A DNA stretch of 64,000 nucleotides from Deltaproteobacteria bacterium (lineage in GTDB: Bacteria > Desulfobacterota > Desulfobacteria > Desulfobacterales > Desulfatibacillaceae): positions 1-64,000 of the forward strand of contig JACRLG010000016.1 of the NCBI GenBank assembly GCA_016235345.1. The letters run 5' to 3'. The notes under the pieces are model-generated. The model was not told the origin of the DNA, searched no databases, and was given only the letters and a program-made list of their open reading frames with translations. The translations under genes and the position numbers were made by a program. This document shows positions 1-64,000 of this stretch, piece after piece. Numbering within the stretch: the stretch's first letter is position 1; each line of letters opens with the position of its first letter.

Positions 1-72
1 AGTCACGCCCTCGCAGTCCGCCTCCTTCAGAATCCCGATAATCTCTTCCTGACTGAACCGCTTCACCTTCAT
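1..72 (-). CDS. IS3-type transposase OrfA, N-terminal fragment cut by the window edge
   Basis: The minus strand reads MKVKRFSQEEIIGILKEA and continues off the window. This is the usual opening of IS3-family OrfA (InsE-like) helix-turn-helix proteins, which bind the IS ends and are fused by frameshift to the DDE catalytic OrfB. An AGGAGG ribosome binding site lies just upstream (about 78-83) and supports the start at 72. Only 24 codons are visible, so intactness cannot be judged. Confidence 0.7.
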   Translation of the reverse strand, partial: MKVKRFSQEEIIGILKEADCEGVT

Positions 73-141
73 CAAAATCCTCCTTCCCGGTTTTAGAGGA
101 TTCTAACATATCAAACGGTCCAGTTTTTGGGGAGCAGGGCA
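1..141 (-). mobile_element. Terminal part of an IS3-family-like insertion sequence
   Basis: The window opens inside an insertion sequence. Positions 1-72 on the minus strand encode the N-terminus of an OrfA-type transposase. Upstream of it, at about 115-141, lies a sequence resembling an IS3-family inverted repeat: read on the minus strand it starts TGCCCTGCTCCCCAAAAAC, and IS3 ends characteristically begin with TG. The right boundary at 141 is inferred from that motif. The other end lies outside the window, so neither the second inverted repeat nor a target duplication can be checked. Confidence 0.6.
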
Positions 142-212
142 CCCCTTGCCCGGATCACCCCGGAAAGTATCTCCCTGGCCGGTGGTGGTGTCGCCTTATC
201 CGTGGCGGTGGT

Positions 213-265
213 GAGCGGGATAAAAGCGGGATAAAAATTTATAGCGGGATAGGAGCGGGATAAAA
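213..265. repeat. Short direct repeats AGCGGGATA
   Basis: Four copies of AGCGGGATA(A) lie between the IS end and the tRNA terminator, at irregular spacing. No gene overlaps them. They could be replication-slippage products or binding sites; the sequence alone does not decide. Confidence 0.5.
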
Positions 266-278
266 CCGAAGGCAACGA

Positions 279-316
279 AAAAGGGGTTAAGCCGTTTATG
301 GCCTAACCCCTTGATT
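279..316 (-). terminator. Rho-independent terminator of the tRNA gene
   Basis: A hairpin with arms AAGGGGTTA and TAACCCCTT and loop GTTTAT is followed, on the minus strand, by TTTC. It begins a few bases after the 3' end of the tRNA and fits as its terminator. Confidence 0.7.
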
Positions 317-320
317 TAAT

Positions 321-396
321 TGGTGCCCCCGGCGAGAATCGAACTTGCGGCACATGGATTAGGAATCCATTGCTCTATCCACTGAGCTACGGGGGC
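321..396 (-). tRNA. tRNA-Arg (anticodon CCT)
   Basis: The minus strand folds as a complete cloverleaf of 76 nt with an encoded CCA. The acceptor stem is GCCCCCG paired with CGGGGGC, the D-arm contains AGCTCAGTGGATAGAGC, and the T-arm contains GTTCGATTC. The anticodon arm is ATGGA-TTCCTAA-TCCAT, giving anticodon CCT, which reads the AGG arginine codon. It stands alone, followed by its own terminator. tRNA genes are common insertion sites for mobile DNA, and the IS end lies 180 bp downstream. Confidence 0.95.
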
Positions 397-461
397 TTAT
401 GTTTTAAACTTCGGCTCCGAAAACTTACACAATCAAATGCCAATTCCGGAGGTTCTGCTGC

Positions 462-681
462 AAAATACCGGCTCCGGGAGAGTGTAGGTTAAATACACGT
501 TCAGGGAGAGTGTAAGATAAAATACAGGCGCCGAGAGATTAGTTATTCAGGTGTTGACTCCGGCTTATATGTTCAAATGCCGACGGAGCGGGCTTGTAAA
601 TTCAAAGGCCGACGCATCGGGCTTGTAAATTCAAGGGTCGACACCTTGGACCTTTGTTTTCAAATGCCGACGATTGCTCCC
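462..681. repeat. Degenerate tandem array, period 29 nt
   Basis: About seven and a half consecutive 29-nt units can be laid out (462-490, 491-519, 520-548, 549-577, 578-606, 607-635, 636-664 and a partial to 681). The best-preserved units, 578-606 and 607-635, share the pattern GCCGACGnnnCGGGCTTG followed by TAAATTCAA. The left units have drifted, sharing GGGAGAGTGTA and AAATACA. No spacers interrupt the units, so this is a minisatellite-like array, not a CRISPR. The rest of 397-965 shows no convincing gene. Confidence 0.6.
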
Positions 682-965
682 TCGGCGGAATCCGTACCAT
701 AGCCCAAGCCGCTTAATCCCTCAAGCATTTTTTTCCCTGAAATTAAAAATTTCCGCCTGCTGAAATATTTCGGCGAGCGGGATTTAGTCCCGTTTGTTTG
801 AAAAACCGCCGGTCGTGATGGAGAGAAAACATATGTAAACCGGTGACTTGCGCCGGGCCCGGTAAAAACCCGCAAATGCCGAAGCCGACTTAAGGCGCAA
901 AGCCCGGAATGACGAAATCTGTCAATGGCCATCTGAAAAATGAAACCGGACAATATCGATATCCG

Positions 966-2468
966 TCAGACCCTGCCAATGACCCTAACCCATGAAAGCC
1001 GTAAAAATTCCCTGGCCACGAAGGAGCTTTTTAAAAGGGGCAGGGAGCTTTTCACTCCTCCAAGGGGGTGCCTAAAAAACAGGTAAAGCAACAGGAGAAG
1101 CTGTTTTCTTTGCACGTGACGGGTAAGCTCGTTGGGAGTAAAGTCCCTGGTCTTTATGAAACTTCTTGTGTGGCTTAGCTCGGTATAATCAAAATCCCCG
1201 GAAAGCGACCCCGTTTCCCTGCACTCCCTTTCAAGCGCCGTACCCGCGAAGGGCGACACCATGTTGAACTGGAAAACGCCGCCTGACAGAGTTTTGATGT
1301 AGTCGAAAGTCTCTTGCAAGGTATTCCTGGTTTCTTCGGGAAAACCCACCATGAAGTTCAGCAAAAACCGGAACCCCATTTTTTGGGCGCTTTCGATAAT
1401 TCTGCGGGCTTTTTCGAGATCATGAGGTTTTTGCATATAGCGGGAGATAATGGTAGTGCTTCCGCTTTCGAGGGAAAGACACAGGGAGCGGCAGCCGCTA
1501 CGCCACATAAGCGAAAGGGTTTCCTCGTCCAGGTGTTCGAAGTCGAGCCCCATCGGAAACCAGGGAACGTTTATCCGCCGCTCGATCATTCCTTCCATGA
1601 GCTCAATCGCCCGGCGCTTGTTGATCATGAAATTGTCGTCCACAAAAGAGAGGCTGCGAAAACCGTATCGCCCGACCAGTTCTTCCATCTCGTCCAGGAC
1701 CAACCGGACATCGCGCTGCCGATGTCTGCTCCCCCAAAAGCGGGTGGTGGCGCAGAAAAGGCAGCCGTGAGGGCATCCCCTTGAAAACTGCAGCAGGCCG
1801 TGGGGGCCTGCTCCGGGCATCATGTACTGAAGAAGGAGGCAGTTGCTCCTGTATGACTCAACCGGAACAAGGTCCCATGACGGCCTTGGAAGCTCATCCA
1901 GCTTACCGAGAAAAACCTCCTTTTTATTGACGATCACCTGCCCTCCAAGGCGATAGGCGACCCCGTCAACTTCAGCGGGCCTATGGCCGTTATCAAGGCA
2001 AACGATGAGGTCCCGAAAGGATTTCTCCCCCTCGCCGATGACGATGTAATCGATGGCCGGGTTTTCTTCCATAACGATCTCCGGCAGGCAGGAAACATGC
2101 CCACCTCCGGCGACAGTTATGATTTCTGGAAACCTTCGGCGGATTTCCCTGAAAAGCCTCGCCGCAACAGGAAAGCTTATGGAAAAAAGGCATGAAATGC
2201 CCACGATGTCTGGCCTGCATTCCTCTATCCGCCGCAATATGTCGCAATCCTCCATGCCGCTCACCTGGGTTCGGGCGTCATGGGTTCTTATGGTGTCGAA
2301 ACCTTCCGCAAAGGCGTCCAGCACAACCACGTCAGCAAGATCGCGCACGTTGGAGGCCACGTAAAGCAGGCCCAGGGGGGGCGTCATGGAGCGGGCGCTT
2401 AAGAGGCCGAACCTGAGCGGCGGCGATATGAGCATTATCTTTTTAAATCCGGATCGGCCTTCTGCCAT
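966..2468 (-). CDS. B12-binding domain radical SAM protein
   Basis: A 500-residue protein of the cobalamin-binding radical SAM class (BchE/HpnP/P-methylase type), whose members use a [4Fe-4S]-SAM centre with B12 for methylations or ring chemistry. The N-terminal third has the Rossmann-like B12-domain pattern (ISPPLRFGLL, TPPLGLLYVAS, GEGEKSFRDL) but no DxHxxG motif, as in several subclasses. The radical SAM core follows, with the CxxxCxxC cluster motif in SRGCPHGCLFCAT, then FVDDNF and the glycine-rich segment NFMVGFPEE. I chose ATG 2468, which has AAAGGAA just upstream, over an upstream in-frame start at 2552 that would overlap the preceding gene. It follows the membrane propeller gene by 56 bp on the same strand, so the two are probably co-transcribed. 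The substrate is unknown. Confidence 0.85.
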   Translation of the reverse strand: MAEGRSGFKKIMLISPPLRFGLLSARSMTPPLGLLYVASNVRDLADVVVLDAFAEGFDTIRTHDARTQVSGMEDCDILRRIEECRPDIVGISCLFSISFPVAARLFREIRRRFPEIITVAGGGHVSCLPEIVMEENPAIDYIVIGEGEKSFRDLIVCLDNGHRPAEVDGVAYRLGGQVIVNKKEVFLGKLDELPRPSWDLVPVESYRSNCLLLQYMMPGAGPHGLLQFSRGCPHGCLFCATTRFWGSRHRQRDVRLVLDEMEELVGRYGFRSLSFVDDNFMINKRRAIELMEGMIERRINVPWFPMGLDFEHLDEETLSLMWRSGCRSLCLSLESGSTTIISRYMQKPHDLEKARRIIESAQKMGFRFLLNFMVGFPEETRNTLQETFDYIKTLSGGVFQFNMVSPFAGTALERECRETGSLSGDFDYTELSHTRSFIKTRDFTPNELTRHVQRKQLLLLLYLFFRHPLGGVKSSLPLLKSSFVAREFLRLSWVRVIGRV

Positions 2469-2524
2469 GAATTTGAGGTTCCTTTCCCTTATGCAGCCTG
2501 TCCGCCCGCAACCGAAGCGGTTTC

Positions 2525-4147
2525 TCAACGCTTGGCGGAAACCCCTGCCCATTGAGCGGCGAGGTCAACCCGGAAGGCCCCGGCCATGGAGTGGACCCAA
2601 GCGGTATCGCCTTTGATACATATCCCGTGCGGACGCCCCCCCATCCTGAGTTCCCATGCGCGCTCTCCTGAAGCGAGGTCAAGGGCGATGAGGCGTCCGC
2701 CGGAATAATCGAGTATGTAAATCGCGTTACGCTTTAAATCGAGGCGCAGCCTTCTTGCGTGGACCGCCCCCCTGTAGGTGCGCCTCACCGTAAAGGTTTT
2801 AAGATCAACGGCATAGAGGGAATTGTAAACCCCGGACTGAAAATACAAGGTCCCGCTTTCCTCGTCCAAGGCAAGAGCGGTCCCCAGGGTCCAGCCAAGG
2901 TCAAGGGTCCGCAAAATCTCAAGGTTGTCCGGGTCAACCTCGATGAGGTCCGCCTTGCCCGGAGTGAGGATGAAATACATCTTTCCGGTTTTTTTGGATT
3001 GAACCGGGCACCACGCAGTATCGCCCCTGCCCATGTACCCCTCTGCGGAAAGGTTTCTTCCGTGCAGGAGATTCCCTGTTTCAAGGTCGTATAAAAGGAG
3101 GGCCGGGTAAAACTCCGTGGCCACCACTATGCGTTCAGAGGCGATGTCCTTTATGACGCTCATGGGCTCCCACAGGATGGGGAGCAGGCGGACCTGGCTT
3201 TCAATCACCCTTTTGATGGACAGATCTTTTGCGTCAAGCTCGTAGATGTGATGGTCGTGCCAGGGGGCGAGAAAAACGGAGTCTTCGGTGTACCATGTCT
3301 GGCGCACGTTGGAATCCGTGAGGACGTATCTGATTTCACCCGTCAAAAGGTCCTTGCGCACAAGCATGGGATAGGTAAGCTGCTGTACGTAGGTAACGCC
3401 GTAGGTGAGGAAAAGCGTATCCTGGGCATCGTTCACCCATATGCTTCTGGCGTTGGGAACCGCCCTTATGGTTTCCTTCGATTCAAACCTTTCCCATTCG
3501 GGCCGCAGCACCCGCCCGCGCAGCATGGGATCACGGTCCATGGCGGCCTGCAGTTCGACCGAATCGAACAACTTGACCACTCCGGGCTGGGCCGCGACCT
3601 TTTCAGCCGGAAAACGACCGGGGCCGCCAAGGTACCACTGGTGGGCGAAAAAACACAGCGTGAGGAAAAAATACGGAATCACGCTCGCGGCTATGCGAAA
3701 CCGCCCCCTTTTCACCGTGAAATAAAGGTAAAAAATAAGCCATGCGGCGATTCCGGCAATGGCCATCCATGCCATTGAAGTCCACAAGGCCAGGGTTAGC
3801 GCGAAAAAATAGGTACCGTAAAGTTGAAATGCGGGATTGAACCGGCTGAAGTAGCCCACGAAGACGACCCAGCCGGAAAAAAAAACAAGCCAGAAGAAGG
3901 AGTTTGCCAGAAAGGCCGGGAAAAGTATGCCTGAGCGGATGGTTTCCTTAGCCTTTTGCGAATGCATGAGCCTGAAACGGCCCGAACAGAAGTACTCGGC
4001 CAGGAGAACCGGGGCGAAAAAAAGCCAGATCGCAAAATTGTACGGCAGTTTCCAGAACACGTAAATGGTCTGGATCGCGTGCATGTAGGCCACGACGGCC
4101 CAGGCGGAAAAAAAGGGAAACAGCATCCTGTCCAGCCGCTTGATCAT
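2525..4147 (-). CDS. Membrane protein with C-terminal beta-propeller-like domain
   Basis: About 540 residues. The first 200 contain roughly five hydrophobic segments (for example MLFPFFSAWAVVAYMHAI, LFFAPVLLAEYF, SFFWLVFFSGWVVFVGYF, YFFALTLALW and WMAIAGIAAWLIFYLYF). The rest resembles a YVTN/NHL-type propeller, with repeated strands such as SIWVNDAQDTLFLTYG, NAIYILDYSGGRLIALDL and a GRPHGICIKG turn. The likely topology is a membrane anchor with a propeller on one face. It precedes the radical SAM gene in the same orientation. Neither this start nor a GTG at 4195 has a good ribosome binding site; I prefer the ATG at 4147, close to the first membrane segment. I do not recognise a named family. 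Confidence 0.7.
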   Translation of the reverse strand: MIKRLDRMLFPFFSAWAVVAYMHAIQTIYVFWKLPYNFAIWLFFAPVLLAEYFCSGRFRLMHSQKAKETIRSGILFPAFLANSFFWLVFFSGWVVFVGYFSRFNPAFQLYGTYFFALTLALWTSMAWMAIAGIAAWLIFYLYFTVKRGRFRIAASVIPYFFLTLCFFAHQWYLGGPGRFPAEKVAAQPGVVKLFDSVELQAAMDRDPMLRGRVLRPEWERFESKETIRAVPNARSIWVNDAQDTLFLTYGVTYVQQLTYPMLVRKDLLTGEIRYVLTDSNVRQTWYTEDSVFLAPWHDHHIYELDAKDLSIKRVIESQVRLLPILWEPMSVIKDIASERIVVATEFYPALLLYDLETGNLLHGRNLSAEGYMGRGDTAWCPVQSKKTGKMYFILTPGKADLIEVDPDNLEILRTLDLGWTLGTALALDEESGTLYFQSGVYNSLYAVDLKTFTVRRTYRGAVHARRLRLDLKRNAIYILDYSGGRLIALDLASGERAWELRMGGRPHGICIKGDTAWVHSMAGAFRVDLAAQWAGVSAKR

Positions 4148-4366
4148 CGCGCCCAATTGAAGCCTTTCGACCGTATGATTTTTAACCGGATACACAGCAT
4201 CATAAGAGCCAATTGTCAGGGCCTGTTGTCAAGAAAAATCACGCGTTTTCAAGGTTATGCATTATTCCCCCCAGGCTGCCTCTCCTTGTTTGACTTCCGT
4301 TGCCCCTGTTGACGAAGTCTTGAGCAGTTGGTAAATAATGATGAACCCATAAAATGGAGACCCTGC

Positions 4367-5008
4367 ATGAACCTCGATTCCCTGCGCGAACGGATGGTGA
4401 CGGAGCAGATCAGGATGCGGGGCGTATCTGATCCCGCCGTGCTTGCGGCCATGCGCAAAATTCCGCGCCACTTGTTCGTGAGAGAGGATTTCAGGGACGA
4501 GGCTTACGAGGATCACCCCCTGCCCATCGGGGAGGGCCAGACCATCTCCCAGCCCTTCATCGTGGCGGAAATGACCCAGGCTTTAAGCCTCACCCCAAGA
4601 GACCGGGTGCTGGAAATAGGCACGGGCTCAGGCTACCAGACCGCCATTTTGGCGGAGATAGCCAGGAGGGTTTACACAATTGAACGGGTGGAGCCCCTCC
4701 ATGCAGAGGCAAAATCCCTGCTTTCCGAGCTTGGATACTTGAACATCAGTTTCCGGTGCGGAGATGGAACCCTTGGCTGGCCTGAGGAAGCGCCCTTTGA
4801 CGCCATTCTGGTTACGGCGGGCTCGCCTTCGGTTCCGTCCGCGCTCAAGGCCCAGCTCGCCAAGGGAGGGCGCATGGTGATACCGGTCGGGGACGAGGGG
4901 CTTCAAAATCTCATGCTTCTGGTAAAAGACGACAACGGGTTCAGGGAATACGACCTTGGCGGGTGCAGGTTCGTTCCCCTGGTGGGAAAGCAGGGATGGC
5001 GCGAGTGA
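4367..5008 (+). CDS. pcm: Protein-L-isoaspartate O-methyltransferase
   Basis: A 213-residue protein repair enzyme that methylates L-isoaspartyl residues with SAM so that damaged asparaginyl/aspartyl sites can be reset. Family signatures are clear: [20 protein letters not shown] at the N-terminus, PRHLFVRED, the substrate loop [20 protein letters not shown] motif [17 protein letters not shown], and [15 protein letters not shown]. Length matches the family. ATG 4367 is chosen because a TGGAGA box precedes it; a frame extension to 4328 adds non-conserved residues. It is divergent from the propeller gene and followed by an unrelated hypothetical gene. Confidence 0.93.
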
Positions 5009-5087
5009 AATCGAGAAGCAAAACCGCCCTGCCCTGCCTGCAAAATATTGGGTAAACTCCAATCCGCCCAAACAGGGATAGACAGCC

Positions 5088-6086
5088 ATGAAAAAGTCCT
5101 TCATCACCTGGCGGCTTTCCTTCATTTCCCTTCCGGGCAAGGAAGAAATGAAAAATGCAGCGGCCCTCATCTCCCCCATCGCCAGTGTCGCCAAGCCCGA
5201 CGACTATGGCTGGATAATGAGGGAGTTCGGACTCCACGACATCTTATTCATCGGCCAGTCTTCCGAGCGCACTGCAGGGGAAATTGCCTTGGACGCCCTC
5301 AGCCGAGCGCACCGCATCGGAAGGGGCTGGAGCATTACATGGCCCGCATCGGCCCGTTCTTCCGAACAGGGCATGACAGACCAGGAAATAATGGGGTCGG
5401 CGATGCCAGATGGCATGGCGGGATTTCGCGGGGCGATCAACGTTTCCTTCCCCTTTGTTAAAATGGACTTAAAGGGCCTTGAGTCGGCCTCGTTCTTCCT
5501 GACCATAGAGGAAGAGGAAAAGGTCAGGATTGAACCCGTGGCCGAGCCTGTGGGACGGGTTGAGGAAGCTCCCGGGCCGCCCGGGCCATCGGCCATCGAA
5601 GTGATTTCAGCCCTGGGAAGGCTCCTTGTGACTTACAGGTCAACCGCCTGGAAATGGGATAAGGCCGGGGCTGCCCGACAGGCGGAGTCCCTGGGTTTCA
5701 GGCCGACCGGCGAGGAGTACGAGGAATTGTACTTCTCCTGTCCGGACGGAGCAAGGCTCAGGATAGCGACGGACGGGGACGCCGTCACCTGGATCGAGTT
5801 CATACTTGCGGATTTCAAGGACCCTCACCTTCTGGACGAAACAGCCTTTTCCCAAAAGCAGGATGAATTCCAGGCTCTTTTCGAGCAGGCGGTCCATTAC
5901 TCCAAGGCCCTTTTAGGGCCGCCGCTTTTTGCGGGAGCTTCAGGCGAAAAGGGTTTCCCGGCGGATCAATGGGCGGACTTCGCTGCGGTTTGGGCCGTGG
6001 GGGAGAAAAGGCTCATGATCCAGCAAAAACATAACGACAGGGAGCTTCCCCTGGAACTTTGTCTGGTATTCGCCCCCAAAGCATGA
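5088..6086 (+). CDS. Hypothetical protein (332 aa)
   Basis: I do not recognise a family. There is no signal peptide or membrane segment. The N-terminal half (about 1-145) begins MKKSFITWRLSFISLPGKEE, and a proline/glutamate-rich linker (EPVGRVEEAPGPPGPS) at about 150-170 separates it from an acidic alpha/beta-looking C-terminal half. That second half (YRSTAWKWDKAGAARQAESL, then DGDAVTWIEFILADFKDPHL) resembles small SMI1/immunity-type folds only in general character. Codon use matches its neighbours. It ends just before a hairpin at 6131-6169 that faces the convergent methyltransferase gene. Confidence 0.6.
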   Translation: MKKSFITWRLSFISLPGKEEMKNAAALISPIASVAKPDDYGWIMREFGLHDILFIGQSSERTAGEIALDALSRAHRIGRGWSITWPASARSSEQGMTDQEIMGSAMPDGMAGFRGAINVSFPFVKMDLKGLESASFFLTIEEEEKVRIEPVAEPVGRVEEAPGPPGPSAIEVISALGRLLVTYRSTAWKWDKAGAARQAESLGFRPTGEEYEELYFSCPDGARLRIATDGDAVTWIEFILADFKDPHLLDETAFSQKQDEFQALFEQAVHYSKALLGPPLFAGASGEKGFPADQWADFAAVWAVGEKRLMIQQKHNDRELPLELCLVFAPKA

Positions 6087-6130
6087 CCGGGGTTTTTCGG
6101 AAAATTTTTAAGCCGCGAGGGACAAAAAAC

Positions 6131-6169
6131 GGTGAAGCGCTTTTTTGCCGTAAAAAGGGGCGCTTCACC
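6131..6169. terminator. Hairpin between convergent genes
   Basis: The arms GGTGAAGCGC and GCGCTTCACC are a perfect 10-bp inverted repeat around a 19-nt loop containing TTTTTT and AAAAA. It lies between the ends of the + strand gene (6086) and the - strand gene (6196), so it may serve both as a bidirectional terminator. The U-tract is inside the loop, so the role is inferred from position. Confidence 0.55.
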
Positions 6170-6195
6170 GTCGTTTTCAGGCGCAGGGCCATGAA

Positions 6196-6762
6196 TCAGG
6201 CTTCTGGGGGCTTTATAAGAAGAAGCCGTCTTTTTGACAAATCCGAAAAAGCCGGTTCCGTTGAAAAACCCGCCTTGCCTGCAATTTCCAGCGTTTTTTC
6301 AAACTCGGCCAACTTCACGTGGCCGCCCGGCTCCTTCACGAACATTCTTCCGCCAGGCTTAAGCGCGCCGTATATCTCGCAAAAAAGCGCCGCCTGATCC
6401 GGCATTTCGTGAACCATGTGGATGGCCGCAGCAAAGTCCACCGAGTTTTTGAGATCGGCTATGCCAAGGCTTCCTGGGGCCACGCACCTTGTTTCTATCC
6501 TTTGGGAAAGCCCCGCCTTTTTCGCCCTTTTTTCCAGAACGGAGAGCATTTTGGGCTGAATGTCAACGGTGATCACCCTTCCTTCGGGCCCCACCAGCCT
6601 TGCCAGCGGAAGGGTGAAGTAGCCCATGCCGCAGCCCGGCTCCAGAACCGTCATTCCCGGAAGAACGTGGGGGGAGAACATGCGTTCCGGGTTTTCTATC
6701 AATTTGCGCAAGGGATTGAGCAGAACGTAGCCGATGATGGGGGGGCATACCCTGTGGGCCAT
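6196..6762 (-). CDS. Class I SAM-dependent methyltransferase
   Basis: About 188 residues with a Methyltransf_11/25-like core. Motif I is MTVLEPGCGMGYFTLPLA, motif II is GRVITVDIQPKML, and the post-motif helix region DFAAAIHMVHEMPDQ is followed by GALKPGGRMFVKEPGGH. The N-terminal segment MAHRVCPPIIGYVLLNPLRK is typical of a group of small-molecule or lipid methyltransferases in anaerobes. The start at 6762 has CAGGAG seven bases upstream; a second ATG at 6783 lacks this. The substrate cannot be read from the sequence. The gene is convergent with 5088-6086. Confidence 0.8.
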   Translation of the reverse strand: MAHRVCPPIIGYVLLNPLRKLIENPERMFSPHVLPGMTVLEPGCGMGYFTLPLARLVGPEGRVITVDIQPKMLSVLEKRAKKAGLSQRIETRCVAPGSLGIADLKNSVDFAAAIHMVHEMPDQAALFCEIYGALKPGGRMFVKEPGGHVKLAEFEKTLEIAGKAGFSTEPAFSDLSKRRLLLIKPPEA

Positions 6763-6824
6763 TGGAAGCTCCTGTTTCAGCAAGGGGTGAGACCTTGAAA
6801 TTTTCGTTCAGCCTATGGGCCGAG

Positions 6825-7379
6825 TCATACCTTTTGAAGGTCTTCGGGTTTCACGAAAAGCCTTTGCCGGTAGAATTTGAGTTCCCCGATGGATTCCATG
6901 ATGTCGCTTAAGGCGGTGTGGGCGTTATTCTTCTCGTAGCGGGGAAGATTCGGATACCAGCGCTTCACAAGCTCCTTTATGGTGGAGACATCCACCATCC
7001 TGTAATGAAGATACTCGTTTAAAGCGGGCATGTATTTCACCAGGAAGCGACGGTCCTGCCATATTGAGTTGCCGCACAGGGGCACCGTCTTTTCCTTCAC
7101 GTGGGCCGACACGAAGGCGAGCGTCAACCTTTCGGCCTCTGCGTTATCAATTTTCGAGGCCAGCATCCGGGCCAGAAGGCCGGACTGTTCGTGATGCTCC
7201 CGGCTCCAGGAATCCATGGCCGCGATCACTTCCGGGGGATGGCTGATGGCGATCACCGGCCCTTCTGCCACAAGGTTTGCGTCCTTGTCCGTAATCAGGG
7301 TGGCTATTTCGACGATCACCGCCGTATCCGGGTTTAAGCCCGTCATTTCAAGGTCCATCCAGACCAAATAGTCGTCCAT
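6825..7379 (-). CDS. orn: Oligoribonuclease
   Basis: A 184-residue DEDDh 3'-5' exonuclease that degrades 2-5-nt RNA, including pGpG, the breakdown product of c-di-GMP. The Exo I motif is VWMDLEMTGLNPD, Exo II lies in the SIWQDRRFLVKYMP segment, and the Exo III region is NNAHTALSDIMESI with the catalytic histidine. Length and motif order match Orn. It may be relevant that a GGDEF protein is encoded nearby at 8857-13110, since Orn completes c-di-GMP turnover. Confidence 0.95.
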   Translation of the reverse strand: MDDYLVWMDLEMTGLNPDTAVIVEIATLITDKDANLVAEGPVIAISHPPEVIAAMDSWSREHHEQSGLLARMLASKIDNAEAERLTLAFVSAHVKEKTVPLCGNSIWQDRRFLVKYMPALNEYLHYRMVDVSTIKELVKRWYPNLPRYEKNNAHTALSDIMESIGELKFYRQRLFVKPEDLQKV

Positions 7380-7459
7380 TTTTTCTCCGATTCGCGGATT
7401 ATTGAAAAAGCACGAAATTTTCTACACGCGAAAGGGCTTTTGGTCAAGGCCGCGTCAAA

Positions 7460-8230
7460 TCAATCCTTCGGGGGGATGTTCCGGGCGAGGAGACGCTCGA
7501 AGGCCAGATTCATCAGGGGTTCGAGGTTTTCGGCGTCCGCCCGGTTGTAGGCCACCAGCCGGTCCAGGGACTCCCTGTCCCCGTTTTGCCAGTTGCGCCA
7601 CAGATACACCGCGTCCAGGCCGTTTAGACCGTCTATGTCGGCTGACCTGGAAATCCCCGTTTCGTGCTCGATTTTTTTCAATCCACCCGTAAGGCCCAGC
7701 TTACGCAGCACGAACCTTAGGTCGATGTGGGCCTTGGGAAGCCAGATGTTGGGAAAGGCCCGCCTTATGAAGGGGAGATCGAATCCTGCCCCGTTGAAGG
7801 TTACGACCATCCCGTAATCGGCCACAGCCGCCTCGAAATCATCGAGGTTAAAGCCCGCCACGAAGCTTTCCGGGCCGCGCTTTCCATACAGGCCGATGAC
7901 GGTAATTTCGTCCATGCCGAAATCAAGGCCAGCGGTTTCGATGTCGAGGTAACACGCGTCGTGGCCGAAATCGCCGAAAAGACGCCAGGTTTCCTGGGCC
8001 GGAAGCCTTTCCCAGAACCAGCCCGGATCATCCCGGTGCGCAATGCTTTCCTTCAGCACACCCCTGATGGCGGCGTCTCTGCCGGGGGAAAACACCATCC
8101 TGTTCCGGTCGAGAAAATCCCGCCACGTGCGGATTCCCCTGTCCCACAGCCGCCTTTCGGTCCTGTGCCCGATGCCGTCAAGATGGATGAATGTTTGTTC
8201 GATGAGGCTCAAGTCCGGTCTTTCAGGCAT
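7460..8230 (-). CDS. YprB-like RNase H-fold nuclease
   Basis: About 256 residues. The N-terminal region has a short helix-hairpin-like segment (FIHLDGIGHRTERRLWDRGI). The second half carries a DEDD exonuclease core: ACYLDIETAGLDFGMDEITV (Exo I, DIE), VVTFNGAGFDLPFIRRAFP (Exo II) and YNRADAENLEPLMNLAFE (Exo III). This is the ribonuclease-H-like YprB family, whose members are poorly characterised. I chose the ATG at 8230 at the start of the conserved part; another lies at 8248. The region just upstream overlaps the fragment of the palindromic repeat family at 8251-8292. Confidence 0.8.
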   Translation of the reverse strand: MPERPDLSLIEQTFIHLDGIGHRTERRLWDRGIRTWRDFLDRNRMVFSPGRDAAIRGVLKESIAHRDDPGWFWERLPAQETWRLFGDFGHDACYLDIETAGLDFGMDEITVIGLYGKRGPESFVAGFNLDDFEAAVADYGMVVTFNGAGFDLPFIRRAFPNIWLPKAHIDLRFVLRKLGLTGGLKKIEHETGISRSADIDGLNGLDAVYLWRNWQNGDRESLDRLVAYNRADAENLEPLMNLAFERLLARNIPPKD

Positions 8231-8250
8231 CGGCCAGGATGGGCGCAAAC

Positions 8251-8292
8251 GATGAAATGCCAGGCGCGCGAGCGAGCGGGGAGGGAGCGTAC
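8251..8292. repeat. Half copy of the palindromic element
   Basis: A 42-bp sequence beginning GATGAAATGCCAGGCG and ending at the central GTAC is identical to 8398-8439 of the complete element downstream. The other half is missing; after GTAC the sequence continues CCGCCCAA, the same joint seen in the interrupted copy at 43501-43690. Confidence 0.7.
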
Positions 8293-8379
8293 CCGCCCAA
8301 TGGCCTTTTTGTGCAATAGGTTTGAAGGGTTAACCTTAAAGCACTTTCTTTCACGTTTCCCATTATTTGAAACCACGAT

Positions 8380-8507
8380 GATAGAGTGCGCACAAGCGAT
8401 GAAATGCCAGGCGCGCGAGCGAGCGGGGAGGGAGCGTACGTTTTTGTACGTGACCGACACGCGAGGCGATGCGCAACGCCGCAGTTCGCGCTTGTGCGCA
8501 CTCTATC
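8380..8507 (-). repeat. Palindromic 3'-end element, copy 1
   Basis: A 128-bp element with perfect 19-bp terminal inverted repeats (GATAGAGTGCGCACAAGCG and its complement) and a centre of GTAC-GTTTTT-GTAC. It overlaps by two bases the TGA stop of the small gene at 8506-8697. It belongs to the family at 16329, 20541, 22702, 29221, 43501, 45231, 51208 and 62207, although its arms are the most divergent. Confidence 0.75.
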
Positions 8508-8697
8508 AGTTCATTTCATTCCAGCGATCCATGGCCTTGTGCAGCATTTCCGCCAGTTCGGGGTCTGTGGCCTCGATCTTCACTGCGGTTTCCCTCCAGG
8601 TTTCGGTTACGGAACCAAGGCCCTTGGCCTTCAATATTAACTCCACGTAGAGAAAGAGGTCGTCGCGGTTCATTTCATCGAAATCGGGCGTATCCAT
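8506..8697 (-). CDS. Small acidic hypothetical protein (63 aa)
   Basis: Sixty-three residues beginning MDTPDFDEMNRDDLFLYVEL and ending in KAMDRWNEMN; predominantly helical and acidic with no membrane segment. The ribosome binding site AAGGAAGAAG lies just upstream, and codon use matches neighbours, which supports a real gene. Its stop codon overlaps the terminal base pairs of the palindromic element at 8380-8507. No family recognised. Confidence 0.65.
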   Translation of the reverse strand: MDTPDFDEMNRDDLFLYVELILKAKGLGSVTETWRETAVKIEATDPELAEMLHKAMDRWNEMN

Positions 8698-8856
8698 GCA
8701 TCTTCTTCCTTTGGCTTTGGGTTTTAAGGTTTTCGGAACAAGGTTTTCGCCTTGAACTCCACCGGACGGCGAGTTCCCGAAGGACGGGAAACCCGTTCGG
8801 ACCGGGCGCGGGAATATCGCAGGAGTTCATCCTTGGCGGGGCTTTCGGAATGCTTT

Positions 8857-11800
8857 TCACTTTTCGGGGGTTTTTCCGGGGAACGCGCGTTTTACGGCCT
8901 CCCTGACGCGGGGTTCCGGGTCATCGGCCAGGGTGGCTAAAACTTCGAGTCCTGCGGGGTCTGCAATGGAGGCCAGGGCCAGGGCTGCGGCGGCCCTGAC
9001 TGCGGCGGGCTGCTCCTTTTTGAACCAGAGGAAACCCCTGGGCTTCAGAAGGCGCGCGATGGGCTCCACGGCTTCTTTGGAGCAGAGGCATCCCAGGGCG
9101 GTGCAGGCTGCTGTGATGGTTCTTGGCTCCTTTGCCGACCTCACCACCTCGACGAGGGCCGGAACCGCGTTTTTCGAGCATATGCGCCCCAGGGTGCGTA
9201 TCGCCCCTTCGGCCAGGGGGACATCGGAGTTGTCGACGTAAGACATGAGCAGGGTTGTTATCTCCACCCCGCCAAGGCGCTCGGCCAGACCGAAGGCGGC
9301 GTGGCGCACCTTGGGGTTTCCGTCGCCTAAGGCTATGGCGATTTCCGAGCCCAGGTCGCGGTCAACCAGATCGGCCACGGTCAGCATACCGGCCCGGTGG
9401 GCGGGTTCGGAATCGGTGGCCAGCTCCGCCTTGAAAAGGCCGACGGCCTCGTCCCCGGCCTTTGAGATGGCGGAAGCCGCCACCTGCCTGGTGCGGGGAT
9501 CGTCGCTTTCCTTGATGACGGAAAGAAGGAGCGGAACGGCGGCGGGGCCTAAGCCGCCCATTATGGACAGCGCCGCCTGCCTTCGTTCGGAGTCCGAGGA
9601 TGCGGCGTCGGTGACCAGGAGCTTTTCGGTCTGGGGAGGAAGAAGGATGACGATGCGGTCGGCAAGGTCGTAGTCCTTCTCGGAATCCGACTCGTAGAGG
9701 CTGTCCCTTCTCTGGTTGAGCCTTCCCAGGACCCAGGTGGCCAGGTTGTAGTCGGAAATCTCCACCATGCTGGAAGCGACACCCACCAGGACCGACACGA
9801 GCCTTGCGAGGGATTCGGATTCGGATTCGGCTGAAAAGGCGGCAAGGGTCGGCTCGGCCAAAAGCTTGAGAAAGGGGGCCTGGGAATTCAGGTCCGGGGC
9901 TTCGGCGAGGCTTTTCACCGCCTGGATCACCGCGAGCTTTTTTGTGCCGTCGCCTTGGGTGTAGATGGAAAAAAGGTTTTCCAGCTCCATCGCGGCATTT
10001 TCGGCCTCGCCTTTTAAAAAGAGGTCGCGGACCAGTTCCGGGGCTTCCTGGACGGGATCGCGTTTTTCCTTCCGGGATTTTTTCTCGGCTTCAGCTTCTT
10101 CCGCTCCCTCCTGGGCTATGCCGGTCTCTCCGTCTTCCAGGGATTCTTCGTCTTCGGGAAGGCCCGCCGCCTTTGTCTGGCTTTCCAGGATGCCGTAAAC
10201 GGCCTGGTCAAAAAGGATTCCCGATATGCCCTGCTCCCTGGCCGAACCTGTCCAGAAGGCGGCGTCCACGTTTTCCTGGGGACGGTTGGCTGCGGTTCTG
10301 AAAAAGGCCACGAAATCCGCCGTGGTGCTTTTGGGCAGGAAGGTGATGCTCTTTATACCGCATGTTTCCAGGTAGCGCAGAAGGGCCGGGGTGAGCTTTT
10401 CGAATTCCGGGTGCTCCACCCTGACCCCGTTGGCCAGAAACGTCGTTCCCACACGAGCGAGGGTAAGATACGGCTGGCGGGCGAAAAAATTTTTAAGGGA
10501 CTCCATCACCTGCTCTATGGCAATGGCTGCCACCGGCCCCTCAGGGGGATAGAGCCTCATCTTGGCGGCGGCTCCCAGAAAGTTTCGCACGGCGGCTGCG
10601 GCGTAAACAAGGTCCTCTTCGGACAGCTCGCAATCCTCGGAAAGGGTGGCGGCAAGCTCCCTTGCCTCCTCTTCGGTGGGGACGGCGGGCCCCTCCCTCA
10701 TTTCCGCGTAGCGCACCTGGCGGAGAATGATCCTTGCCAGACCCTGTTCGGCGGCGAATTCGACCCAGAACTTGTCCCGGATCATCTTGCGGTCCACCCG
10801 CCCCGCCGCGTCAAGCATCTTGAAAAGCTCGTCCTCGGAGATTCCCTGCTTGAAGATGACTCCGGCAAGTTCAAGCCTGCTCAAAAAGGTGATGAAGCTT
10901 TCGGCAGTGCCCTTGTAATCGGAAACGTCGGCCTCGACCCCGTTGATGTAAAGGGCCTTTTTTTCATGGGCCAGATGGACCTGGGAATTGGACAAAAGGA
11001 TGGCGTCCAGGACCGACTTCAGCTTGGTCACGGCGTTTCTGGTGAGCTGGGAGCCTGCGGGATACAGCTTGGTGTTCCTGATGGCGATCAGAAAAGAGCG
11101 CATCAGGTCGGGCACAAGGCTTGTGCCCTCGCCATCCAGGGGCTCGTCGGGGATCGCGTCGGGCGGGCCGTCTCCGCTGTAGAAGGCGGCCTCCGAGGCG
11201 TTGAACACCACGGTGTTGTGCCGGGACTGTAGGGCCTCGTAGAGCTTGGCCTTCTCGATGTTGGCGGAGCGCTGGAAATGGTAGGCCAGGATGGCCGCCG
11301 AGGGAAGAAGGCCTTCCTTGTGAAGCGATTCCTGGTAGGAGCCTATGCGCTCGTGAATCTTTTCCCTGGGGTCGTCGCCCATGCCGCCGTATATCAGCTC
11401 CGCCACCCTGGAGCTCAAAAACCTGACGTTTTCGTCGTTATAAGCGAAATCCACGCTTACAAGGCCCTGGGAGACGGCCTGTTCCAGAAAGTCCTGAACC
11501 TGGGCCTCCATTTCATCGGCGCTGCCGGAAAGAAGAGACATGGAAACGTTGTCGCCATAGGCTGAAACCGTGGCCAGGATTTTTTTGGACTCCTCATCCA
11601 GGCTGGTCACTTTACGGCTTATGATCTCCTCCAGGGAACGCGGCAGATAGCCCTCTTCCAGGGGCGCAACCGCCCAGCTTTTTTCGGACGCCTTGATTTT
11701 CTTGTCGGAGACCAGATTTTTTAAAATTTCCGAAAGAAACAGGGGATTGCCCTGACTCGTTCTGGCGAGTTCCCTCACGAAACCGTTGGGAAACACGGCT

Positions 11801-13110
11801 CCCGGAAAGGCCTGGGAAAGGTGCGTGGACAAGTCTTCATCGGAAAGGGGCGTCAGCCTCACCTTGTGAATGGATAACTCGCTTCCGTGGTTATAGCGGA
11901 ACCGCTCCAGGGGGGTTGAGTCGTCGTCGGGTATGACGGAGGTGGAGCCGGTATCCGTGGCCGAGGCGCAAACGAAAAGGGGAAGCGTCTTTTTTTGGAT
12001 GAAAAGGCGAAGGAGCATCAGGCTCGCCTCGTCGGCAAGGTGCATGTCATCCACGAAAATAACGAGGGGGCCTTTTTCGCTAAGCGCCGGTATGAACCTG
12101 AAGAGGGTGGTGAAGATCATTTCCCGATTTCGGGAGTCGTCCTCCTCGTCCTCCCACTTTCGGTCGCAGCCCGCAAGCTGCGGGAGCACGCAGGCCAGGG
12201 CGTCGCGCTCGGCCTCCGAAAGGCTTTTCAGTGCGGCCACTCCCTTGTCCGGCCTCCTGTCCATAAGGGCCAGCACGATGTCCGCAGCCACGCAATAGGG
12301 CCGGAAAAGCTCGTGCGCTTTGGACGCAACCCTTATTCGCGGAATCCTGGTGCGGGCCAGGGTCTGGTCCACCATGTCCAGAAAGGCCGTCTTGCCGGTG
12401 CCGGGAGCCCCTTCTACAATTATGAACTGGCTCTCCTTCTGCATGAACTTTTTAAGGTGGCCAACCACCTGGGCCAATTGGGCCTTGCGTCCCGCCGTGG
12501 GGGCCCTGTTGGCGGCTGCGAGGGAGTTTTTGGCCGCCGTGGTTTCCGGGTCCACCGAGGCTGCGTCCGCAACCCTGTCCCTGCCGGTGCGCTTGGCCAG
12601 GTAAAGGGCGGAATCCGCCCTGGCCACAAGCTCCTTGCCGTTGGCGGCGTCCTCAGGGGCCGTGGCCACGCCCACGCTGAAGGTTATGCTGAGGTTTACG
12701 TCAGGGTCCGAAATATGGCAGGAGTTGTCCCGCGCGGCCTGCACCAGGCGCTGGCCGAGGGCCAATGCGTCGGCCTTTCCCGATTCGGGCAGAAGAACCA
12801 TGAACTCGTCGCCGGCGTAGCGGATGGGGATTCCCATTTCCGCAGCAGCCTGTCTTATTACGTTGGCCACGAAGACCAGGGCCTGATCCCCTGCCTGGTG
12901 TCCGTGGGTGTCGTTTATGAGCTTGAAATGGTCCAGGTCAAGCATGACCAGGGACACTGGCCTTGCGCCGGTCTTTTCCCACTCGATCTTGTGCTCGAAA
13001 TAATGCCCAAGGAACCGTCTGTTGTTGAGGCTTGTGAGTTCGTCCTCAAATATCAGGCGCGACGGGTCCTTGCCCGTCATTTTCATGAATGTGAGAAGGT
13101 CTTGTTCCAT
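8857..13110 (-). CDS. GGDEF domain - AAA/STAND-like ATPase - HEAT-repeat fusion (1417 aa)
   Basis: A very large cytoplasmic regulator. Residues about 15-180 form a GGDEF domain with signature RYAGDEFM (AGDEF at 99-103); the classical RxxD inhibitory site upstream is absent. Variants with AGDEF are reported active in other bacteria, so c-di-GMP synthesis is possible. Residues about 205-600 form an AAA-type ATPase with P-loop GAPGTGKT (234-241) and Walker B-like LVIFVDDMHLAD, resembling adenylate cyclase/LuxR-associated STAND modules. A middle region of about 500 residues is unassigned. The C-terminal third has HEAT/PBS-lyase repeats (VPLLLSVIKESDDPRTRQVA, AVPALVEVVRSAKEPRTITA). An acidic, lysine-rich linker lies near 1000-1050. 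It is monocistronic and ends beside a small gene. Its partners are unknown. Confidence 0.85.
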   Translation of the reverse strand: MEQDLLTFMKMTGKDPSRLIFEDELTSLNNRRFLGHYFEHKIEWEKTGARPVSLVMLDLDHFKLINDTHGHQAGDQALVFVANVIRQAAAEMGIPIRYAGDEFMVLLPESGKADALALGQRLVQAARDNSCHISDPDVNLSITFSVGVATAPEDAANGKELVARADSALYLAKRTGRDRVADAASVDPETTAAKNSLAAANRAPTAGRKAQLAQVVGHLKKFMQKESQFIIVEGAPGTGKTAFLDMVDQTLARTRIPRIRVASKAHELFRPYCVAADIVLALMDRRPDKGVAALKSLSEAERDALACVLPQLAGCDRKWEDEEDDSRNREMIFTTLFRFIPALSEKGPLVIFVDDMHLADEASLMLLRLFIQKKTLPLFVCASATDTGSTSVIPDDDSTPLERFRYNHGSELSIHKVRLTPLSDEDLSTHLSQAFPGAVFPNGFVRELARTSQGNPLFLSEILKNLVSDKKIKASEKSWAVAPLEEGYLPRSLEEIISRKVTSLDEESKKILATVSAYGDNVSMSLLSGSADEMEAQVQDFLEQAVSQGLVSVDFAYNDENVRFLSSRVAELIYGGMGDDPREKIHERIGSYQESLHKEGLLPSAAILAYHFQRSANIEKAKLYEALQSRHNTVVFNASEAAFYSGDGPPDAIPDEPLDGEGTSLVPDLMRSFLIAIRNTKLYPAGSQLTRNAVTKLKSVLDAILLSNSQVHLAHEKKALYINGVEADVSDYKGTAESFITFLSRLELAGVIFKQGISEDELFKMLDAAGRVDRKMIRDKFWVEFAAEQGLARIILRQVRYAEMREGPAVPTEEEARELAATLSEDCELSEEDLVYAAAAVRNFLGAAAKMRLYPPEGPVAAIAIEQVMESLKNFFARQPYLTLARVGTTFLANGVRVEHPEFEKLTPALLRYLETCGIKSITFLPKSTTADFVAFFRTAANRPQENVDAAFWTGSAREQGISGILFDQAVYGILESQTKAAGLPEDEESLEDGETGIAQEGAEEAEAEKKSRKEKRDPVQEAPELVRDLFLKGEAENAAMELENLFSIYTQGDGTKKLAVIQAVKSLAEAPDLNSQAPFLKLLAEPTLAAFSAESESESLARLVSVLVGVASSMVEISDYNLATWVLGRLNQRRDSLYESDSEKDYDLADRIVILLPPQTEKLLVTDAASSDSERRQAALSIMGGLGPAAVPLLLSVIKESDDPRTRQVAASAISKAGDEAVGLFKAELATDSEPAHRAGMLTVADLVDRDLGSEIAIALGDGNPKVRHAAFGLAERLGGVEITTLLMSYVDNSDVPLAEGAIRTLGRICSKNAVPALVEVVRSAKEPRTITAACTALGCLCSKEAVEPIARLLKPRGFLWFKKEQPAAVRAAAALALASIADPAGLEVLATLADDPEPRVREAVKRAFPGKTPEK

Positions 13111-13829
13111 CGAGCCGTTCCCGCTTCAACAGGCCGCCCGAAAACGGCGGCCCGCATTTTCCGCTCAAAACACCAAGGAGGCTTGAAGGTCCTGCCGGAC
13201 GCCTGAAATCCGGCAAACGCCTTTCAGTCCCGAAGGATGGCCGGACAGCCGCTGCTGACTCCGGTTTCCACCCTGTCCCGATAAAGCCGAATATTTATTT
13301 TCAGCTCCAGGCACCATTGTAAGTCCGACAGGCTTACAGTTCAAGTCCCAAAGGGGGCAGGATCACCCCGATTCATAAAATTATGCCACAACTTCCTGAT
13401 TTGCAAACAGATACCAAAGCGATACAAAATTTTCCCGTTGGCAGTGCAATGAACCGTCAACAATTATTACGGAGAGCAGGGTTTAATTCCATCTTTCGAA
13501 CTCCCAAAAACGGCGGAGGAGCAGGCTTCCGGCATTTCGCCCCTCGGTCAGGTTTCCTTAAAACGGAAAAGAACCATGCTCCGCTTAATATTAAAGCCTG
13601 CGGACAGCGCGCCTTTTCCAAAAAGAGGCCATAACGGGCGGACGTGTCAAGGCCGCTCTCTCATTTTACAAGTGCCGACAAAATTATGATGGTTCCGCAA
13701 AAATCCCGGCAGGGCTTCTTATGCGCAGCCAGGTTTTTAGTCCGTTTCCGGTCGATTCACGGCCCGGCCCCATTGCCTTTCCCCGAAACGGCCTTGCTCC
13801 GGTCTTCTTCGGAAACCAGGAATAATATA
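13111..13829. other. Long intergenic region without a supported gene
   Basis: About 720 bp between the divergent GGDEF and histidine kinase genes. Several short frames exist on both strands, but none has a ribosome binding site, a family match or neighbour-like codon use. The stretch 13370-13480 is AT-richer than the surroundings and could hold promoter elements for the leftward gene. I see no RNA gene or repeat. Confidence 0.4.
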
Positions 13830-13845
13830 TGGCATAATTCGTGCA
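13830..13845 (+). promoter_or_regulatory. Sigma-54-type promoter for the PAS histidine kinase
   Basis: TGGCATAATTCGTGCA matches the -24/-12 consensus (TGGCAC-N5-TTGCA) with GG and GC at the required distance. It lies about 100 bp before the kinase start. It depends on an activator; whether the activator at 31075 serves it is unknown. Confidence 0.6.
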
Positions 13846-13946
13846 TAAACCGATGACAGGTAAAAACAGTTGCACCATTCCAGCCGCAGTGGTAGGAGTG
13901 GCGTCCTCTGGCAAAAAAAATCCAAACCAGCCAAGGGAGACCGCAC

Positions 13947-16328
13947 ATGTCCGGCGATCCGTCCCTCAATTCCCTCAAAAAAGAACTGGATGGCCTCAAA
14001 AAGGCACTCGCCCTCTCGGAAACCCGTTACAGGGAGGTCGTGGACACCGCCAACAGCGTCATACTCCGCCTGGACCACGACGGCAACATCACCTTTTTCA
14101 ACTCTTTCGCCCAGAAATTCTTCGGCTTTTCCGAAGAGGAAATTATCGGGAAACCTGCGGTGGGAACCATAGTTCCCGAAACCGAGACCTCCGGGCGCGA
14201 CCTTGTGGACCTTCTCCTGAAAATTTGCAACAACCCGGACAACTACTGCGCCAACGAAAACGAAAACATCAAAAAAAACGGCGAACGCGTCTGGATAGCC
14301 TGGACCAACAAGGCCATAACCGATGACGCCGGGCAGGTGCGGGAAGTACTTTGCATCGGAAACGACGTCACTGCGGCCAGGCGGGCGCTCGCCGACCTCG
14401 ACCTTGAGCGCCGCCAGCTTCTTTCGATATTCGACAGCATAGACGAGCCAATCTATGTCTCCGACCCTCAAACATACGACGTGCTCTACATCAATGCCGC
14501 CCTGCGAAAACTGTTGGGCGACGCCACCGGAAAAAAATGCCACGAGGCCTTCCAGGGCCTGGATAAACCCTGCCCGTTTTGCACCAATTCCTCCCTCTTC
14601 GGGGAAAACGCCGTATCATCATACGTATGGAACCAGAAAAACCTGATCACTGGCCGGTGGTTCCGCTGCATGGACAAGGCCCTGCTCTGGCCCGACGGAC
14701 GAATGGTGCGCTATGAAATGGCCGTTGACATAACCGAGAGGATGAGAAGCGATGAACTCCTCCAGGATGCCCACAACGAGCTGGCCGAGGCAAACCGGCG
14801 CCTCAGGGCCGACATAGATCAGCGCCAGAAGGCCCAGCGGGAGCTGCTCGAAAGCCAGGAGGCGCTCCTGGAAAGCGAGGAGAAATTCCGCCTTGCCTTT
14901 GAGAACGCGGTGGACGCCATATTCTGGGCCGATCCCATCACCGGGCGCATCCTAAACTGCAACAAGGCCGCCGAGGCCCTCCTGGAAACCAGCAGGGAGC
15001 GCATAATAGGACGCCACCAGACGGTGCTTCACCCTCCCCAGAAGGCCGTCCACTACATGGAGATGTTCCGCCGCCACTTTCAAACCCCAAGGATAGCGGA
15101 CGAGGAAGCGGAGATCATAACCGAAAGCGGTTTCGTAAAACCCGTTCACATCACCGCCTGCGCCACGGTAATAGGCAAAAAGATCATTCACCAGGGCATT
15201 TTCCGTGACATCACCCACCGCAAGCGCGCCGAAGACGCCTTGCGGGCCAGCGAGGCCCGCTACAGGAGCCTCCTGGAATTCTCCCCCGACCCCATCGCGG
15301 TTTACGACAACGAGGGCAGGGTCATGTACGTCAACCCCGCCTTCGAGGAAACCTTCGGCTGGAAACTGGGCGAGCTCATCGGAAAAAGAATCAATTTCGT
15401 GCCGGATGAGAACTGGCCCGAAACCCGCGACGCCATAGAGCGCATGAAGGCGGGCGAAAAGGTTCTCCTGTTCGAGACCCGCCGCTCCACCAAGGACGGG
15501 CGGATACTGGACGTTCAGATAAGCTCTTCGGTATTCTACGGCGCGGACGGCAAAACAGCAGGCAACGTGGTGTTTCTCCGGGACATAACAAGGCGCAAGA
15601 CCCTTGAGGAAGAACTTTTACAGGCGAAAAAGCTGGAGGCCACGGGAGTTCTGGCCGGAGGGCTCGCACACGACTTCGGAAACCTTCTGGCCATCCTGGT
15701 GCTGAACATAGAACTGGCAAGGAGCCGCATCTCGGCTGGCGACCCCTCGGCCCAGTTCATGGAAGACGCAATGGAAGCCTGCCACAGGGCCCGCGACCTC
15801 ACTTACAAGTTCATCACCTTCTCGCCCGGCGGCTCCCCCCATCGCAGCATGGCCATGATTGCCGATCTTTTGGCCGAATGTCTCTCCCTTCTGGACGGCG
15901 TCTCCGACATCACATATTCCACGGCGCTTCCAAAAGACCTCTGGGGCGTGTCCATAGACCGCCGGCAGATGAAAACCGTGTTCACCGAAATAATCAGAAA
16001 CGCCATGGAGTCCATGCCGGAAGGCGGAATAATAAGGCTTTCGGCGGAAAATATACGGATAGACGAAAAAACAGCGGACTCGCTTCCCAACCTGCCGCCC
16101 GGACGATACGTGAAAACCGTAATCAGCGACCAGGGCAGGGGCATTCCCGCCCAGAACCTGCCCAGGGTCTATGACCCCTACTTCTCCACCAAGGAACGCG
16201 GAACGCAAAAAGGCATGGGGCTTGGGCTTTCCATCGCCTGGAGCGTGGTAAAGCGTCACGGCGGAACCATCCGCATGGAAACAGGCCCGGGCGGGACCGA
16301 TGTATTCATCTATCTCCCCGCCCCCTGA
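13947..16328 (+). CDS. Soluble multi-PAS sensor histidine kinase
   Basis: 793 residues with no membrane segments. A short coiled coil (SLKKELDGLKKALALSE) leads into PAS1 (about 25-150). PAS2 (about 160-275) carries the cysteine pattern C198-x10-C209-x2-C212, followed by a coiled coil. PAS3 lies at about 310-430 and PAS4 at about 440-560. The phospho-acceptor is His575 in AGGLAHDFGNLLA. The HATPase domain has FTEIIRNAMESMPEGG (N box), DQGRGIPAQNLPRVYDPY (G1/F) and GMGLGLSIAWSVVKRHGG (G2). It is an orphan kinase without an adjacent response regulator. AAGGGAG precedes the ATG. The stop codon abuts the palindromic element at 16329. The signal is unknown; the cysteine-bearing PAS suggests redox or metal sensing (inference). 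Confidence 0.88.
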   Translation: MSGDPSLNSLKKELDGLKKALALSETRYREVVDTANSVILRLDHDGNITFFNSFAQKFFGFSEEEIIGKPAVGTIVPETETSGRDLVDLLLKICNNPDNYCANENENIKKNGERVWIAWTNKAITDDAGQVREVLCIGNDVTAARRALADLDLERRQLLSIFDSIDEPIYVSDPQTYDVLYINAALRKLLGDATGKKCHEAFQGLDKPCPFCTNSSLFGENAVSSYVWNQKNLITGRWFRCMDKALLWPDGRMVRYEMAVDITERMRSDELLQDAHNELAEANRRLRADIDQRQKAQRELLESQEALLESEEKFRLAFENAVDAIFWADPITGRILNCNKAAEALLETSRERIIGRHQTVLHPPQKAVHYMEMFRRHFQTPRIADEEAEIITESGFVKPVHITACATVIGKKIIHQGIFRDITHRKRAEDALRASEARYRSLLEFSPDPIAVYDNEGRVMYVNPAFEETFGWKLGELIGKRINFVPDENWPETRDAIERMKAGEKVLLFETRRSTKDGRILDVQISSSVFYGADGKTAGNVVFLRDITRRKTLEEELLQAKKLEATGVLAGGLAHDFGNLLAILVLNIELARSRISAGDPSAQFMEDAMEACHRARDLTYKFITFSPGGSPHRSMAMIADLLAECLSLLDGVSDITYSTALPKDLWGVSIDRRQMKTVFTEIIRNAMESMPEGGIIRLSAENIRIDEKTADSLPNLPPGRYVKTVISDQGRGIPAQNLPRVYDPYFSTKERGTQKGMGLGLSIAWSVVKRHGGTIRMETGPGGTDVFIYLPAP

Positions 16329-16455
16329 CCAGGGCGTCCACACGCGCGATCCGCTGTGTCGAACTTCGCCGGGCGGGGTCGTTATGTACCTTGAGTACAC
16401 GGCCTCCCCCGCCCGGCTTGTTCTCCTTGCGGCTCATCGCTTGTGATCGCCCTGG
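16329..16455 (+). repeat. Palindromic 3'-end element, copy 2
   Basis: It begins immediately after the TGA of the kinase gene. Outer ends are CCAGGGCG and CGCCCTGG; inner arms GCCGGGCGGGG and CCCCGCCCGGC pair perfectly around GTAC-CTTGA-GTAC. The stop-proximal side keeps the family pattern CGCGAnnnGCTGTGT. Confidence 0.75.
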
Positions 16456-16693
16456 AATTGTCTGCAGGGTAAGGCGCGAAAGACCTTATCAGGCGGCATG
16501 ATATTACAGCCCCACCTGGCGGGGTTCCGTCATTCAAAACGTCTGACATTCCTCATATGATTTCCACTAGCCGCGCCTGCCCTGTATTTCGCAAAAATCA
16601 CGTTTCATAAAGTTGCGGCTCTCAAGGCGTCTTGCGGGGCGGAAACCAAGGGGCTGGATTTTTGCCCGCTCCCCGGCGGGATGGGAAACTCCC

Positions 16694-16722
16694 TTGACAA
16701 AATAAGATGAGCGGTGTTTAAT
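16694..16722 (+). promoter_or_regulatory. Sigma-70-type promoter of the TetR gene
   Basis: TTGACA (16694-16699), a 17-nt spacer and TTTAAT (16717-16722) form a near-consensus promoter about 28 bp before the GTG start of the TetR regulator. Confidence 0.7.
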
Positions 16723-16734
16723 GAACATAGTTCA
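16722..16734. promoter_or_regulatory. Probable TetR autoregulatory operator
   Basis: TGAACATAGTTCA is a perfect 5-bp inverted repeat with a 3-nt centre. It overlaps the end of the -10 box and the expected start point, so a bound repressor would block initiation. Assignment to the adjacent TetR protein is inference from position. Confidence 0.5.
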
Positions 16735-16749
16735 ACTAATGGAGGAGCC

Positions 16750-17418
16750 GTGCCCAAAAAACCCCGAAGCCCGGATGAAATGGAATCAGCAAAAAGCCGG
16801 ATTCTGGAATGCTCCTTGTCCGTTCTGGCGGAAAAGGGCTTCGAGGGGCTTTCCATGCGGGAGGTGGCCCGCAGGATGGGCGTTGTTGTGGGGACCCTTT
16901 ACGGCTATTACCGCAACAGGGACGATCTCTACCTTGCGGTCCTCACGCGGGGTTTCGAGAGGCTCTACGACAGGTTCCGGAAAATTCCGGCCAACCAGGG
17001 CCAGCCCTTGGAAAACCTTGCAGCCATGGCCGGGGCCTACCTGGATTTCGGCCTGGAAGAGCCCCACTTTTACAACATCATGTTCACCTGGCACGTGCCC
17101 AAGTTCCGGGACTATCTGAATACGCCCATGGAACAGGCGGCCCGCGTCGAGCTTGAAACGGCCCTGGCGGTTTACAGGCTGGTGCTCGACCAGATCGACG
17201 GGCTCCTGGCGGAAACGGAACGCTCCTCCACGGAAGACAACAGGTATTGGGCCATATTTTTCTGGTCAACGCTTCACGGCTACGTTGCCGGGCTCAATAA
17301 CACCCTTCTGAACTATATGCACGACAAGCCCCTCGATCTGAAGGAACGCTTTCTGGCAACCCTTCTTGAGAGCATCCGCCTGGGCCTGTCCCGGCTTGGG
17401 GCCGAAAAAGGCTTGTGA
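16750..17418 (+). CDS. TetR/AcrR-family transcriptional regulator
   Basis: About 222 residues. The N-terminal helix-turn-helix is typical: SRILECSLSVLAEKGFEGLS, then MREVARRMGVVVGTLYGYYR and NRDDLYLAVLTRGFERL. The ligand-binding part (about 85-215) contains HFYNIMFTWHVPKFRDYLN and a C-terminal helix, compatible with TetR_C_13/25-type domains that bind hydrophobic ligands. The start is GTG 16750 behind GGAGGAG; an upstream ATG in frame lies before the operator and is unlikely. The glycyl radical enzyme gene follows by about 110 bp in the same direction and is a likely target, but this is inference. Confidence 0.88.
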   Translation: MPKKPRSPDEMESAKSRILECSLSVLAEKGFEGLSMREVARRMGVVVGTLYGYYRNRDDLYLAVLTRGFERLYDRFRKIPANQGQPLENLAAMAGAYLDFGLEEPHFYNIMFTWHVPKFRDYLNTPMEQAARVELETALAVYRLVLDQIDGLLAETERSSTEDNRYWAIFFWSTLHGYVAGLNNTLLNYMHDKPLDLKERFLATLLESIRLGLSRLGAEKGL

Positions 17419-17483
17419 CCCAAACTTGATTTTAAAGAGGAAATCCGCCGCTTGGAGAGGGTCTTGACGCCTCAAAACAAAAA

Positions 17484-17512
17484 CAGCGCGGGGTTTTTCG
17501 CCCCTGCGCCAT
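17484..17512 (+). other. Hairpin between tetR and the glycyl radical enzyme gene
   Basis: GCGCGGGG and CCCCTGCGC can pair with one bulge around TTTTTCG. There is no following U-tract, so this may be an RNA-processing or leader structure and not a terminator. It lies about 20 bp before the next gene. Confidence 0.4.
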
Positions 17513-17531
17513 CAATCACAAGGGGCTTAAA

Positions 17532-20500
17532 ATGTTCCTCAACTCAGACTCCTTTTTAGCCCGTAAAATCGGCCTTTCAGAAGGCCGCTCCGCAACCGGC
17601 CTCCTGGTCAGGTTCCTTCTTTGGCTCATGGCCAAGAACTTCAACCTCAGAAAGGGCCTCAAAAACGAGCTTTCGGGCTTCGAAGGCCCGGTCAGCTTCA
17701 CGGCGGGCATAAGAACGGACAACGGAAGCGTGAACGCCGCCATAAGGTTTCACGAAAACCTCGCACGGGTTCTTCCGGCCATCCCCGAAGACGTCCAATG
17801 CGTGCTTGCCTTCAAAAGCGACACGGCGGTCAAAAAATTCCTTTCCGCCACACCCACGGATCAGGTTTACATGATCCTCAAAAACGAGTTCAAGACTTAC
17901 GGCAACGCCTCTTATCTCAACCTTTTCATCTATTACATAAGCCTTCTTTTAAGCAAAAAACAGATCGGGGTGATGGAGAGGGAGCGCCGAAAGGACCGGA
18001 AACGCCTCGCGGAAAGCTCCAAAAAGCCCGCCGGGGGACCATCGGGCGAAAAGGCCGTGCGCGGAAAAGAACGCATGAAGGCCGCCGGTTGCGACCCTTT
18101 CGTGAAATACCTTGCGGACCCCTATCTTTCGGAATACGGCCTGGATGACTTCCCCAGGGTGAAGGCCTTTCACGAGAGGCATTTTTCGGCCCGGGCCGAG
18201 CTCTGCCCGGAGCTTCCCCAACTGGTCACCCAATGGCATCGGGAAAACGGCTTTGAGCTCAAGAAGGACGGCTCGCCCTGGAACCCCATCCTCAGAAAAG
18301 CCGCCTGCTACAAGAATCTCATGGAAAACCGGCTTCCCAGAATAAACGAAAACGACCTGATCGCAGGAACCACTACCAGCAAGGACATAGGGGTTGTGGT
18401 CTATCCCGAAGGCCACGGCACTATGATCTGGGGGGAGCTTCTCACCCTGCCCCACCGGAGCCTGAACTCCTGCGACGTCTCCCCAGAAACCCGGCGGACG
18501 CTGCACCGAGACGTCTTCCCCTATTGGGTGAACCGGAATTTCAAGGAATGGGTGCGGGGAAAGTACAACAGCCCCCTATGCCAGCAGATAGACGAACGCT
18601 TCGCGGTCTACTTTGACTGGAAATCCGTCACCATCTCCCACACCATCCCGGACTTCCCGAAAATCCTGAAAATCGGCGCGGGCGGAATCATAAGGGAAAT
18701 CCGTGAGGCCATGGAGGCCGACCCGGACCCCGAAAGAAACGTCACCCGCCAGGCCATGATCCTGTGCCTGGAAGGGCTCATCGCCTACGCAAAAAACCTT
18801 TCGGCCAGGGCGGCCCAAGAGGCCCAGGCCCACCCGGACCCGGAAAGGCGCACGGAGCTTGCCCGCCTTTCCGAAACCTGCGCCAGGGCCGTGGAGTCCG
18901 GGGCAGGCAGCCTTGACGAAGCCTTCAACGTGGTGTGGATAACCTTTGTGGCCCTTCACATGGAAAGCACCAACGCGGGCCTTTCCATGGGGAGGCTGGA
19001 CCAGTGGCTCCAGCCGTATTTCCTGGCCGACATGGAAAAGATCGCCGATGACGACGAACGAAGGGGATACATTAAGCGGGCCATCGAACTCACGGGATGC
19101 TTCATGATGAGGGCCACCGACCACCTGCCCTTAACGCCGGACGTGGCCAATTTCTACTTCGGCGGAAGTTCCTCGGACCAGGCCATCACCTTAGGCGGGG
19201 TCACCCCGGAAGGCGATGACGGGGTGAACGACATGACCTACATCTTCCTTAAAGTCACGGAAATGCTCGCCATACGCGACCCCAACGTGAACGCTCGCTA
19301 CAACCCGGACAAAAACAGCGACACCTACCTGAAACGCCTGTGCGAGGTGAACCTCATCACCACGGCCACTCCTTCCATGCATAACGACCGGGCGGTGTGG
19401 GCCTCTTTGGCCGAGTTCGGCTACGCCGAGGAGGATCTCAGGAACTGGTCGGCAACCGGCTGCGTGGAGCCCACCCTTTCGGGGCGGCACATCGGCCACA
19501 CCAATTTCCAGATGATAAACATGGTGGCGGCTCTCGAAATGGCCATGAACAACGGCCTTCACCCGCTCATGGACTGGAAGCTGGGGCCGGATACCGGCGT
19601 CATCGAAAACGGCGATTTCACCAGTTTCGACCAATTTTTCGAGGCCTTTGAAATTCAGTTCGCCTTTCTCATCGACCAGTCCATCCAATATAACGAGATG
19701 CTGGCCAAGGCCCACCAGGAGCTTCGGCCCACCCCCATGCTTTCGACCTTGATCGAAGACTGCATTACATCGGGAAGGGACGTCACCAAGGGAGGGGCGC
19801 GCTACAACAGTTCCGGCTCGGCCTGCATCGGCCTTGCCGACGTCACCGATTCCATGATGGCCATAAAAAAGCTGGTTTTCGACCAGGGCAAGCTGACCTT
19901 TTCGGAGCTTAAAAAGGCTGTTGACGACAACTTCGCAGGCCACCCGGCCATTCTCGCCATGGTGAAAAACAAGGTCCCGCTTTTCGGGTCCGGAAACCCC
20001 GAAGCGGTGGAAATGGCCAACCGCATAGCCAAATTCGCCCACGACCGCTACGGCTCCTACACCAACTACCGTGGAGGAAAGTACACCACGGGCTTCTGGT
20101 CCATGTCCAACCACGTGGCCTACGGCACCTTAAGCGGCGCGCTCCCGTCCGGGAAGCTCAAGGGCAAGCCCTTCACCCCCGGCCTCACCCCCCAGCCCGG
20201 AGCCTCCCCCAACCTTCTGGACAACCTCAGGGACGTGGCCAGCCTTGACCCTCGCAACATGAACAACAACATAGCCTTCAACGTGAAGGTGGTTCCGCAT
20301 CCGGGCGACAGCCACGAAAAAACCGTGGAGACCATGCACCAGTACGTTAAAACCTACTTCGCCTTAGGCGGAATGCAGATGCAGATGAACACGGTGACAA
20401 GCGACACACTAAGGGACGCCATGGCCAACCCGGAAAACTACAGGCATCTTCTGGTGCGCATATCCGGCTACAACGCCTATTTCACGACGCTCAACCGGGA

Positions 20501-20543
20501 CATGCAGATGGAGCTTATCGAGAGGGCCGAGTACGGCCTTTAA
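17532..20543 (+). CDS. Glycyl radical enzyme with SCP2-like N-terminal domain
   Basis: 1003 residues, longer than the usual 780-870 of the family. Residues about 30-150 look like an SCP2/sterol-carrier-type hydrophobic-ligand domain (FTAGIRTDNGSVNAAIRFHE, CVLAFKSDTAVKKFLSATP), followed by a basic linker. The catalytic barrel starts near 190. The thiyl-radical loop is TGCVEP with Cys644 and Glu646; the C-x-E form is typical of dehydratase/eliminase members (glycerol dehydratase, choline lyase, hydroxyproline dehydratase), not of pyruvate formate-lyase. The glycyl loop is LLVRISGYNAYF with Gly979. The enzyme must be activated by a radical SAM activase, and none is present in the window. AAGGGG precedes the ATG. 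The substrate is unknown; the SCP2-like domain suggests a hydrophobic or CoA-bound compound (inference). The stop codon is the first triplet of a palindromic element. Confidence 0.9.
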   Translation: MFLNSDSFLARKIGLSEGRSATGLLVRFLLWLMAKNFNLRKGLKNELSGFEGPVSFTAGIRTDNGSVNAAIRFHENLARVLPAIPEDVQCVLAFKSDTAVKKFLSATPTDQVYMILKNEFKTYGNASYLNLFIYYISLLLSKKQIGVMERERRKDRKRLAESSKKPAGGPSGEKAVRGKERMKAAGCDPFVKYLADPYLSEYGLDDFPRVKAFHERHFSARAELCPELPQLVTQWHRENGFELKKDGSPWNPILRKAACYKNLMENRLPRINENDLIAGTTTSKDIGVVVYPEGHGTMIWGELLTLPHRSLNSCDVSPETRRTLHRDVFPYWVNRNFKEWVRGKYNSPLCQQIDERFAVYFDWKSVTISHTIPDFPKILKIGAGGIIREIREAMEADPDPERNVTRQAMILCLEGLIAYAKNLSARAAQEAQAHPDPERRTELARLSETCARAVESGAGSLDEAFNVVWITFVALHMESTNAGLSMGRLDQWLQPYFLADMEKIADDDERRGYIKRAIELTGCFMMRATDHLPLTPDVANFYFGGSSSDQAITLGGVTPEGDDGVNDMTYIFLKVTEMLAIRDPNVNARYNPDKNSDTYLKRLCEVNLITTATPSMHNDRAVWASLAEFGYAEEDLRNWSATGCVEPTLSGRHIGHTNFQMINMVAALEMAMNNGLHPLMDWKLGPDTGVIENGDFTSFDQFFEAFEIQFAFLIDQSIQYNEMLAKAHQELRPTPMLSTLIEDCITSGRDVTKGGARYNSSGSACIGLADVTDSMMAIKKLVFDQGKLTFSELKKAVDDNFAGHPAILAMVKNKVPLFGSGNPEAVEMANRIAKFAHDRYGSYTNYRGGKYTTGFWSMSNHVAYGTLSGALPSGKLKGKPFTPGLTPQPGASPNLLDNLRDVASLDPRNMNNNIAFNVKVVPHPGDSHEKTVETMHQYVKTYFALGGMQMQMNTVTSDTLRDAMANPENYRHLLVRISGYNAYFTTLNRDMQMELIERAEYGL

Positions 20544-20670
20544 CAGCCTGTCTAAAAACGCGAATAGCTGTGTCAGGCTGGCTTGGCCGGCTCGTTATGT
20601 ACATTTAGTACACGGCCTCCCCGGCCAAGCCAGCCTTCCTTGCTCTTCATCGTTTTTAGACAGGCTGTTA
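20541..20670 (+). repeat. Palindromic 3'-end element, copy 3 (best preserved)
   Basis: 130 bp with a perfect 20-bp terminal inverted repeat, TAACAGCCTGTCTAAAAACG and its complement. Inner arms GGCTGGCTTGGCCGG and CCGGCCAAGCCAGCC pair perfectly around GTAC-ATTTA-GTAC. The first three bases are the TAA stop codon of the glycyl radical enzyme. Confidence 0.85.
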
Positions 20671-20706
20671 ATACGGCAGGCCAGAGAAGGGAAAAAAGGC
20701 GGGTGC

Positions 20707-21315
20707 TTATTCGAAAATCGACACGTCGCCCTCGCCGCGCCGAATTATCTCCGGCTCGTCGCCTATGAGGGAGATCACCGAGGAGGGCTTTCCGGGCACC
20801 GGGCCGCCGTCGATAACGAGATCGATCTGGCCCTTGAAGTAATCGTGCAAAAGGGAGGGGTCGGCGAAATCCTTGCCGTCGGCGGATTGGGCGGAGGTTG
20901 AGATTACGGGGTTTCCCAGGGCCTCCACCAGGGCCAGGCAGATGGCGTGGTCAGGTACCCTTATTCCAGCCGTCTTGCGGCGGGTGAGCATGATGTCGGG
21001 AACCAGCCTGGAGCCTTCCAGGATGAAGGTGTAGGGGCCGGGCAAAAGCCTTTTCATGGTCTTGTAGGCCCAGTTGGTGACCTTGGCGTAGTCCGAGATG
21101 TTTTTGAGATCCGCGCAGATGAAGCTGAAGGGCTTGCCCGGGTCTCGCTGCTTTATCTGGTAGACCTTCTTTATGGCCTTCTTGTTCAGAATATCGCAGC
21201 CGATACCGTAATAGGTGTCGGTGGGATAGGCGATTATGCCCCCGTTCCTCAAAACGGTGACCACCTTTGCGATGAGGCGTTCCTGGGGGTTTTCAGGGTT
21301 TATGGAAACGAGCAT
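20707..21315 (-). CDS. Sua5/YciO/YrdC family protein (threonylcarbamoyl-AMP synthase-like)
   Basis: About 202 residues. The family makes threonylcarbamoyl-AMP for the t6A modification of tRNA (Sua5/TsaC), or is the related YciO. Signatures seen are GGIIAYPTDTYYGIGCDI, KPFSFICADLKNISDYAKV, LLPGPYTFIL, RKTAGIRVPDH and NPVISTSAQSADG. The length and the KKVYQIKQRDPGKPFSF sequence resemble the short YciO type more than the long Sua5 type. I chose ATG 21315 because residues encoded upstream of it are not conserved in the family. It is convergent with the glycyl radical enzyme, from which the palindromic element separates it. Confidence 0.85.
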   Translation of the reverse strand: MLVSINPENPQERLIAKVVTVLRNGGIIAYPTDTYYGIGCDILNKKAIKKVYQIKQRDPGKPFSFICADLKNISDYAKVTNWAYKTMKRLLPGPYTFILEGSRLVPDIMLTRRKTAGIRVPDHAICLALVEALGNPVISTSAQSADGKDFADPSLLHDYFKGQIDLVIDGGPVPGKPSSVISLIGDEPEIIRRGEGDVSIFE

Positions 21316-21449
21316 TTTCGGCACTTCCCGGTTGATTTCGCTTAAGCCCTGCAAGGGGCTACTTCCCTTATCGGCAAAGCCATGTCTTGTCAACCTGGAT
21401 AAACGCTGATATGTAAGGCTCACAACCATCTTGCGGGAGGATGCGCCGA

Positions 21450-21776
21450 ATGGCCGAGGCTATGGTCTACATCACGGCCCCGAACACCGAGGAGGCCGAA
21501 CGGATAGCCGAAAAGCTCGTCGCGGACAGGCTTTGCGCCTGCGTCAACATAATCCCGGAAATCCGTTCGGTTTACTGGTGGGACGGGGCGGTTCAGAAGG
21601 GCTCTGAAGTGGCCCTTATCTCCAAAACCCGCGAAATTCTGGTGCCTGCCGTCATCGAGGCCGTGAAGGCCATGCACTCCTACGAGGTTCCGGCCATCGT
21701 GTCATGGCCCATATCAAGGGGAAACCCGGATTTTTTGAACTGGATCAGGGACGTGACCAGGATTCCTCCGGTCTGA
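21450..21776 (+). CDS. cutA: CutA-like divalent cation tolerance protein
   Basis: About 108 residues of the CutA1 family, small trimeric proteins linked to copper tolerance but of uncertain biochemical role. Family motifs are VYITAPNTEEAERIAEKLV, RLCACVNIIPEIRSVYWWDG, ALISKTREILVPAVIEAV and HSYEVPAIVSWPI. GGGAGG lies nine bases before ATG 21450, preferred over the ATG at 21441. It is divergent from the Sua5-like gene and followed closely by an alpha/beta hydrolase on the same strand. Confidence 0.93.
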   Translation: MAEAMVYITAPNTEEAERIAEKLVADRLCACVNIIPEIRSVYWWDGAVQKGSEVALISKTREILVPAVIEAVKAMHSYEVPAIVSWPISRGNPDFLNWIRDVTRIPPV

Positions 21777-21813
21777 AGCGCGTTGCCGGTCAACTTTTTT
21801 CGGGATGGACAAA

Positions 21814-22704
21814 ATGAGCGCGATTATAAAGGACAGCGTTTTTTTCGTGAAGGGCGACGGACTTGTGGGGCGTTTTTTTCTTCCGCCCAAAAAAAAGCGC
21901 CCGCCGGTGGTGGTGATGGGCCACGGTTTCGGGGCTGAAATGGCTTTCGGCCTTGCGCCCTTCGCCGAGCGTTTCGTCAAAAAGGGCCTTGCGGTTTTCA
22001 TGTTCGATTACAGGGGCTTCGGCGAATCAGCGGGAATGCCGCGAAACCTGGTCCACCCGTTCCGCCACCTTGTGGACTGGAAGGCGGCCCTGGCCCACGT
22101 GCGGCAAAGCGGCCTCGTGAACTCCGAGCGGCTCGGGATATGGGGATCGTCCTTCGCGGGCGGGCACGTTGTGGTCACTGCGGCGAAAGACCGGGGCGTG
22201 AAGGCCGTGGTCTCCCAGATTCCCTTTTTGGACGGGGTGGCCTCCGCCAACGAGCGCGGCCTTGTTTTCGGTTTAAGGGCGGCCCTTGCGGGCGTCCTGG
22301 ACCTGGCAAGCCAAGCGGTGGCCGGGGAGCCCCTTTATGTCCCCATCGTGGGCGGAACCGGGGCCATAGCGCCCCTTGCCATGCCCGGAAACCTGGACTC
22401 CTACCTGGGGCTCATTCCCGAAGAAAGGCGCACCGCCTGGGGAAACCGCTGCCCTGCCAGAATTTTCCTTCTCACCGCCCTTTACAGGCCCATAAAGTAC
22501 GCGCCCAAGGTAAAATGCCCGGCCCTTGTTGTGATGGCGGAGGAGGACAACCTCATTCCCGCGTCCCTGGTGGAAAAAGCGGCGTCTCTCATGCCCAAGG
22601 GAAGGCTCATGCGCCTTCCGGTGGATCATTTCGCGCCCTACAGCGGGGAGCCCTTCGAGAAGGTGGTTACTGCGGAGGCGGACTTCTTCGCAGAGGTTCT
22701 TTAG
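21814..22704 (+). CDS. Alpha/beta hydrolase
   Basis: About 296 residues with a complete alpha/beta hydrolase fold. The oxyanion region is VVVMGHGFGAEMAFGL, followed by FMFDYRGFGESAGMPR and the nucleophile elbow GIWGSSFAGGHVV (GxSxxG). The acid region is ALVVMAEEDNLIPASLV and the catalytic histidine region is PVDHFAPYSGEPF. It resembles the DltA-like/acetyl-xylan-esterase-related group of bacterial serine hydrolases, substrate unknown. ATG 21814 has GGGATGG upstream; a second ATG at 21805 is too close to that box. The TAG stop codon is the first triplet of a palindromic element. Confidence 0.85.
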   Translation: MSAIIKDSVFFVKGDGLVGRFFLPPKKKRPPVVVMGHGFGAEMAFGLAPFAERFVKKGLAVFMFDYRGFGESAGMPRNLVHPFRHLVDWKAALAHVRQSGLVNSERLGIWGSSFAGGHVVVTAAKDRGVKAVVSQIPFLDGVASANERGLVFGLRAALAGVLDLASQAVAGEPLYVPIVGGTGAIAPLAMPGNLDSYLGLIPEERRTAWGNRCPARIFLLTALYRPIKYAPKVKCPALVVMAEEDNLIPASLVEKAASLMPKGRLMRLPVDHFAPYSGEPFEKVVTAEADFFAEVL

Positions 22705-22831
22705 CAGCCCGTCGAAAAACGCGATTTGGCAGTGTTCGCACTTCAAAGCCAATTCCGTCACGGACGAAAAGTACGCTTACTCATTGGCTTGTAGTTTAGC
22801 CTTGCAACTCATCATTTTTCGGCAGGCTTTA
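22702..22831 (+). repeat. Palindromic 3'-end element, copy 4
   Basis: It starts with the TAG stop of the hydrolase: TAGCAGCCCGTCGAAAAACG. Inner arms AAAGCCAAT and ATTGGCTT surround a centre (GGAC-GAAAA-GTAC) with one mismatch to GTAC. The distal end (TTTTTCGGCAGGCTT) is slightly degraded. Confidence 0.75.
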
Positions 22832-22865
22832 CTTCCAGCCTTTTTTAACATGCTGGTAAGCGACG

Positions 22866-24062
22866 TTATCCGAAAACCTTGCGGCCCTTTATGTAGAAGG
22901 CCGTAGGATTTTTCAGGTTTTCGATAAATTCGCACGGGGGGCCGGGTATGACCAGGAAGGTCGCGTCCCGGCCCCTTGCTATTTCGCCCGTTTCCGAAAA
23001 CCCCAGAAGTTTGGCCCCCGAGCTCGTTCCTGCCTTGACGGCCTCTTCAATCGTAAAACCGGCCATAACCATGTTTTCCATCTCACACCGCACTGCCAGC
23101 CCGTGAAAGACCCCCTGGCAGCCGGAATCGGTGCCCACTGCCATTTTCACCCCAAGGCTCCGGGCCAGGGCCATCTGCTCCAACTGAGAATCGAGCATCC
23201 TGCGAGCCACCGCCGCCTCCGGGCTTTCCGGGGCCAGGCTTTCCGAGTAGCCGGTCATGGTGACTGACGTTGGAACCCACACGCAGCCCGAATCCGCCAG
23301 AAGCTCCAGGTTTTCCCGCCCCATGAAAAACCCGTGCTCGACAGAGGCGCACCCCGCCCTTACTGCGATTTCAACGGCTTCCGGCCCGTTGGCGTGGGCC
23401 ATTACGGAAAGCCCGCAGCTTTTTGCGGCCCCCACGGCATCGGTCAGCTCATCCAGGGAAAACTGCGGCTTCGTGGGCTTTCCGAAAACCTTAAGGCTGT
23501 TTAAGCCCGACTGCACCACCTTGACGTGGTCGCCAGGGTCCGGGTCCCCGAAAATGGCCCTGCCAAGGCTCAAGCCCTGGGGAACCGGCCTGCCGATGAG
23601 GCTTCCGTAGCGGCCCTGCCTGTGCCATGCCCTGCCGGCGGCCCGAATTTCAAGGGGCCCCTTCTGATTCCGCGAAAAGCGCCCCGCGTGGCCAAGCCTG
23701 TCGCCGCCGTCCCGCACGGCGAAAACGCCGCAGGCCAGATGATCCCTTATGTGCCCGGAAATGGCGGCATCGGCCCATGCCTCATCCGGCTCGACCTGGT
23801 TTTTCCGTATTTCCGGGTCGGAGACGCCTGACCAGCATAAATGGACGTGGGCGTCCACCAGGCCGGGAAGCAGGGTAGCGCCGGAAAAGTCGAGGCATTC
23901 GGCTGGCCCGCCGCTGATTTCCGGGGCTCCGGCGGGTTCGCAGCCTGAGGGGCCTGCCTCGGCGAAGCGCCCGTTTTCCACCAGCAAGAGGATATCCGAA
24001 ACCGGCGGCCTGCCGGTCCCGTCCACCATCCAGCCCGCCTTTATTAAAAATGCGTTTTCCAT
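22866..24062 (-). CDS. Metal-dependent amidohydrolase
   Basis: About 398 residues of the amidohydrolase superfamily, imidazolonepropionase/prolidase-like branch. Metal-site motifs are LLPGLVDAHVHLCW (HxH), the lysine region SLKVFGKPTKPQF, SVMAHANGPEAVEIAV, CASVEHGFFMG and KMAVGTDSGCQG with the metal aspartate. The C-terminal ARGRDATFLVI-type strand (EIARGRDATFLVIPG) closes the composite beta domain. The likely reaction is hydrolysis of a cyclic amide or dipeptide, substrate unknown. ATG 24062 begins the conserved region; an upstream ATG at 24086 is possible. It is divergent from htpX. Confidence 0.85.
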   Translation of the reverse strand: MENAFLIKAGWMVDGTGRPPVSDILLLVENGRFAEAGPSGCEPAGAPEISGGPAECLDFSGATLLPGLVDAHVHLCWSGVSDPEIRKNQVEPDEAWADAAISGHIRDHLACGVFAVRDGGDRLGHAGRFSRNQKGPLEIRAAGRAWHRQGRYGSLIGRPVPQGLSLGRAIFGDPDPGDHVKVVQSGLNSLKVFGKPTKPQFSLDELTDAVGAAKSCGLSVMAHANGPEAVEIAVRAGCASVEHGFFMGRENLELLADSGCVWVPTSVTMTGYSESLAPESPEAAVARRMLDSQLEQMALARSLGVKMAVGTDSGCQGVFHGLAVRCEMENMVMAGFTIEEAVKAGTSSGAKLLGFSETGEIARGRDATFLVIPGPPCEFIENLKNPTAFYIKGRKVFG

Positions 24063-24154
24063 GCTTGAACTATAATCAAAGTGCATTAATTTTAAAAGCC
24101 GTTCCGGGCTGATAACGGTAACTGCGGAAAAATTTTTTCCAAGCGGAGGGTAAA

Positions 24155-25087
24155 ATGGGCAACCAGGTGAAAACGGGGCTTCTTCTTGGCCTTCTTACGA
24201 TCCTCATAGTGGCCGTTTCGGGCTATTTCGGCGGAAGAAACGGGGCGGTGATCGGGCTTATGCTGGCTTTCGGAATGAACTTTTTCGGATACTGGTTTTC
24301 GGACAAACTGGTGCTTAAAATGTACCAGGCCCAGGAGGTCACCCGAAGCGAAGAGCCCCAACTGGTGGGCATAGTGGAGGAACTTGCCGGAAACGCCGGG
24401 CTTCCCGTACCGAAGGTTTACGTCATTCCGCGCAACAGCCCCAACGCCTTCGCTACGGGCCGGAACCCGGAACACGCAGCCGTTGCCGTGACTGCGGGGC
24501 TCATGCAGCTCATGGACCGGGAGGAGCTTAAAGGGGTCCTGGCCCACGAGCTTGCCCACGTCAAGAACCGCGACATACTTGTGGGCACCATAGCCGCCAC
24601 CCTTGCGGGCGCTGTCACCTTTGCGGCCCAGATGGCCCGCTGGGGCGCTATCTTCGGTGGAGGCAGGGACGACGAGGACAGGGCGGGCGGATTTTTGGGG
24701 GTGATCCTCATGAGCATACTGGCCCCCATCGCCGCAATGCTCATCCAGATGGCGGTTTCAAGAAGCCGTGAATACATGGCGGACGAAACCGGGGCCGGAT
24801 TCGCGGGCTCGCCTCATGGGCTCGCCTCGGCCCTGGCCAAGCTGGGGGGCTATTCCCAGCGCCTGCCCCTGGACGCCAACCCGGCCACGGCCCACATGTT
24901 CATCGTAAACCCCCTCTCAGCGGGCGGCATGGCGAACCTGTTTTCCACGCATCCGCCCCTATCGGAACGCATCTCGCGGCTTTCCGGGCAAAGACCTTCC
25001 ACGCCAGCACGTCCCGGAGAAGATATCCGGGGGCCGGAAGACATGTCGAAAGCCTCGGCAAAGGATTTTTGGAACCGCTTGTCATGA
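24155..25087 (+). CDS. htpX: Membrane zinc metalloprotease HtpX-like
   Basis: 310 residues of the M48B family, which degrades misfolded membrane proteins together with FtsH. Two N-terminal transmembrane helices are [17 protein letters not shown] and [17 protein letters not shown]. The zinc site is [13 protein letters not shown] (HExxH), with the third ligand expected in the [11 protein letters not shown] segment. Two further hydrophobic segments lie at about 147-165 and 185-205. The C-terminal tail ([17 protein letters not shown]) is polar. CGGAGGG precedes the ATG. A strong terminator follows at 25188. Confidence 0.94.
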
Positions 25088-25187
25088 TGATGAAGGCCGG
25101 TTTTGGGCTCCGTGTCGGCATACAACCCGCCGGTGCGGAATAAAGAATTTGGGGAACTTGCGGCGCGGCAGGTTGAAGCGGGAAGCT

Positions 25188-25233
25188 AAAAAAGGGGACG
25201 CCGAAGATTCTGTGAACCGGCGTCCCCTTTTTT
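25188..25233 (+). terminator. Rho-independent terminator after htpX
   Basis: AAAAAAGGGGACGCCG pairs with CGGCGTCCCCTTTTTT around a 14-nt loop. The A-tract and T-tract flank the stem on both sides, so it can act in both directions, also for the small leftward gene at 25262-25402. Confidence 0.85.
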
Positions 25234-25261
25234 GACGTTCCGGGTGGAGGAACTCACCCGC

Positions 25262-25402
25262 CTATTTCCGGATCTTGAATTTTTTCCCGGCAAGGCGGAT
25301 GAAACCGGAGCGAGAGTAGCTGAAAGCCAGAAGAGGATAGGACAGAGCGAGGTTTTCGTTCTGCCTGGTGTCGTTTTTGATTGCGATTCCGAGCTTACCC
25401 AT
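25262..25402 (-). CDS. Possible small protein (46 aa)
   Basis: A 46-codon frame starting MGKLGIAIKNDTRQNENLAL and ending GFIRLAGKKFKIRK. It is preceded by a textbook GGAGG seven bases upstream, and it ends just before a bidirectional terminator. The product is basic with a short hydrophobic middle (LALSYPLLAFSY). No family is recognised. The ribosome binding site and terminator are the main support; conservation is untested. Confidence 0.45.
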   Translation of the reverse strand: MGKLGIAIKNDTRQNENLALSYPLLAFSYSRSGFIRLAGKKFKIRK

Positions 25403-26034
25403 GATGAACCTCCTTTTTTCCACGTTATTGCGCGGCCTTTTATGATCGGGGAGACTTCGTTTTCCCCATGATCTCTTTTTTGGGCGCTCCTTACGGAGAC
25501 TCCCCGGCAACTGCTGGTTGTGGCCGCTGATACGGGTTGAAGAAGGGGCTTTTCACCTCCCTTATGCCCTTCTGTTTCGACGGCATCAAAATTCCCGCCG
25601 CCGGACCGATGTCTCGTTTTTGCCTGTTTACATGGCCGGTTTTACTAAAAAAGCATTCGGACTGTTTTTCCAGAAGCCGCTAATCACGCGCTGTGACACG
25701 GCTTCTGCACCGAACTATGTCTAACGATAAGATCAATGACGCACTGTGTCAAGAACTTTTTTTGTCTAGTAAGTGAAAACCGCAAAATCGCCTGCCCCGT
25801 CAAACCGCGTATCCATTATTTTTTCATGTCTCAATCGAGTTCTTCACCATATAAATTATAGGGCGGTCTTGACAAAAGAGCCCCAAGCGGCTAATGCAAT
25901 GCGTCATTATCGGAAGACCCCTGCCATGACCGGCCGGGGTGGGCCGGATGCCATAAGCCATGCAAAAGGCGACCAGTGCGGCGCTGTTTGGCCGCCAGCA
26001 GCTTGTGGAGCCCGAAGGCTCTTTTCACGCACCC
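25403..26034. other. Long intergenic region upstream of the TauE operon
   Basis: More than 600 bp without a supported gene. The stretch is more AT-rich than its neighbours. A TTGACA at about 25868 with TAATGC 17 nt downstream is a weak promoter candidate for the rightward operon. Short frames on both strands lack ribosome binding sites. Confidence 0.35.
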
Positions 26035-26056
26035 AAAAGAGATGCCATTCTCTTTT
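26035..26056. other. Perfect hairpin upstream of the TauE operon
   Basis: AAAAGAGA-TGCCAT-TCTCTTTT is a perfect 8-bp inverted repeat. It resembles a small intrinsic terminator or a leader structure about 65 bp before the first gene of the operon. Confidence 0.45.
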
Positions 26057-26122
26057 GACATAGCAGGATAGGCAAGAGACCGGGGTCAATAGTTGTGAAC
26101 CTTATTTAAGGAGACGTATTGC

Positions 26123-27388
26123 ATGGGAGGACCAAGACAGGTTTTCGAGTTTCTGAAGGCCGCATCCATTGCGCACGCGAAATGGGACATTGAAGTGAGC
26201 ACATCCATAGTGCGCAGCAAAAAGCGCCTCATGGTTCTGTTTCTGCTTCTTTTGCCCATTCTCGCCATCTCCGTGGCGACTGCGGCTGGGAAAATGGACC
26301 TGATCGGCGCAAAAACCGCTTACGCGCCGGCCTTTTATTCCACCAACATCTTTCTGGTTTCAATCGCCATCGGCCTGGCCGCCGGCCTCATCACCGGCTG
26401 CATCGGCGCGGGCGGCGGATTCATCATCACCCCCGCCCTTATGGCCGCAGGCATCAAGGGCATTTTGGCGGTCGGAACCGACCTGTTCCACATCTTCGCC
26501 AAAGCCATCATGGGCACCACCGTTCACAAGAAGCTGGGCAACGTGTCGGTGAAGCTCGCGGTCGCCTTTCTGGTTGGCTCGGTTGGCGGCACCTTTATAG
26601 GCGGCGCCATCAACAAGGGCCTTTACGACAAGAACCCCCTTCTTTCAGAGGCCTTCATCAGCCTCATCTACGCGGTTCTTCTCGGATTTCTCGGCACCTA
26701 CGCCCTCATTGACTTCATCCGCTCCTCAAAAGGCCCCCAGGAAGCAGGCGGCGACGCCCACGGCGGCCCCTCTTCGGGAACCCCGGCCCTGGCACAAAAA
26801 ATCCAGGCGTGGAAAATTCCGCCCGTCATCAATTTTGACGAGGACTTCGTTCCGGGCGGCAAGAACATAAGCGGCGTGGTGGTTGCGGCGGGCGGCGTGA
26901 TTGTCGGCATAATGGCGGCCATCATGGGCGTGGGCGGCGGTTTCATCACCTTCCCCATGTTCGTTTACATTTTCGGCGTCAGCTCCATGACCACGGTGGG
27001 CACAGACATTCTCCAGATCATCTTCACCGCAGGTTTTGCAGCCATAGGCCAGTACGCCATTTACGGCTACGTGTTCTACACCCTGGCCATGGGCATGCTG
27101 GTGGGCTCCCTCATCGGAATTCAGGTCGGGGCGCTCACCACCAAGGTTGTGAAGGGCATCTACATCCGGGGTTTCTACGCGATTTCCATCTTGGCCGGCT
27201 TCATCAACCGGGCCGCCACGCTTCCCAAGAAACTCAACGAACTGGAAGTCATAAGCCTTTCAAACGGCGTGGTTCACGGCATAGAGCTCGTGGGCAACGT
27301 TGTTTTCTGGGCTGTGGTCGGCGCTTTCGGTATCTGGGTGTTCAGCATGTTTTTCAAAAACCTAGGACAGCTTAGGGCGGAGGAGTGA
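26123..27388 (+). CDS. TauE/SafE-family sulfite/organosulfonate exporter-like permease
   Basis: 421 residues. TauE/SafE proteins move sulfite, sulfoacetate or similar anions across the inner membrane. After a cytoplasmic N-terminus and a first helix (LMVLFLLLLPILAISVATA), the two half-repeats typical of the family are visible. Each has a glycine-rich signature: GLITGCIGAGGGFIITPALM and IMAAIMGVGGGFITFPMFV. Each is followed by a VGTDLF/VGTDIL motif. About nine hydrophobic segments are present. The cytoplasmic loop at about 200-245 (GGDAHGGPSSGTPA) is long. It is the first gene of an apparent operon with 27394-28161 and a UspA-like gene. In a sulfur-metabolising anaerobe a sulfite or sulfonate substrate is plausible, but it is inferred. 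Confidence 0.85.
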   Translation: MGGPRQVFEFLKAASIAHAKWDIEVSTSIVRSKKRLMVLFLLLLPILAISVATAAGKMDLIGAKTAYAPAFYSTNIFLVSIAIGLAAGLITGCIGAGGGFIITPALMAAGIKGILAVGTDLFHIFAKAIMGTTVHKKLGNVSVKLAVAFLVGSVGGTFIGGAINKGLYDKNPLLSEAFISLIYAVLLGFLGTYALIDFIRSSKGPQEAGGDAHGGPSSGTPALAQKIQAWKIPPVINFDEDFVPGGKNISGVVVAAGGVIVGIMAAIMGVGGGFITFPMFVYIFGVSSMTTVGTDILQIIFTAGFAAIGQYAIYGYVFYTLAMGMLVGSLIGIQVGALTTKVVKGIYIRGFYAISILAGFINRAATLPKKLNELEVISLSNGVVHGIELVGNVVFWAVVGAFGIWVFSMFFKNLGQLRAEE

Positions 27389-27393
27389 TCACC

Positions 27394-28161
27394 ATGATCA
27401 GGGATTCCAAGGCATTCGTAAAGGGAGCCATCCTCGCCGTCACCTTCTGGGGAGTGATGCTCGCCATCTTCTCGCCCATTTTCGGGACCGACGCAAATGG
27501 CAAGGGCCTAAACGGCCTGCAGTTTTCCGACAACTTTTTCAACACCCTGGCCAAGGGATCGTCCTACTTCATCCCCGGCCTTAAAGCCGACAAGATTCCT
27601 TCGGTTTCCGCCGAACCCGTGAAGCTTTCCTACAAGCTGAAGGACGTCAAGGGCGAAGACCCGGCCAAGGACGCCAAGCTCCTGGCAAACGCCAAGAAGC
27701 TGGCCGACATGTCCGGAGGCGCCAGCGCCATGATCATTGGCGACAGGATCGAAATGACCGCAAACGTGAAGGTTCTTCTGGAAAAAGCGGCTGCTGATTC
27801 CGAGGACATGTACAACAACGACGGCCTTTCGTTCGCCGGCCGCTATGGCGTTGAGGAAAAGGAAGCCAAGCCCCTTATGAAGGCATGGTGGAACCTGCTT
27901 TCCGGCATGGTGAAGGAGCTCCAGAAGCAGGGCAAGAACGCCGACGCGGAATCGGTGAACCAGGTAATCAAGAAGGCCGTTGAACCCGCCTACAATTTTT
28001 ACGGCATAAAGGGCGAAAAGGTCTCCGAGCGGGCCGTCACCCTTATCGGCCTTCTGGTCTTCTACGTCATCTACACCATGTGGTGGGGTTTCTCCATTTT
28101 CTTCATGTTTGAAGGCCTTGGGCTTTCCACCAAAAAGGCCAAAGTGAAGAAGGAAGTTTAA
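27394..28161 (+). CDS. Membrane-anchored hypothetical protein of the TauE operon
   Basis: About 255 residues. One N-terminal membrane segment (FVKGAILAVTFWGVMLAIF) and one near the C-terminus (VTLIGLLVFYVIYTMWWGFS) flank a roughly 190-residue soluble domain, so both ends are probably on the same side. No enzymatic motif seen. GGAGG eight bases before ATG 27394 sets the start; a GTG at 27385 would overlap the TauE stop. Tight spacing suggests it is an accessory subunit of the permease (inference). Confidence 0.7.
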   Translation: MIRDSKAFVKGAILAVTFWGVMLAIFSPIFGTDANGKGLNGLQFSDNFFNTLAKGSSYFIPGLKADKIPSVSAEPVKLSYKLKDVKGEDPAKDAKLLANAKKLADMSGGASAMIIGDRIEMTANVKVLLEKAAADSEDMYNNDGLSFAGRYGVEEKEAKPLMKAWWNLLSGMVKELQKQGKNADAESVNQVIKKAVEPAYNFYGIKGEKVSERAVTLIGLLVFYVIYTMWWGFSIFFMFEGLGLSTKKAKVKKEV

Positions 28162-28302
28162 CCGGCGTCATTGTGATGCGCGTTTTTCACGATGACGCAT
28201 TCGTGCAGCGCCTTGCCGCGCCCGGACAAGAAGGTTCCGGGTGCGGCGGGCGCGTGCTTTTGCTGCCGGAAAGCATCATTGCCCGGCGAAAGCGAATGTC
28301 TC

Positions 28303-28749
28303 GTGAAAATATTGTTCGTGGTGGATGCATCGCCCTATACGATGCGCGCCCTCTCCCCGGGGGCGAAGATATGCTTTGAAACAGGGGCCGCCGTGGACGT
28401 CGTCGGCGTGGTTCCAGCGCTTTCCGCGTTCATGGAGGATTACGAGATATCCCCAGCCCGCCGGGACAGACACCTTTTGGGCATAGAAAACCTCGCAAAA
28501 AAAGCGGTTGAGGCGGCGAAAACCTTTCTTGCGGAAAAGGGCGTCAACATAGCCTCGACCTGCACCATCCAGGCAGGGGGAAGCATCGGGGACGCGGTTG
28601 TGGAATACGCCCTGCAGGAAGCCGTGAACCTGATTATTTTAGGAACGGGCACGGACAAGGCGGTCAGGGCCGGCCTGGGCGGCGCGGTTGCACAAATCGC
28701 CCGGGAAAGCCCGTGCTCGGTCATGGTAATCAAATCATCCGACCTATGA
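28303..28749 (+). CDS. Universal stress protein UspA-like
   Basis: About 148 residues of the Usp fold. It opens KILFVVDASPYTMRALSPG and ends with the nucleotide-loop pattern LIILGTGTDKAVRAGLGGAV followed by ARESPCSVMVIK. The usual ATP loop G-2x-G-9x-G(S/T) is approximated by GTGTDK...GLGGAV. The start is probably GTG 28303; the frame extends upstream, but those residues are not Usp-like. It belongs to the TauE operon by orientation and spacing (about 140 bp). Confidence 0.8.
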   Translation: MKILFVVDASPYTMRALSPGAKICFETGAAVDVVGVVPALSAFMEDYEISPARRDRHLLGIENLAKKAVEAAKTFLAEKGVNIASTCTIQAGGSIGDAVVEYALQEAVNLIILGTGTDKAVRAGLGGAVAQIARESPCSVMVIKSSDL

Positions 28750-28824
28750 ACCGTTTATAAATCGGCAGTGACTCATTAGGGCGACTCCGCCTGAAACCGA
28801 CCATACCGCGAGACCTTGAAATCA

Positions 28825-29223
28825 ATGTCCATCACGTTCAACTGCCCGGATTGCCGCTCAAGCATTGCCGCGAACGAAAAATTCGCCGGACGCCAGGGGA
28901 AATGCCCCAAATGCGGTTACGCAGTGCGCGTTCCGAAAGCCTTTGCCCAGAAAGACCCGAACATTGAAAGCGGGTTCACCGTAACAGCCCCCAACATCCG
29001 CATTTTCGGCGAACCGAATCCCAAGGACCCGGCATTCATAAGGGATTTCACGGCGGCGATAGCCAAGATAGGCGAAAGCGGAGCGGAACTGATGCAGATG
29101 GACTTCTCCCAAAGCGCCTACAGGGAGGGAAACCGCCTGCCCTTCGTAAGCCTTGCCAAAAACACCCTGCGTCCATACCAGACCAAGCTGCAGATCAGTC
29201 TTACCGGCGTCTTCACTTCTTAG
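28825..29223 (+). CDS. Zinc-ribbon hypothetical protein
   Basis: About 132 residues. The N-terminus has a zinc ribbon of two CxxC knuckles (FNCPDCRSSIAANEKFAG then KCPKCGYAVRV), similar to the MJ0042-type finger. The remainder (about 45-132) is unassigned. A TTG or ATG start is possible; ATG 28825 is preferred. The TAG stop codon is the first triplet of a palindromic element. Confidence 0.65.
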   Translation: MSITFNCPDCRSSIAANEKFAGRQGKCPKCGYAVRVPKAFAQKDPNIESGFTVTAPNIRIFGEPNPKDPAFIRDFTAAIAKIGESGAELMQMDFSQSAYREGNRLPFVSLAKNTLRPYQTKLQISLTGVFTS

Positions 29224-29343
29224 CAGCCCGTCCAAAAACGCGAATCGCTGTGTCACGCATCACGGCGCGGGTCGTCATGTACGAAAAGTACTACTCCTCC
29301 CCGCGCCGTTCGCGTTCCTTGCGCTTCATCGTTTTTATCCAGG
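29221..29343 (+). repeat. Palindromic 3'-end element, copy 5
   Basis: It starts with the TAG stop of the zinc-ribbon gene: TAGCAGCCCGTCCAAAAACG. Inner arms ACGGCGCGGG and CCCGCGCCGT pair around GTAC-GAAAA-GTAC. The distal outer arm is degraded (CGTTTTTATCCAGG). Confidence 0.75.
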
Positions 29344-29390
29344 ATTCATATCAAGCCTTTTTCAATGTGCATGTTGCACCCTGTAGTTAT

Positions 29391-30941
29391 TCAACCGTTC
29401 AGCCGGTGGAAAAGGCCCCGGTTTTTGCGGTGGAAGGTGAGAAAGGCCGAAAAAAGCCCGTCGTAAAGGCCTCGGTTCATCGGTTGGGGAGAAAATTCCC
29501 TGTTTACCGGAACCAGGGCCGGTATATCAGAAAATTTTATCCTGCCAAGGCCCACCGAAGCGATGAGGGCCGCCCCGCGCGCGTTGGCCTGGATGGGCTC
29601 CTCCATGCGAAGTATTGTGCGGTCAAGTACATCCGCAATTATCTGGCACCACAGGTCAGACAAGGCCCCTCCCCCCACGAATCGCAAGGGGTCCATTTTC
29701 CGCCCTATGAAGCGCTCCACGTATTTGAGGCTCCAGCGAAGGTTCAGGGCCACCCCCTCCATCACCGCGCGGGCCAGGTCGCCGGTTTCCGTGCCGCATG
29801 ACAGGTTGAAAAAACCCCCGCGAAGGTTTCCGTCGTCAACGGGCGAGCGCTCTCCGTTCAGCCAGGGGAGAAACATCACCCCCCCGCTTCCGGGCGGGGA
29901 CAAGGCGGCCAGGGCGTTGATCTTCTCGAAGGACGGGATGTCAACGCCTCCGGCGGCCAGTATTTTTTGCAGAAAGACCAGGCAGCCGCCCGCCGTGTCC
30001 TGCTCGTTGGCGGCGTAGTATTTGCCCGGAACCGAGGTGGGAAGGGATGCGATGGAGTGAAGAATGTCGGTCTTCTTGAACGGAACCACGCACTGGACCC
30101 AGCTTGAGGTTCCTATGTAGATGTGCCCGGAAAAGTCCTCCACGCAGCCCGCACCCACCCCGGCGCACTGGTGGTCGGGGGATGATGCCGCCACCACGGT
30201 CTTTTCCGATAGCCCAAGCTCCCGCGCAACTTCCGGGAGAAGCGGCCCCAGGATGTGGGTTGAAGGCACGAGGGGCGGAAGTTTTTCCACGTCGATGCCG
30301 AAGACCCGGCAAAGTTTTTCGTCGTAACGAAGGTTATTGATGTCCCGGCTGTCCACCACCCAGAAAAGGGTCATGGAATCGGCGCTGGCCGCGCATTTCC
30401 CGGTCAGCCGAAAATTGAGGTAGTCCTTGCTGGAGAGAAACCAGGCGGTTTTTTCATAGATTTCGGGGAGGGCGTGTTTTACGAAAAGAACGTGGCCGAT
30501 GTCGTCTTTCCCGGTAAGGGTGGGCGCTCCGCCAGTTTTTCGCACGAAGGAAAGGGCTTTATAGACCCCGTAGTCCATGATTTTCGGCCAGCCGTCCATG
30601 GCCCGGCGCACGTAAGGCTCGCCGCGCCCGTCCATCCACAAAAGGGCTGGCATCACCGCCTCCCCCTTTTCGTCCACCGCCACCGTTGTGGAAAACATGC
30701 TGGAAACGCTTAGGGCCTCTATGTCTTCGGGCGACACCCCTGTGCTGTCGAGGATGGTACGACAGACTTTTTTAAGGGACTCCCACCACTGGGCCGTATC
30801 CTGCTCGGCCCCGCCGTTTGCAAGAAGCCGGGTGGCGGATTTTTCCGACGTGAAGCCGACGATTCGTCCGGTCACGGTGACCAGGGCCGCCTTCATGGCC
30901 GATGTGCCGTGGTCAAGCGCCAGAATGTAGCGATCCGACAT
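29391..30941 (-). CDS. FGGY-family carbohydrate kinase
   Basis: About 516 residues of the FGGY sugar/polyol kinase family (xylulokinase-like). Features are the phosphate-1 motif YILALDHGTSAMKAALV, the substrate/ATP aspartate region PALLWMDGRGEPYVRR, ASSPDHQCAGVGAGCVEDF, GVMFLPWLNGERSPVDD and the adenosine motif RFVGGGALSDLWCQIIADV. The sugar cannot be identified. ATG 30941 has AGGG at a suitable distance; an ATG at 30971 is alternative. There is no sugar transporter nearby. TTAACTTAGTTCA upstream (31008-31020) resembles the TetR-site palindrome at 16722, weakly. Confidence 0.85.
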   Translation of the reverse strand: MSDRYILALDHGTSAMKAALVTVTGRIVGFTSEKSATRLLANGGAEQDTAQWWESLKKVCRTILDSTGVSPEDIEALSVSSMFSTTVAVDEKGEAVMPALLWMDGRGEPYVRRAMDGWPKIMDYGVYKALSFVRKTGGAPTLTGKDDIGHVLFVKHALPEIYEKTAWFLSSKDYLNFRLTGKCAASADSMTLFWVVDSRDINNLRYDEKLCRVFGIDVEKLPPLVPSTHILGPLLPEVARELGLSEKTVVAASSPDHQCAGVGAGCVEDFSGHIYIGTSSWVQCVVPFKKTDILHSIASLPTSVPGKYYAANEQDTAGGCLVFLQKILAAGGVDIPSFEKINALAALSPPGSGGVMFLPWLNGERSPVDDGNLRGGFFNLSCGTETGDLARAVMEGVALNLRWSLKYVERFIGRKMDPLRFVGGGALSDLWCQIIADVLDRTILRMEEPIQANARGAALIASVGLGRIKFSDIPALVPVNREFSPQPMNRGLYDGLFSAFLTFHRKNRGLFHRLNG

Positions 30942-31074
30942 GTCAAAAACCCTGGTCTTGGAGGTTTCCATTTCCTGAGGCCGTTATCCGGCGGCGACCT
31001 TATTAAATTAACTTAGTTCAGGTTATGAGCCTTTGTCAATCGCTTTTTCAGGCGGGTGTTTTCGGACACGGGGG

Positions 31075-32837
<1,763 letters not shown>

Positions 32838-32841
<4 letters not shown>

Positions 32842-34640
32842 TCTGAAGGTGTTGGGGGTTCGGGAAGCCGTTCGCGCGGAAGAATTATGCGGAAGGTGGT
32901 GCCCTGCCCCGGTTCGGATTCCAGATCTATGCGCCCGCCGTGCTCGGTGACGATCTTCTTGGTCATGAGAAGACCAAGCCCCGTGCCGCCCGAACCCTTG
33001 GTGGTGAAAAAATTGGTGAAGACCTTTTTCTTCACCTCGTAGTCCATCCCAGTGCCGTCGTCAGTGACCTCGTAGACGATGGCCCCGTCCTGCTCGAAGG
33101 TTTTGACGGTCACGCCGCACTGTGGCTTGTCGCTCATGCGGCAGGCGTCTATGGCGTTTCCCACGAGGTTCGTGAGGCACTCGTGCATTCCCTCGTAATC
33201 CAGGTTGGCCGGTTTCACCCCTCCGTCGGCCTCGTGGGTGAGGGAAATTCCAAGCTCGCGGGCCCTGGTGGCGTACATTTCCACAACCTCCGAGGCCACC
33301 GCCGCCGGGTCCCCCTCTTTCACCCTGATCTGCCTGCCCTTGGAAAAACTCAGGAACTCCTTTACGAAAAGCGCGATCCTCTCCACGTTCCTGGTGAGCA
33401 TGTCAAGGCCCTGGGCCAGCCGGTCGGCCTTTCCGTTCTTCAGGCCCGAAGTCAGCATGTACATGCCGCCCTCAAGCCCGGTGATGAGGTTCTTCACCCC
33501 GTGGGCAAGGCCCGCCACTGTCTGGCCCACGGCTGCAAGGCGCTCTGCGTCCAGTTTCTCCTTTTCCAGCTGCTTTACCTTGCGCAGGTCCTGGACCGAG
33601 AAGGCCAGGCCAAGGAGCCTGTCCCCCACCTCCAGGCGCATTCCCACTAGGCGCACTGAAACCTGCTCGCCGTCCAGGGTGGTTACGGTGACGTCCGGGT
33701 GGTAGACGTAGGCCGGGGCCTTGGCCACCCAGTCGGGAAAGCCTTCGGGAAACATGGCGTAAAGCTCGGCGCGGGTGACGGTGCGGCCGTCGGGCACGTT
33801 GAAAATGCCGCGCGCAGCCGGATTGAATATGGTGACCCTCTCGTGATCCACGGCGATGATTCCGTCGATGGACGTGGCGATCATGGTCTCCATCATGGTG
33901 TAGGCTATGGTGAGCTCGTCCTCCAGCCGGAGCGTCTGGGTGATGTCCACGCCCATTTCCATGACGTACTCGAAATTGTCAGTGACCAAACCCAGGGGGA
34001 CCGTGGTGACCAGAAGGTCCATCTTCTGGCCTGAGATGTTTCGCACCACCGAGTGGGCGGTGTGGAGCTTGCCGTCGGAGAAGGTTCTTCTGGCCGGGCA
34101 TTCGAAGCATTCCTTGTCAAGGTGCTTGAAAGCCTCGAAACAACGCCTTCCCTCAACCGCCCCGAAGCTTTCCTTGGCCCGCCTGTTGGCTCTCACCACC
34201 ATGAGGTTCCGGTCCATTATGGTGATGTTGCAAGGCACCTGGTCGAAAAGAAGCTGGTGCTCATGCCTGATTCGCTCGGTCTCCGTGATGTTCGTCGAGA
34301 TTTCCACCAGAAAGGCCACCTGGCCCGTATCGTCCCTGACAGGCAGCGTGTGCTTTATATATCGGGTGAGCTTTCCAAGCCTGTTGAAGCCCTCCTCCTC
34401 GTTGACCCGCGCCCTTCCGTCATCAAAGGCGAAGCTGCCTTTGCACATGGGGCACAGGGTGTCCCTGCCCTTGTAAACGGCGTAGCACTTGCGCGACTCC
34501 CAGCGACCGAACATGTCCGAAAAGGCCGTGTTGGCCCTGACCAGGTTGAAATCCCGGTCAATTACGGCAATGGCCATGGGCATATAATCGAACAGACTGT
34601 CCCTGAGCCAGTTGTCAAGGCCGGCAAGCGATGTGGGCAT
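32838..34640 (-). CDS. Soluble PAS sensor histidine kinase, partner of the activator and response regulator
   Basis: About 600 residues, no membrane segment. Three PAS domains (about 10-125, 125-235 and 245-355). The first two each carry C-x10-C-x2-C (CYAVYKGRDTLCPMC and CFEAFKHLDKECFEC). His380 in AGLAHGVKNLITGLEGG is the phospho-acceptor. The ATPase domain has LTNLVGNAIDACRMSD, VTDDGTGMDYEVKKKVF and GTGLGLLMTKKIVTEHGG. AAGGTG seven bases before ATG 34640 sets the start. The order response regulator - kinase - sigma-54 activator, with 10-bp and overlapping junctions, indicates one operon. Confidence 0.88.
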
Positions 34641-34650
34641 GGCGTGCACC

Positions 34651-35046
34651 TTAGGTTCCGAGAAGTTTTTTGATCAGATTTTTCAGTGCGTCTAGATTGA
34701 GGGGCTTTTCCAGAAAACCCTGGGGCGGGGGCAGGGAATCGTCCCCCGAAAGGCTTTCAAAGTCCGCCGAAAGCGCCTCCCTTGAAAGCGGCATCCCCGA
34801 AAAAAGCACGACCTTGGTGTCTTTCAGGCGCTCGTCAGCCCGAAGTTCGCGGTAAATAGATATGCCGCTCCGGCCCGGCATCATGATATCGAGAATTATC
34901 AGGTCTGGATTTATCGCGGCAATGGCCGAAAGGCCTGGCTCTTCGTTCCCCAAGGCCGCTGTCTCGTAACCCGCGTCTTCCAGGGCCGCCGCAAGATAGA
35001 TGCGGATGTCCAGCTCATCGTCTATAATCAGAATTTTACTGGGCAT
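34651..35046 (-). CDS. Stand-alone response regulator receiver
   Basis: 131 residues: a single receiver domain with ILIIDDELDIRIYLAAALE (acidic pocket), LIILDIMMPGRSG (phospho-Asp), VVLFSGMPLS and GFLEKPLNLDALKNLIKKLL (the conserved Lys). No output domain, so it probably acts by phosphotransfer or protein contact (CheY/Spo0F-like). First gene of the leftward kinase-activator operon. Confidence 0.92.
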   Translation of the reverse strand: MPSKILIIDDELDIRIYLAAALEDAGYETAALGNEEPGLSAIAAINPDLIILDIMMPGRSGISIYRELRADERLKDTKVVLFSGMPLSREALSADFESLSGDDSLPPPQGFLEKPLNLDALKNLIKKLLGT

Positions 35047-35114
35047 TTGGCTTTACTGCGGTCCTTCCTGCGCTGTTTCCAAATGAACAGGGGGTTCCCC
35101 GTCAACGTCGTGGC

Positions 35115-35143
35115 ATTTTAGCAGAAGCGGCAAATCTGCGCAA
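35115..35143 (-). promoter_or_regulatory. Sigma-70-type promoter of the leftward regulatory operon
   Basis: On the minus strand TTGCGC, a 17-nt spacer and TAAAAT lie about 70 bp before the response regulator start. Confidence 0.45.
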
Positions 35144-35170
35144 CCCGGGTCTGCAAAATAAAAAAGTTGG

Positions 35171-35195
35171 TGTCTCATGTCTCAGATGTGTCTCA
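35171..35195. promoter_or_regulatory. Three TGTCTCA boxes
   Basis: TGTCTCA occurs at 35171-35177, 35178-35184 and 35189-35195. The same half-site forms the palindrome at 35290. They lie about 200-225 bp upstream of a sigma-54 promoter, a distance suitable for enhancer-binding activators. Confidence 0.55.
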
Positions 35196-35289
35196 CGAAA
35201 GATATTTTTCCGCCCTTGTGGCCGATATTCCATATAAATCCGAGTCTGATCCTGGCTTTTCCATCCTCCTTACCCGCCTTTTCCGAAAA

Positions 35290-35303
35290 GTGTCTTGAGA
35301 CAC
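35290..35303. promoter_or_regulatory. Palindromic activator site GTGTCT-TG-AGACAC
   Basis: A perfect 6-bp inverted repeat with a 2-nt centre, about 95 bp upstream of the sigma-54 promoter. It shares the TGTCT/AGACA half-site with the 35171-35195 boxes. Confidence 0.6.
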
Positions 35304-35396
35304 ATTCAGTTAACCCCGGCCTTCCCGCCGCTTTTGCATAAATTCAACAGACTGATATCATATCTAAAATTGTCGATGATTTACTTTTTTATTTTC

Positions 35397-35412
35397 TGGC
35401 ACGGCCCTTGCG
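35397..35412 (+). promoter_or_regulatory. Sigma-54 promoter of the Tmc-like operon
   Basis: TGGCACGGCCCTTGCG matches the -24/-12 consensus almost exactly (TGGCAC-N5-TTGC). It lies 37 bp before the first ATG of the rightward operon. Confidence 0.8.
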
Positions 35413-35448
35413 TTATAGATTGGAGTCTCATACTTACGGGAGTCTTCC

Positions 35449-35715
35449 ATGCCCGATTCAAACCTCAAAAGAGTCATTGCCATTTGTTACCAGATGCTGG
35501 AGCTGGCCGACCACGGCGACCACGAACGCAACGACCCCGGAAGCGGCGTGGTTTACGGAGCGCTCCGTGACGCAGCCTACAAGGTGCGACGGCTTGCCGA
35601 AAAGGAACTGGAAGCTTCGCGGACAAAAAGCCGCAAGACGGAAAAGGTTTCAAAAACCCCCAACGAAGGTGAGTCCCATGAGCGAAAAGAAGAAAATCCT
35701 GGTGGTGGACGATGA
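35449..35715 (+). CDS. Small hypothetical protein at the head of the Tmc-like operon
   Basis: 88 residues. It begins MPDSNLKRVIAICYQMLELA, contains GSGVVYGALRDAAYKVRRLA, and ends in a lysine/glutamate-rich tail. It is helical, with no membrane segment. GGGAG precedes the ATG, and the start lies just after the sigma-54 promoter, which supports a real gene. Its 3' end overlaps the response regulator start (35678) by 38 bp, implying coupled translation. No family recognised. Confidence 0.7.
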   Translation: MPDSNLKRVIAICYQMLELADHGDHERNDPGSGVVYGALRDAAYKVRRLAEKELEASRTKSRKTEKVSKTPNEGESHERKEENPGGGR

Positions 35716-36061
35716 AAAAGACATCCTGGCCTATCTCACGGCCCTGTTTCAGGACAACGGCTATGAGACCATAACCGCCTCAAACGGCGTGGAGGCCCTG
35801 GAAAAGGTCAAAAGCGAAATACCGGACCTTGTGACCCTGGACATGGCCATGCCCGAACAAAGCGGCGTGCGCACATACAGGGCCATGAAGGACGACCCGG
35901 CCTTGAAGGACATCCCCATAATCGTGGTCACCGGAGTGGGCGAGGAGATGGAGACCTACTTCACCAAGATGAAGTCTTTCGGAAAGCCCGCAGGTTTCAT
36001 GCCCAAACCGGTGGTGCCCGAAGACCTTCTGAAAATGGCCAAAAACATTCTTGGTGACTGA
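35678..36061 (+). CDS. Stand-alone response regulator receiver
   Basis: 127 residues, one receiver domain: KKKILVVDDEKDILAYLTAL, DLVTLDMAMPEQSGVRTY (phospho-Asp), IPIIVVTGVGEEM and GFMPKPVVPEDLLKMAK. No output domain. It lies inside the redox operon, directly before the cytochrome b gene, so it may link signal state to the membrane complex. A comparable association of receiver genes with tmc genes is known in Desulfovibrio. Confidence 0.9.
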   Translation: MSEKKKILVVDDEKDILAYLTALFQDNGYETITASNGVEALEKVKSEIPDLVTLDMAMPEQSGVRTYRAMKDDPALKDIPIIVVTGVGEEMETYFTKMKSFGKPAGFMPKPVVPEDLLKMAKNILGD

Positions 36062-36090
36062 TCCCTCTACATTCCATAGGAGATAATTCA

Positions 36091-37014
36091 ATGTCATTAT
36101 TCCTGCACATCTTCGCCTATCTGGCCATCGCGGCCTTTGCCGGCGCGGTCGCCTTTCGAGTGAAAAAATACCTGGACCTTCCCCTGCATGTGCGCTGGGA
36201 ACTCTATCCCGTGGCCCACGAGGGTAAAAAGGCCGAGTACGGCGGAAGCTACATGGAAGAGGTCGACTGGTGGAAAAAGCCCCGCCATAAGAACAAGATC
36301 GCCGAACTCACCACAATGGGCGAGGAAATCCTGCTTTTGAAGGGCGTGTGGGAGAAAAACCGGTCCCTCTGGTACGTGTCCTATCCCTTTCATCTTGGGC
36401 TCTATCTTGCGGCGGCCTTCGTGGGCCTTCTGGTGGTGGGCGCGATTGCCGGAAAATCCTTTATTGCCGCGCCCGTCCACGCGCTCACATCCTTCATCGG
36501 ACCGCTTTCCTTCGTCCTCGTGCTTTTCGGCTCGGTGGGCCTTTTCCGCCGCCGCATGACGGACGAGGGCTTAAAGCCCTACAACGCTGCGGGACATTTC
36601 GTGAACCTGATCCTTTTCGCCGTCACCATGATAGTGGCCATTCTCACCTGGCTTCTCGTGGACACCGACTTTTCCAAGGCCAGGGCGCTAGTGGCCGATC
36701 TCGCCCTCTTCCGTTTCGACACCCTTTCCGGCCTTTTCGCGCTCCAGGTTTTCTGCGGGTTCTTCCTCCTGGCCTACATCCCCATGACCCACATGGCGCA
36801 TTTTTTCATGAAGTACTTCATGTGGCACGACATCCGCTGGGGAGACGAACCCAACATCGACACTCCCGAAACCGACGCCAAAATCGGCGTAGTGCTCAAT
36901 TACCCGGTCTCCTGGTCAGCCTCGCACATTGCCGGACACGGCCGCACCACCTGGGCAGAGGTGGCGACGTTCAACCCGGCCCTTGACGCGAAAGACGATC
37001 AGCAGCCGAAATAA
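36091..37014 (+). CDS. Tmc/Hme/Dsr-type membrane cytochrome b subunit (TmcC-like)
   Basis: 307 residues with about five or six membrane segments: residues 3-24, then about 93-115 (YVSYPFHLGLYLAAAFVGLL), 128-150, 172-192 and 210-240. The NarI/gamma-type fold binds two haems b; candidate ligands are the histidines in YPFHLGLYL, AAGHFVNL and the pair in PMTHMAHFFMKYFMWHD. In Tmc, Hme and DsrM complexes this subunit exchanges electrons with menaquinone. The partner iron-sulfur subunit follows by 70 bp. AGGAG precedes the ATG. Which of the related complexes it belongs to is judged mainly from sequence feel and the HdrD-like partner. Confidence 0.8.
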   Translation: MSLFLHIFAYLAIAAFAGAVAFRVKKYLDLPLHVRWELYPVAHEGKKAEYGGSYMEEVDWWKKPRHKNKIAELTTMGEEILLLKGVWEKNRSLWYVSYPFHLGLYLAAAFVGLLVVGAIAGKSFIAAPVHALTSFIGPLSFVLVLFGSVGLFRRRMTDEGLKPYNAAGHFVNLILFAVTMIVAILTWLLVDTDFSKARALVADLALFRFDTLSGLFALQVFCGFFLLAYIPMTHMAHFFMKYFMWHDIRWGDEPNIDTPETDAKIGVVLNYPVSWSASHIAGHGRTTWAEVATFNPALDAKDDQQPK

Positions 37015-37084
37015 GAGGCCTGCGCACCGGGCCTCATCAGGCTGCCGGAATCAACCGGAAAAACTTTTCGGAAGGACGATTACA

Positions 37085-38674
37085 ATGAGCACCAAAAGGC
37101 AGATAAACATAAACGACATCGGAAAAGCCACGGACCAGTTCCGCCATCTCGATCCTTCGACTCTAATGAAAATCGAGGGATACGACGACAACGTCTGGAC
37201 CCCCCTGAAGGCCGACGTGAAGGAGCGGTACGCCGCCATCCTGGACGACACCAGTATTCTTCCCATTCCCCGCCCCAAGACCAAGGAGGAGGAGGAGGCG
37301 CTTGTAAACAAGTTCATAGACGGCATGAGAAAGAGCTTCACCAAGGAAAACAACTGGACCTTCCTTGCCATGCTGGAAACTTCCATGGAGCACTGCGCCA
37401 AGTGCAACACCTGCTCCGAAGCCTGCCATCTCTACGAGGCCTCCGGCGAGGACGCCATGTACAGGCCGAATTTCAGGAGCGAGATATTCAGGCGCATCTA
37501 CAAGAAGTACGTGAAAAAGGAACCCTTCGCCAAGTGGCGTCATGGCGACATCGATCTCAACTGGCGCACCGTTGCCCGCCTTGGGGAACTCGCCTACCGG
37601 TGCAACCTGTGCCGCCGCTGCGCCCAGACCTGCCCCATAGGCGTGGACAACGCCCTTCTGGCGCGTGAAATTAGGAAAATCTTCTCCCAGGAAATGGGCA
37701 TCCAGTGCCCGGAACTGCACGAGAAAGGCTCCATGCTCCAGCTCAAGACCGGCTCATCCACCCAGATGACCGCCGAGGTGGTGAAGGACAACATGGAGTT
37801 CATCGACCAGGACTTCTCCGAGGAGTTCGGCTACGAGTTCCACACCCCCTGGGACGTGGAAGGGGCCGATATCCTTCTCATCCACAACGCGGGCGAAATA
37901 ATGGCCTGGCCCGAAAACATCGCGGCCTTTCACATGATCTTCAAGGCCGCCGGGCTTTCCTGGACCCTGTCCTCCGACATCACTGCGTATGATTCCATCA
38001 ACTACGGCACCTTCTACGACGACGTGCAGTTCGCCCGCACCGCCATTCTTCACGCATCCGCCGCCCAGAAGCTGGGAGTCAAGAAGATCATACTGGCCGA
38101 GTGCGGCCACGCCCACAAGGCCCTCACCGTGATCGCCGACAGGGTTCTGCCCGTGCCCCTCAAAATCCCGCGCGAGTCGTGCTTCCCGCTTCTTAGGGAC
38201 ATTGTTTTGAGCGGCAAGATCAAGTTCGACCCCACCCGGAACAATTTCCCGGTAACCCTTCACGACCCCTGCAACGTGACACGGCTCATGGGCATAATAA
38301 AGCCCCAGAGGGACATCATGAAGGCGCTTTGCCCCCAGTTCCGGGAAATGACCCCCCACGGCGTTCACAACTACTGCTGCGGCGGCGGATCGGGCTACGC
38401 CATCATGCACCGGAACAACATCCTCGACTGGCGCATGTTCATTGCCGGAAGAAAAAAGCTCGATCAGATTCTGAACGCCTTTTCCGACTGCCGGGGGCCG
38501 GAGCACCAGAAGTACGTGTGCGCTCCCTGCTCCAACTGCAAGGGCCAGATGCGCGACATGATCGGCCATTACGAGCTGATGGAAAAGGAATCCATGGCCT
38601 ACGGCGGAATAGTGGAGCTCATCGTGAACGCCATGGTGGATGTGAAGCCAGGGTTTATCAAGTGGGAAGAATAG
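37085..38674 (+). CDS. HdrD-like iron-sulfur subunit (TmcB-like)
   Basis: 529 residues. Two ferredoxin-type [4Fe-4S] motifs appear: HCAKCNTCSEACHLY and CNLCRRCAQTCPIGVDN. The C-terminal half carries two cysteine-rich CCG-type modules as in HdrD/DsrK/TmcB: HDPCNVTRLMG with HNYCCGGGSGYAIMH, and CAPCSNCKGQMRDM. Proteins of this type pass electrons between a periplasmic or cytoplasmic donor and the cytochrome b subunit. No multihaem cytochrome c (TmcA) is encoded in the window, so the redox partner is elsewhere or the complex is of a reduced type. GGAAGG precedes ATG 37085. The frame is open further upstream, but those codons overlap the TmcC-like gene. Confidence 0.85.
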   Translation: MSTKRQININDIGKATDQFRHLDPSTLMKIEGYDDNVWTPLKADVKERYAAILDDTSILPIPRPKTKEEEEALVNKFIDGMRKSFTKENNWTFLAMLETSMEHCAKCNTCSEACHLYEASGEDAMYRPNFRSEIFRRIYKKYVKKEPFAKWRHGDIDLNWRTVARLGELAYRCNLCRRCAQTCPIGVDNALLAREIRKIFSQEMGIQCPELHEKGSMLQLKTGSSTQMTAEVVKDNMEFIDQDFSEEFGYEFHTPWDVEGADILLIHNAGEIMAWPENIAAFHMIFKAAGLSWTLSSDITAYDSINYGTFYDDVQFARTAILHASAAQKLGVKKIILAECGHAHKALTVIADRVLPVPLKIPRESCFPLLRDIVLSGKIKFDPTRNNFPVTLHDPCNVTRLMGIIKPQRDIMKALCPQFREMTPHGVHNYCCGGGSGYAIMHRNNILDWRMFIAGRKKLDQILNAFSDCRGPEHQKYVCAPCSNCKGQMRDMIGHYELMEKESMAYGGIVELIVNAMVDVKPGFIKWEE

Positions 38675-38735
38675 GCTGACACGATTCGACATCAGAAAAC
38701 ATCCCGCGATTTATACGGGAAAAAGGAGGTCTCTC

Positions 38736-39263
38736 ATGGCGCGTGCATCGGAAAAGACCATACTGGTGGTGGACGACGAGCCGGACGTCCGCAACTTCCT
38801 GGCCACGTGCCTGGAGGACGCCGGTTTCAACGTGGAAACTGCAAAGGACGGCGTGGACGCCCTGGAAAAGGTGGCGGCTCACGTTCCCGATCTTATAACC
38901 CTCGACATGGTGATGCCCCGCCAGAGCGGAACCAGGGTGATGCGGGAGCTTCGGGCCAACGAGAAGACCGCACACGTGCCCGTCATCGTCATCACGGCCC
39001 ATGCCAAAGACGAGTTCGGCTCGGACGAGATAAAGGAGCTGAACGCGTTCGCGGCAAGGCTTCGGCCCAAGTACATGATGGAAAAACCCATAACGCCCCA
39101 GAAGCTCGTGAAGGCCATAGCCGACATCCTGGAAGTGGACCCGGACGAGGCGGACGAGGCCGGGCAGCCTTCAAGCCCCGATTCCGAGCTTCTTTCAAAG
39201 CTCATCTCCGGGGCCGACCCGGATACCTTGAACCGAATAAGGGCGCTTCTGGACAAAAAGTAG
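38736..39263 (+). CDS. Response regulator receiver with short C-terminal tail
   Basis: 175 residues. Receiver domain with ILVVDDEPDVRNFLATCLED, DLITLDMVMPRQSGTRVMRE, VPVIVITAHAKDEFGSDEIK and YMMEKPITPQKLVKAI. An acidic tail of about 45 residues (DPDEADEAGQPSSPDSELL) follows, ending in a helix. AAGGAGG precedes the ATG. It is the last gene before a strong terminator and so closes the redox operon. Confidence 0.9.
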   Translation: MARASEKTILVVDDEPDVRNFLATCLEDAGFNVETAKDGVDALEKVAAHVPDLITLDMVMPRQSGTRVMRELRANEKTAHVPVIVITAHAKDEFGSDEIKELNAFAARLRPKYMMEKPITPQKLVKAIADILEVDPDEADEAGQPSSPDSELLSKLISGADPDTLNRIRALLDKK

Positions 39264-39311
39264 CCGCGCCAGCCGCTTTTTAAAGGGGCGGCATGGCCTT
39301 TTCGGCCTCAC

Positions 39312-39347
39312 GGGGGAACCGGATTTTTTCGGTTCCCCTTTTTTTTC
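39312..39347 (+). terminator. Rho-independent terminator of the Tmc-like operon
   Basis: GGGGAACCG pairs with CGGTTCCCC around a short T-rich loop, followed by eight Ts. Confidence 0.85.
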
Positions 39348-39433
39348 CCGCTCCAAGATGGTATCATTGAGCCAAGTTCGTACTTGATGCGGCCCAGTCC
39401 CGTTTTACAGATATTGTAACGCCCAGGTGAAAC

Positions 39434-40654
39434 ATGCAAAATGAACGAACCTCCTCCCCCATGACCGATGATGACCTGAGAAAAAGGCTCACGGACCTTG
39501 AAGCCCGGCTGGAAAAAGCCCTGGTCCTTGAACCCGAACTGGAAAGGCTCAAGGCAGGGATGGCCGAATCGGCCAGGTACGGGGCCATGGGCAGCTTTGC
39601 CCGTGGGATCGTGCACGAGATCAACAACGTCCTGGGCATCATAATGGCCCTGGTGGAGCGCGGGCTTGCGGTCAACCCGCCGGGGACAACGGGACACGCC
39701 AATTATTCGAGGCTCATTGAGGCAGTGAAAAGAGCCACCGACCTTGTGAGCCAGATTCCGGCGTCGTACCGGAAATCCGAGGCCAATTCCCCGGTGGAGA
39801 TCGGCCTCATAGTCAAGGGGGCGTCCAGGTTCCTGGAGGGAAGCCTTCCCATCAACGTCAATCTCAACATGGACGTTTCGGCGGGTACGGGCGCGGTAAA
39901 GGCGGACCCCGGCGAAGTGCACAGGATACTGGTATATCTCGCTTCCATAGCGTCCCAGGCCCTGGACCGCACGGGCGGCGAGCTTTCCATAAGCCTTTTA
40001 CGGATCGGGGCCGAAAACGCCCCTTCCATGCTCCGGCTTTCGGCGGTGTGCAAAAGGGAGAGGCCCTCGCCGGATGCCGTTGACCTTGCCATGTTCGCCG
40101 ACCCGGACTTCAACCGCTACATAGGCTTCATAAGCGGCATTATGGCCGAGCACCTGGGCAGCAGCTCCGTTTACATGGAAAACGGGGAACTGGTCTTAAA
40201 CATGGACTTTCCGGGCATGGAGGAGGACCTGCGCAAGGCGGAGCCCGAAGCGCCACGGGACGCGTCCAAAGGAAGCGAACGGCTCCTTTTCGTCGAGGAC
40301 GAGGTGGTTCTGGCGGAACTATGGCAGGAGGTCCTGAAGGACATGGGCTACGATGTCACCGTCGCCCATTCGGGGCGGGAGGCCCTGGACATCTTCACCG
40401 CAGACCCGAACGGATTCGACTGCGTTCTCACCGACCGCACCATGCCAATCATGCCGGGCGAGCGGCTGGCCCGGGCCATTTCCAAGATAAGGCCGGAAAT
40501 CCCCATAATCATGTGCACCGGCCACAGCGGGCTAATGACCCCGGAAATGCTCGCCCAGAACCATCTGAAAGCCTGCCTTCAAAAGCCCCTGGGCTTCAAC
40601 GAGGTCGCTGAAACCCTTCGCAGGGTCATAGACGAGTCCAAGCGTGCCTCCTAA
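39434..40654 (+). CDS. Degenerate hybrid histidine kinase with C-terminal receiver
   Basis: 406 residues. A coiled coil (about 10-45) leads to a dimerisation helix with a proper H box, RGIVHEINNVLGIIMALVE (His61). The region that should be the ATPase (about 110-260) has the approximate length and secondary structure, but the N-box asparagines are missing (RILVYLASIASQAL) and there is no DxGxG motif. A remnant of the G2 helix survives (NRYIGFISGIMAEHLG). The C-terminal receiver (about 285-400) is intact: RLLFVEDEVVLAELWQE, CVLTDRTMPIMPGE, IIMCTGHSG and CLQKPLGFNE. Autophosphorylation is therefore doubtful; it may act as a phosphotransfer scaffold. It overlaps the next gene by 11 bp. Confidence 0.8.
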   Translation: MQNERTSSPMTDDDLRKRLTDLEARLEKALVLEPELERLKAGMAESARYGAMGSFARGIVHEINNVLGIIMALVERGLAVNPPGTTGHANYSRLIEAVKRATDLVSQIPASYRKSEANSPVEIGLIVKGASRFLEGSLPINVNLNMDVSAGTGAVKADPGEVHRILVYLASIASQALDRTGGELSISLLRIGAENAPSMLRLSAVCKRERPSPDAVDLAMFADPDFNRYIGFISGIMAEHLGSSSVYMENGELVLNMDFPGMEEDLRKAEPEAPRDASKGSERLLFVEDEVVLAELWQEVLKDMGYDVTVAHSGREALDIFTADPNGFDCVLTDRTMPIMPGERLARAISKIRPEIPIIMCTGHSGLMTPEMLAQNHLKACLQKPLGFNEVAETLRRVIDESKRAS

Positions 40655-41702
40655 ATCATCCCAACCGGAAAAACCGATCGGGCCGGAAAAGCGGAAAAGG
40701 CGCTTTTTTGCGCTTTTTTGCGTATGCGCCGCCATGGTCGCCGGATTCACGGTTTTCGAGATTGTCCTTCGTTATGGCGGGGTATCCGACTACGACAGGA
40801 ACCGGCCCTCCTGGAACCCGCCGGAAAGATTCCGCGAGATCGACAGGCGGATAAACGAGAAGAACCGCGAATTTTCGATGTCCAACCAGTTCGGCTTCAA
40901 CGACCGGGACAGAACCAAAAAAAAGCCCGAAGGAATCCGCTACAGGATAGCTGTTCTGGGCGATTCCTTCATCTGGGGCGACGGGGTTCCTTACGACGTC
41001 ATCTGGAGCCACAAGCTGGAAAAACTTATAACGGCGAAACGGCCCGATGTGGAGGTGCTGAGCTGGGGCAAGTGCGGCTGGTCCACCAAGGACGAGCTCA
41101 ATTTTTTAAAAGAGTACGGAATCGCTTTCGCCCCCGACCTTCTTATCGTGGGCTGGGTCAGCAACGACCCGGATGTGGGGGCTTTCCCGCAAAAGGACCT
41201 GAACCTCTCCCTTCCCTTCGCCCCCCTGCACCTTCTGTTTCCGGACACGGCCAACGCCCTGCAGGCAAGGACAGAAAGCATCCTTTCAAAGAGCCTGTTC
41301 AAGGGCTACGGTTACAGCTCATGGCAGGACAGGCTCTACACCCAGGAAAACCTGGCCCTTTACGACGTGGTTCTTGCTGAGTTCGCTCAGTTTTGCCGGG
41401 AAAAAAGCCTTCCGGTCCTTTTCGTTCTTACTCCCAACAATTACGCGGAGTACCACGGCGAACTTTTCGGAAAAGTGAAGCCGTTTTTCGGGAAAAACAA
41501 AATCAGGCACCTGGACCTGTTCCCGGCGGTGTGCGAAAAGCTGAAAGGCCGCCCCTTCAAGGAACTTACGGCCAATCCGGCCAACGGGCATCCCGGAGAC
41601 CCGGTCACCACGGTATATGCTGATGAAGTGTTCAAATTCGTTACCAAAGACCCTAAAATCTCGCGTCTTTTTCAGGCGCACATAAAGCCTTCGGCAAAAT
41701 GA
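40644..41702 (+). CDS. SGNH-hydrolase-like membrane-anchored protein, first of a pair
   Basis: 352 residues. A basic N-terminus and one membrane helix (FFALFCVCAAMVAGFTVFEI) place the rest outside the cytoplasm. SGNH/GDSL blocks are IAVLGDSFIWGDGV (nucleophile Ser), a glycine block near LSWGKCGWSTKDE, GWVSNDPDVG (Asn), and NGHPGDPV near the C-terminus for the His. The usual catalytic Asp before the His is an Asn-Pro segment here. Such proteins often act as O-acyl transferases or esterases on polysaccharides (family knowledge). The GTG start lies inside the end of the hybrid kinase gene. Confidence 0.7.
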   Translation: MPPKSSQPEKPIGPEKRKRRFFALFCVCAAMVAGFTVFEIVLRYGGVSDYDRNRPSWNPPERFREIDRRINEKNREFSMSNQFGFNDRDRTKKKPEGIRYRIAVLGDSFIWGDGVPYDVIWSHKLEKLITAKRPDVEVLSWGKCGWSTKDELNFLKEYGIAFAPDLLIVGWVSNDPDVGAFPQKDLNLSLPFAPLHLLFPDTANALQARTESILSKSLFKGYGYSSWQDRLYTQENLALYDVVLAEFAQFCREKSLPVLFVLTPNNYAEYHGELFGKVKPFFGKNKIRHLDLFPAVCEKLKGRPFKELTANPANGHPGDPVTTVYADEVFKFVTKDPKISRLFQAHIKPSAK

Positions 41703-43399
41703 TGAAACACATCCCGCGCAAAAAGCTCGCCATTAAAATCGCCGCAGTTGCCGGCGGGCTCATAATGGGCCTTGTGCTTTTCGAGGCATTTTTTCAACTT
41801 GCCGATCTGCTGAAGGGCAGCAAGCCGGACGTGGCAAGCGTTCTGCAGCAGCGGCCTGTGATCCATCCTTATCAGCCCTCGCCCTGGTATCATTCCTTTC
41901 CCTCCGCCAACGTGGCCATGCACACTGTTCTGGCCCCCTTCTCCGAGGATTCGGCCCATTACGGACAGCACAATTCACAGGGCTTCAGAAGCAGGGAATA
42001 CACCACGGCGCATCCGCCTGATACTTTCAGAATAGTTGCAGTGGGCGACTCCTTCACTTACGGATGGGGAGTAAAGGAGAACGAAACCTATACTGCGGCC
42101 CTTGAAAAAATCCTTACGGGAAAGTCCGGCAAAGGCATAAAGGCCGAGGTCATAAACCTTGGCATAGCCGGAAGCCGACCTGCCGACAACTTCGTGCGCC
42201 TGCTGGCCCACGGTGAGGCGCTTGCCCCGGACCTCTTAATATTCCAACTCCAGTTGAACGATCTGGAATATTCCCTGTTATTACCGTATATTGATTTCTT
42301 CGGGGGCTGGTTTTACGAGGCCGGACAGGCAAAGGGCCTCTTTTCCAGGCTGGAATTTGCCGTGAAAACCCTGAAAGTCTTGAAGAAGAGGGATATCAGG
42401 GACTTCACCTGCATGCTCCGGGATAGTGAAATGGCCAGGATGACTGAGCCTCATTCCTTCGAGTCCCGGCTTTATGGCGAAGTGCTGAAGTCTCTGGACG
42501 AATGGCGAAAAAGGACGGGTGTGCCGGTGCTTGTCGTGGCCTTTCCCATGTTGGACAGCGACAGGAACGGCTTAAATTTCAACAATTACACCAACATGGA
42601 AGGCCAGGCCGGGCTTAACCGGAAACTTTACAGAACACTGACCGAAGGGGCCATTGCAGTCGGCTTTCCCCTTTGCGACATGATGGAGATATACCGAAAA
42701 ACGGCCAGGGGGCGCTATCTGTCGGTTTCGGAAAGCGACAGCCACCCCAACCCCCTTGGCCACGAGCTTGCGGCCAGGGCCATTTATGAAGCCATCACCA
42801 CCAAAATCTTTCCAGACCGCCTGCCGGTTCCAAGGCCCAAGGGCCAGGGCTGGGAAGAGGAGGCCCCCCTGCGCGGCCTTGCGTCCAAAAGCTGGAAAGA
42901 TCATAGCGAAAACCTTGAGAAGCAGCTCGATCTATTTTCAGCCCTTGCCAGCATCCATCCCAAAGACCCCTGGACAAGGTTCCACCTGGCCTTTGTTCAC
43001 GAAAACCTGGGCCACGACGCAGAAAGCCGGAGGCTTTACGAATCCCTCGAAGCCCTGGCTCCGGGGCTCGCCATGCCCTGGTATCACGCGGGCCACCGGC
43101 TCTCAGGCTCCGGGCGCGAAATCTACATGAAAAAGGTGCTGAAAACCCTTCCCGACTACAGTTTCGCCTTAAAGGAGCTTGCGGAGATATACAGCCGCAC
43201 GGGCAGGCAGAAGGATGCATGCGCGGCTTACACGAGGCTGGCCCGGCACCCGCTTTTTCCGGATAATTTCAAAAACGCGGTTTTGCGATTGAAGGGGATG
43301 GGCTGTTTCGATGAAAACACGGTGAGGATGGAGCACTTCCAGGGCCTGGGCGATCTTGAGGGACCTGACGGGAAAATGCGGTTCGATACCCTGCCATAA
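41699..43399 (+). CDS. SGNH-hydrolase-like membrane protein with TPR-like tail
   Basis: 566 residues. N-terminal anchor (LAIKIAAVAGGLIMGLVLFE). SGNH blocks are RIVAVGDSFTYGWGVKE (Ser), INLGIAGSRPADN (Gly), FQLQLNDLEY (Asn) and ESDSHPNPLGHELAARAI (Asp/His pair), so the catalytic set is complete. About 400-545 contains TPR-like helices (SALASIHPKDPWTRFHLAFV, ALKELAEIYSRTGRQKDACA). The ATG overlaps the TGA of the preceding gene as ATGA, so translation is coupled. The two SGNH proteins probably work together on an extracytoplasmic glycan or lipid (inference). Confidence 0.78.
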   Translation: MMKHIPRKKLAIKIAAVAGGLIMGLVLFEAFFQLADLLKGSKPDVASVLQQRPVIHPYQPSPWYHSFPSANVAMHTVLAPFSEDSAHYGQHNSQGFRSREYTTAHPPDTFRIVAVGDSFTYGWGVKENETYTAALEKILTGKSGKGIKAEVINLGIAGSRPADNFVRLLAHGEALAPDLLIFQLQLNDLEYSLLLPYIDFFGGWFYEAGQAKGLFSRLEFAVKTLKVLKKRDIRDFTCMLRDSEMARMTEPHSFESRLYGEVLKSLDEWRKRTGVPVLVVAFPMLDSDRNGLNFNNYTNMEGQAGLNRKLYRTLTEGAIAVGFPLCDMMEIYRKTARGRYLSVSESDSHPNPLGHELAARAIYEAITTKIFPDRLPVPRPKGQGWEEEAPLRGLASKSWKDHSENLEKQLDLFSALASIHPKDPWTRFHLAFVHENLGHDAESRRLYESLEALAPGLAMPWYHAGHRLSGSGREIYMKKVLKTLPDYSFALKELAEIYSRTGRQKDACAAYTRLARHPLFPDNFKNAVLRLKGMGCFDENTVRMEHFQGLGDLEGPDGKMRFDTLP

Positions 43400-43500
43400 C
43401 TGATGCGGGCCTGGGAATCAAGGTGGAAAGCTTGAGCGCCTTGGGGAGCCAATCATCGGCCTCTCCGATGTGCATTTCAGAGCTTTCGCGCACTTAAATG

Positions 43501-43690
43501 CCTGTTGAAAAACTCGAACTGAACAGGCTGATGAAAAACGATGAGCCGCAAGGCGTGCGAAAAGCCAATGAGTCAAGCGTACCCGCCCAAGAAATCGCAG
43601 AGTTCTTGGGCTAAATCAGGATGTTCGTACGTGACGGAATTGGCTTTGAAGCGCGAACATTGCCGGATCGCGTTTTTCATCAGCCTGTTA
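43501..43690 (-). repeat. Palindromic 3'-end element, copy 6, interrupted by a hairpin insert
   Basis: Read from the minus strand it starts with the TAA stop of the DAG-kinase-like gene (TAACAGGCTGATGAAAAACG). The two halves match copies 4, 7 and 9, but the centre between the two GTAC motifs holds about 45 extra bases that contain a perfect hairpin (GCCCAAGAA and TTCTTGGGC). A second outer end (CCTGTTGAAAAACTCG) lies at 43501-43516. Confidence 0.75.
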
Positions 43691-44659
43691 AGGAACGATC
43701 ATCTCCACCTGTCCGATTATCCTGAAATCCAGAACGTTTTTTATGCTTACCGATTGTCCGGGTTTTTCGCCGTCAAGCTGGTAAAAGGTCTTGCCGTCCA
43801 GCACCACCTGGAGGCTGTCGGTCTGAAACTGGATCACGTTGGGGCACAGGACGTCCAGGGGGCAGCGGAAAAACCGCGTAAAATGCATGGACCACCATTC
43901 TGCGAGCTTCCTTATGATGGTGACCTCGAAAAAGCCGTCGCTCATGTCGGTTTTTGAGGATATGATGGCCCCGCCCGCGTAGATGCTGGTGTTGGTGATG
44001 AGGATTCCGTGGATGTCGGCTGGCACGTTGTAGACTTTGTAATTGCCCCTCTTGTCCGTATATTTCAACTGGAACGAAAAAGGGATGGTGTAAACGAGGT
44101 TTCGCACCGCAAGAAGCCCGTACAGGGCGTTATTCACCAGGATGCGCACTCCGGCGGCGGGCTTGAAGGCCCTGGGCCGCAACCTGTTGAAGGTATTGGA
44201 GGTGAGTGCGTCGTTTCCCGCCCCGAAATACCCTGCAAAAAGGCTGTCCCCGCTTACTTCCAGAACGTCCACCTTTTTGGTCTTTCCGCGCAGTATGACT
44301 CCAAGGGTCTCGTGCACCCCCTTCGTCTTGAGAATGGGAAACATCCCCAGGCTCCTGGCCAGGTCGTTCCCCACCCCGTAGGGGATTATCCCCAGCTTGG
44401 GCACGTTTTCCATGCGGGCCGCAGCCTGCATTATGCCGCCGAAGGTGCCGTCCCCGCCCACGCCCACCACGATCTCGTAGCCGGGGGCAAGCTCCTTCAC
44501 CTGGGAGGAAATTTCCGGGGAGGTGAACACGGTGTCGTACTGGTCGGGGCCCACCCCGGCTGCGCTTAAGGCGTTTCTTATGCGGGCTTCCAGAACCGGG
44601 CCGGGGCTCGATCCTGAAACGGGATTGATGAGGAAAAGTATCCGTTTCCTGGCGGTCAT
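43688..44659 (-). CDS. Diacylglycerol/sphingosine kinase-like lipid kinase (YegS/DgkB type)
   Basis: About 323 residues. The DAGK catalytic domain opens RILFLINPVSGSSPGPVLEA, with the nucleotide motif EIVVGVGGDGTFGGIMQAAA (GGDGT) and LGIIPYGVGNDLARSLGMF. The C-terminal beta-sandwich (LVYTIPFSFQLKYTDKRGNY, then GILITNTSIYAGGAIISSKT) completes the fold. Members phosphorylate diacylglycerol or related lipids at the membrane face. I chose ATG 44659, seven bases after AAGG; two further starts lie upstream. The stop codon is the end triplet of a palindromic element. Confidence 0.85.
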   Translation of the reverse strand: MTARKRILFLINPVSGSSPGPVLEARIRNALSAAGVGPDQYDTVFTSPEISSQVKELAPGYEIVVGVGGDGTFGGIMQAAARMENVPKLGIIPYGVGNDLARSLGMFPILKTKGVHETLGVILRGKTKKVDVLEVSGDSLFAGYFGAGNDALTSNTFNRLRPRAFKPAAGVRILVNNALYGLLAVRNLVYTIPFSFQLKYTDKRGNYKVYNVPADIHGILITNTSIYAGGAIISSKTDMSDGFFEVTIIRKLAEWWSMHFTRFFRCPLDVLCPNVIQFQTDSLQVVLDGKTFYQLDGEKPGQSVSIKNVLDFRIIGQVEMIVP

Positions 44660-44739
44660 CTTCATGCCTTTTTTCGATTTCGCCCAAAGAGGCCGCCCGA
44701 TGAATCTCAACGGCCAGCGCAAGCGATCGGACTTTTTGG

Positions 44740-45195
44740 TCAGCCCGGCTGGGGCGCGGGACGTTTTTCCATGATTATGCGCTGCGTGCCCTGGTCATCG
44801 GTTATGTAGGACACACCGTCGAGGCAATTTTCAATGATGTAGAGCCCGTAGCCGTGATCCTGGGGTTCCGGCGGAAGACTTGCCGGGGCGCTTTTCTGAG
44901 GGAAACCCTGGCCGTCGTGGGACAGTTCCACCACCACCCGGTCGGGCCAGGCCTCGGCCATGACGGAAAAACGCCTGTCCGAAAGGCCGCTGAAAGCATG
45001 GCGTATGACGTTGGCGGCGGCCTCGTTGACGGCAAGAATCAGGGCGTCCGCGCCGGTTTCGTCGTGCATGAAACCGGCTTCGGCCTCCCAGAACTTCCGC
45101 ACGAAAAACCTGAGGCGCGAAAGCTCGGAAAGCTTCGAGTTCAAATCCATTTGCGCCCGCCGGGGAACGCCTTGTCCGGTGATGTCATTCGCCAT
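44740..45195 (-). CDS. Anti-sigma-factor-like serine/threonine kinase (RsbW-type HATPase)
   Basis: 151 residues. A single GHKL ATPase domain with ILAVNEAAANVIRHAFSG (N box), VELSHDGQGFPQ (G1) and DHGYGLYIIENCLDGVSY (G2). RsbW-type proteins bind or phosphorylate anti-anti-sigma partners; no STAS-domain partner is encoded nearby. It lies 80 bp upstream of the DAG-kinase-like gene on the same strand. Confidence 0.85.
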   Translation of the reverse strand: MANDITGQGVPRRAQMDLNSKLSELSRLRFFVRKFWEAEAGFMHDETGADALILAVNEAAANVIRHAFSGLSDRRFSVMAEAWPDRVVVELSHDGQGFPQKSAPASLPPEPQDHGYGLYIIENCLDGVSYITDDQGTQRIIMEKRPAPQPG

Positions 45196-45230
45196 GGTGC
45201 CATTATAACAGAATGAGTTTCAATAATCCA

Positions 45231-45385
45231 TAACAGGCTGTCGAAAAACGCGATCCGCTGTGTTGTGCTTCAAAGCCAATTCCGTCACGTACGAAAAGTA
45301 CGCTTACTCATTGGCTTTTCGCACGCCTTGCGGCTCATCGTTTTTCATCAGCCTGTCAAATTTGAGTTTTTCAACGGGCTGCTAA
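45231..45385 (+). repeat. Palindromic element, copy 7
   Basis: It begins TAACAGGCTGTCGAAAAACG and has inner arms AAAGCCAAT/ATTGGCTTT and centre GTAC-GAAAA-GTAC. A second outer end (GTTTTTCAACGGGCTGCTAA) closes it at 45385, about 14 bp from the stop of the leftward ABC-F gene. This is the only copy whose consensus stop-proximal end does not coincide with a gene end. Confidence 0.75.
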
Positions 45386-45398
45386 CCACGTGAAAGGC

Positions 45399-47504
45399 TC
45401 AGGCCGCCCCCGCCCCGGTGAGCTGTTCAAGCTGGCTGTTGTCCTTTTCCCAGCGGGCCAGAAGCCTTGCTATGTCCTTCCGCACGGCCTCGTACTCGCA
45501 CATGAGGGCCTTTCCCCTTTCCGGGTCGCTGAAGACATCCGGGTCAGCCAACTTATCGGTGATGGCCCTTTCCCGCTCCTCAAGTTCGGCTATTTCCCGT
45601 TCCGCGCTTTGAATGCGCGCCCTGACCGGGGCGAGAACCTTGCTGAGGCGCTGGCGCTCCTCCGCCTCGGCGCGTTTCTTGGCCTTTTCGTCGGCCCGCA
45701 CAAGGCTCACAGGCTCCGGCGCGCCTTTCAGCACCGCCTGATTATCCGCTTTCTCTTTTGCCGCCGGAGTCGCCTGGGGGACTTGTCCCTTTTTGGACGA
45801 CGGCCCGGTCGGACCGGCGTTCCGTTCCTTTACGGCGGGCGGCCCCTGGGGCAGGGCCTTGCGCTCCTTTTTGGAAAGAGGCTCCGGACCCGCGTCGTTT
45901 CGGGCAAGGTGATCATAATATTCGTTCAAGGTTCCCGGATACTCCGTCACCCCTCCGTCCTTGATGTCCCAGACCTTGGTGACAAGGCGGTTCACGAAGG
46001 CCTGGTTGTGGGAGACGAAGACCAGGGTGCCGTCGTAATTGGTAAGGGCCTCTATGAGTTTTTCGGAGGCGAAGATATCCAGGTGGTTGGTGGGCTCGTC
46101 CATGAAAAGGCAGTTTCCGGGACGCACCAGAAGTTTCGCCAGGGCCACCCTGGCCTTTTCCCCGCCCGAAAGAACGCCGGTCGTCTTGTCCACCTCGTCG
46201 CCCGAAAAAAGAAAGGCGCCCAGAATCCCCCTTATCACGCTCTGAACCGCATCCGGGGCCGCCGTGCCGACTTCCTCCACCACGGTCCTCTTGGGGTCGA
46301 GATGCTCGGCCTGGTGCTGGGCGTAGTAGGAAAGCGTGACCCCGTGGCCCGGCGTCACCGAGCCCGACTCAGGCGCAAGCTCGCCCGCCATGATCTTCAT
46401 CAGAGTGGTCACGCCCGCTCCGTTGGGACCGATTATGGCCACCCGGTCGCCCCGGTTGATGTGAAGGTTCACGTTTTTGTAGAGCGGGTTGTCGCCAAAG
46501 GCCATGCCGATGTTGTCCAGCCTGAAAACCACGCGCCCGCTGGGAGCGGTCTTGGGAAACGAAAACCTTATGGTCCTCTGGGGCTGGAATTTTTCTATGA
46601 TCTCCATTTTCTGCAAAAGCTTCAGCTTGCTCTGGGCCTGGCGCGCCTTGGTGGCCTTGAAGCGGAACTTCTCCACGAACTTCATGGCGTCGCGGGCCTT
46701 CTGCTCCTGGTTCTTTGCCCGGCGCTCAAGGATTTTTTCCTCTTCGGCCCGCTGGGTGACGTAGGACTCGTAATCGCCCCGGTACTGCCTCATGCCCTCC
46801 GGCTCGAAACTGATTATGCGCGTAATCTGCCGGTTCAGAAACTCCCTGTCGTGGCAGACCAGCAAAAGGGCCTGGTCGTAGGCCAGAAGGTACTGGGACA
46901 GCCAGCGCACCGAGTCCACGTCCAGGTGGTTGGTGGGCTCGTCCATGATGAGCACGTCCGGCCTCTGGTAGAGAAGCGCGGCCAGGGCCGAGCGGGTTCG
47001 CCAGCCTCCCGAAAGATGGGCAAGGGGCTCGTTGAACCGGGCGGTGGGAAAACCGAGGCCGGTAAGGATTTCCTCGGCCTTGTGGGCCGCATAGACCGTG
47101 TCGAAGTGCTCCTGGGTTTCAAGAAGATCGGAGAGCTCGTCGGCGAGATCGGACAGCTCCTCCGGGTCGGTGGAGGAGGCCAGGGCGTCCTCAACCTTTT
47201 TTATGTCCTCCTCCACCGCTTGCTTTCCGGGGACCGAAGACAGGACCGATGACAGAAGGGTTCCTTCAGGGGCGTCGGTGACGTCCTGGGGAAGGTAGCC
47301 GAGCCTTACGCCCTTGGTGACGCGCAGGCTGCCGTTGTGGGGCTCCATCTGGCCCACGATGAGGCGCATCAGGGTGGTCTTGCCTGTTCCGTTCCTGCCC
47401 ACAAGACCTATGCGGTCCTTCCTGGCCACCTGGAAGGAAAAGTTTTCGAATATCGCCCGTTCCCCGTAATACAGGCCCAGGTTTTCAGCAGTAATGAGGC
47501 TCAT
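45399..47504 (-). CDS. ABC-F family ATPase with substituted second Walker A lysine
   Basis: 701 residues, soluble, two ABC domains and no membrane part, as in ABC-F translation factors (YheS/Uup type). Domain 1 has GRNGTGKTTLMRLI, LSGGWRTRSALAALL and LIMDEPTNHLD. The linker (about 235-310) is the charged P-site tRNA interaction helix pair. Domain 2 has GPNGAGVTTLM, in which residue 365 is Val (codon at 46410-46412), not Lys; its signature (LSGGEKARVALAKLL) and Walker B (LFMDEPTNHLD) are intact. A proline/lysine-rich region (about 540-600) and a C-terminal coiled coil (about 615-690, VRARIQSAEREIAELEERER) follow. The second site is therefore probably impaired in ATP hydrolysis or binding. Confidence 0.9.
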   Translation of the reverse strand: MSLITAENLGLYYGERAIFENFSFQVARKDRIGLVGRNGTGKTTLMRLIVGQMEPHNGSLRVTKGVRLGYLPQDVTDAPEGTLLSSVLSSVPGKQAVEEDIKKVEDALASSTDPEELSDLADELSDLLETQEHFDTVYAAHKAEEILTGLGFPTARFNEPLAHLSGGWRTRSALAALLYQRPDVLIMDEPTNHLDVDSVRWLSQYLLAYDQALLLVCHDREFLNRQITRIISFEPEGMRQYRGDYESYVTQRAEEEKILERRAKNQEQKARDAMKFVEKFRFKATKARQAQSKLKLLQKMEIIEKFQPQRTIRFSFPKTAPSGRVVFRLDNIGMAFGDNPLYKNVNLHINRGDRVAIIGPNGAGVTTLMKIMAGELAPESGSVTPGHGVTLSYYAQHQAEHLDPKRTVVEEVGTAAPDAVQSVIRGILGAFLFSGDEVDKTTGVLSGGEKARVALAKLLVRPGNCLFMDEPTNHLDIFASEKLIEALTNYDGTLVFVSHNQAFVNRLVTKVWDIKDGGVTEYPGTLNEYYDHLARNDAGPEPLSKKERKALPQGPPAVKERNAGPTGPSSKKGQVPQATPAAKEKADNQAVLKGAPEPVSLVRADEKAKKRAEAEERQRLSKVLAPVRARIQSAEREIAELEERERAITDKLADPDVFSDPERGKALMCEYEAVRKDIARLLARWEKDNSQLEQLTGAGAA

Positions 47505-47821
47505 CGCAAATATGCTCCCTTAAACGAAATGTGACCTTTCAATATAGCCGACACCGGCATATCTGTCAAATTCGACAAGCGCGTTTTTGTGAGCGCGTTT
47601 GACAGGCGCATTTCGATAAACGCCAAGGATCTCATGGCTGGCGACAGCCGGATTTCCTCAACCTGCGAGTCATTGAAACAATTCGCCTTGCACCTTTGGC
47701 CGATCCGTAGTAATGATAAAAAGGGAAGTGCCTGCGCCCGCCCGGAGTCGCTCAAAACAATCGGAACATCTCGTTTTTCACCTTCCCTCTTCCACATTTT
47801 TTTCCGACAGAGGCTTTTGCC
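47505..47821. other. Divergent intergenic region with a palindrome
   Basis: 317 bp between the ABC-F gene and the rightward RNase J pair. It contains the palindrome described at 47563-47605 and no supported gene. Confidence 0.4.
47563..47605. repeat. Imperfect palindrome CTGTCAAA...TTTGACAG
   Basis: Eight-base ends pair perfectly. The interior reads GCGCGTTTTTGTGAGCGCG, with elements similar to the CGCGTTTTT end of the palindromic family. It may be a degraded relative or a regulator site. Confidence 0.4.
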
Positions 47822-48157
47822 ATGAAACAATACGTGGTGGACCAGTTGCGTCCGGCGGATTACGAAAAGCTCAAAGGCTACATGAACAACGCCTACGGCG
47901 AAAACCGTATGATGGAAGGCGTATGGTTCATTCCCCTCGACCCCGAACACGAAAACGCCGTGCAGCGCGAACATCCCCAGTGCAGCCCCTTTGTGTTCGC
48001 GGTGGAACTTACCTTTGAAAAACTTTCATGCGAGCTTCTGATCCGCACCTTAAATCGCGTCCGCTGCGACTGCATAAGCTACGCCGATGACGTTCAAGCC
48101 CTTGTGATAATACGGTTTTTTGACAGAATTCTGAATGAGCTCTCCATAAGCGTATAA
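47822..48157 (+). CDS. Hypothetical protein coupled to RNase J
   Basis: 111 residues, beginning MKQYVVDQLRPADYEKLKGY. It contains VWFIPLDPEHENAVQREHPQ and ends RFFDRILNELSISV. It has an alpha/beta appearance with no membrane segment; three cysteines are present. The stop and the RNase J start overlap as TAATG, which strongly suggests translational coupling. No family is recognised. A role beside RNase J in RNA metabolism is only contextual. Confidence 0.75.
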   Translation: MKQYVVDQLRPADYEKLKGYMNNAYGENRMMEGVWFIPLDPEHENAVQREHPQCSPFVFAVELTFEKLSCELLIRTLNRVRCDCISYADDVQALVIIRFFDRILNELSISV

Positions 48158-49827
48158 TGCCGGAAAATTCCACCCCACTTAAAATGATTCCCCTTGGCGG
48201 CCTTGGGGAAATCGGCCTCAACATGATGGTCCTGGAATATGGGGATTCCATCATGGTGGTGGACTGCGGCCTCATGTTCCCCGAAGATTTCATGCTGGGC
48301 GTTGACGTGGTCATCCCGGATTTCGACTATCTGAGGCAAAACCCCCACAAAAAAGTCGCCGGAATAGTCCTCACCCACAGCCACGAGGATCATATAGGCG
48401 CCCTCCCCTACCTTTTGAGGGAGATTGACGCGCCGGTTTACGGCACCCCCTTCACCCTGGGCCTTGTACACAAAAAGCTGGAGGAGCGTGAGCCGCCTGT
48501 AAAGGCTATCCTCATCGAGATCAAGCCCAGGCACAGGGTGCGCATCGGCCCCTTTCTGGTGGAGCCGGTCAAGGTGGGCCACTCGGTGGTGGACGGGGTG
48601 GGCCTTGCCATTTATACCCCTGTTGGCCTTGTGGTCCATACGGGCGATTTCAAGATCACCCACGATTCCGGCAAGTTCGGAACAACCGATGTGGCCCGGT
48701 TCGCGCAACTGGGCGAGGAAGGGGTGCTGGCCCTTTTTTCCGATTCCACCAACGCGGAAAAGGAAGGCTACACCATAAGCGAAAACACCATCGGCAAAAC
48801 CCTGGACGAAATAGCCCGCACCAGTCCGGGCCGCATGATCGTGGCTGTTTTCGCCAGCAACATCCCCCGCATCTGCCAGGTTGTGGCCTCCGCCAAAAAA
48901 AAGGGGGCCAAGATCTGCTTCAACGGTCGCAGCATAGAGGCGAGCGTTCAGATAGCCCGGCAGCTTGGGTATCTGGACATCACCGACGACATGCTGATCG
49001 ATGTGGAGCAATTGGAGGACTACCCGGATAACGAAGTTGTCATAATCACCACCGGAAGCCAGGGGGAGCCCATGAGCGCGCTCGCCCGGATAGTCTCCGG
49101 CACTCACAGGCAGATAAAGGTCACCAAGAACGACACCTTCGTTCTCTCGTCAAAGTTCATCCCCGGAAACGAAAAGGCCATAGCCCAGATAATCAACCGC
49201 CTGTACCGGCTTGGGGCCGAGGTCATCTACGAAAAAATTTCCGACATCCACGTTTCCGGCCACGCGTTCCGGGAAGAGCTGAAGCTTATGATCCAGCTCG
49301 TAAAGCCCAGAAATTTCATACCGGTTCACGGGGAATACCGCCATCTTACCCATCACGCACGGCTTGGGGTGCAGATGGGCATTCCCGAAAGCAACATCTT
49401 GATCGTTGAAAACGGCTCGGTGGTGAGTTTCGAGGACGGCAGGGCGTCTGTGACAGGCAACGTGGAAACGGGCCGCACCCTCATCGACGGCAAGGGCATA
49501 GGCGACGTGGGCCGGTCGGTCTTACGGGAGCGCCGGGCGCTTTCGGAACACGGCGTGGTGGTGGTGAGCCTGGTTCTTGACGCCGAAACCGGCTACGTGC
49601 TCTACGGGCCGGATATAACGAGCCGTGGATTCGTTTTCGAGATGGAAAAGGGGCATCTTTTAACCGATGCCGTGTGCGAGATAGTGGATCTGGTGGAAAA
49701 CACCGACATGTCCTCGTCAGAGCGCATCCCGGCCATAAAAAAAGAAATCCAGAGGGTACTTCGCCGCCACTTCAGCTTCGTCATCCAGAGGAAGCCGGTT
49801 ATCGTACCGATTATAATCGAGATTTAG
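48157..49827 (+). CDS. rnj: Ribonuclease J
   Basis: 556 residues. A metallo-beta-lactamase/beta-CASP ribonuclease with 5'-3' exo- and endonuclease activity. Zinc motifs are GIVLTHSHEDHIGALPYLLR, HTGDFKITHDS and ALFSDSTNAEKEGYT. The beta-CASP part includes VAVFASNIPRICQVVASAKK and ITTGSQGEPMSALARI. The RNase J signature IPVHGEYRHLTHHARL follows, then a C-terminal domain ending VIQRKPVIVPIIIEI. Length fits the family. The start is set by the 1-bp overlap with the preceding gene. Confidence 0.95.
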   Translation: MPENSTPLKMIPLGGLGEIGLNMMVLEYGDSIMVVDCGLMFPEDFMLGVDVVIPDFDYLRQNPHKKVAGIVLTHSHEDHIGALPYLLREIDAPVYGTPFTLGLVHKKLEEREPPVKAILIEIKPRHRVRIGPFLVEPVKVGHSVVDGVGLAIYTPVGLVVHTGDFKITHDSGKFGTTDVARFAQLGEEGVLALFSDSTNAEKEGYTISENTIGKTLDEIARTSPGRMIVAVFASNIPRICQVVASAKKKGAKICFNGRSIEASVQIARQLGYLDITDDMLIDVEQLEDYPDNEVVIITTGSQGEPMSALARIVSGTHRQIKVTKNDTFVLSSKFIPGNEKAIAQIINRLYRLGAEVIYEKISDIHVSGHAFREELKLMIQLVKPRNFIPVHGEYRHLTHHARLGVQMGIPESNILIVENGSVVSFEDGRASVTGNVETGRTLIDGKGIGDVGRSVLRERRALSEHGVVVVSLVLDAETGYVLYGPDITSRGFVFEMEKGHLLTDAVCEIVDLVENTDMSSSERIPAIKKEIQRVLRRHFSFVIQRKPVIVPIIIEI

Positions 49828-50271
49828 GCAGTCATTTCAATCACAGGTTTATTTTTTCATTCCTCCAGCCGCAGCAAGCTCCCCTGCCTCTTGCCATTTT
49901 TTCAAAAATTCCCAACGGCTTTTCCCCTGCCCTTCCCGATATCAAGCCTTTTCCGATGCTGTCGTCAACGGTAACAAGAATTTTTTGATTTGCGCCATCA
50001 ATTGGAATATTATTGAATAAATTAATTGAATAGATTTGCTTTTCAAAAAATAATTCATACTATTAACAACAGGAACTATTAGCTGAAATTTCATACAGGC
50101 GTAGCGGCCCGCCTTTAATCCCGGCGCGCTCTCCCATTCTCCCCACCATCCTCCAATCCTTGACGTCGGCGTATTTGCTGCCGACCAATCAGGGAATCCC
50201 TGGCGACCGGTTTCCTGAACCACCCAGAAACCGGGGACCATGCGGCGCAATCTCAACGAAAGGAGAGGGTC
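49828..50271. other. Intergenic AT-rich region
   Basis: About 440 bp. The stretch 49985-50090 is strongly AT-rich and is the likely promoter region of the membrane protein pair. A small inverted repeat GTCGGC/GCCGAC occurs near 50165-50185. No gene is supported. Confidence 0.35.
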
Positions 50272-50736
50272 ATGTCCAATTTCAATGAGTTTGTATTGAT
50301 GACGCACGTCGGCTTCGGAATGCTGTGCATTCTCACAGCCTTATGGGCTTTTGTGGACACGCTTAACGCCAACGTCGCCAACCAGGCTAGAATACGCAAG
50401 CTGTGCTTTTACTCGGCTGTCTTCATGTGGCTGTCGTTCATCATAGGCGGCTACTGGTATGTGGCCTTCTACAAGGTTGACAAGGCTCTCATCCTCAAAG
50501 GCCCCTGGCCTTTTGCCCATAAATTCTTCATGGAGATGAAGGAACACGTGGTCATGGGGCTTCTTCTGCTGAGCACGTACCTGCCGATTGCGGCATCCAA
50601 CAATCTCCTGCCCAAAAACCCGGCCAGAAAGCTCGTTCTCTGGACAAGCGGCCTTATCGTACTCTTGGGCATCGTGATGGACGGATCGGGCGCAATAATC
50701 GGCCTGGGCGCCAAACTCGGATTGATGATCAAGTAA
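50272..50736 (+). CDS. Small membrane protein, first of a pair
   Basis: 154 residues with four membrane helices: FVLMTHVGFGMLCILTALWA, CFYSAVFMWLSFIIGGYWYV, HVVMGLLLLSTYLPIAA and LVLWTSGLIVLLGIVMDGS. Histidines lie in or at the helices (THVGFG and HKFFMEMKEHVVMG) and could bind haem, though this is inference. A good ribosome binding site (AAAGGAG) precedes the ATG. Eleven bp separate it from the next gene. No family recognised. Confidence 0.75.
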   Translation: MSNFNEFVLMTHVGFGMLCILTALWAFVDTLNANVANQARIRKLCFYSAVFMWLSFIIGGYWYVAFYKVDKALILKGPWPFAHKFFMEMKEHVVMGLLLLSTYLPIAASNNLLPKNPARKLVLWTSGLIVLLGIVMDGSGAIIGLGAKLGLMIK

Positions 50737-50747
50737 AGGAGAAAGCC

Positions 50748-51068
50748 ATGGAAAGCACGGAGCTTGGAAAATATACGCGGTCTTTCGGAACAGCCCTGGC
50801 CATGACAAGCCTTTTCAGCGCCATTCTCGTTGTGGTCAAGGAATCGAGCCCGCCCGTTCTCGATTGGATGAAACAGGTCACCGTGCACCACTGGGTCACG
50901 CACGGGCTGTTGAACATGATCGTGTTTCTTGCCGCAGGCTTTGGACTGGGCTTTGTCGGCAACGGACGGGGTATCGGAATCACACCCAAAAACCTCGTCT
51001 CGGCCATCGTGGGGTCCATCGTGGCCGGGAGCCTCATTATTGCGGGCTTTTTCCTGATCGCAGGGTAA
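50748..51068 (+). CDS. Small membrane protein, second of a pair
   Basis: 106 residues with about three hydrophobic segments: TRSFGTALAMTSLFSAILVV, NMIVFLAAGFGLGFVG and AIVGSIVAGSLIIAGFFLIA. The sequence VTVHHWVTHGLLNMIV carries three closely spaced histidines at the start of the second helix. A ribosome binding site (AAAGGAG) lies just before the ATG. Together with the preceding gene it probably makes one membrane complex (inference from spacing). Confidence 0.7.
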   Translation: MESTELGKYTRSFGTALAMTSLFSAILVVVKESSPPVLDWMKQVTVHHWVTHGLLNMIVFLAAGFGLGFVGNGRGIGITPKNLVSAIVGSIVAGSLIIAGFFLIAG

Positions 51069-51124
51069 TGATTGGACCTTGCATTGCGCGAATGCGACAA
51101 TTGGGTAGAAAACCTAGCGGACGG

Positions 51125-51157
51125 CAGGCCGGGGAGACGCCCCCCCCGGCCTGTTTT
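51125..51157 (+). terminator. Rho-independent terminator after the membrane protein pair
   Basis: CAGGCCGGGG pairs with CCCCGGCCTG around a short C-rich loop, followed by TTTT. Confidence 0.75.
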
Positions 51158-51207
51158 ATGAGCTTTTTTACAGCCTGACATAACATGCTCGATGTGAAGC
51201 CTGGATA

Positions 51208-51333
51208 TCAGTCTGGATAAACGCGATGAAATGCTAAGGTTGGCGAGAAGCGCGGGGAGGAATAATGCTGTTCATATATGACCGACCCGCGCTTTGAAGC
51301 CTGACACAGCAGTTCGCGTTTTTAGACAGGCTG

Positions 51334-51336
<3 letters not shown>
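51208..51336 (-). repeat. Palindromic 3'-end element, copy 8
   Basis: On the minus strand it starts with the TAA stop of mdh: TAACAGCCTGTCTAAAAACG, then CGAACTGCTGTGTCAGGC. Inner arms AGCGCGGG and CCCGCGCT pair. The centre and distal outer arm have drifted (CAGTCTGGATAAACGCG). Confidence 0.72.
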
Positions 51337-52281
<945 letters not shown>

Positions 52282-52337
52282 TTATGTTAAAAGCCTTGAA
52301 AATCAGATTGATAAGAACTTAAACCAAGTTATCGACC

Positions 52338-52349
52338 GACCGTACGGTC
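52338..52349. promoter_or_regulatory. Perfect palindrome GACCGTACGGTC
   Basis: It lies in the 157-bp gap between the FAH-family gene and mdh. On the minus strand it sits within TTGACCGTACGGTC, where TTGACC could serve as a -35 element for mdh. The form is typical of TetR-family operators (inference). Confidence 0.5.
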
Positions 52350-52420
52350 AACTGAACACCAAACGGGTTTTTTTGTCAAGCCAAAGACCAAGGGCTTTTG
52401 CCGTTTATGCGGCCCTGCTG

Positions 52421-53257
52421 TTATTCGGCCTGGAAGCGGTTTTCGATAAAGCCTATGACGGAAATCTCGCACCGCACGATGTCGCCGTTTTTAAGTGTTA
52501 TTGGCGGATCCCGGAAAATCCCTACCCCCGAAGGCGTGCCTGTTGAAATGATGTCGCCCGGAACTAGGGTGATGTCACGGCTTATGAAGGAAACGAGGCT
52601 GTAAACGTCGAAAATGAGGTCGCTCGTCGCCCCGTCCTGCATGAGTTCGCCGTTTACATGGGTTGTGAGGCGAAGGCGGGAGACGTCGCCAAGCTCATCC
52701 GGCGTCACCAGAACCGGCCCCAATGGCGCGAAGCCGTCGAAGGATTTTCCCCGAAACCACTGCTTGTCGAAAAACTGCACCGTGCGGGCGGAGACGTCGT
52801 TCATGACGGTGTAGCCGGCGATGAAGGCCGGGGCGTCCTTTTCGCCCACCCTTTTGCAGGTTCTGCCGATGACCACAGCAAGCTCCACCTCCCAGTCAAT
52901 CTGGGTGTCGCTTTCGGGGAGGATCACCGGATCAAAGGGGCCGTTAACCGTATTGGGGGTCTTCGAGAATAAAAGGGGCGTTTCCGGGATGGACATTCCG
53001 CCTTCCTTTGCGTGGTCGGCGTAGTTTTTTCCAAGGCAGATGATTTTTTCAGGCGTCGACACCGGGCTTGCCAGGCGGGTTTCCAGAATTTCGCCTGGGT
53101 CGTTGATTCGCGCAACCCTTTCGATCCAGCCGGCCTCGAAAAAGGCGCGGCCTATATCCGGGCAGTCGGGCAAATGCTTTCTAATCTCAATTATCCGTCC
53201 GTCCTTCCAAAGGCCGGGGCGCTCATCGCCCTTTTCTCCGAATCGAACAAGGCGCAT
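52421..53257 (-). CDS. Fumarylacetoacetate hydrolase family protein
   Basis: 278 residues. The C-terminal FAH catalytic domain (about 70-275) has IICLGKNYADHAKEGGMSIP, TPLLFSKTPNTVNGPFDPV, QIDWEVELAVVIGR (metal Glu residues), GYTVMNDVSARTVQF, KSFDGFAPLGPVLV, and DIISTGTPSGVGIF. Members hydrolyse or isomerise acyl-pyruvates or decarboxylate oxaloacetate. Given mdh downstream, an oxaloacetate-related role is possible but unproven. Confidence 0.92.
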   Translation of the reverse strand: MRLVRFGEKGDERPGLWKDGRIIEIRKHLPDCPDIGRAFFEAGWIERVARINDPGEILETRLASPVSTPEKIICLGKNYADHAKEGGMSIPETPLLFSKTPNTVNGPFDPVILPESDTQIDWEVELAVVIGRTCKRVGEKDAPAFIAGYTVMNDVSARTVQFFDKQWFRGKSFDGFAPLGPVLVTPDELGDVSRLRLTTHVNGELMQDGATSDLIFDVYSLVSFISRDITLVPGDIISTGTPSGVGIFRDPPITLKNGDIVRCEISVIGFIENRFQAE

Positions 53258-53269
53258 GGCCTCCTCCTT

Positions 53270-54052
53270 TCATTCATCGGGTGTGGCATCCTGGGGAACG
53301 TCGCTTTTAAGCCCAAGCTTTTTGAAGCGGCGCTCGGTGTACCAGTCCATCTGCCTGAAAACACCCCTTATGGTCTTCACCTCCCTGGCCGTAAGGGGAA
53401 AGCGGTTGAACAGGCGGCGCATGGAATCAAGCCAGTGGTCGGGGTTTTCGGCGTCCAGAAAGCCTATCCGGGTGAGGACCTCCCTAAGCTGCCCGTACAT
53501 GCCGTCAAGCTCGTGGCGGTTGGCGAGGCGCGGAACCCATTGAACGGGATCAATCGACTGGGCCTTGAAAATCTCGTAGCAGATTACGAGCACCGCATGG
53601 GCGAGATTGAGCGAGGAAAAACCGGCGGTGGGGATGTTCACCAGAACGTGGCAGAGGCGGATTTCGTTGTTTTCAAGGCCCCGGTCCTCGCTTCCGAAGA
53701 CGATGGCGGCCTCGTTTTCGCCCGTTATGGCCAAGAGCCTCTGGGCCAGGGCCGGAGGGGTAAGCCAGCTCTTTCTTATGCCCCCCACCCTGGCAGTGGC
53801 CCCGGCAACGAACCCGAAGGGTGCGAGCGCGGCTTCGGGGCTGTCGAAAATCTGAATGCTTTTAAGGATTTCCAGGCCGCTACCCGTGGCCATGCGTGCG
53901 GCCCGGTTGATGTCCCAGTTCTCTGGGCTCACGGCGATGAGGCGGGAAAGGCCCATGTTAGCCATTGCCCTGGCCGCCGCTCCCACGTTTTCGGGAATCT
54001 GCGGACGGCACAGGACAACGGCCACCCTCAACGGATCAATGGTATGAGGCAT
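53270..54052 (-). CDS. trmJ: tRNA/rRNA 2'-O-methyltransferase, TrmJ-like
   Basis: 260 residues of the SPOUT class. TrmJ methylates position 32 in the tRNA anticodon loop. Motifs are VAVVLCRPQIPENVGAAARA, EAAIVFGSEDRGLENNEI and VNIPTAGFSSLNLAHAVLVI, the knotted SAM site. The C-terminal region DHWLDSMRRLFNRFPLTARE is the typical TrmJ extension. Twelve bp to FAH and 5 bp to ndk indicate an operon. Confidence 0.92.
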   Translation of the reverse strand: MPHTIDPLRVAVVLCRPQIPENVGAAARAMANMGLSRLIAVSPENWDINRAARMATGSGLEILKSIQIFDSPEAALAPFGFVAGATARVGGIRKSWLTPPALAQRLLAITGENEAAIVFGSEDRGLENNEIRLCHVLVNIPTAGFSSLNLAHAVLVICYEIFKAQSIDPVQWVPRLANRHELDGMYGQLREVLTRIGFLDAENPDHWLDSMRRLFNRFPLTAREVKTIRGVFRQMDWYTERRFKKLGLKSDVPQDATPDE

Positions 54053-54057
54053 GGAGT

Positions 54058-54489
54058 TTAAGCCTGTTGCAGGGCAATCAGTTCCAGGGGAGTGAAAAAA
54101 TAGGCGATTTCCACGGCTGCGGTTTCAGGGGCGTCAGAGCCGTGAACGGCGTTCTGCTCAACGTTTGTGGCATAAAGCTTACGGATGGTGCCGTCCTCAG
54201 CCTGGGCCGGGTTGGTGGCTCCCATCACCGCCCTGTAGCGGGCGATGGCGTCATCAGCCTCAAGCACCATCACCATGACAGGACCCTGGCGCATGAAATC
54301 GGTGAGGCTACCGAAAAAAGGGCGCTCCCTGTGGACGGCGTAGAATCCTTCCGCCTGGGCCTTGCTCATTTTAAGCATCTTGGCGGCCACGATGTTAAAG
54401 CCGTTTTTCTGAAGAAGGGCTATGATGTCTCCCATGTTGCCGTTTTTCATGGCGTCGGGCTTGATGATGGAAAGCGTGCGCTGGATCAT
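54058..54489 (-). CDS. ndk: Nucleoside diphosphate kinase
   Basis: 143 residues. Transfers phosphate between nucleoside tri- and diphosphates by a phospho-histidine. [20 protein letters not shown] at the N-terminus, [39 protein letters not shown] and the active site [12 protein letters not shown] are all typical. AAAGGACG precedes ATG 54489. First gene of the leftward ndk-trmJ-FAH-mdh run. Confidence 0.97.
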
Positions 54490-54629
54490 TTTTCGTCCTT
54501 TTCTTTCTGTACAGGTTGAAGTTGTAAAAAGGGTCTCGATTGCCCGATTTTCTTCCGCCTGATACAACTTGCGCCCAAAGTTGTCAACAAAGGCTGTCGG
54601 ATGAAAATCCACGAACAGAACCCGCCTTG

Positions 54630-54657
54630 TTGACTTTGGGAGGCCGCAAAATATACA
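54630..54657 (+). promoter_or_regulatory. Sigma-70-type promoter of the macro domain gene
   Basis: TTGACT, a 16-nt spacer and TATACA lie about 50 bp before the ATG. Confidence 0.6.
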
Positions 54658-54704
54658 CTTTTACCGATACGATTTGTTTTCACTACCCAATCCGGGAGGA
54701 TGAC

Positions 54705-55229
54705 ATGGAAAAAGGCATTCTTGAACGAATGGAGGCCGTGCAGGGCGATCTCACCAAAATGAAGGTTGACGCCATCGTGAACGCGGCCAACTCAAGCCTT
54801 CTGGGCGGGGGAGGGGTTGACGGGGCCATTCATCGGGCCGCAGGGCCGGAGCTTCTGGCCGAGTGCCGCAAAATAAAGGGCGGCTGCCCCACGGGCCAGG
54901 CCCGCATTACCAAAGGGTACAACCTGCCCGCCAAATTCGTGATCCACACCGTGGGGCCGGTCTATTCGGGAACGGAAAAAGACCCCGTGCTTCTGGCAAG
55001 CTGTTATCGCGAAAGCCTTACGCTGGCGGTGGAAAACGGCTGCAAAACCATCGCCTTTCCGGCCATTTCCTGCGGCGTTTACGGCTATCCCATATCCGAA
55101 GCCGCCGAAGTCGCAGTGGAAACCACAACGGAATTTCTGAAATCGGACGATTCCATCCAAAAGGTCTTTTTCGTCCTCTTTTCCGGGCCGCATCTTGCCA
55201 TCTACAGAGATATTTTCAATAGCTTTTAG
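54705..55229 (+). CDS. Macro domain protein (O-acetyl-ADP-ribose deacetylase-like)
   Basis: 174 residues, a single macro domain of the YmdB/MacroD type, which binds ADP-ribose and removes acetyl or ADP-ribosyl groups. Signature residues are [50 protein letters not shown] and [26 protein letters not shown] lies eight bases before ATG 54705. It stands alone between the divergent ndk operon and the HesB-like genes. Confidence 0.93.
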
Positions 55230-55256
55230 ATTGTCTATAGAAAACAACATGTTGAC

Positions 55257-55284
55257 TTGACAAGGCTTCGAGGTGCCCTATATT
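55257..55284 (+). promoter_or_regulatory. Sigma-70-type promoter of the first HesB-like gene
   Basis: TTGACA, a 16-nt spacer and TATATT. The same architecture recurs before the paralog at 55793. Confidence 0.65.
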
Positions 55285-55358
55285 GAAAGTTATTCGCTTT
55301 CAAAAGCGAACAACCGGCCTGTCCCAAGGGCCGCAATATAATCCAAAGGAGCCATCCC

Positions 55359-55742
55359 ATGCTGGAAGTCACCCCTTCGGCACACGAAAAATTTACCGAG
55401 TATTTCAAGGAACAGCCTGAGGTAAGCCCCATCCGGGTTTTCCTTAACCAGGGCGGCTGCGGCGGCCCGTCCCTTGCGCTCGCCCTGGACGACCCGCAGG
55501 TAAGCGATCAGGTTTTCAGTATCAATGGATTCACCTATCTTGTGGACAAGGAGTTTTTGGCAGCCGCCAAGCCCATAAAAATCGACTTTTCGCCCTTGGG
55601 TTTCGAGCTTTCCTCAAGCCTCGTCTTTGAACCGGGCGCAGGTTGCGGCGGTTGCGGCGGAGGCTGCGGAAGCGGCCACGATCACGAAGACGGCCACAGC
55701 CACGGTGAGGGTGATGGCCACGGCGGCTGCGGCTGCCATTAG
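55359..55742 (+). CDS. HesB/IscA-like protein with Cys/His-rich tail
   Basis: 127 residues. The N-terminal 90 are HesB/IscA-like: MLEVTPSAHEKFTEYFKEQP, FLNQGGCGGPSLALAL with Cys34 at the expected metal/cluster position, and NGFTYLVDKEFLAAAKPIKI. The usual C-terminal Cys-x-Cys is replaced by a glycine-, cysteine- and histidine-rich tail (GCGGCGGGCGSGHDHEDG, then HGGCGCH), which looks metal-binding. AAAGGAG precedes the ATG. It is followed by a close paralog with TGA at codon 34. Confidence 0.88.
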   Translation: MLEVTPSAHEKFTEYFKEQPEVSPIRVFLNQGGCGGPSLALALDDPQVSDQVFSINGFTYLVDKEFLAAAKPIKIDFSPLGFELSSSLVFEPGAGCGGCGGGCGSGHDHEDGHSHGEGDGHGGCGCH

Positions 55743-55792
55743 AGAAGCCCTCGAAGATTTTCGGCCTTTTTCTATGGATTTGCGAAAAACTA

Positions 55793-55820
55793 TTGACAAG
55801 ATTCCTCCAAAGGTTATCTT
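55793..55820 (+). promoter_or_regulatory. Sigma-70-type promoter of the second HesB-like gene
   Basis: TTGACA, a 16-nt spacer and TATCTT, so the two paralogs can be expressed separately. Confidence 0.65.
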
Positions 55821-55872
55821 TTAACCAACAGGTTTTTTCGGCCTGGGGGATAAAAGCCAACAAGGAGGCATC

Positions 55873-56190
55873 ATGCTCGAAGTCACACCCTCCGCCCACG
55901 AAAGATTCGCGGAGTATTTCGCAAACCAGGATACGGTAAGCGCCATCCGGGTTTTCCTCAACCAACATGGCTGAGGCGGGCCGTCACTGGCGCTGGCTCT
56001 GGATGAGCCGCAGGCAAACGACCACGTGCTGGACATAAACGGCTTCACCTACCTCGTGGACAAGGAGTTCATGGAGCAGGCAAAGCCCATCAAGATTGAC
56101 TTTTCGCCAATGGGTTTCGAGCTTTCCTCCGGCCTTGAGATTGCCGCTGGCGGATGCAAAAGCGGAAGCTGCGGCGGAAGCTGCGGATAG
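55873..56190 (+). CDS. HesB/IscA-like protein, probable selenoprotein (TGA = Sec34)
   Basis: Reading through one TGA gives 105 residues that align without gaps to the first 90 residues of the upstream paralog: MLEVTPSAHERFAEYFANQD, then FLNQHG-U-GGPSLALALDE, NGFTYLVDKEFMEQAKPIKI and FSPMGFELSSG. The TGA (55972-55974) stands exactly at the paralog's Cys34. The coding pattern on both sides is intact, and a stem-loop follows at the distance expected for a bacterial SECIS. HesB-like selenoproteins are known in deltaproteobacteria, so selenocysteine is more likely than a nonsense mutation. The tail is CKSGSCGGSCG. AAGGAGG precedes the ATG. Ordinary gene callers will split or miss it. Confidence 0.82.
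55994..56010 (+). promoter_or_regulatory. Candidate SECIS stem-loop
   Basis: Twenty-five nt separate the TGA from the loop. GGCTC pairs with GAGCC (plus a T-G wobble) around loop TGGAT, which has a G in its first two bases as in the bacterial SECIS model. The paralog sequence at this place cannot form the stem. Confidence 0.6.
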
Positions 56191-56214
56191 TTCAAAAATC
56201 TATGGATTCTGATC

Positions 56215-56255
56215 AAAACGGGGAAAGGGCCCAGCGGCCTTTTCCCCGTTTTTTT
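56215..56255 (+). terminator. Rho-independent terminator after the HesB-like pair
   Basis: AAAACGGGGAAAGGGCC pairs with GGCCTTTTCCCCGTTTT around CAGC, followed by more Ts. It is likely to serve also the convergent cobQ transcript. Confidence 0.85.
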
Positions 56256-56301
56256 GGCCCATAGGGGGCCGCCAGTAAAACCCTTTTTGTTGGCCTGCCC
56301 C

Positions 56302-57849
56302 TTATCCCTCCCTTATCGCCGGTTCCGCCCGGTCCAGAATCGTCATAAGCCGTTTCATATTTAGGTGGTCCGAAAAATGCCTGGCCAGAAGATCGTACTG
56401 GCCCTGGCGGAAGGCATCGGCTGCGGCGGAATCGGGCGATGACAGCGATTCTTCCATATCCGGCCTCAAATCCGATAAAAACGCGTGGCAAAAGCCCGGC
56501 TGATCAAAGAGGCCGTGAAGGTAGGTCCCTATCACAAGGCCGTCAGGGGATGCGTGGCCGTCGGTCTCGCTTGCGGGCTCACCGTTTCTGGAGGAAATCC
56601 GGGCCGTGGGGGCGGGTTCCGAAAGGGCGCGGGTCCGGCCCATGTGGATTTCGTAACCGTCAATTGCGTAGCCGTTTGATATCCAGACCCCCTTGGAACG
56701 GGTGAGGATTTTTTCGGGCTGAAGTTCGGTTTCAACGTCGAGGAATCGAAGACCAACTGTGTCGCCCGGATCGCCTTCCAGGCCAAGGGGATCGCGGATA
56801 ATATTTCCAAGCATCTGGTAGCCGCCGCAGACCCCCAGGATCCTCCCCCCACTGTCCCAGTAATCCCCTATGGCCCGGTCCCAGCCGGTTTCCCGCATCC
56901 AGCCGAGATCGCTCCTCACGTTCTTGGAGCCAGGAAGGATCACAAGGTCGCAGCCCGAAAGCGCACGGGGCTTTGAAAGATAATGTAGGCTCACGGCCTT
57001 CTGGCGGATGAGCGGGTTGAAGTCCGTGAAGTTGGATATGTGGGGAAGCCGGATCACTGCGATGTTGATTCGTCCGGGAACCGGCCCTGCCGGAGGATCG
57101 ATTACGATGTCCAGGGGAAGGCCATCCTCTGAGTCGATTTCTATGTGCCGGAAATACGGCACAAGACCCAGAACCGGAAGGCCGGTGAACTCCTCGATGT
57201 AGCGGATGCCATCGTCGAAAAGCGCGGCGTCGCCCCGGAACCGGTTGATTATGAAGCCTTTTACGAGGCTTTTGTATTCTTCGGGAAGAATGTGCATGGT
57301 GCCGATGATCTGGGCGAAGACCCCGCCCCGGTCGATGTCGGCAACCAGTATCACCGGGGCTTTGGCGTACCCGGCCATGCGGAAGTTGACGAAATCGCGG
57401 CTTAAAAGGTTCATCTCGGCGCAGGAGCCCGCGCCTTCCATGATTATGAGATCGTGTTCCGACCTCAGGCGGTCCAGGCTTTCCTTGGCCTTTTCAAACA
57501 GGGGCAGGGTGTCTTTGAAATAATCCGCAGCCTTGCGGTTTCCTATGGGGCGGCCCTGCACCACCACCTGGGCCCCGGTGTCCGTGGCGGGTTTCAACAG
57601 AACCGGGTTCATGTCCACGTGGGGAGCAACACGCGCCGCCTCGGCCTGGACCACCTGGGCCCGGCCCATCTCGCCGCCAAGCCCGGTGACATGGCTATTG
57701 TTGGACATGTTCTGGGCCTTGTACGGGGCGACATTCACCCCCAGGTCGGAAAATATCCTGCACAGGGCCGCCACGGTGACGCTCTTTCCCACGTCCGAGC
57801 CGGTTCCAAGAACGGCGAGGCAGCGGGCTGAATTTTCTTTCTCGTTCAC
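56302..57849 (-). CDS. cobQ: Cobyric acid synthase
   Basis: 515 residues. Amidates adenosyl-cobyrinic acid a,c-diamide at four side chains using glutamine and ATP. The N-terminal ATPase has CLAVLGTGSDVGKSVTVAAL and KAQNMSNNSHVTGLGGEMGR; LIIMEGAGSCAEMNL and ILVADIDRGGVFAQIIGTM follow. The C-terminal glutamine amidotransferase has DLVILPGSKNVRSDLGWM, the nucleophile GRILGVCGGYQMLG, and GTYLHGLFDQPGF with the histidine. The GTG start follows GAAGGA. It is the second gene of the riboswitch-controlled cobO-cobQ unit. Confidence 0.96.
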   Translation of the reverse strand: MNEKENSARCLAVLGTGSDVGKSVTVAALCRIFSDLGVNVAPYKAQNMSNNSHVTGLGGEMGRAQVVQAEAARVAPHVDMNPVLLKPATDTGAQVVVQGRPIGNRKAADYFKDTLPLFEKAKESLDRLRSEHDLIIMEGAGSCAEMNLLSRDFVNFRMAGYAKAPVILVADIDRGGVFAQIIGTMHILPEEYKSLVKGFIINRFRGDAALFDDGIRYIEEFTGLPVLGLVPYFRHIEIDSEDGLPLDIVIDPPAGPVPGRINIAVIRLPHISNFTDFNPLIRQKAVSLHYLSKPRALSGCDLVILPGSKNVRSDLGWMRETGWDRAIGDYWDSGGRILGVCGGYQMLGNIIRDPLGLEGDPGDTVGLRFLDVETELQPEKILTRSKGVWISNGYAIDGYEIHMGRTRALSEPAPTARISSRNGEPASETDGHASPDGLVIGTYLHGLFDQPGFCHAFLSDLRPDMEESLSSPDSAAADAFRQGQYDLLARHFSDHLNMKRLMTILDRAEPAIREG

Positions 57850-57933
57850 GGCTAATCCTTCAAACCGGCGGTGGAGGCTTGATTTATCGATAAAAACGTC
57901 CGGGCATGGAGACGGGCCTATGGCTGCCTCATC

Positions 57934-58473
57934 TCAGCTTTCGATTCCCTTTCTGGCGATTACTCCGCGCTGGTAGTAATGCCTCACCTCCCGCATTTCG
58001 GTCACAAGGTCCGCCCTGTCCAGAATTTTCGGGTCGGCCCTTCTTCCGGTGATGACAAGTTCAACGCCTTCGGGTTTCTGGTCCATAAGCGAAAGCAGGT
58101 CATCGGCGGAAAAAAGGTTGAAGAACACCGCTATATTGGCCTCATCCAGGATCACAACCCTGTATTCACCAGATATCAGCGCCTTCCGGGCGTCCTCCAG
58201 GCCGTCTTTACCCGCCCTGACGTCCTCCTCCGTTGGCTTGTTCCTTATGAAGCAGCCAAGGCCGTACTGTTTTACCGTTATGAGGTCGGAAAAGCGCTCG
58301 AACGCCTCTATTTCGCTGTAGCGCATCCCCTTCACGAACTGGGCCACAAAGACCCTGAGATTCGCGGCCGCCGCCCGCATGGCAAGCCCGAAGGCTGCGG
58401 TGGTCTTGCCCTTGCCGTCCCCGGTGTAAACCTGGATGTAGCCCCTGTCCCAGAAATCCTTTTCATCGGCCAT
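57934..58473 (-). CDS. cobO: Cob(I)alamin adenosyltransferase (CobA/CobO/BtuR type)
   Basis: About 179 residues. Transfers the adenosyl group of ATP to Co(I) corrinoids. P-loop YIQVYTGDGKGKTTAAFGLA, VFVAQFVKGMRYSEIEAFER, VVILDEANIAVFFNLFSADD (Walker B) and VELVITGRRADPKILDRAD are diagnostic. ATG 58473 has AAGGAG upstream; the open frame continues upstream into the riboswitch leader and is not coding. It is 84 bp upstream of cobQ on the same strand. Confidence 0.95.
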   Translation of the reverse strand: MADEKDFWDRGYIQVYTGDGKGKTTAAFGLAMRAAAANLRVFVAQFVKGMRYSEIEAFERFSDLITVKQYGLGCFIRNKPTEEDVRAGKDGLEDARKALISGEYRVVILDEANIAVFFNLFSADDLLSLMDQKPEGVELVITGRRADPKILDRADLVTEMREVRHYYQRGVIARKGIES

Positions 58474-58583
58474 GATTTTCTCCTTCTTCTTTTCCTCCAA
58501 AGGCCGCCGTTTCGCGCAAAACCCCGGCCTTGGGGGCGGGAACCGGACTCGAAGGGCGCAGCCGGGCGATTTTTCACCGGAAC

Positions 58584-58622
58584 AAAAAAATCCCCGAACC
58601 CTTGCGACCAAGGTTCGGGGAT
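58584..58622 (-). terminator. Intrinsic terminator, expression platform of the cobalamin riboswitch
   Basis: On the minus strand ATCCCCGAACC and GGTTCGGGGAT pair perfectly and are followed by seven Ts. It lies between the riboswitch and cobO, so cobalamin binding probably favours termination. Confidence 0.85.
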
Positions 58623-58694
58623 GCCGTTTTTCATCCGCGAAAAAAATTTCGACCGCCCGTTTCCCAGTCCGCGAGGAAACGGCCAACCACTGCG

Positions 58695-58848
58695 GCAAGC
58701 AGGTCTTCCGGCTTCCGGCTCGCTCTACTCGCTGCGCCTTCCCGTCGATAACGACAGTGGCGTGGTGCAGCTTTCGTCCCCGGTTACGGCGGCGGGACCG
58801 CGACGGACTTGCACCGTCTTCCCTATAAAGGCCCTGTGGGCCGCTTGC
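58695..58848 (-). promoter_or_regulatory. Cobalamin riboswitch
   Basis: The minus strand contains the conserved core in order: GGGAAGACGGTGCAAGTCCG, CGGTCCCGCCGCCGTAA, GACGAAAGC, ACGCCACTGTCG, GGGAAGGC and the B12 box GCCGGAAGACCTGC. The ends GCAAGC and GCTTGC form P1. It controls cobO-cobQ. Confidence 0.92.
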
Positions 58849-59317
58849 ATGTCTATGCTTTTACTAACCGGCGGATGCCTGAAAGTCAAAGGTAATTTTT
58901 TGGAAGCAGCCCTTTCCCGCGCCAATAATTCGGGTTCTTCCCCGTAGACTTTTAAACGAACGGGCTTCGGATTTCAGGAAGAGCAGAGATTGTCCCAAAA
59001 TCCGGAGCCTGTGGGTTTGATCACCTTTGACAATAATGTTGCTTGACACACGTGGCATGTTGAATATAAGTTCAGCATCAAATTTTTTCATGTTAAACAC
59101 CCGCAATCCGCCGTAAGGCGCGGCTGCGTATTTTTTCACGGGCCGACAGAGGAAGAAACGCGACGGCGCGCGGGGCTTTACGGACTTTGCCATTATTTTT
59201 TGCCGACCCGGCTCCGGGCAAAATACCGGAGACGCCGGCGTTTTTTCCTCGCTTAAAAAAGACATCCATATCGTTTTCAAAGGTGCGCTTTCGCACAACC
59301 TATGCCAAGGGGGCTTT
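58849..59317. other. Intergenic region before the secreted repeat protein
   Basis: About 470 bp that hold the promoter at 59043 and, on the minus strand, presumably the riboswitch promoter. A small hairpin CTCCGG/CCGGAG lies near 59210-59230. No gene is supported. Confidence 0.4.
59043..59070 (+). promoter_or_regulatory. Sigma-70-type promoter with a long leader
   Basis: TTGACA, a 16-nt spacer and TATAAG. It points toward 59318 and would give a leader of about 240 nt. Confidence 0.5.
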
Positions 59318-62209
59318 ATGAAATCCGTTTTCGGGCCGAAAGTTCTTCTTCTCGCTGCCTTCACCTGCCTGATCCTTCTCGCGGCCCTGCCCGGCGCGGC
59401 CCTGGCCGTTAATGAAACCATCCGCGTTTCGGTGAATTCATCCGGTGAAGAAGGTAACTCCAATAGTGGAACGCCTTCGGTTTCCGCTGATGGTCGTTAT
59501 GTAGCCTTCATGTCCTCTGCAAAAAATTTGGTTGCGGATGCAGCCAATATCCAAGATATCTTTGTTAAGGACATGCAAACCGGAGCCATTATTCGCGTTT
59601 CAGAGGTTTCACCTGGAGTTCCCTCTGAATGGGGTGCCAAAGAGCCTTCTATTTCCGCTGATGGGCGCTTCGTGTCCTTCACATACCTTACGCCAGATCC
59701 AGATAGTCCCGGAAGATATCTTAATTGGATTAGGGTGTTCGATACCCAGGAAGGTGTCGGCACTGAGCTAGGTGGAGGTGAAACTTCTTCAATTTCTGCA
59801 GATGGCCGTTATGTAGCTTTTGATTATGGCCCTATTTACGTATACGATATGCAAACCGGTCGCAGTTCTGTTGTATCAAAGAGTCCAACGGGAAATGCTG
59901 CTAATCTTCCCACCGGAAATCCTTCCATCTCAGCAGACGGACGATATGTGGCCTTCTGGTCCGAGGCAAATAACCTGGTTCCTGGTGACCCCGGAACCCT
60001 TGCAGATATTTTCGTTTTTGACAGGCAAACCGAGGTCACAACCTGCGTTTCAATGGACCCGTCAGGCACTCAATTTGCAAATGGACAATGTACAGCACCC
60101 TCAATTTCCGCAGACGGACGCTACGTGGCTTTCATGTCCTCGGCGAACAACCTTATTCCCAACGATGTCCTTGACACGTCGAAGGACATTTTCGTTCATG
60201 ACATGTTAACCGGCGTCACCACTCTGGTTTCCAAAGACTCAAGCGGAAACAAAGCAGCCTCTGAGTGTAATTATCCTTCCATTTCCGCTGATGGCCGATA
60301 TATCGCTTTTTCATCCTATGCATTTCTGGCTACCAATGACAACAACGACAATATGGACATATATGTCCGTGATATTCAACTGGGCACCACCACCCTTGTC
60401 TCCAATACTTTAGAGGGATGGGCGGGGAGCGGCAAATCCTGTGTAATGTCCTCAAACGGTCAATACGTCGCTTTTTCGTCCTTTGACCCTTACATAGTTC
60501 TAAACGATAACAACGGACTATCCGATATTTTTATAAAGGACTGGGAAATGGGCGCTATAAAAATGACCATTGCCCCCAGCTATTTGATACCCTCGACAAC
60601 GCAGTCCTGGTGCCTGGACGACAAAGATTGGTATAATGAAAACCAGCTGGTAACCGGTGTGACCGTGGGGCACCACTTCATCAGGTTCAAGTCTGTTACG
60701 GATTGGATTCAACCGCAGATACTGCATATAGACATCCCCGCCGGGGAGATCACTTACCTCACCGGAACATACCACCAGGAAGGCTCTTTGAACGTTACGA
60801 TTTTCCCTGGAGCCGCCGTAAACGCAGGCGCTCTCTGGACTTTGGACGGAGTAAACTGGTATCCCAGCGATACGACGCTGCACAACCTCCTGGTGGGCCA
60901 GTACACAATTACATACAAATCGCTTGACCTCTGGAACACTCCGGCCAGCCAGACAGTAACCGTCAAAAACAAGCCGGTCGCGTGCGCCAGCGCCACATAC
61001 ACTCCCAAACCCGGCTCGGTGAAGGTGACGCTAAGCCCCCAGGCCGCCATAGACGCAGGGGCTCGCTGGAGGCTGGACGGCGGTGCATGGCAGCAAAGCG
61101 GCGACACTGTAAACAATATCCCCATAGGCCAGCACACAGTTTCCTATTTGTCGCCCAACGGCTACAACACGGTTCCGAATTGCGTTGTGAACATATACTC
61201 ATGCCAGACCGCAACCGCTTCGGCCAAATACATTTTAAGCCCCAGCCTGAAGGTTCTGATCTCACCCCAGGCGGCGATAAACGCCGGGGCAAAATGGCGG
61301 GTGGACTCCTCGCCCTGGCAGTCGAGCGGCGCAAGCCTCACCGACCTTGCACCAGGGCCGCACTCCATCACTTTCAACACCGTTGCCAACTGGACCCCGC
61401 CCTGCCGCCAGATAATCTACCTGACGGAGGGCCAGCCTTCCACCACCACCGGAATTTACACGGTCCCATCCACCATAAGGGCCTTGAGGGTGACCATCGA
61501 ACCCCAGGCTGCGGCGGCGGCCGGGGCCAGATGGCGGGTGGACTCCTCGCCCTGGCAGACAAGCGGAACGACGCTGACCGGCCTTTCCGTGGGGCAGCAC
61601 ACGGTGAAGTTCAACATCATACCGGGCTGGGTAACCCCTCTCAACAAAACGGTTGCCATCAGCTCCGGCACAACTGCCTGCACCACCGGCGTATACGCGG
61701 CAATTCAGCCCCCAGGAGCCCTGAACGTGACCGCCCTGCCCCAGGCGGTGATCGGCAAGGCTTACTGGCGGGTGTTCGACGGCGCGTTTGAAACGCCCTG
61801 GCGGGCCGCAGGAACTGGGCCGATCAACGTGCCTGCGGGCGAGCACACCGTTTTTTTCAGTGACCTTGCGGGCTTTGTCACGCCTGCCAGCCAGACCGTT
61901 ACGGTAATCGCCGGTCAGACACTCAACCTCACCGGCACATACACCATCGCGGCGACAACCACCGGAACCCTTACGGTAAGCCTTGCCCGCCCCATGGCCA
62001 TGGGAGCCCAGGCCCGCTGGCGCGTCTACGACGGCCCGTCCGGCTACTCGTCGAACTGGCTCTACATGGGAGCAAGGCTTTTGAAGGTTCCCACGGGCCA
62101 GCACACGGTGGTCTTCAAACCGGTTCCGGGCTGGGTAACCCCCAGCGACCAGACCGTAACCATCACCGTCGGCCAGGACACTAAGGCGACAGCCACCTAC
62201 ACCCGTTAA
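59318..62209 (+). CDS. Secreted beta-propeller protein with seven C-terminal PEGA-like repeats
   Basis: 963 residues. The signal peptide is LLLAAFTCLILLAALPGAALA. Residues about 30-410 hold TolB/PD40-type propeller blades, each with SISADGRYVAF-like strands and DIFVxDMQTG motifs (about six). Residues about 415-963 are seven tandem repeats of 75-80 residues with the pattern VTxxPQAAxxAGARWRVDxxxW, then VGQHTVxFxxxxGWxTPxxxTV, resembling PEGA-type surface modules. The propeller half is AT-richer than the repeat half, suggesting different histories. GGGGGC lies just before the ATG. The stop codon is the first triplet of a palindromic element. A cell-surface role is likely; no enzyme motif is seen. 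Confidence 0.85.
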   Translation: MKSVFGPKVLLLAAFTCLILLAALPGAALAVNETIRVSVNSSGEEGNSNSGTPSVSADGRYVAFMSSAKNLVADAANIQDIFVKDMQTGAIIRVSEVSPGVPSEWGAKEPSISADGRFVSFTYLTPDPDSPGRYLNWIRVFDTQEGVGTELGGGETSSISADGRYVAFDYGPIYVYDMQTGRSSVVSKSPTGNAANLPTGNPSISADGRYVAFWSEANNLVPGDPGTLADIFVFDRQTEVTTCVSMDPSGTQFANGQCTAPSISADGRYVAFMSSANNLIPNDVLDTSKDIFVHDMLTGVTTLVSKDSSGNKAASECNYPSISADGRYIAFSSYAFLATNDNNDNMDIYVRDIQLGTTTLVSNTLEGWAGSGKSCVMSSNGQYVAFSSFDPYIVLNDNNGLSDIFIKDWEMGAIKMTIAPSYLIPSTTQSWCLDDKDWYNENQLVTGVTVGHHFIRFKSVTDWIQPQILHIDIPAGEITYLTGTYHQEGSLNVTIFPGAAVNAGALWTLDGVNWYPSDTTLHNLLVGQYTITYKSLDLWNTPASQTVTVKNKPVACASATYTPKPGSVKVTLSPQAAIDAGARWRLDGGAWQQSGDTVNNIPIGQHTVSYLSPNGYNTVPNCVVNIYSCQTATASAKYILSPSLKVLISPQAAINAGAKWRVDSSPWQSSGASLTDLAPGPHSITFNTVANWTPPCRQIIYLTEGQPSTTTGIYTVPSTIRALRVTIEPQAAAAAGARWRVDSSPWQTSGTTLTGLSVGQHTVKFNIIPGWVTPLNKTVAISSGTTACTTGVYAAIQPPGALNVTALPQAVIGKAYWRVFDGAFETPWRAAGTGPINVPAGEHTVFFSDLAGFVTPASQTVTVIAGQTLNLTGTYTIAATTTGTLTVSLARPMAMGAQARWRVYDGPSGYSSNWLYMGARLLKVPTGQHTVVFKPVPGWVTPSDQTVTITVGQDTKATATYTR

Positions 62210-62363
62210 CAGGCTGTCGAAAAACGCGACCGGCAGTGTTCGCGCGTCAAAGCCAATTCCGTCACGTACCTTTAGTACGCTTGACTCATTGGCTTTTCGC
62301 ACGCCTTGCGGCTCATCGTTTTTCATCAGCCTGTATGGTTGGTGTTTTTCAACAGCCTGTTAA
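62207..62363 (+). repeat. Palindromic 3'-end element, copy 9
   Basis: It starts with the TAA stop of the secreted protein: TAACAGGCTGTCGAAAAACG. Inner arms AAAGCCAAT and ATTGGCTTTT surround GTAC-CTTTA-GTAC. A second outer end (GTTTTTCAACAGCCTGTTAA) follows the first, as in copies 6 and 7. Confidence 0.82.
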
Positions 62364-62390
62364 CCGGTCAGAAATAGCCACGTAAAACAG

Positions 62391-62428
62391 AAAGGCCCTA
62401 CCCATAAACGGAGAGGGCCTTTTTTTTT
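62391..62428. terminator. Intrinsic terminator between convergent genes
   Basis: AAAGGCCCT pairs with AGGGCCTTT and is followed by eight Ts. It stops rightward transcripts and may also act leftward for the lipoprotein gene. Confidence 0.8.
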
Positions 62429-62448
62429 ACAGCGTGAACCGCTTTCAA

Positions 62449-63219
62449 TCAGCCTGCCTTGACGGCCTTCCTCACTCCGAAGGCCCGCCGGTAATACGAG
62501 TCGTTCAAGCCGCCCCAATCCTCTTTTCCTTCAAGAAAATCGAAGGCGAAAGCGGACGAGGAATCACGGGGCTCCGCCCAGACCGACCAGCCCTTGATTT
62601 TGAAAGCCGGGTCCATGTTCCTTTCGCCCACGTTCTTCCGATACAGGGAGCCCAACTCCTTCTGGGAGGGCATCCGCCATTTTCCCCCGGCGATGCTGCA
62701 ATCGGCCACCCAGGCCACGGCGGCTTCATAGGTGGTGTCGAAGTCCTTACCCGCAACCCATTCAAGGCCAGTCAGGGAATCCGAAATCACGCCGTCCGCA
62801 GAAACGGAGAACCGTGTCGCGCCGGTGGCCAGATCGGAAACCAGGGTGCCAGCCTTCGTATACGCGGCGGTAATGACAAAAGGCTTTATCATCAGGGCCG
62901 TTTCGCCGTCCGGGCCGGACTCGGCCACAACGCTTGCGCTTGTGGTCCACTTTTCCGACCGCAGCGTCAAAACATATTTGGACAGGGGATACATCTTCCC
63001 GAAATTAAAGGTTCCGGAAGCGTCCGTTACAGCCTCGAACTCCGAGTAGCCCTTCAAGGGCTTTTCCATCCTGGCCAATACCGAGACGCCAGCCACCGGT
63101 TTTCCAAGGCCGTCCACCACCTTGCCTTCAAGCCCCGCGCCCTTTTCCTTGTTTCCGCAACCGAAAAGACAAAACACCAGTGACAAAAAAACAAGCCCGG
63201 CAATTTTTCCTGCGCTCAT
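62449..63219 (-). CDS. Lipoprotein with carboxypeptidase-regulatory-like and DUF1566 domains
   Basis: 256 residues. The lipoprotein signal is IAGLVFLSLVFCLFGC with the lipobox cysteine at about 21. Residues about 30-115 fit a carboxypeptidase-regulatory-like beta domain (GKVVDGLGKPVAGVSVLARM). Residues about 145-250 are a DUF1566 (Lcl C-terminal) domain: DSLTGLEWVAGKDFDTTYEA, WVADCSIAGGKWRMPSQKEL, GWSVWAEP. These proteins are surface or periplasmic and often numerous in Desulfobacterota; the function is unknown. Confidence 0.85.
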   Translation of the reverse strand: MSAGKIAGLVFLSLVFCLFGCGNKEKGAGLEGKVVDGLGKPVAGVSVLARMEKPLKGYSEFEAVTDASGTFNFGKMYPLSKYVLTLRSEKWTTSASVVAESGPDGETALMIKPFVITAAYTKAGTLVSDLATGATRFSVSADGVISDSLTGLEWVAGKDFDTTYEAAVAWVADCSIAGGKWRMPSQKELGSLYRKNVGERNMDPAFKIKGWSVWAEPRDSSSAFAFDFLEGKEDWGGLNDSYYRRAFGVRKAVKAG

Positions 63220-63375
63220 GCCTCTCCTCCGTTCGCCTCATGATCTCACGTGAATCGCCCCATAACCGCCGTATGGGAATCATGTTTATCACGTACAAAA
63301 CCGATTTCAAGCACCTTTTGAGGCATTTTTCATGCGGGCGGTTCCCTTTGCCAACACATGTGTTCCGATCCGAAG

Positions 63376-63404
63376 TTGACAGTTTTCCGAAATACAGATA
63401 ATAT
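63376..63404 (+). promoter_or_regulatory. Sigma-70-type promoter of the MlaE-like gene
   Basis: TTGACA, a 17-nt spacer and TAATAT, a near-consensus promoter about 45 bp before the ATG. Confidence 0.75.
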
Positions 63405-63446
63405 TAAAGTTTAAGGCCCATTGGACACAGGCCTTTCGAGGGACAC

Positions 63447-64000
63447 ATGAATTCAGTTTCTTCTTTCATCTTCGCCCCCTTCACAAGCCTGGGACGAGCC
63501 TTTCTCGGCCTCATTTCCGAGATGGGGCGCTTGTTCCTTTTTTTCACGTACAGCTTTGCCTTCATCTTCACCTGGCCCTTTCCCTGGCGCAAGACCCTGT
63601 CCCAGGTCGATTTCATAGGGGCCCGCTCCTTTTTCGTCATCTTCCTCACCGCCCTTTCCACCGGCATGGTGCTTGGCCTTCAGGGCTATTACGCCCTTGC
63701 CGGTTTCGGCTCCGAAGGGCTTTTGGGCGCAACCGTGGCCAATACCCTTATCCGGGAGATGGGTCCGGTTCTCACGGCCATCATGGTGACCGCCCGTGCC
63801 GGAAGCGCAATGGCCGCCGAAATCGGGGTCATGCGGATTTCCGAGCAGATAGACGCCCTGGAAACAATGGAGATCAACCCGGTGCGTTTCCTGGTCACCC
63901 CCAGGCTGGTTGCGGCGCTTTTCTCCATGCCCCTTCTCACCGCGATTTTCGACGTCGTTGGGATAGTGGGCGGATACCTTTCAGGCTCCATGCTCTTGAA
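63447..64000 (+). CDS. mlaE: MlaE/YrbE-type ABC transporter permease, cut by the window edge
   Basis: At least 184 residues, open at the right end. The protein begins MNSVSSFIFAPFTSLGRAFL. It contains FFVIFLTALSTGMVLGLQGY, then the MlaE signature IREMGPVLTAIMVTARAGSA and AMAAEIGVMRISEQIDALE with METMEINPVRFLVTPRL following. MlaE forms the membrane part of the phospholipid (or toluene-tolerance) transporter between the inner and outer membrane, with MlaF, MlaD, MlaB and MlaC. The partners presumably lie beyond the window. GAGGG upstream of the ATG is a plausible ribosome binding site. Confidence 0.9.
   Translation, partial: MNSVSSFIFAPFTSLGRAFLGLISEMGRLFLFFTYSFAFIFTWPFPWRKTLSQVDFIGARSFFVIFLTALSTGMVLGLQGYYALAGFGSEGLLGATVANTLIREMGPVLTAIMVTARAGSAMAAEIGVMRISEQIDALETMEINPVRFLVTPRLVAALFSMPLLTAIFDVVGIVGGYLSGSMLL

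Follow-up and report, generated by a model that had tools for sequence, protein, structure and literature searches.

The 64,000-nucleotide stretch of a deltaproteobacterial contig analysed here (the window) carries two closely related IscA/HesB-like genes, arranged head-to-tail on the forward strand and separated by a gap of 130 bases (Table 1). The upstream gene begins at ATG 55359 and has TGC (55458-55460) as its codon 34; the downstream gene begins at ATG 55873, has TGA as its codon 34 and ends with TAG at 56188-56190. The original prediction placed this TGA exactly opposite Cys34 of the neighbouring paralogue, with coding sequence on both sides. Both points hold: the frame is open on either side when UGA is read as selenocysteine (Sec), and the two proteins are 73% identical over their whole common length and align without gaps around residue 34. 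We refer to the two genes as the Cys copy and the Sec copy.

Table 1. Features of the Sec/Cys gene pair, in window coordinates.
Feature	Position	Strand	Details
Promoter-like site, Cys copy	55257..55284	+	TTGACA-16-TATATT, 11/12 matches
Cys copy (paralogue)	55359..55742	+	127 residues, C34, His/Cys-rich tail GHDHEDGHSHGEGDGHGGCGCH
Promoter-like site, Sec copy	55793..55820	+	TTGACA-16-TATCTT, 10/12 matches
Sec copy, IscA/HesB-like selenoprotein	55873..56190	+	105 residues, U34, Cys-rich tail GGCKSGSCGGSCG
UGA read as Sec	55972..55974	+	codon 34, position of the first cluster cysteine of IscA
Bacterial SECIS apical hairpin	55995..56009	+	GGCUC-UGGAU-GAGCC: arms GGCUC/GAGCC, loop UGGAU
Terminator-like hairpin and T run after Sec copy	56217..56253	+	GGGGAAAGGGCCCAGCGGCCTTTTCCCCGTTTTTTT

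Both proteins match the NCBIfam model NF038090 (IscA_HesB_Se) over its full profile length, at 112.9 bits for the Sec copy and 112.5 bits for the Cys copy against a curated cut-off of 85 bits, and both exceed the cut-off of the Pfam family PF01521 (31.1 bits for the Sec copy). Scores against TIGR01911 (HesB_rel_seleno) were 37.3 and 29.2 bits, under its cut-off of 66.35, and we therefore place both proteins in the sister family NF038090; none of the IscA, SufA and ErpA subfamily models, with cut-offs of 117-181, scored higher than 33.9 bits. The class of selenoprotein is thus a catalogued one, as had been anticipated, and the Sec copy is a further selenoprotein of NF038090. Sec is the usual state of this family in the genomes searched, but the entry describes single proteins and the tandem Sec/Cys layout seen here is not part of it. 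The HesB-like selenoproteins of TIGR01911 share the fold and the Sec site of the window protein (PMC1794560, PMC13188914), although the window proteins fall outside that family by score; the Sec motif, given as UxGP in a 2026 review (PMC13188914), is UGGP in the window protein. The function of HesB-like selenoprotein is stated to be unknown in Methanococcus maripaludis (PMC11097638).

The Sec protein, modelled at pLDDT 82 with a disordered tail, has the IscA fold, matching the IscA/SufA structures 1x0g, 1r94, 1s98 and 2d2a in Foldseek with E values down to 1.5e-6 and TM scores of 0.60-0.71. In the alignment with these solved chains, residue 34 falls on their first conserved cysteine, in GC(S)G. 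Given that this is the first cluster-ligand position of A-type carriers, metal or Fe-S binding via Sec34 is likely; judging from fold and alignment, Sec34 and the C-terminal cysteines would most likely serve together as its ligands. The A-type Fe-S carriers IscA, SufA and ErpA (PMC2682760) share the fold and this ligand position with the window protein, but differ in having cysteine where the Sec copy has Sec and one fixed CxC where the window proteins have a glycine/cysteine-rich tail. A search for a canonical PF01521 carrier elsewhere in the genome gave no strong match, and it did not recover the present pair either.

Bacterial SECIS elements are hairpins directly downstream of the UGA, whose apical loop, 16-37 nt from that codon, has a G close to its start. 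In the Sec copy the loop begins 25 nt past the UGA, in line with this rule. The prediction that a SECIS-like stem-loop at this distance is unavailable to the Cys paralogue proved correct: the probability of the stem in its local context is 0.994 in the Sec gene of the window and 7e-6 in its Cys neighbour. The same separation extends across homologues, with all five stem pairs forming in 116 of 120 Sec genes versus 2 of 64 Cys genes, and the local stem probability exceeding 0.5 in 114/120 and 3/64, respectively; an earlier count on fewer rows found the stem complete in 70/74 Sec and 1/44 Cys genes (p 2e-26). The Ala codon in the 5' arm is GCU in every one of 119 Sec genes versus 9/51 Cys genes (GCU makes up 16% of the other Ala codons of Sec genes), and the Leu codon that follows reads CUG in 74/74 Sec genes. 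Between the Sec copies of the window and its sister species, synonymous change is 0.35 after the UGA and 1.3 before it, based on small counts, as predicted for an RNA element within a coding region. Pair counts and local stem probability were used in place of folding energy, which is not diagnostic: the 49-nt stretch of either gene folds like its own shuffles, with no extra stability (z 0.24 and -0.12), and synonymous-codon shuffles did not separate Sec genes from Cys genes (p 0.15). The case for the SECIS consequently rests on the comparative evidence.

The SECIS also constrains the protein sequence. Its 3' arm encodes the Glu of LALDEP, a residue that Sec copies keep and many Cys copies have exchanged (LALDDP in the window, LALDAATDED in several Desulfovibrio-like genomes). 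This offers a reason why LDE(P/S) after the active site is retained in Sec proteins, whereas Cys proteins are free to vary there. In one Cys gene (L105, genome G588) the sequence GGCTC-TAGAT-GAGCC still pairs after TGT, and looks like a fossil SECIS from a recent Sec-to-Cys change.

We looked for the decoding machinery, as the original prediction proposed, and found all of it: SelA (587.5 bits), SelB (360.6 bits), SelD (342.8 bits) and a tRNA-Sec with anticodon UCA. The selD gene (G000, C7, 113791-114720) also encodes a selenoprotein, with a TGA in frame within ASGUAAKL, which includes the GUAAKL motif. Among the NF038090 matches listed for the window's own family, order and phylum, most have a single TGA in frame. 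We read 190 distinct homologous genes, 120 with the UGA and 70 without, and residue 34 is Sec or Cys only in the NF038090 homologues read. Because the Sec machinery is complete, the SECIS is conserved and most of the family has the same UGA, UGA34 is, on sequence evidence, almost certainly decoded as Sec; with very strong comparative support, SelB, tRNA-Sec and the SECIS hairpin would carry out this step. UGA is formally a stop, and the gene could be read as a truncated pseudogene left by a random stop or a sequencing error. This is highly improbable, given the complete machinery and the same UGA in the sister species; instead of the decay expected downstream of a random stop, 120 distinct homologues have the UGA with intact downstream sequence and a conserved SECIS. 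We rejected a pseudogene or error on this conservation of the UGA and of the sequence beyond it.

We then considered how the pair arose. A near-identity search of contigs returned two loci only, and whole-genome searches with family profiles were used instead. The sister species, Deltaproteobacteria bacterium isolate WY2.bin34 (G003, locus L021), has this pair too, with its genes in identical order. Within the window's family, every relative over the cut-off outside this genus carries Sec, and a linked Cys copy occurs in this genus only. The tree unites all four tandem genes from these sister species in a single clade (support 100/85), with Sec grouping with Sec and Cys with Cys, which places the duplication before the split of the two species; in a second tree built from other rows the support for the clade was weaker (90/25). 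With Sec the surrounding state, Sec to Cys is the simpler direction of change. The Cys copy is, from these sequence comparisons, most likely a derived duplicate common to the window and the sister species, and the probable course is duplication of a Sec gene, after which Cys replaced Sec, the SECIS decayed and a His/Cys-rich tail grew. The description of Sec as a substitute for the cluster cysteine is accordingly right as to position and reversed as to direction, Sec being the usual state and the Cys copy likely the derived one. Between the two species, purifying selection acts on both copies (Sec copy, dN 0.16, dS 0.54, dN/dS ~0.29; Cys copy, dN 0.20, dS 1.26, dN/dS ~0.16).

The arrangement is not confined to this genus. 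Tandem copies occur at a minimum of 38 of the loci read, and in at least 36 tandem pairs both copies score above 100 bits; each of these consists of one Sec and one Cys gene, with no Sec/Sec or Cys/Cys pair among the 36 read. At least five families have such pairs. Those read fall in the window's genus and in families f87, f88 and f112, and two further pairs were seen by coordinates in f51, which belongs to the window's order (G058 and G140); in f112 a linked Sec/Cys pair was counted from coordinates in at least 31 of 69 sampled genomes. Partners of several pairs group together in the tree (for example L088 100/99, L140 100/97, L143 100/96 and L151 100/94) and the order of the Sec and Cys genes varies between lineages, suggesting that duplication was repeated or that older pairs underwent gene conversion; within f112, a similar tree would result from duplication together with gene conversion of an older pair. 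On the tree we count about 20 changes of the Sec/Cys label, at least 16 of these by well supported branches. Some genomes, such as G247 and G259, have two unlinked Sec copies, so that two Sec copies in one genome are possible but were not seen side by side. At L138 and L141 the genes form triplets, in which a Sec copy and a Cys copy are followed by a more distantly related Cys gene. We found no description of tandem Sec/Cys HesB pairs in the open literature, which is weak evidence as subscription papers lay mostly outside the search. This recurrent side-by-side pairing is the part that deserves follow-up.

The two genes had been credited with separate but similar promoters, and promoter-like sites with 16-base spacing do precede each of them, with counterparts of closely similar hexamers in L021. 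Two sigma-70-like sites of the same layout were found against 0.6 expected by chance; the site of the Sec copy is identical in hexamers and spacing in L021, and that of the Cys copy corresponds there to TTGACA-16-TATAAT. Each copy is probably expressed from its own promoter, as far as these motifs indicate. Downstream of the Sec copy, the terminator scan gave a single match (56233-56250) against 1.3 expected in shuffles, which by itself is weak.

Separate promoter-like sites would suit a selenium-responsive switch, in which the Cys copy is a stand-in derepressed at low selenium. A perfect 8-bp inverted repeat, TTCGCTTTcaAAAGCGAA, lies at 55293-55310, just past the -10 box of the Cys gene, and the pairs read are always mixed. 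There is also precedent in the Sec/Cys hydrogenase isogenes of M. maripaludis, which are under transcriptional control by HrsM (PMC11097638). Desulfobacterium autotrophicum has Sec and non-Sec paralogues in one genome (PMC2702500). Like the window, these genomes hold Sec and Cys versions of one enzyme, but theirs are redox enzymes, whereas the window pair consists of head-to-tail copies of a carrier-like protein. The inverted repeat, however, is absent from the sister species. When we searched k-mers and inverted repeats in the upstream regions of tandem copies (36 Cys, 38 Sec), we obtained lineage-specific motifs only, and no operator shared across lineages or between the two sister species; a shared selenium-control operator was rejected on this basis. 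In addition, Sec and Cys copies are unlinked in many genomes, and Cys copies have gained extra ligands beyond what a stand-in would need. On balance, we regard a selenium switch as a rather unlikely explanation of the pairing. In one Desulfovibrio-like genus (L100, L102, L104, L120 and L121), the likely -10 region of Cys copies, some 50 bases upstream of them, lies between the arms of a palindrome, TTTTTCG...CGAAAAA, which is a candidate operator.

The gain of ligands by the Cys copies is seen in the C-terminal tails. Cys copies have more tail cysteines than their Sec partners in 14 of 17 lineages, an equal number in three and fewer in none (sign test, p 1e-4, with lineages that are not fully independent). 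CxC, the IscA pattern, is the first tail motif in 13/63 Cys copies and in 0/119 Sec copies. In the window the Cys copy adds a His-rich tail, which the Cys copy of the sister species does not have. These differences are indirect evidence that Sec and Cys copies may differ in ligand chemistry. Of the two roles originally suggested for the pair, a selenium-responsive switch or two metal specificities, the latter gains some indirect support from the richer tails of the Cys copies.

Plain redundancy would account for the pairs if tandem duplicates were frequent and one copy lost Sec by drift, the pairing itself having no function. Sec-to-Cys change is known in selenoprotein families including the HesB-like one (PMC1794560), and the many label changes on our tree are in keeping with it. 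We nevertheless judge redundancy improbable: both copies in the window are under purifying selection, 36 of 36 pairs combine one Sec with one Cys gene, and the extra tail cysteines arise in parallel. We favour the interpretation that the pair comprises a Sec-form and a Cys-form A-type carrier of Fe-S clusters or metal, with their own promoters and probably partly specialised, and consider this description as a whole likely. Both copies would most likely have been kept through this partial specialisation, the two carriers differing in ligand chemistry, with selenium independence as a by-product.

More tentatively, tandem pairs may have formed many times in parallel, with Sec always kept in one member and the other changing to Cys, because the Sec and Cys versions perform different and complementary steps, for instance with a selenolate-ligated versus a thiolate-ligated cluster or metal. 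If so, they would constitute a repeated natural experiment on what Sec gives to metal binding, away from classical redox catalysis. In evolutionary terms, the closest parallel is metazoan selenophosphate synthetase, in which parallel duplications were followed by loss of Sec in one copy and convergent subfunctionalisation was proposed (PMC4561486). That protein is a different one, and its Sec gave way to residues other than Sec or Cys, whereas the copies described here remain adjacent and change to Cys. Adjacent, near-identical Sec and Cys proteins that have formed repeatedly provide matched material on what selenium contributes to an Fe-S or metal carrier, and they also bear on whether selenium supply or division of labour accounts for their retention.

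Neighbouring genes were considered as a clue to function and rejected, since no neighbour is conserved across the loci; those seen include phosphofructokinase, methyltransferase, AMP-binding, metallophosphoesterase and macro-domain genes. In the window, a macro-domain protein (54594-55229, forward strand; PF01661, 164 bits) lies directly upstream of the pair. L021 has a similar-looking reading frame in this place, of which the scanned piece, 775-1230, gave no Pfam match. Further along the window, a cobalamin riboswitch (58681-58863, reverse strand; Rfam RF00174, 107 bits) lies upstream of minus-strand cobalamin genes that read as CobO/CobQ-like. The forward-strand gene at 59318-62209 encodes a protein of 963 residues; its N-terminal half is repetitive, and GARWRVDGGxW-type repeats are numerous in the C-terminal half.
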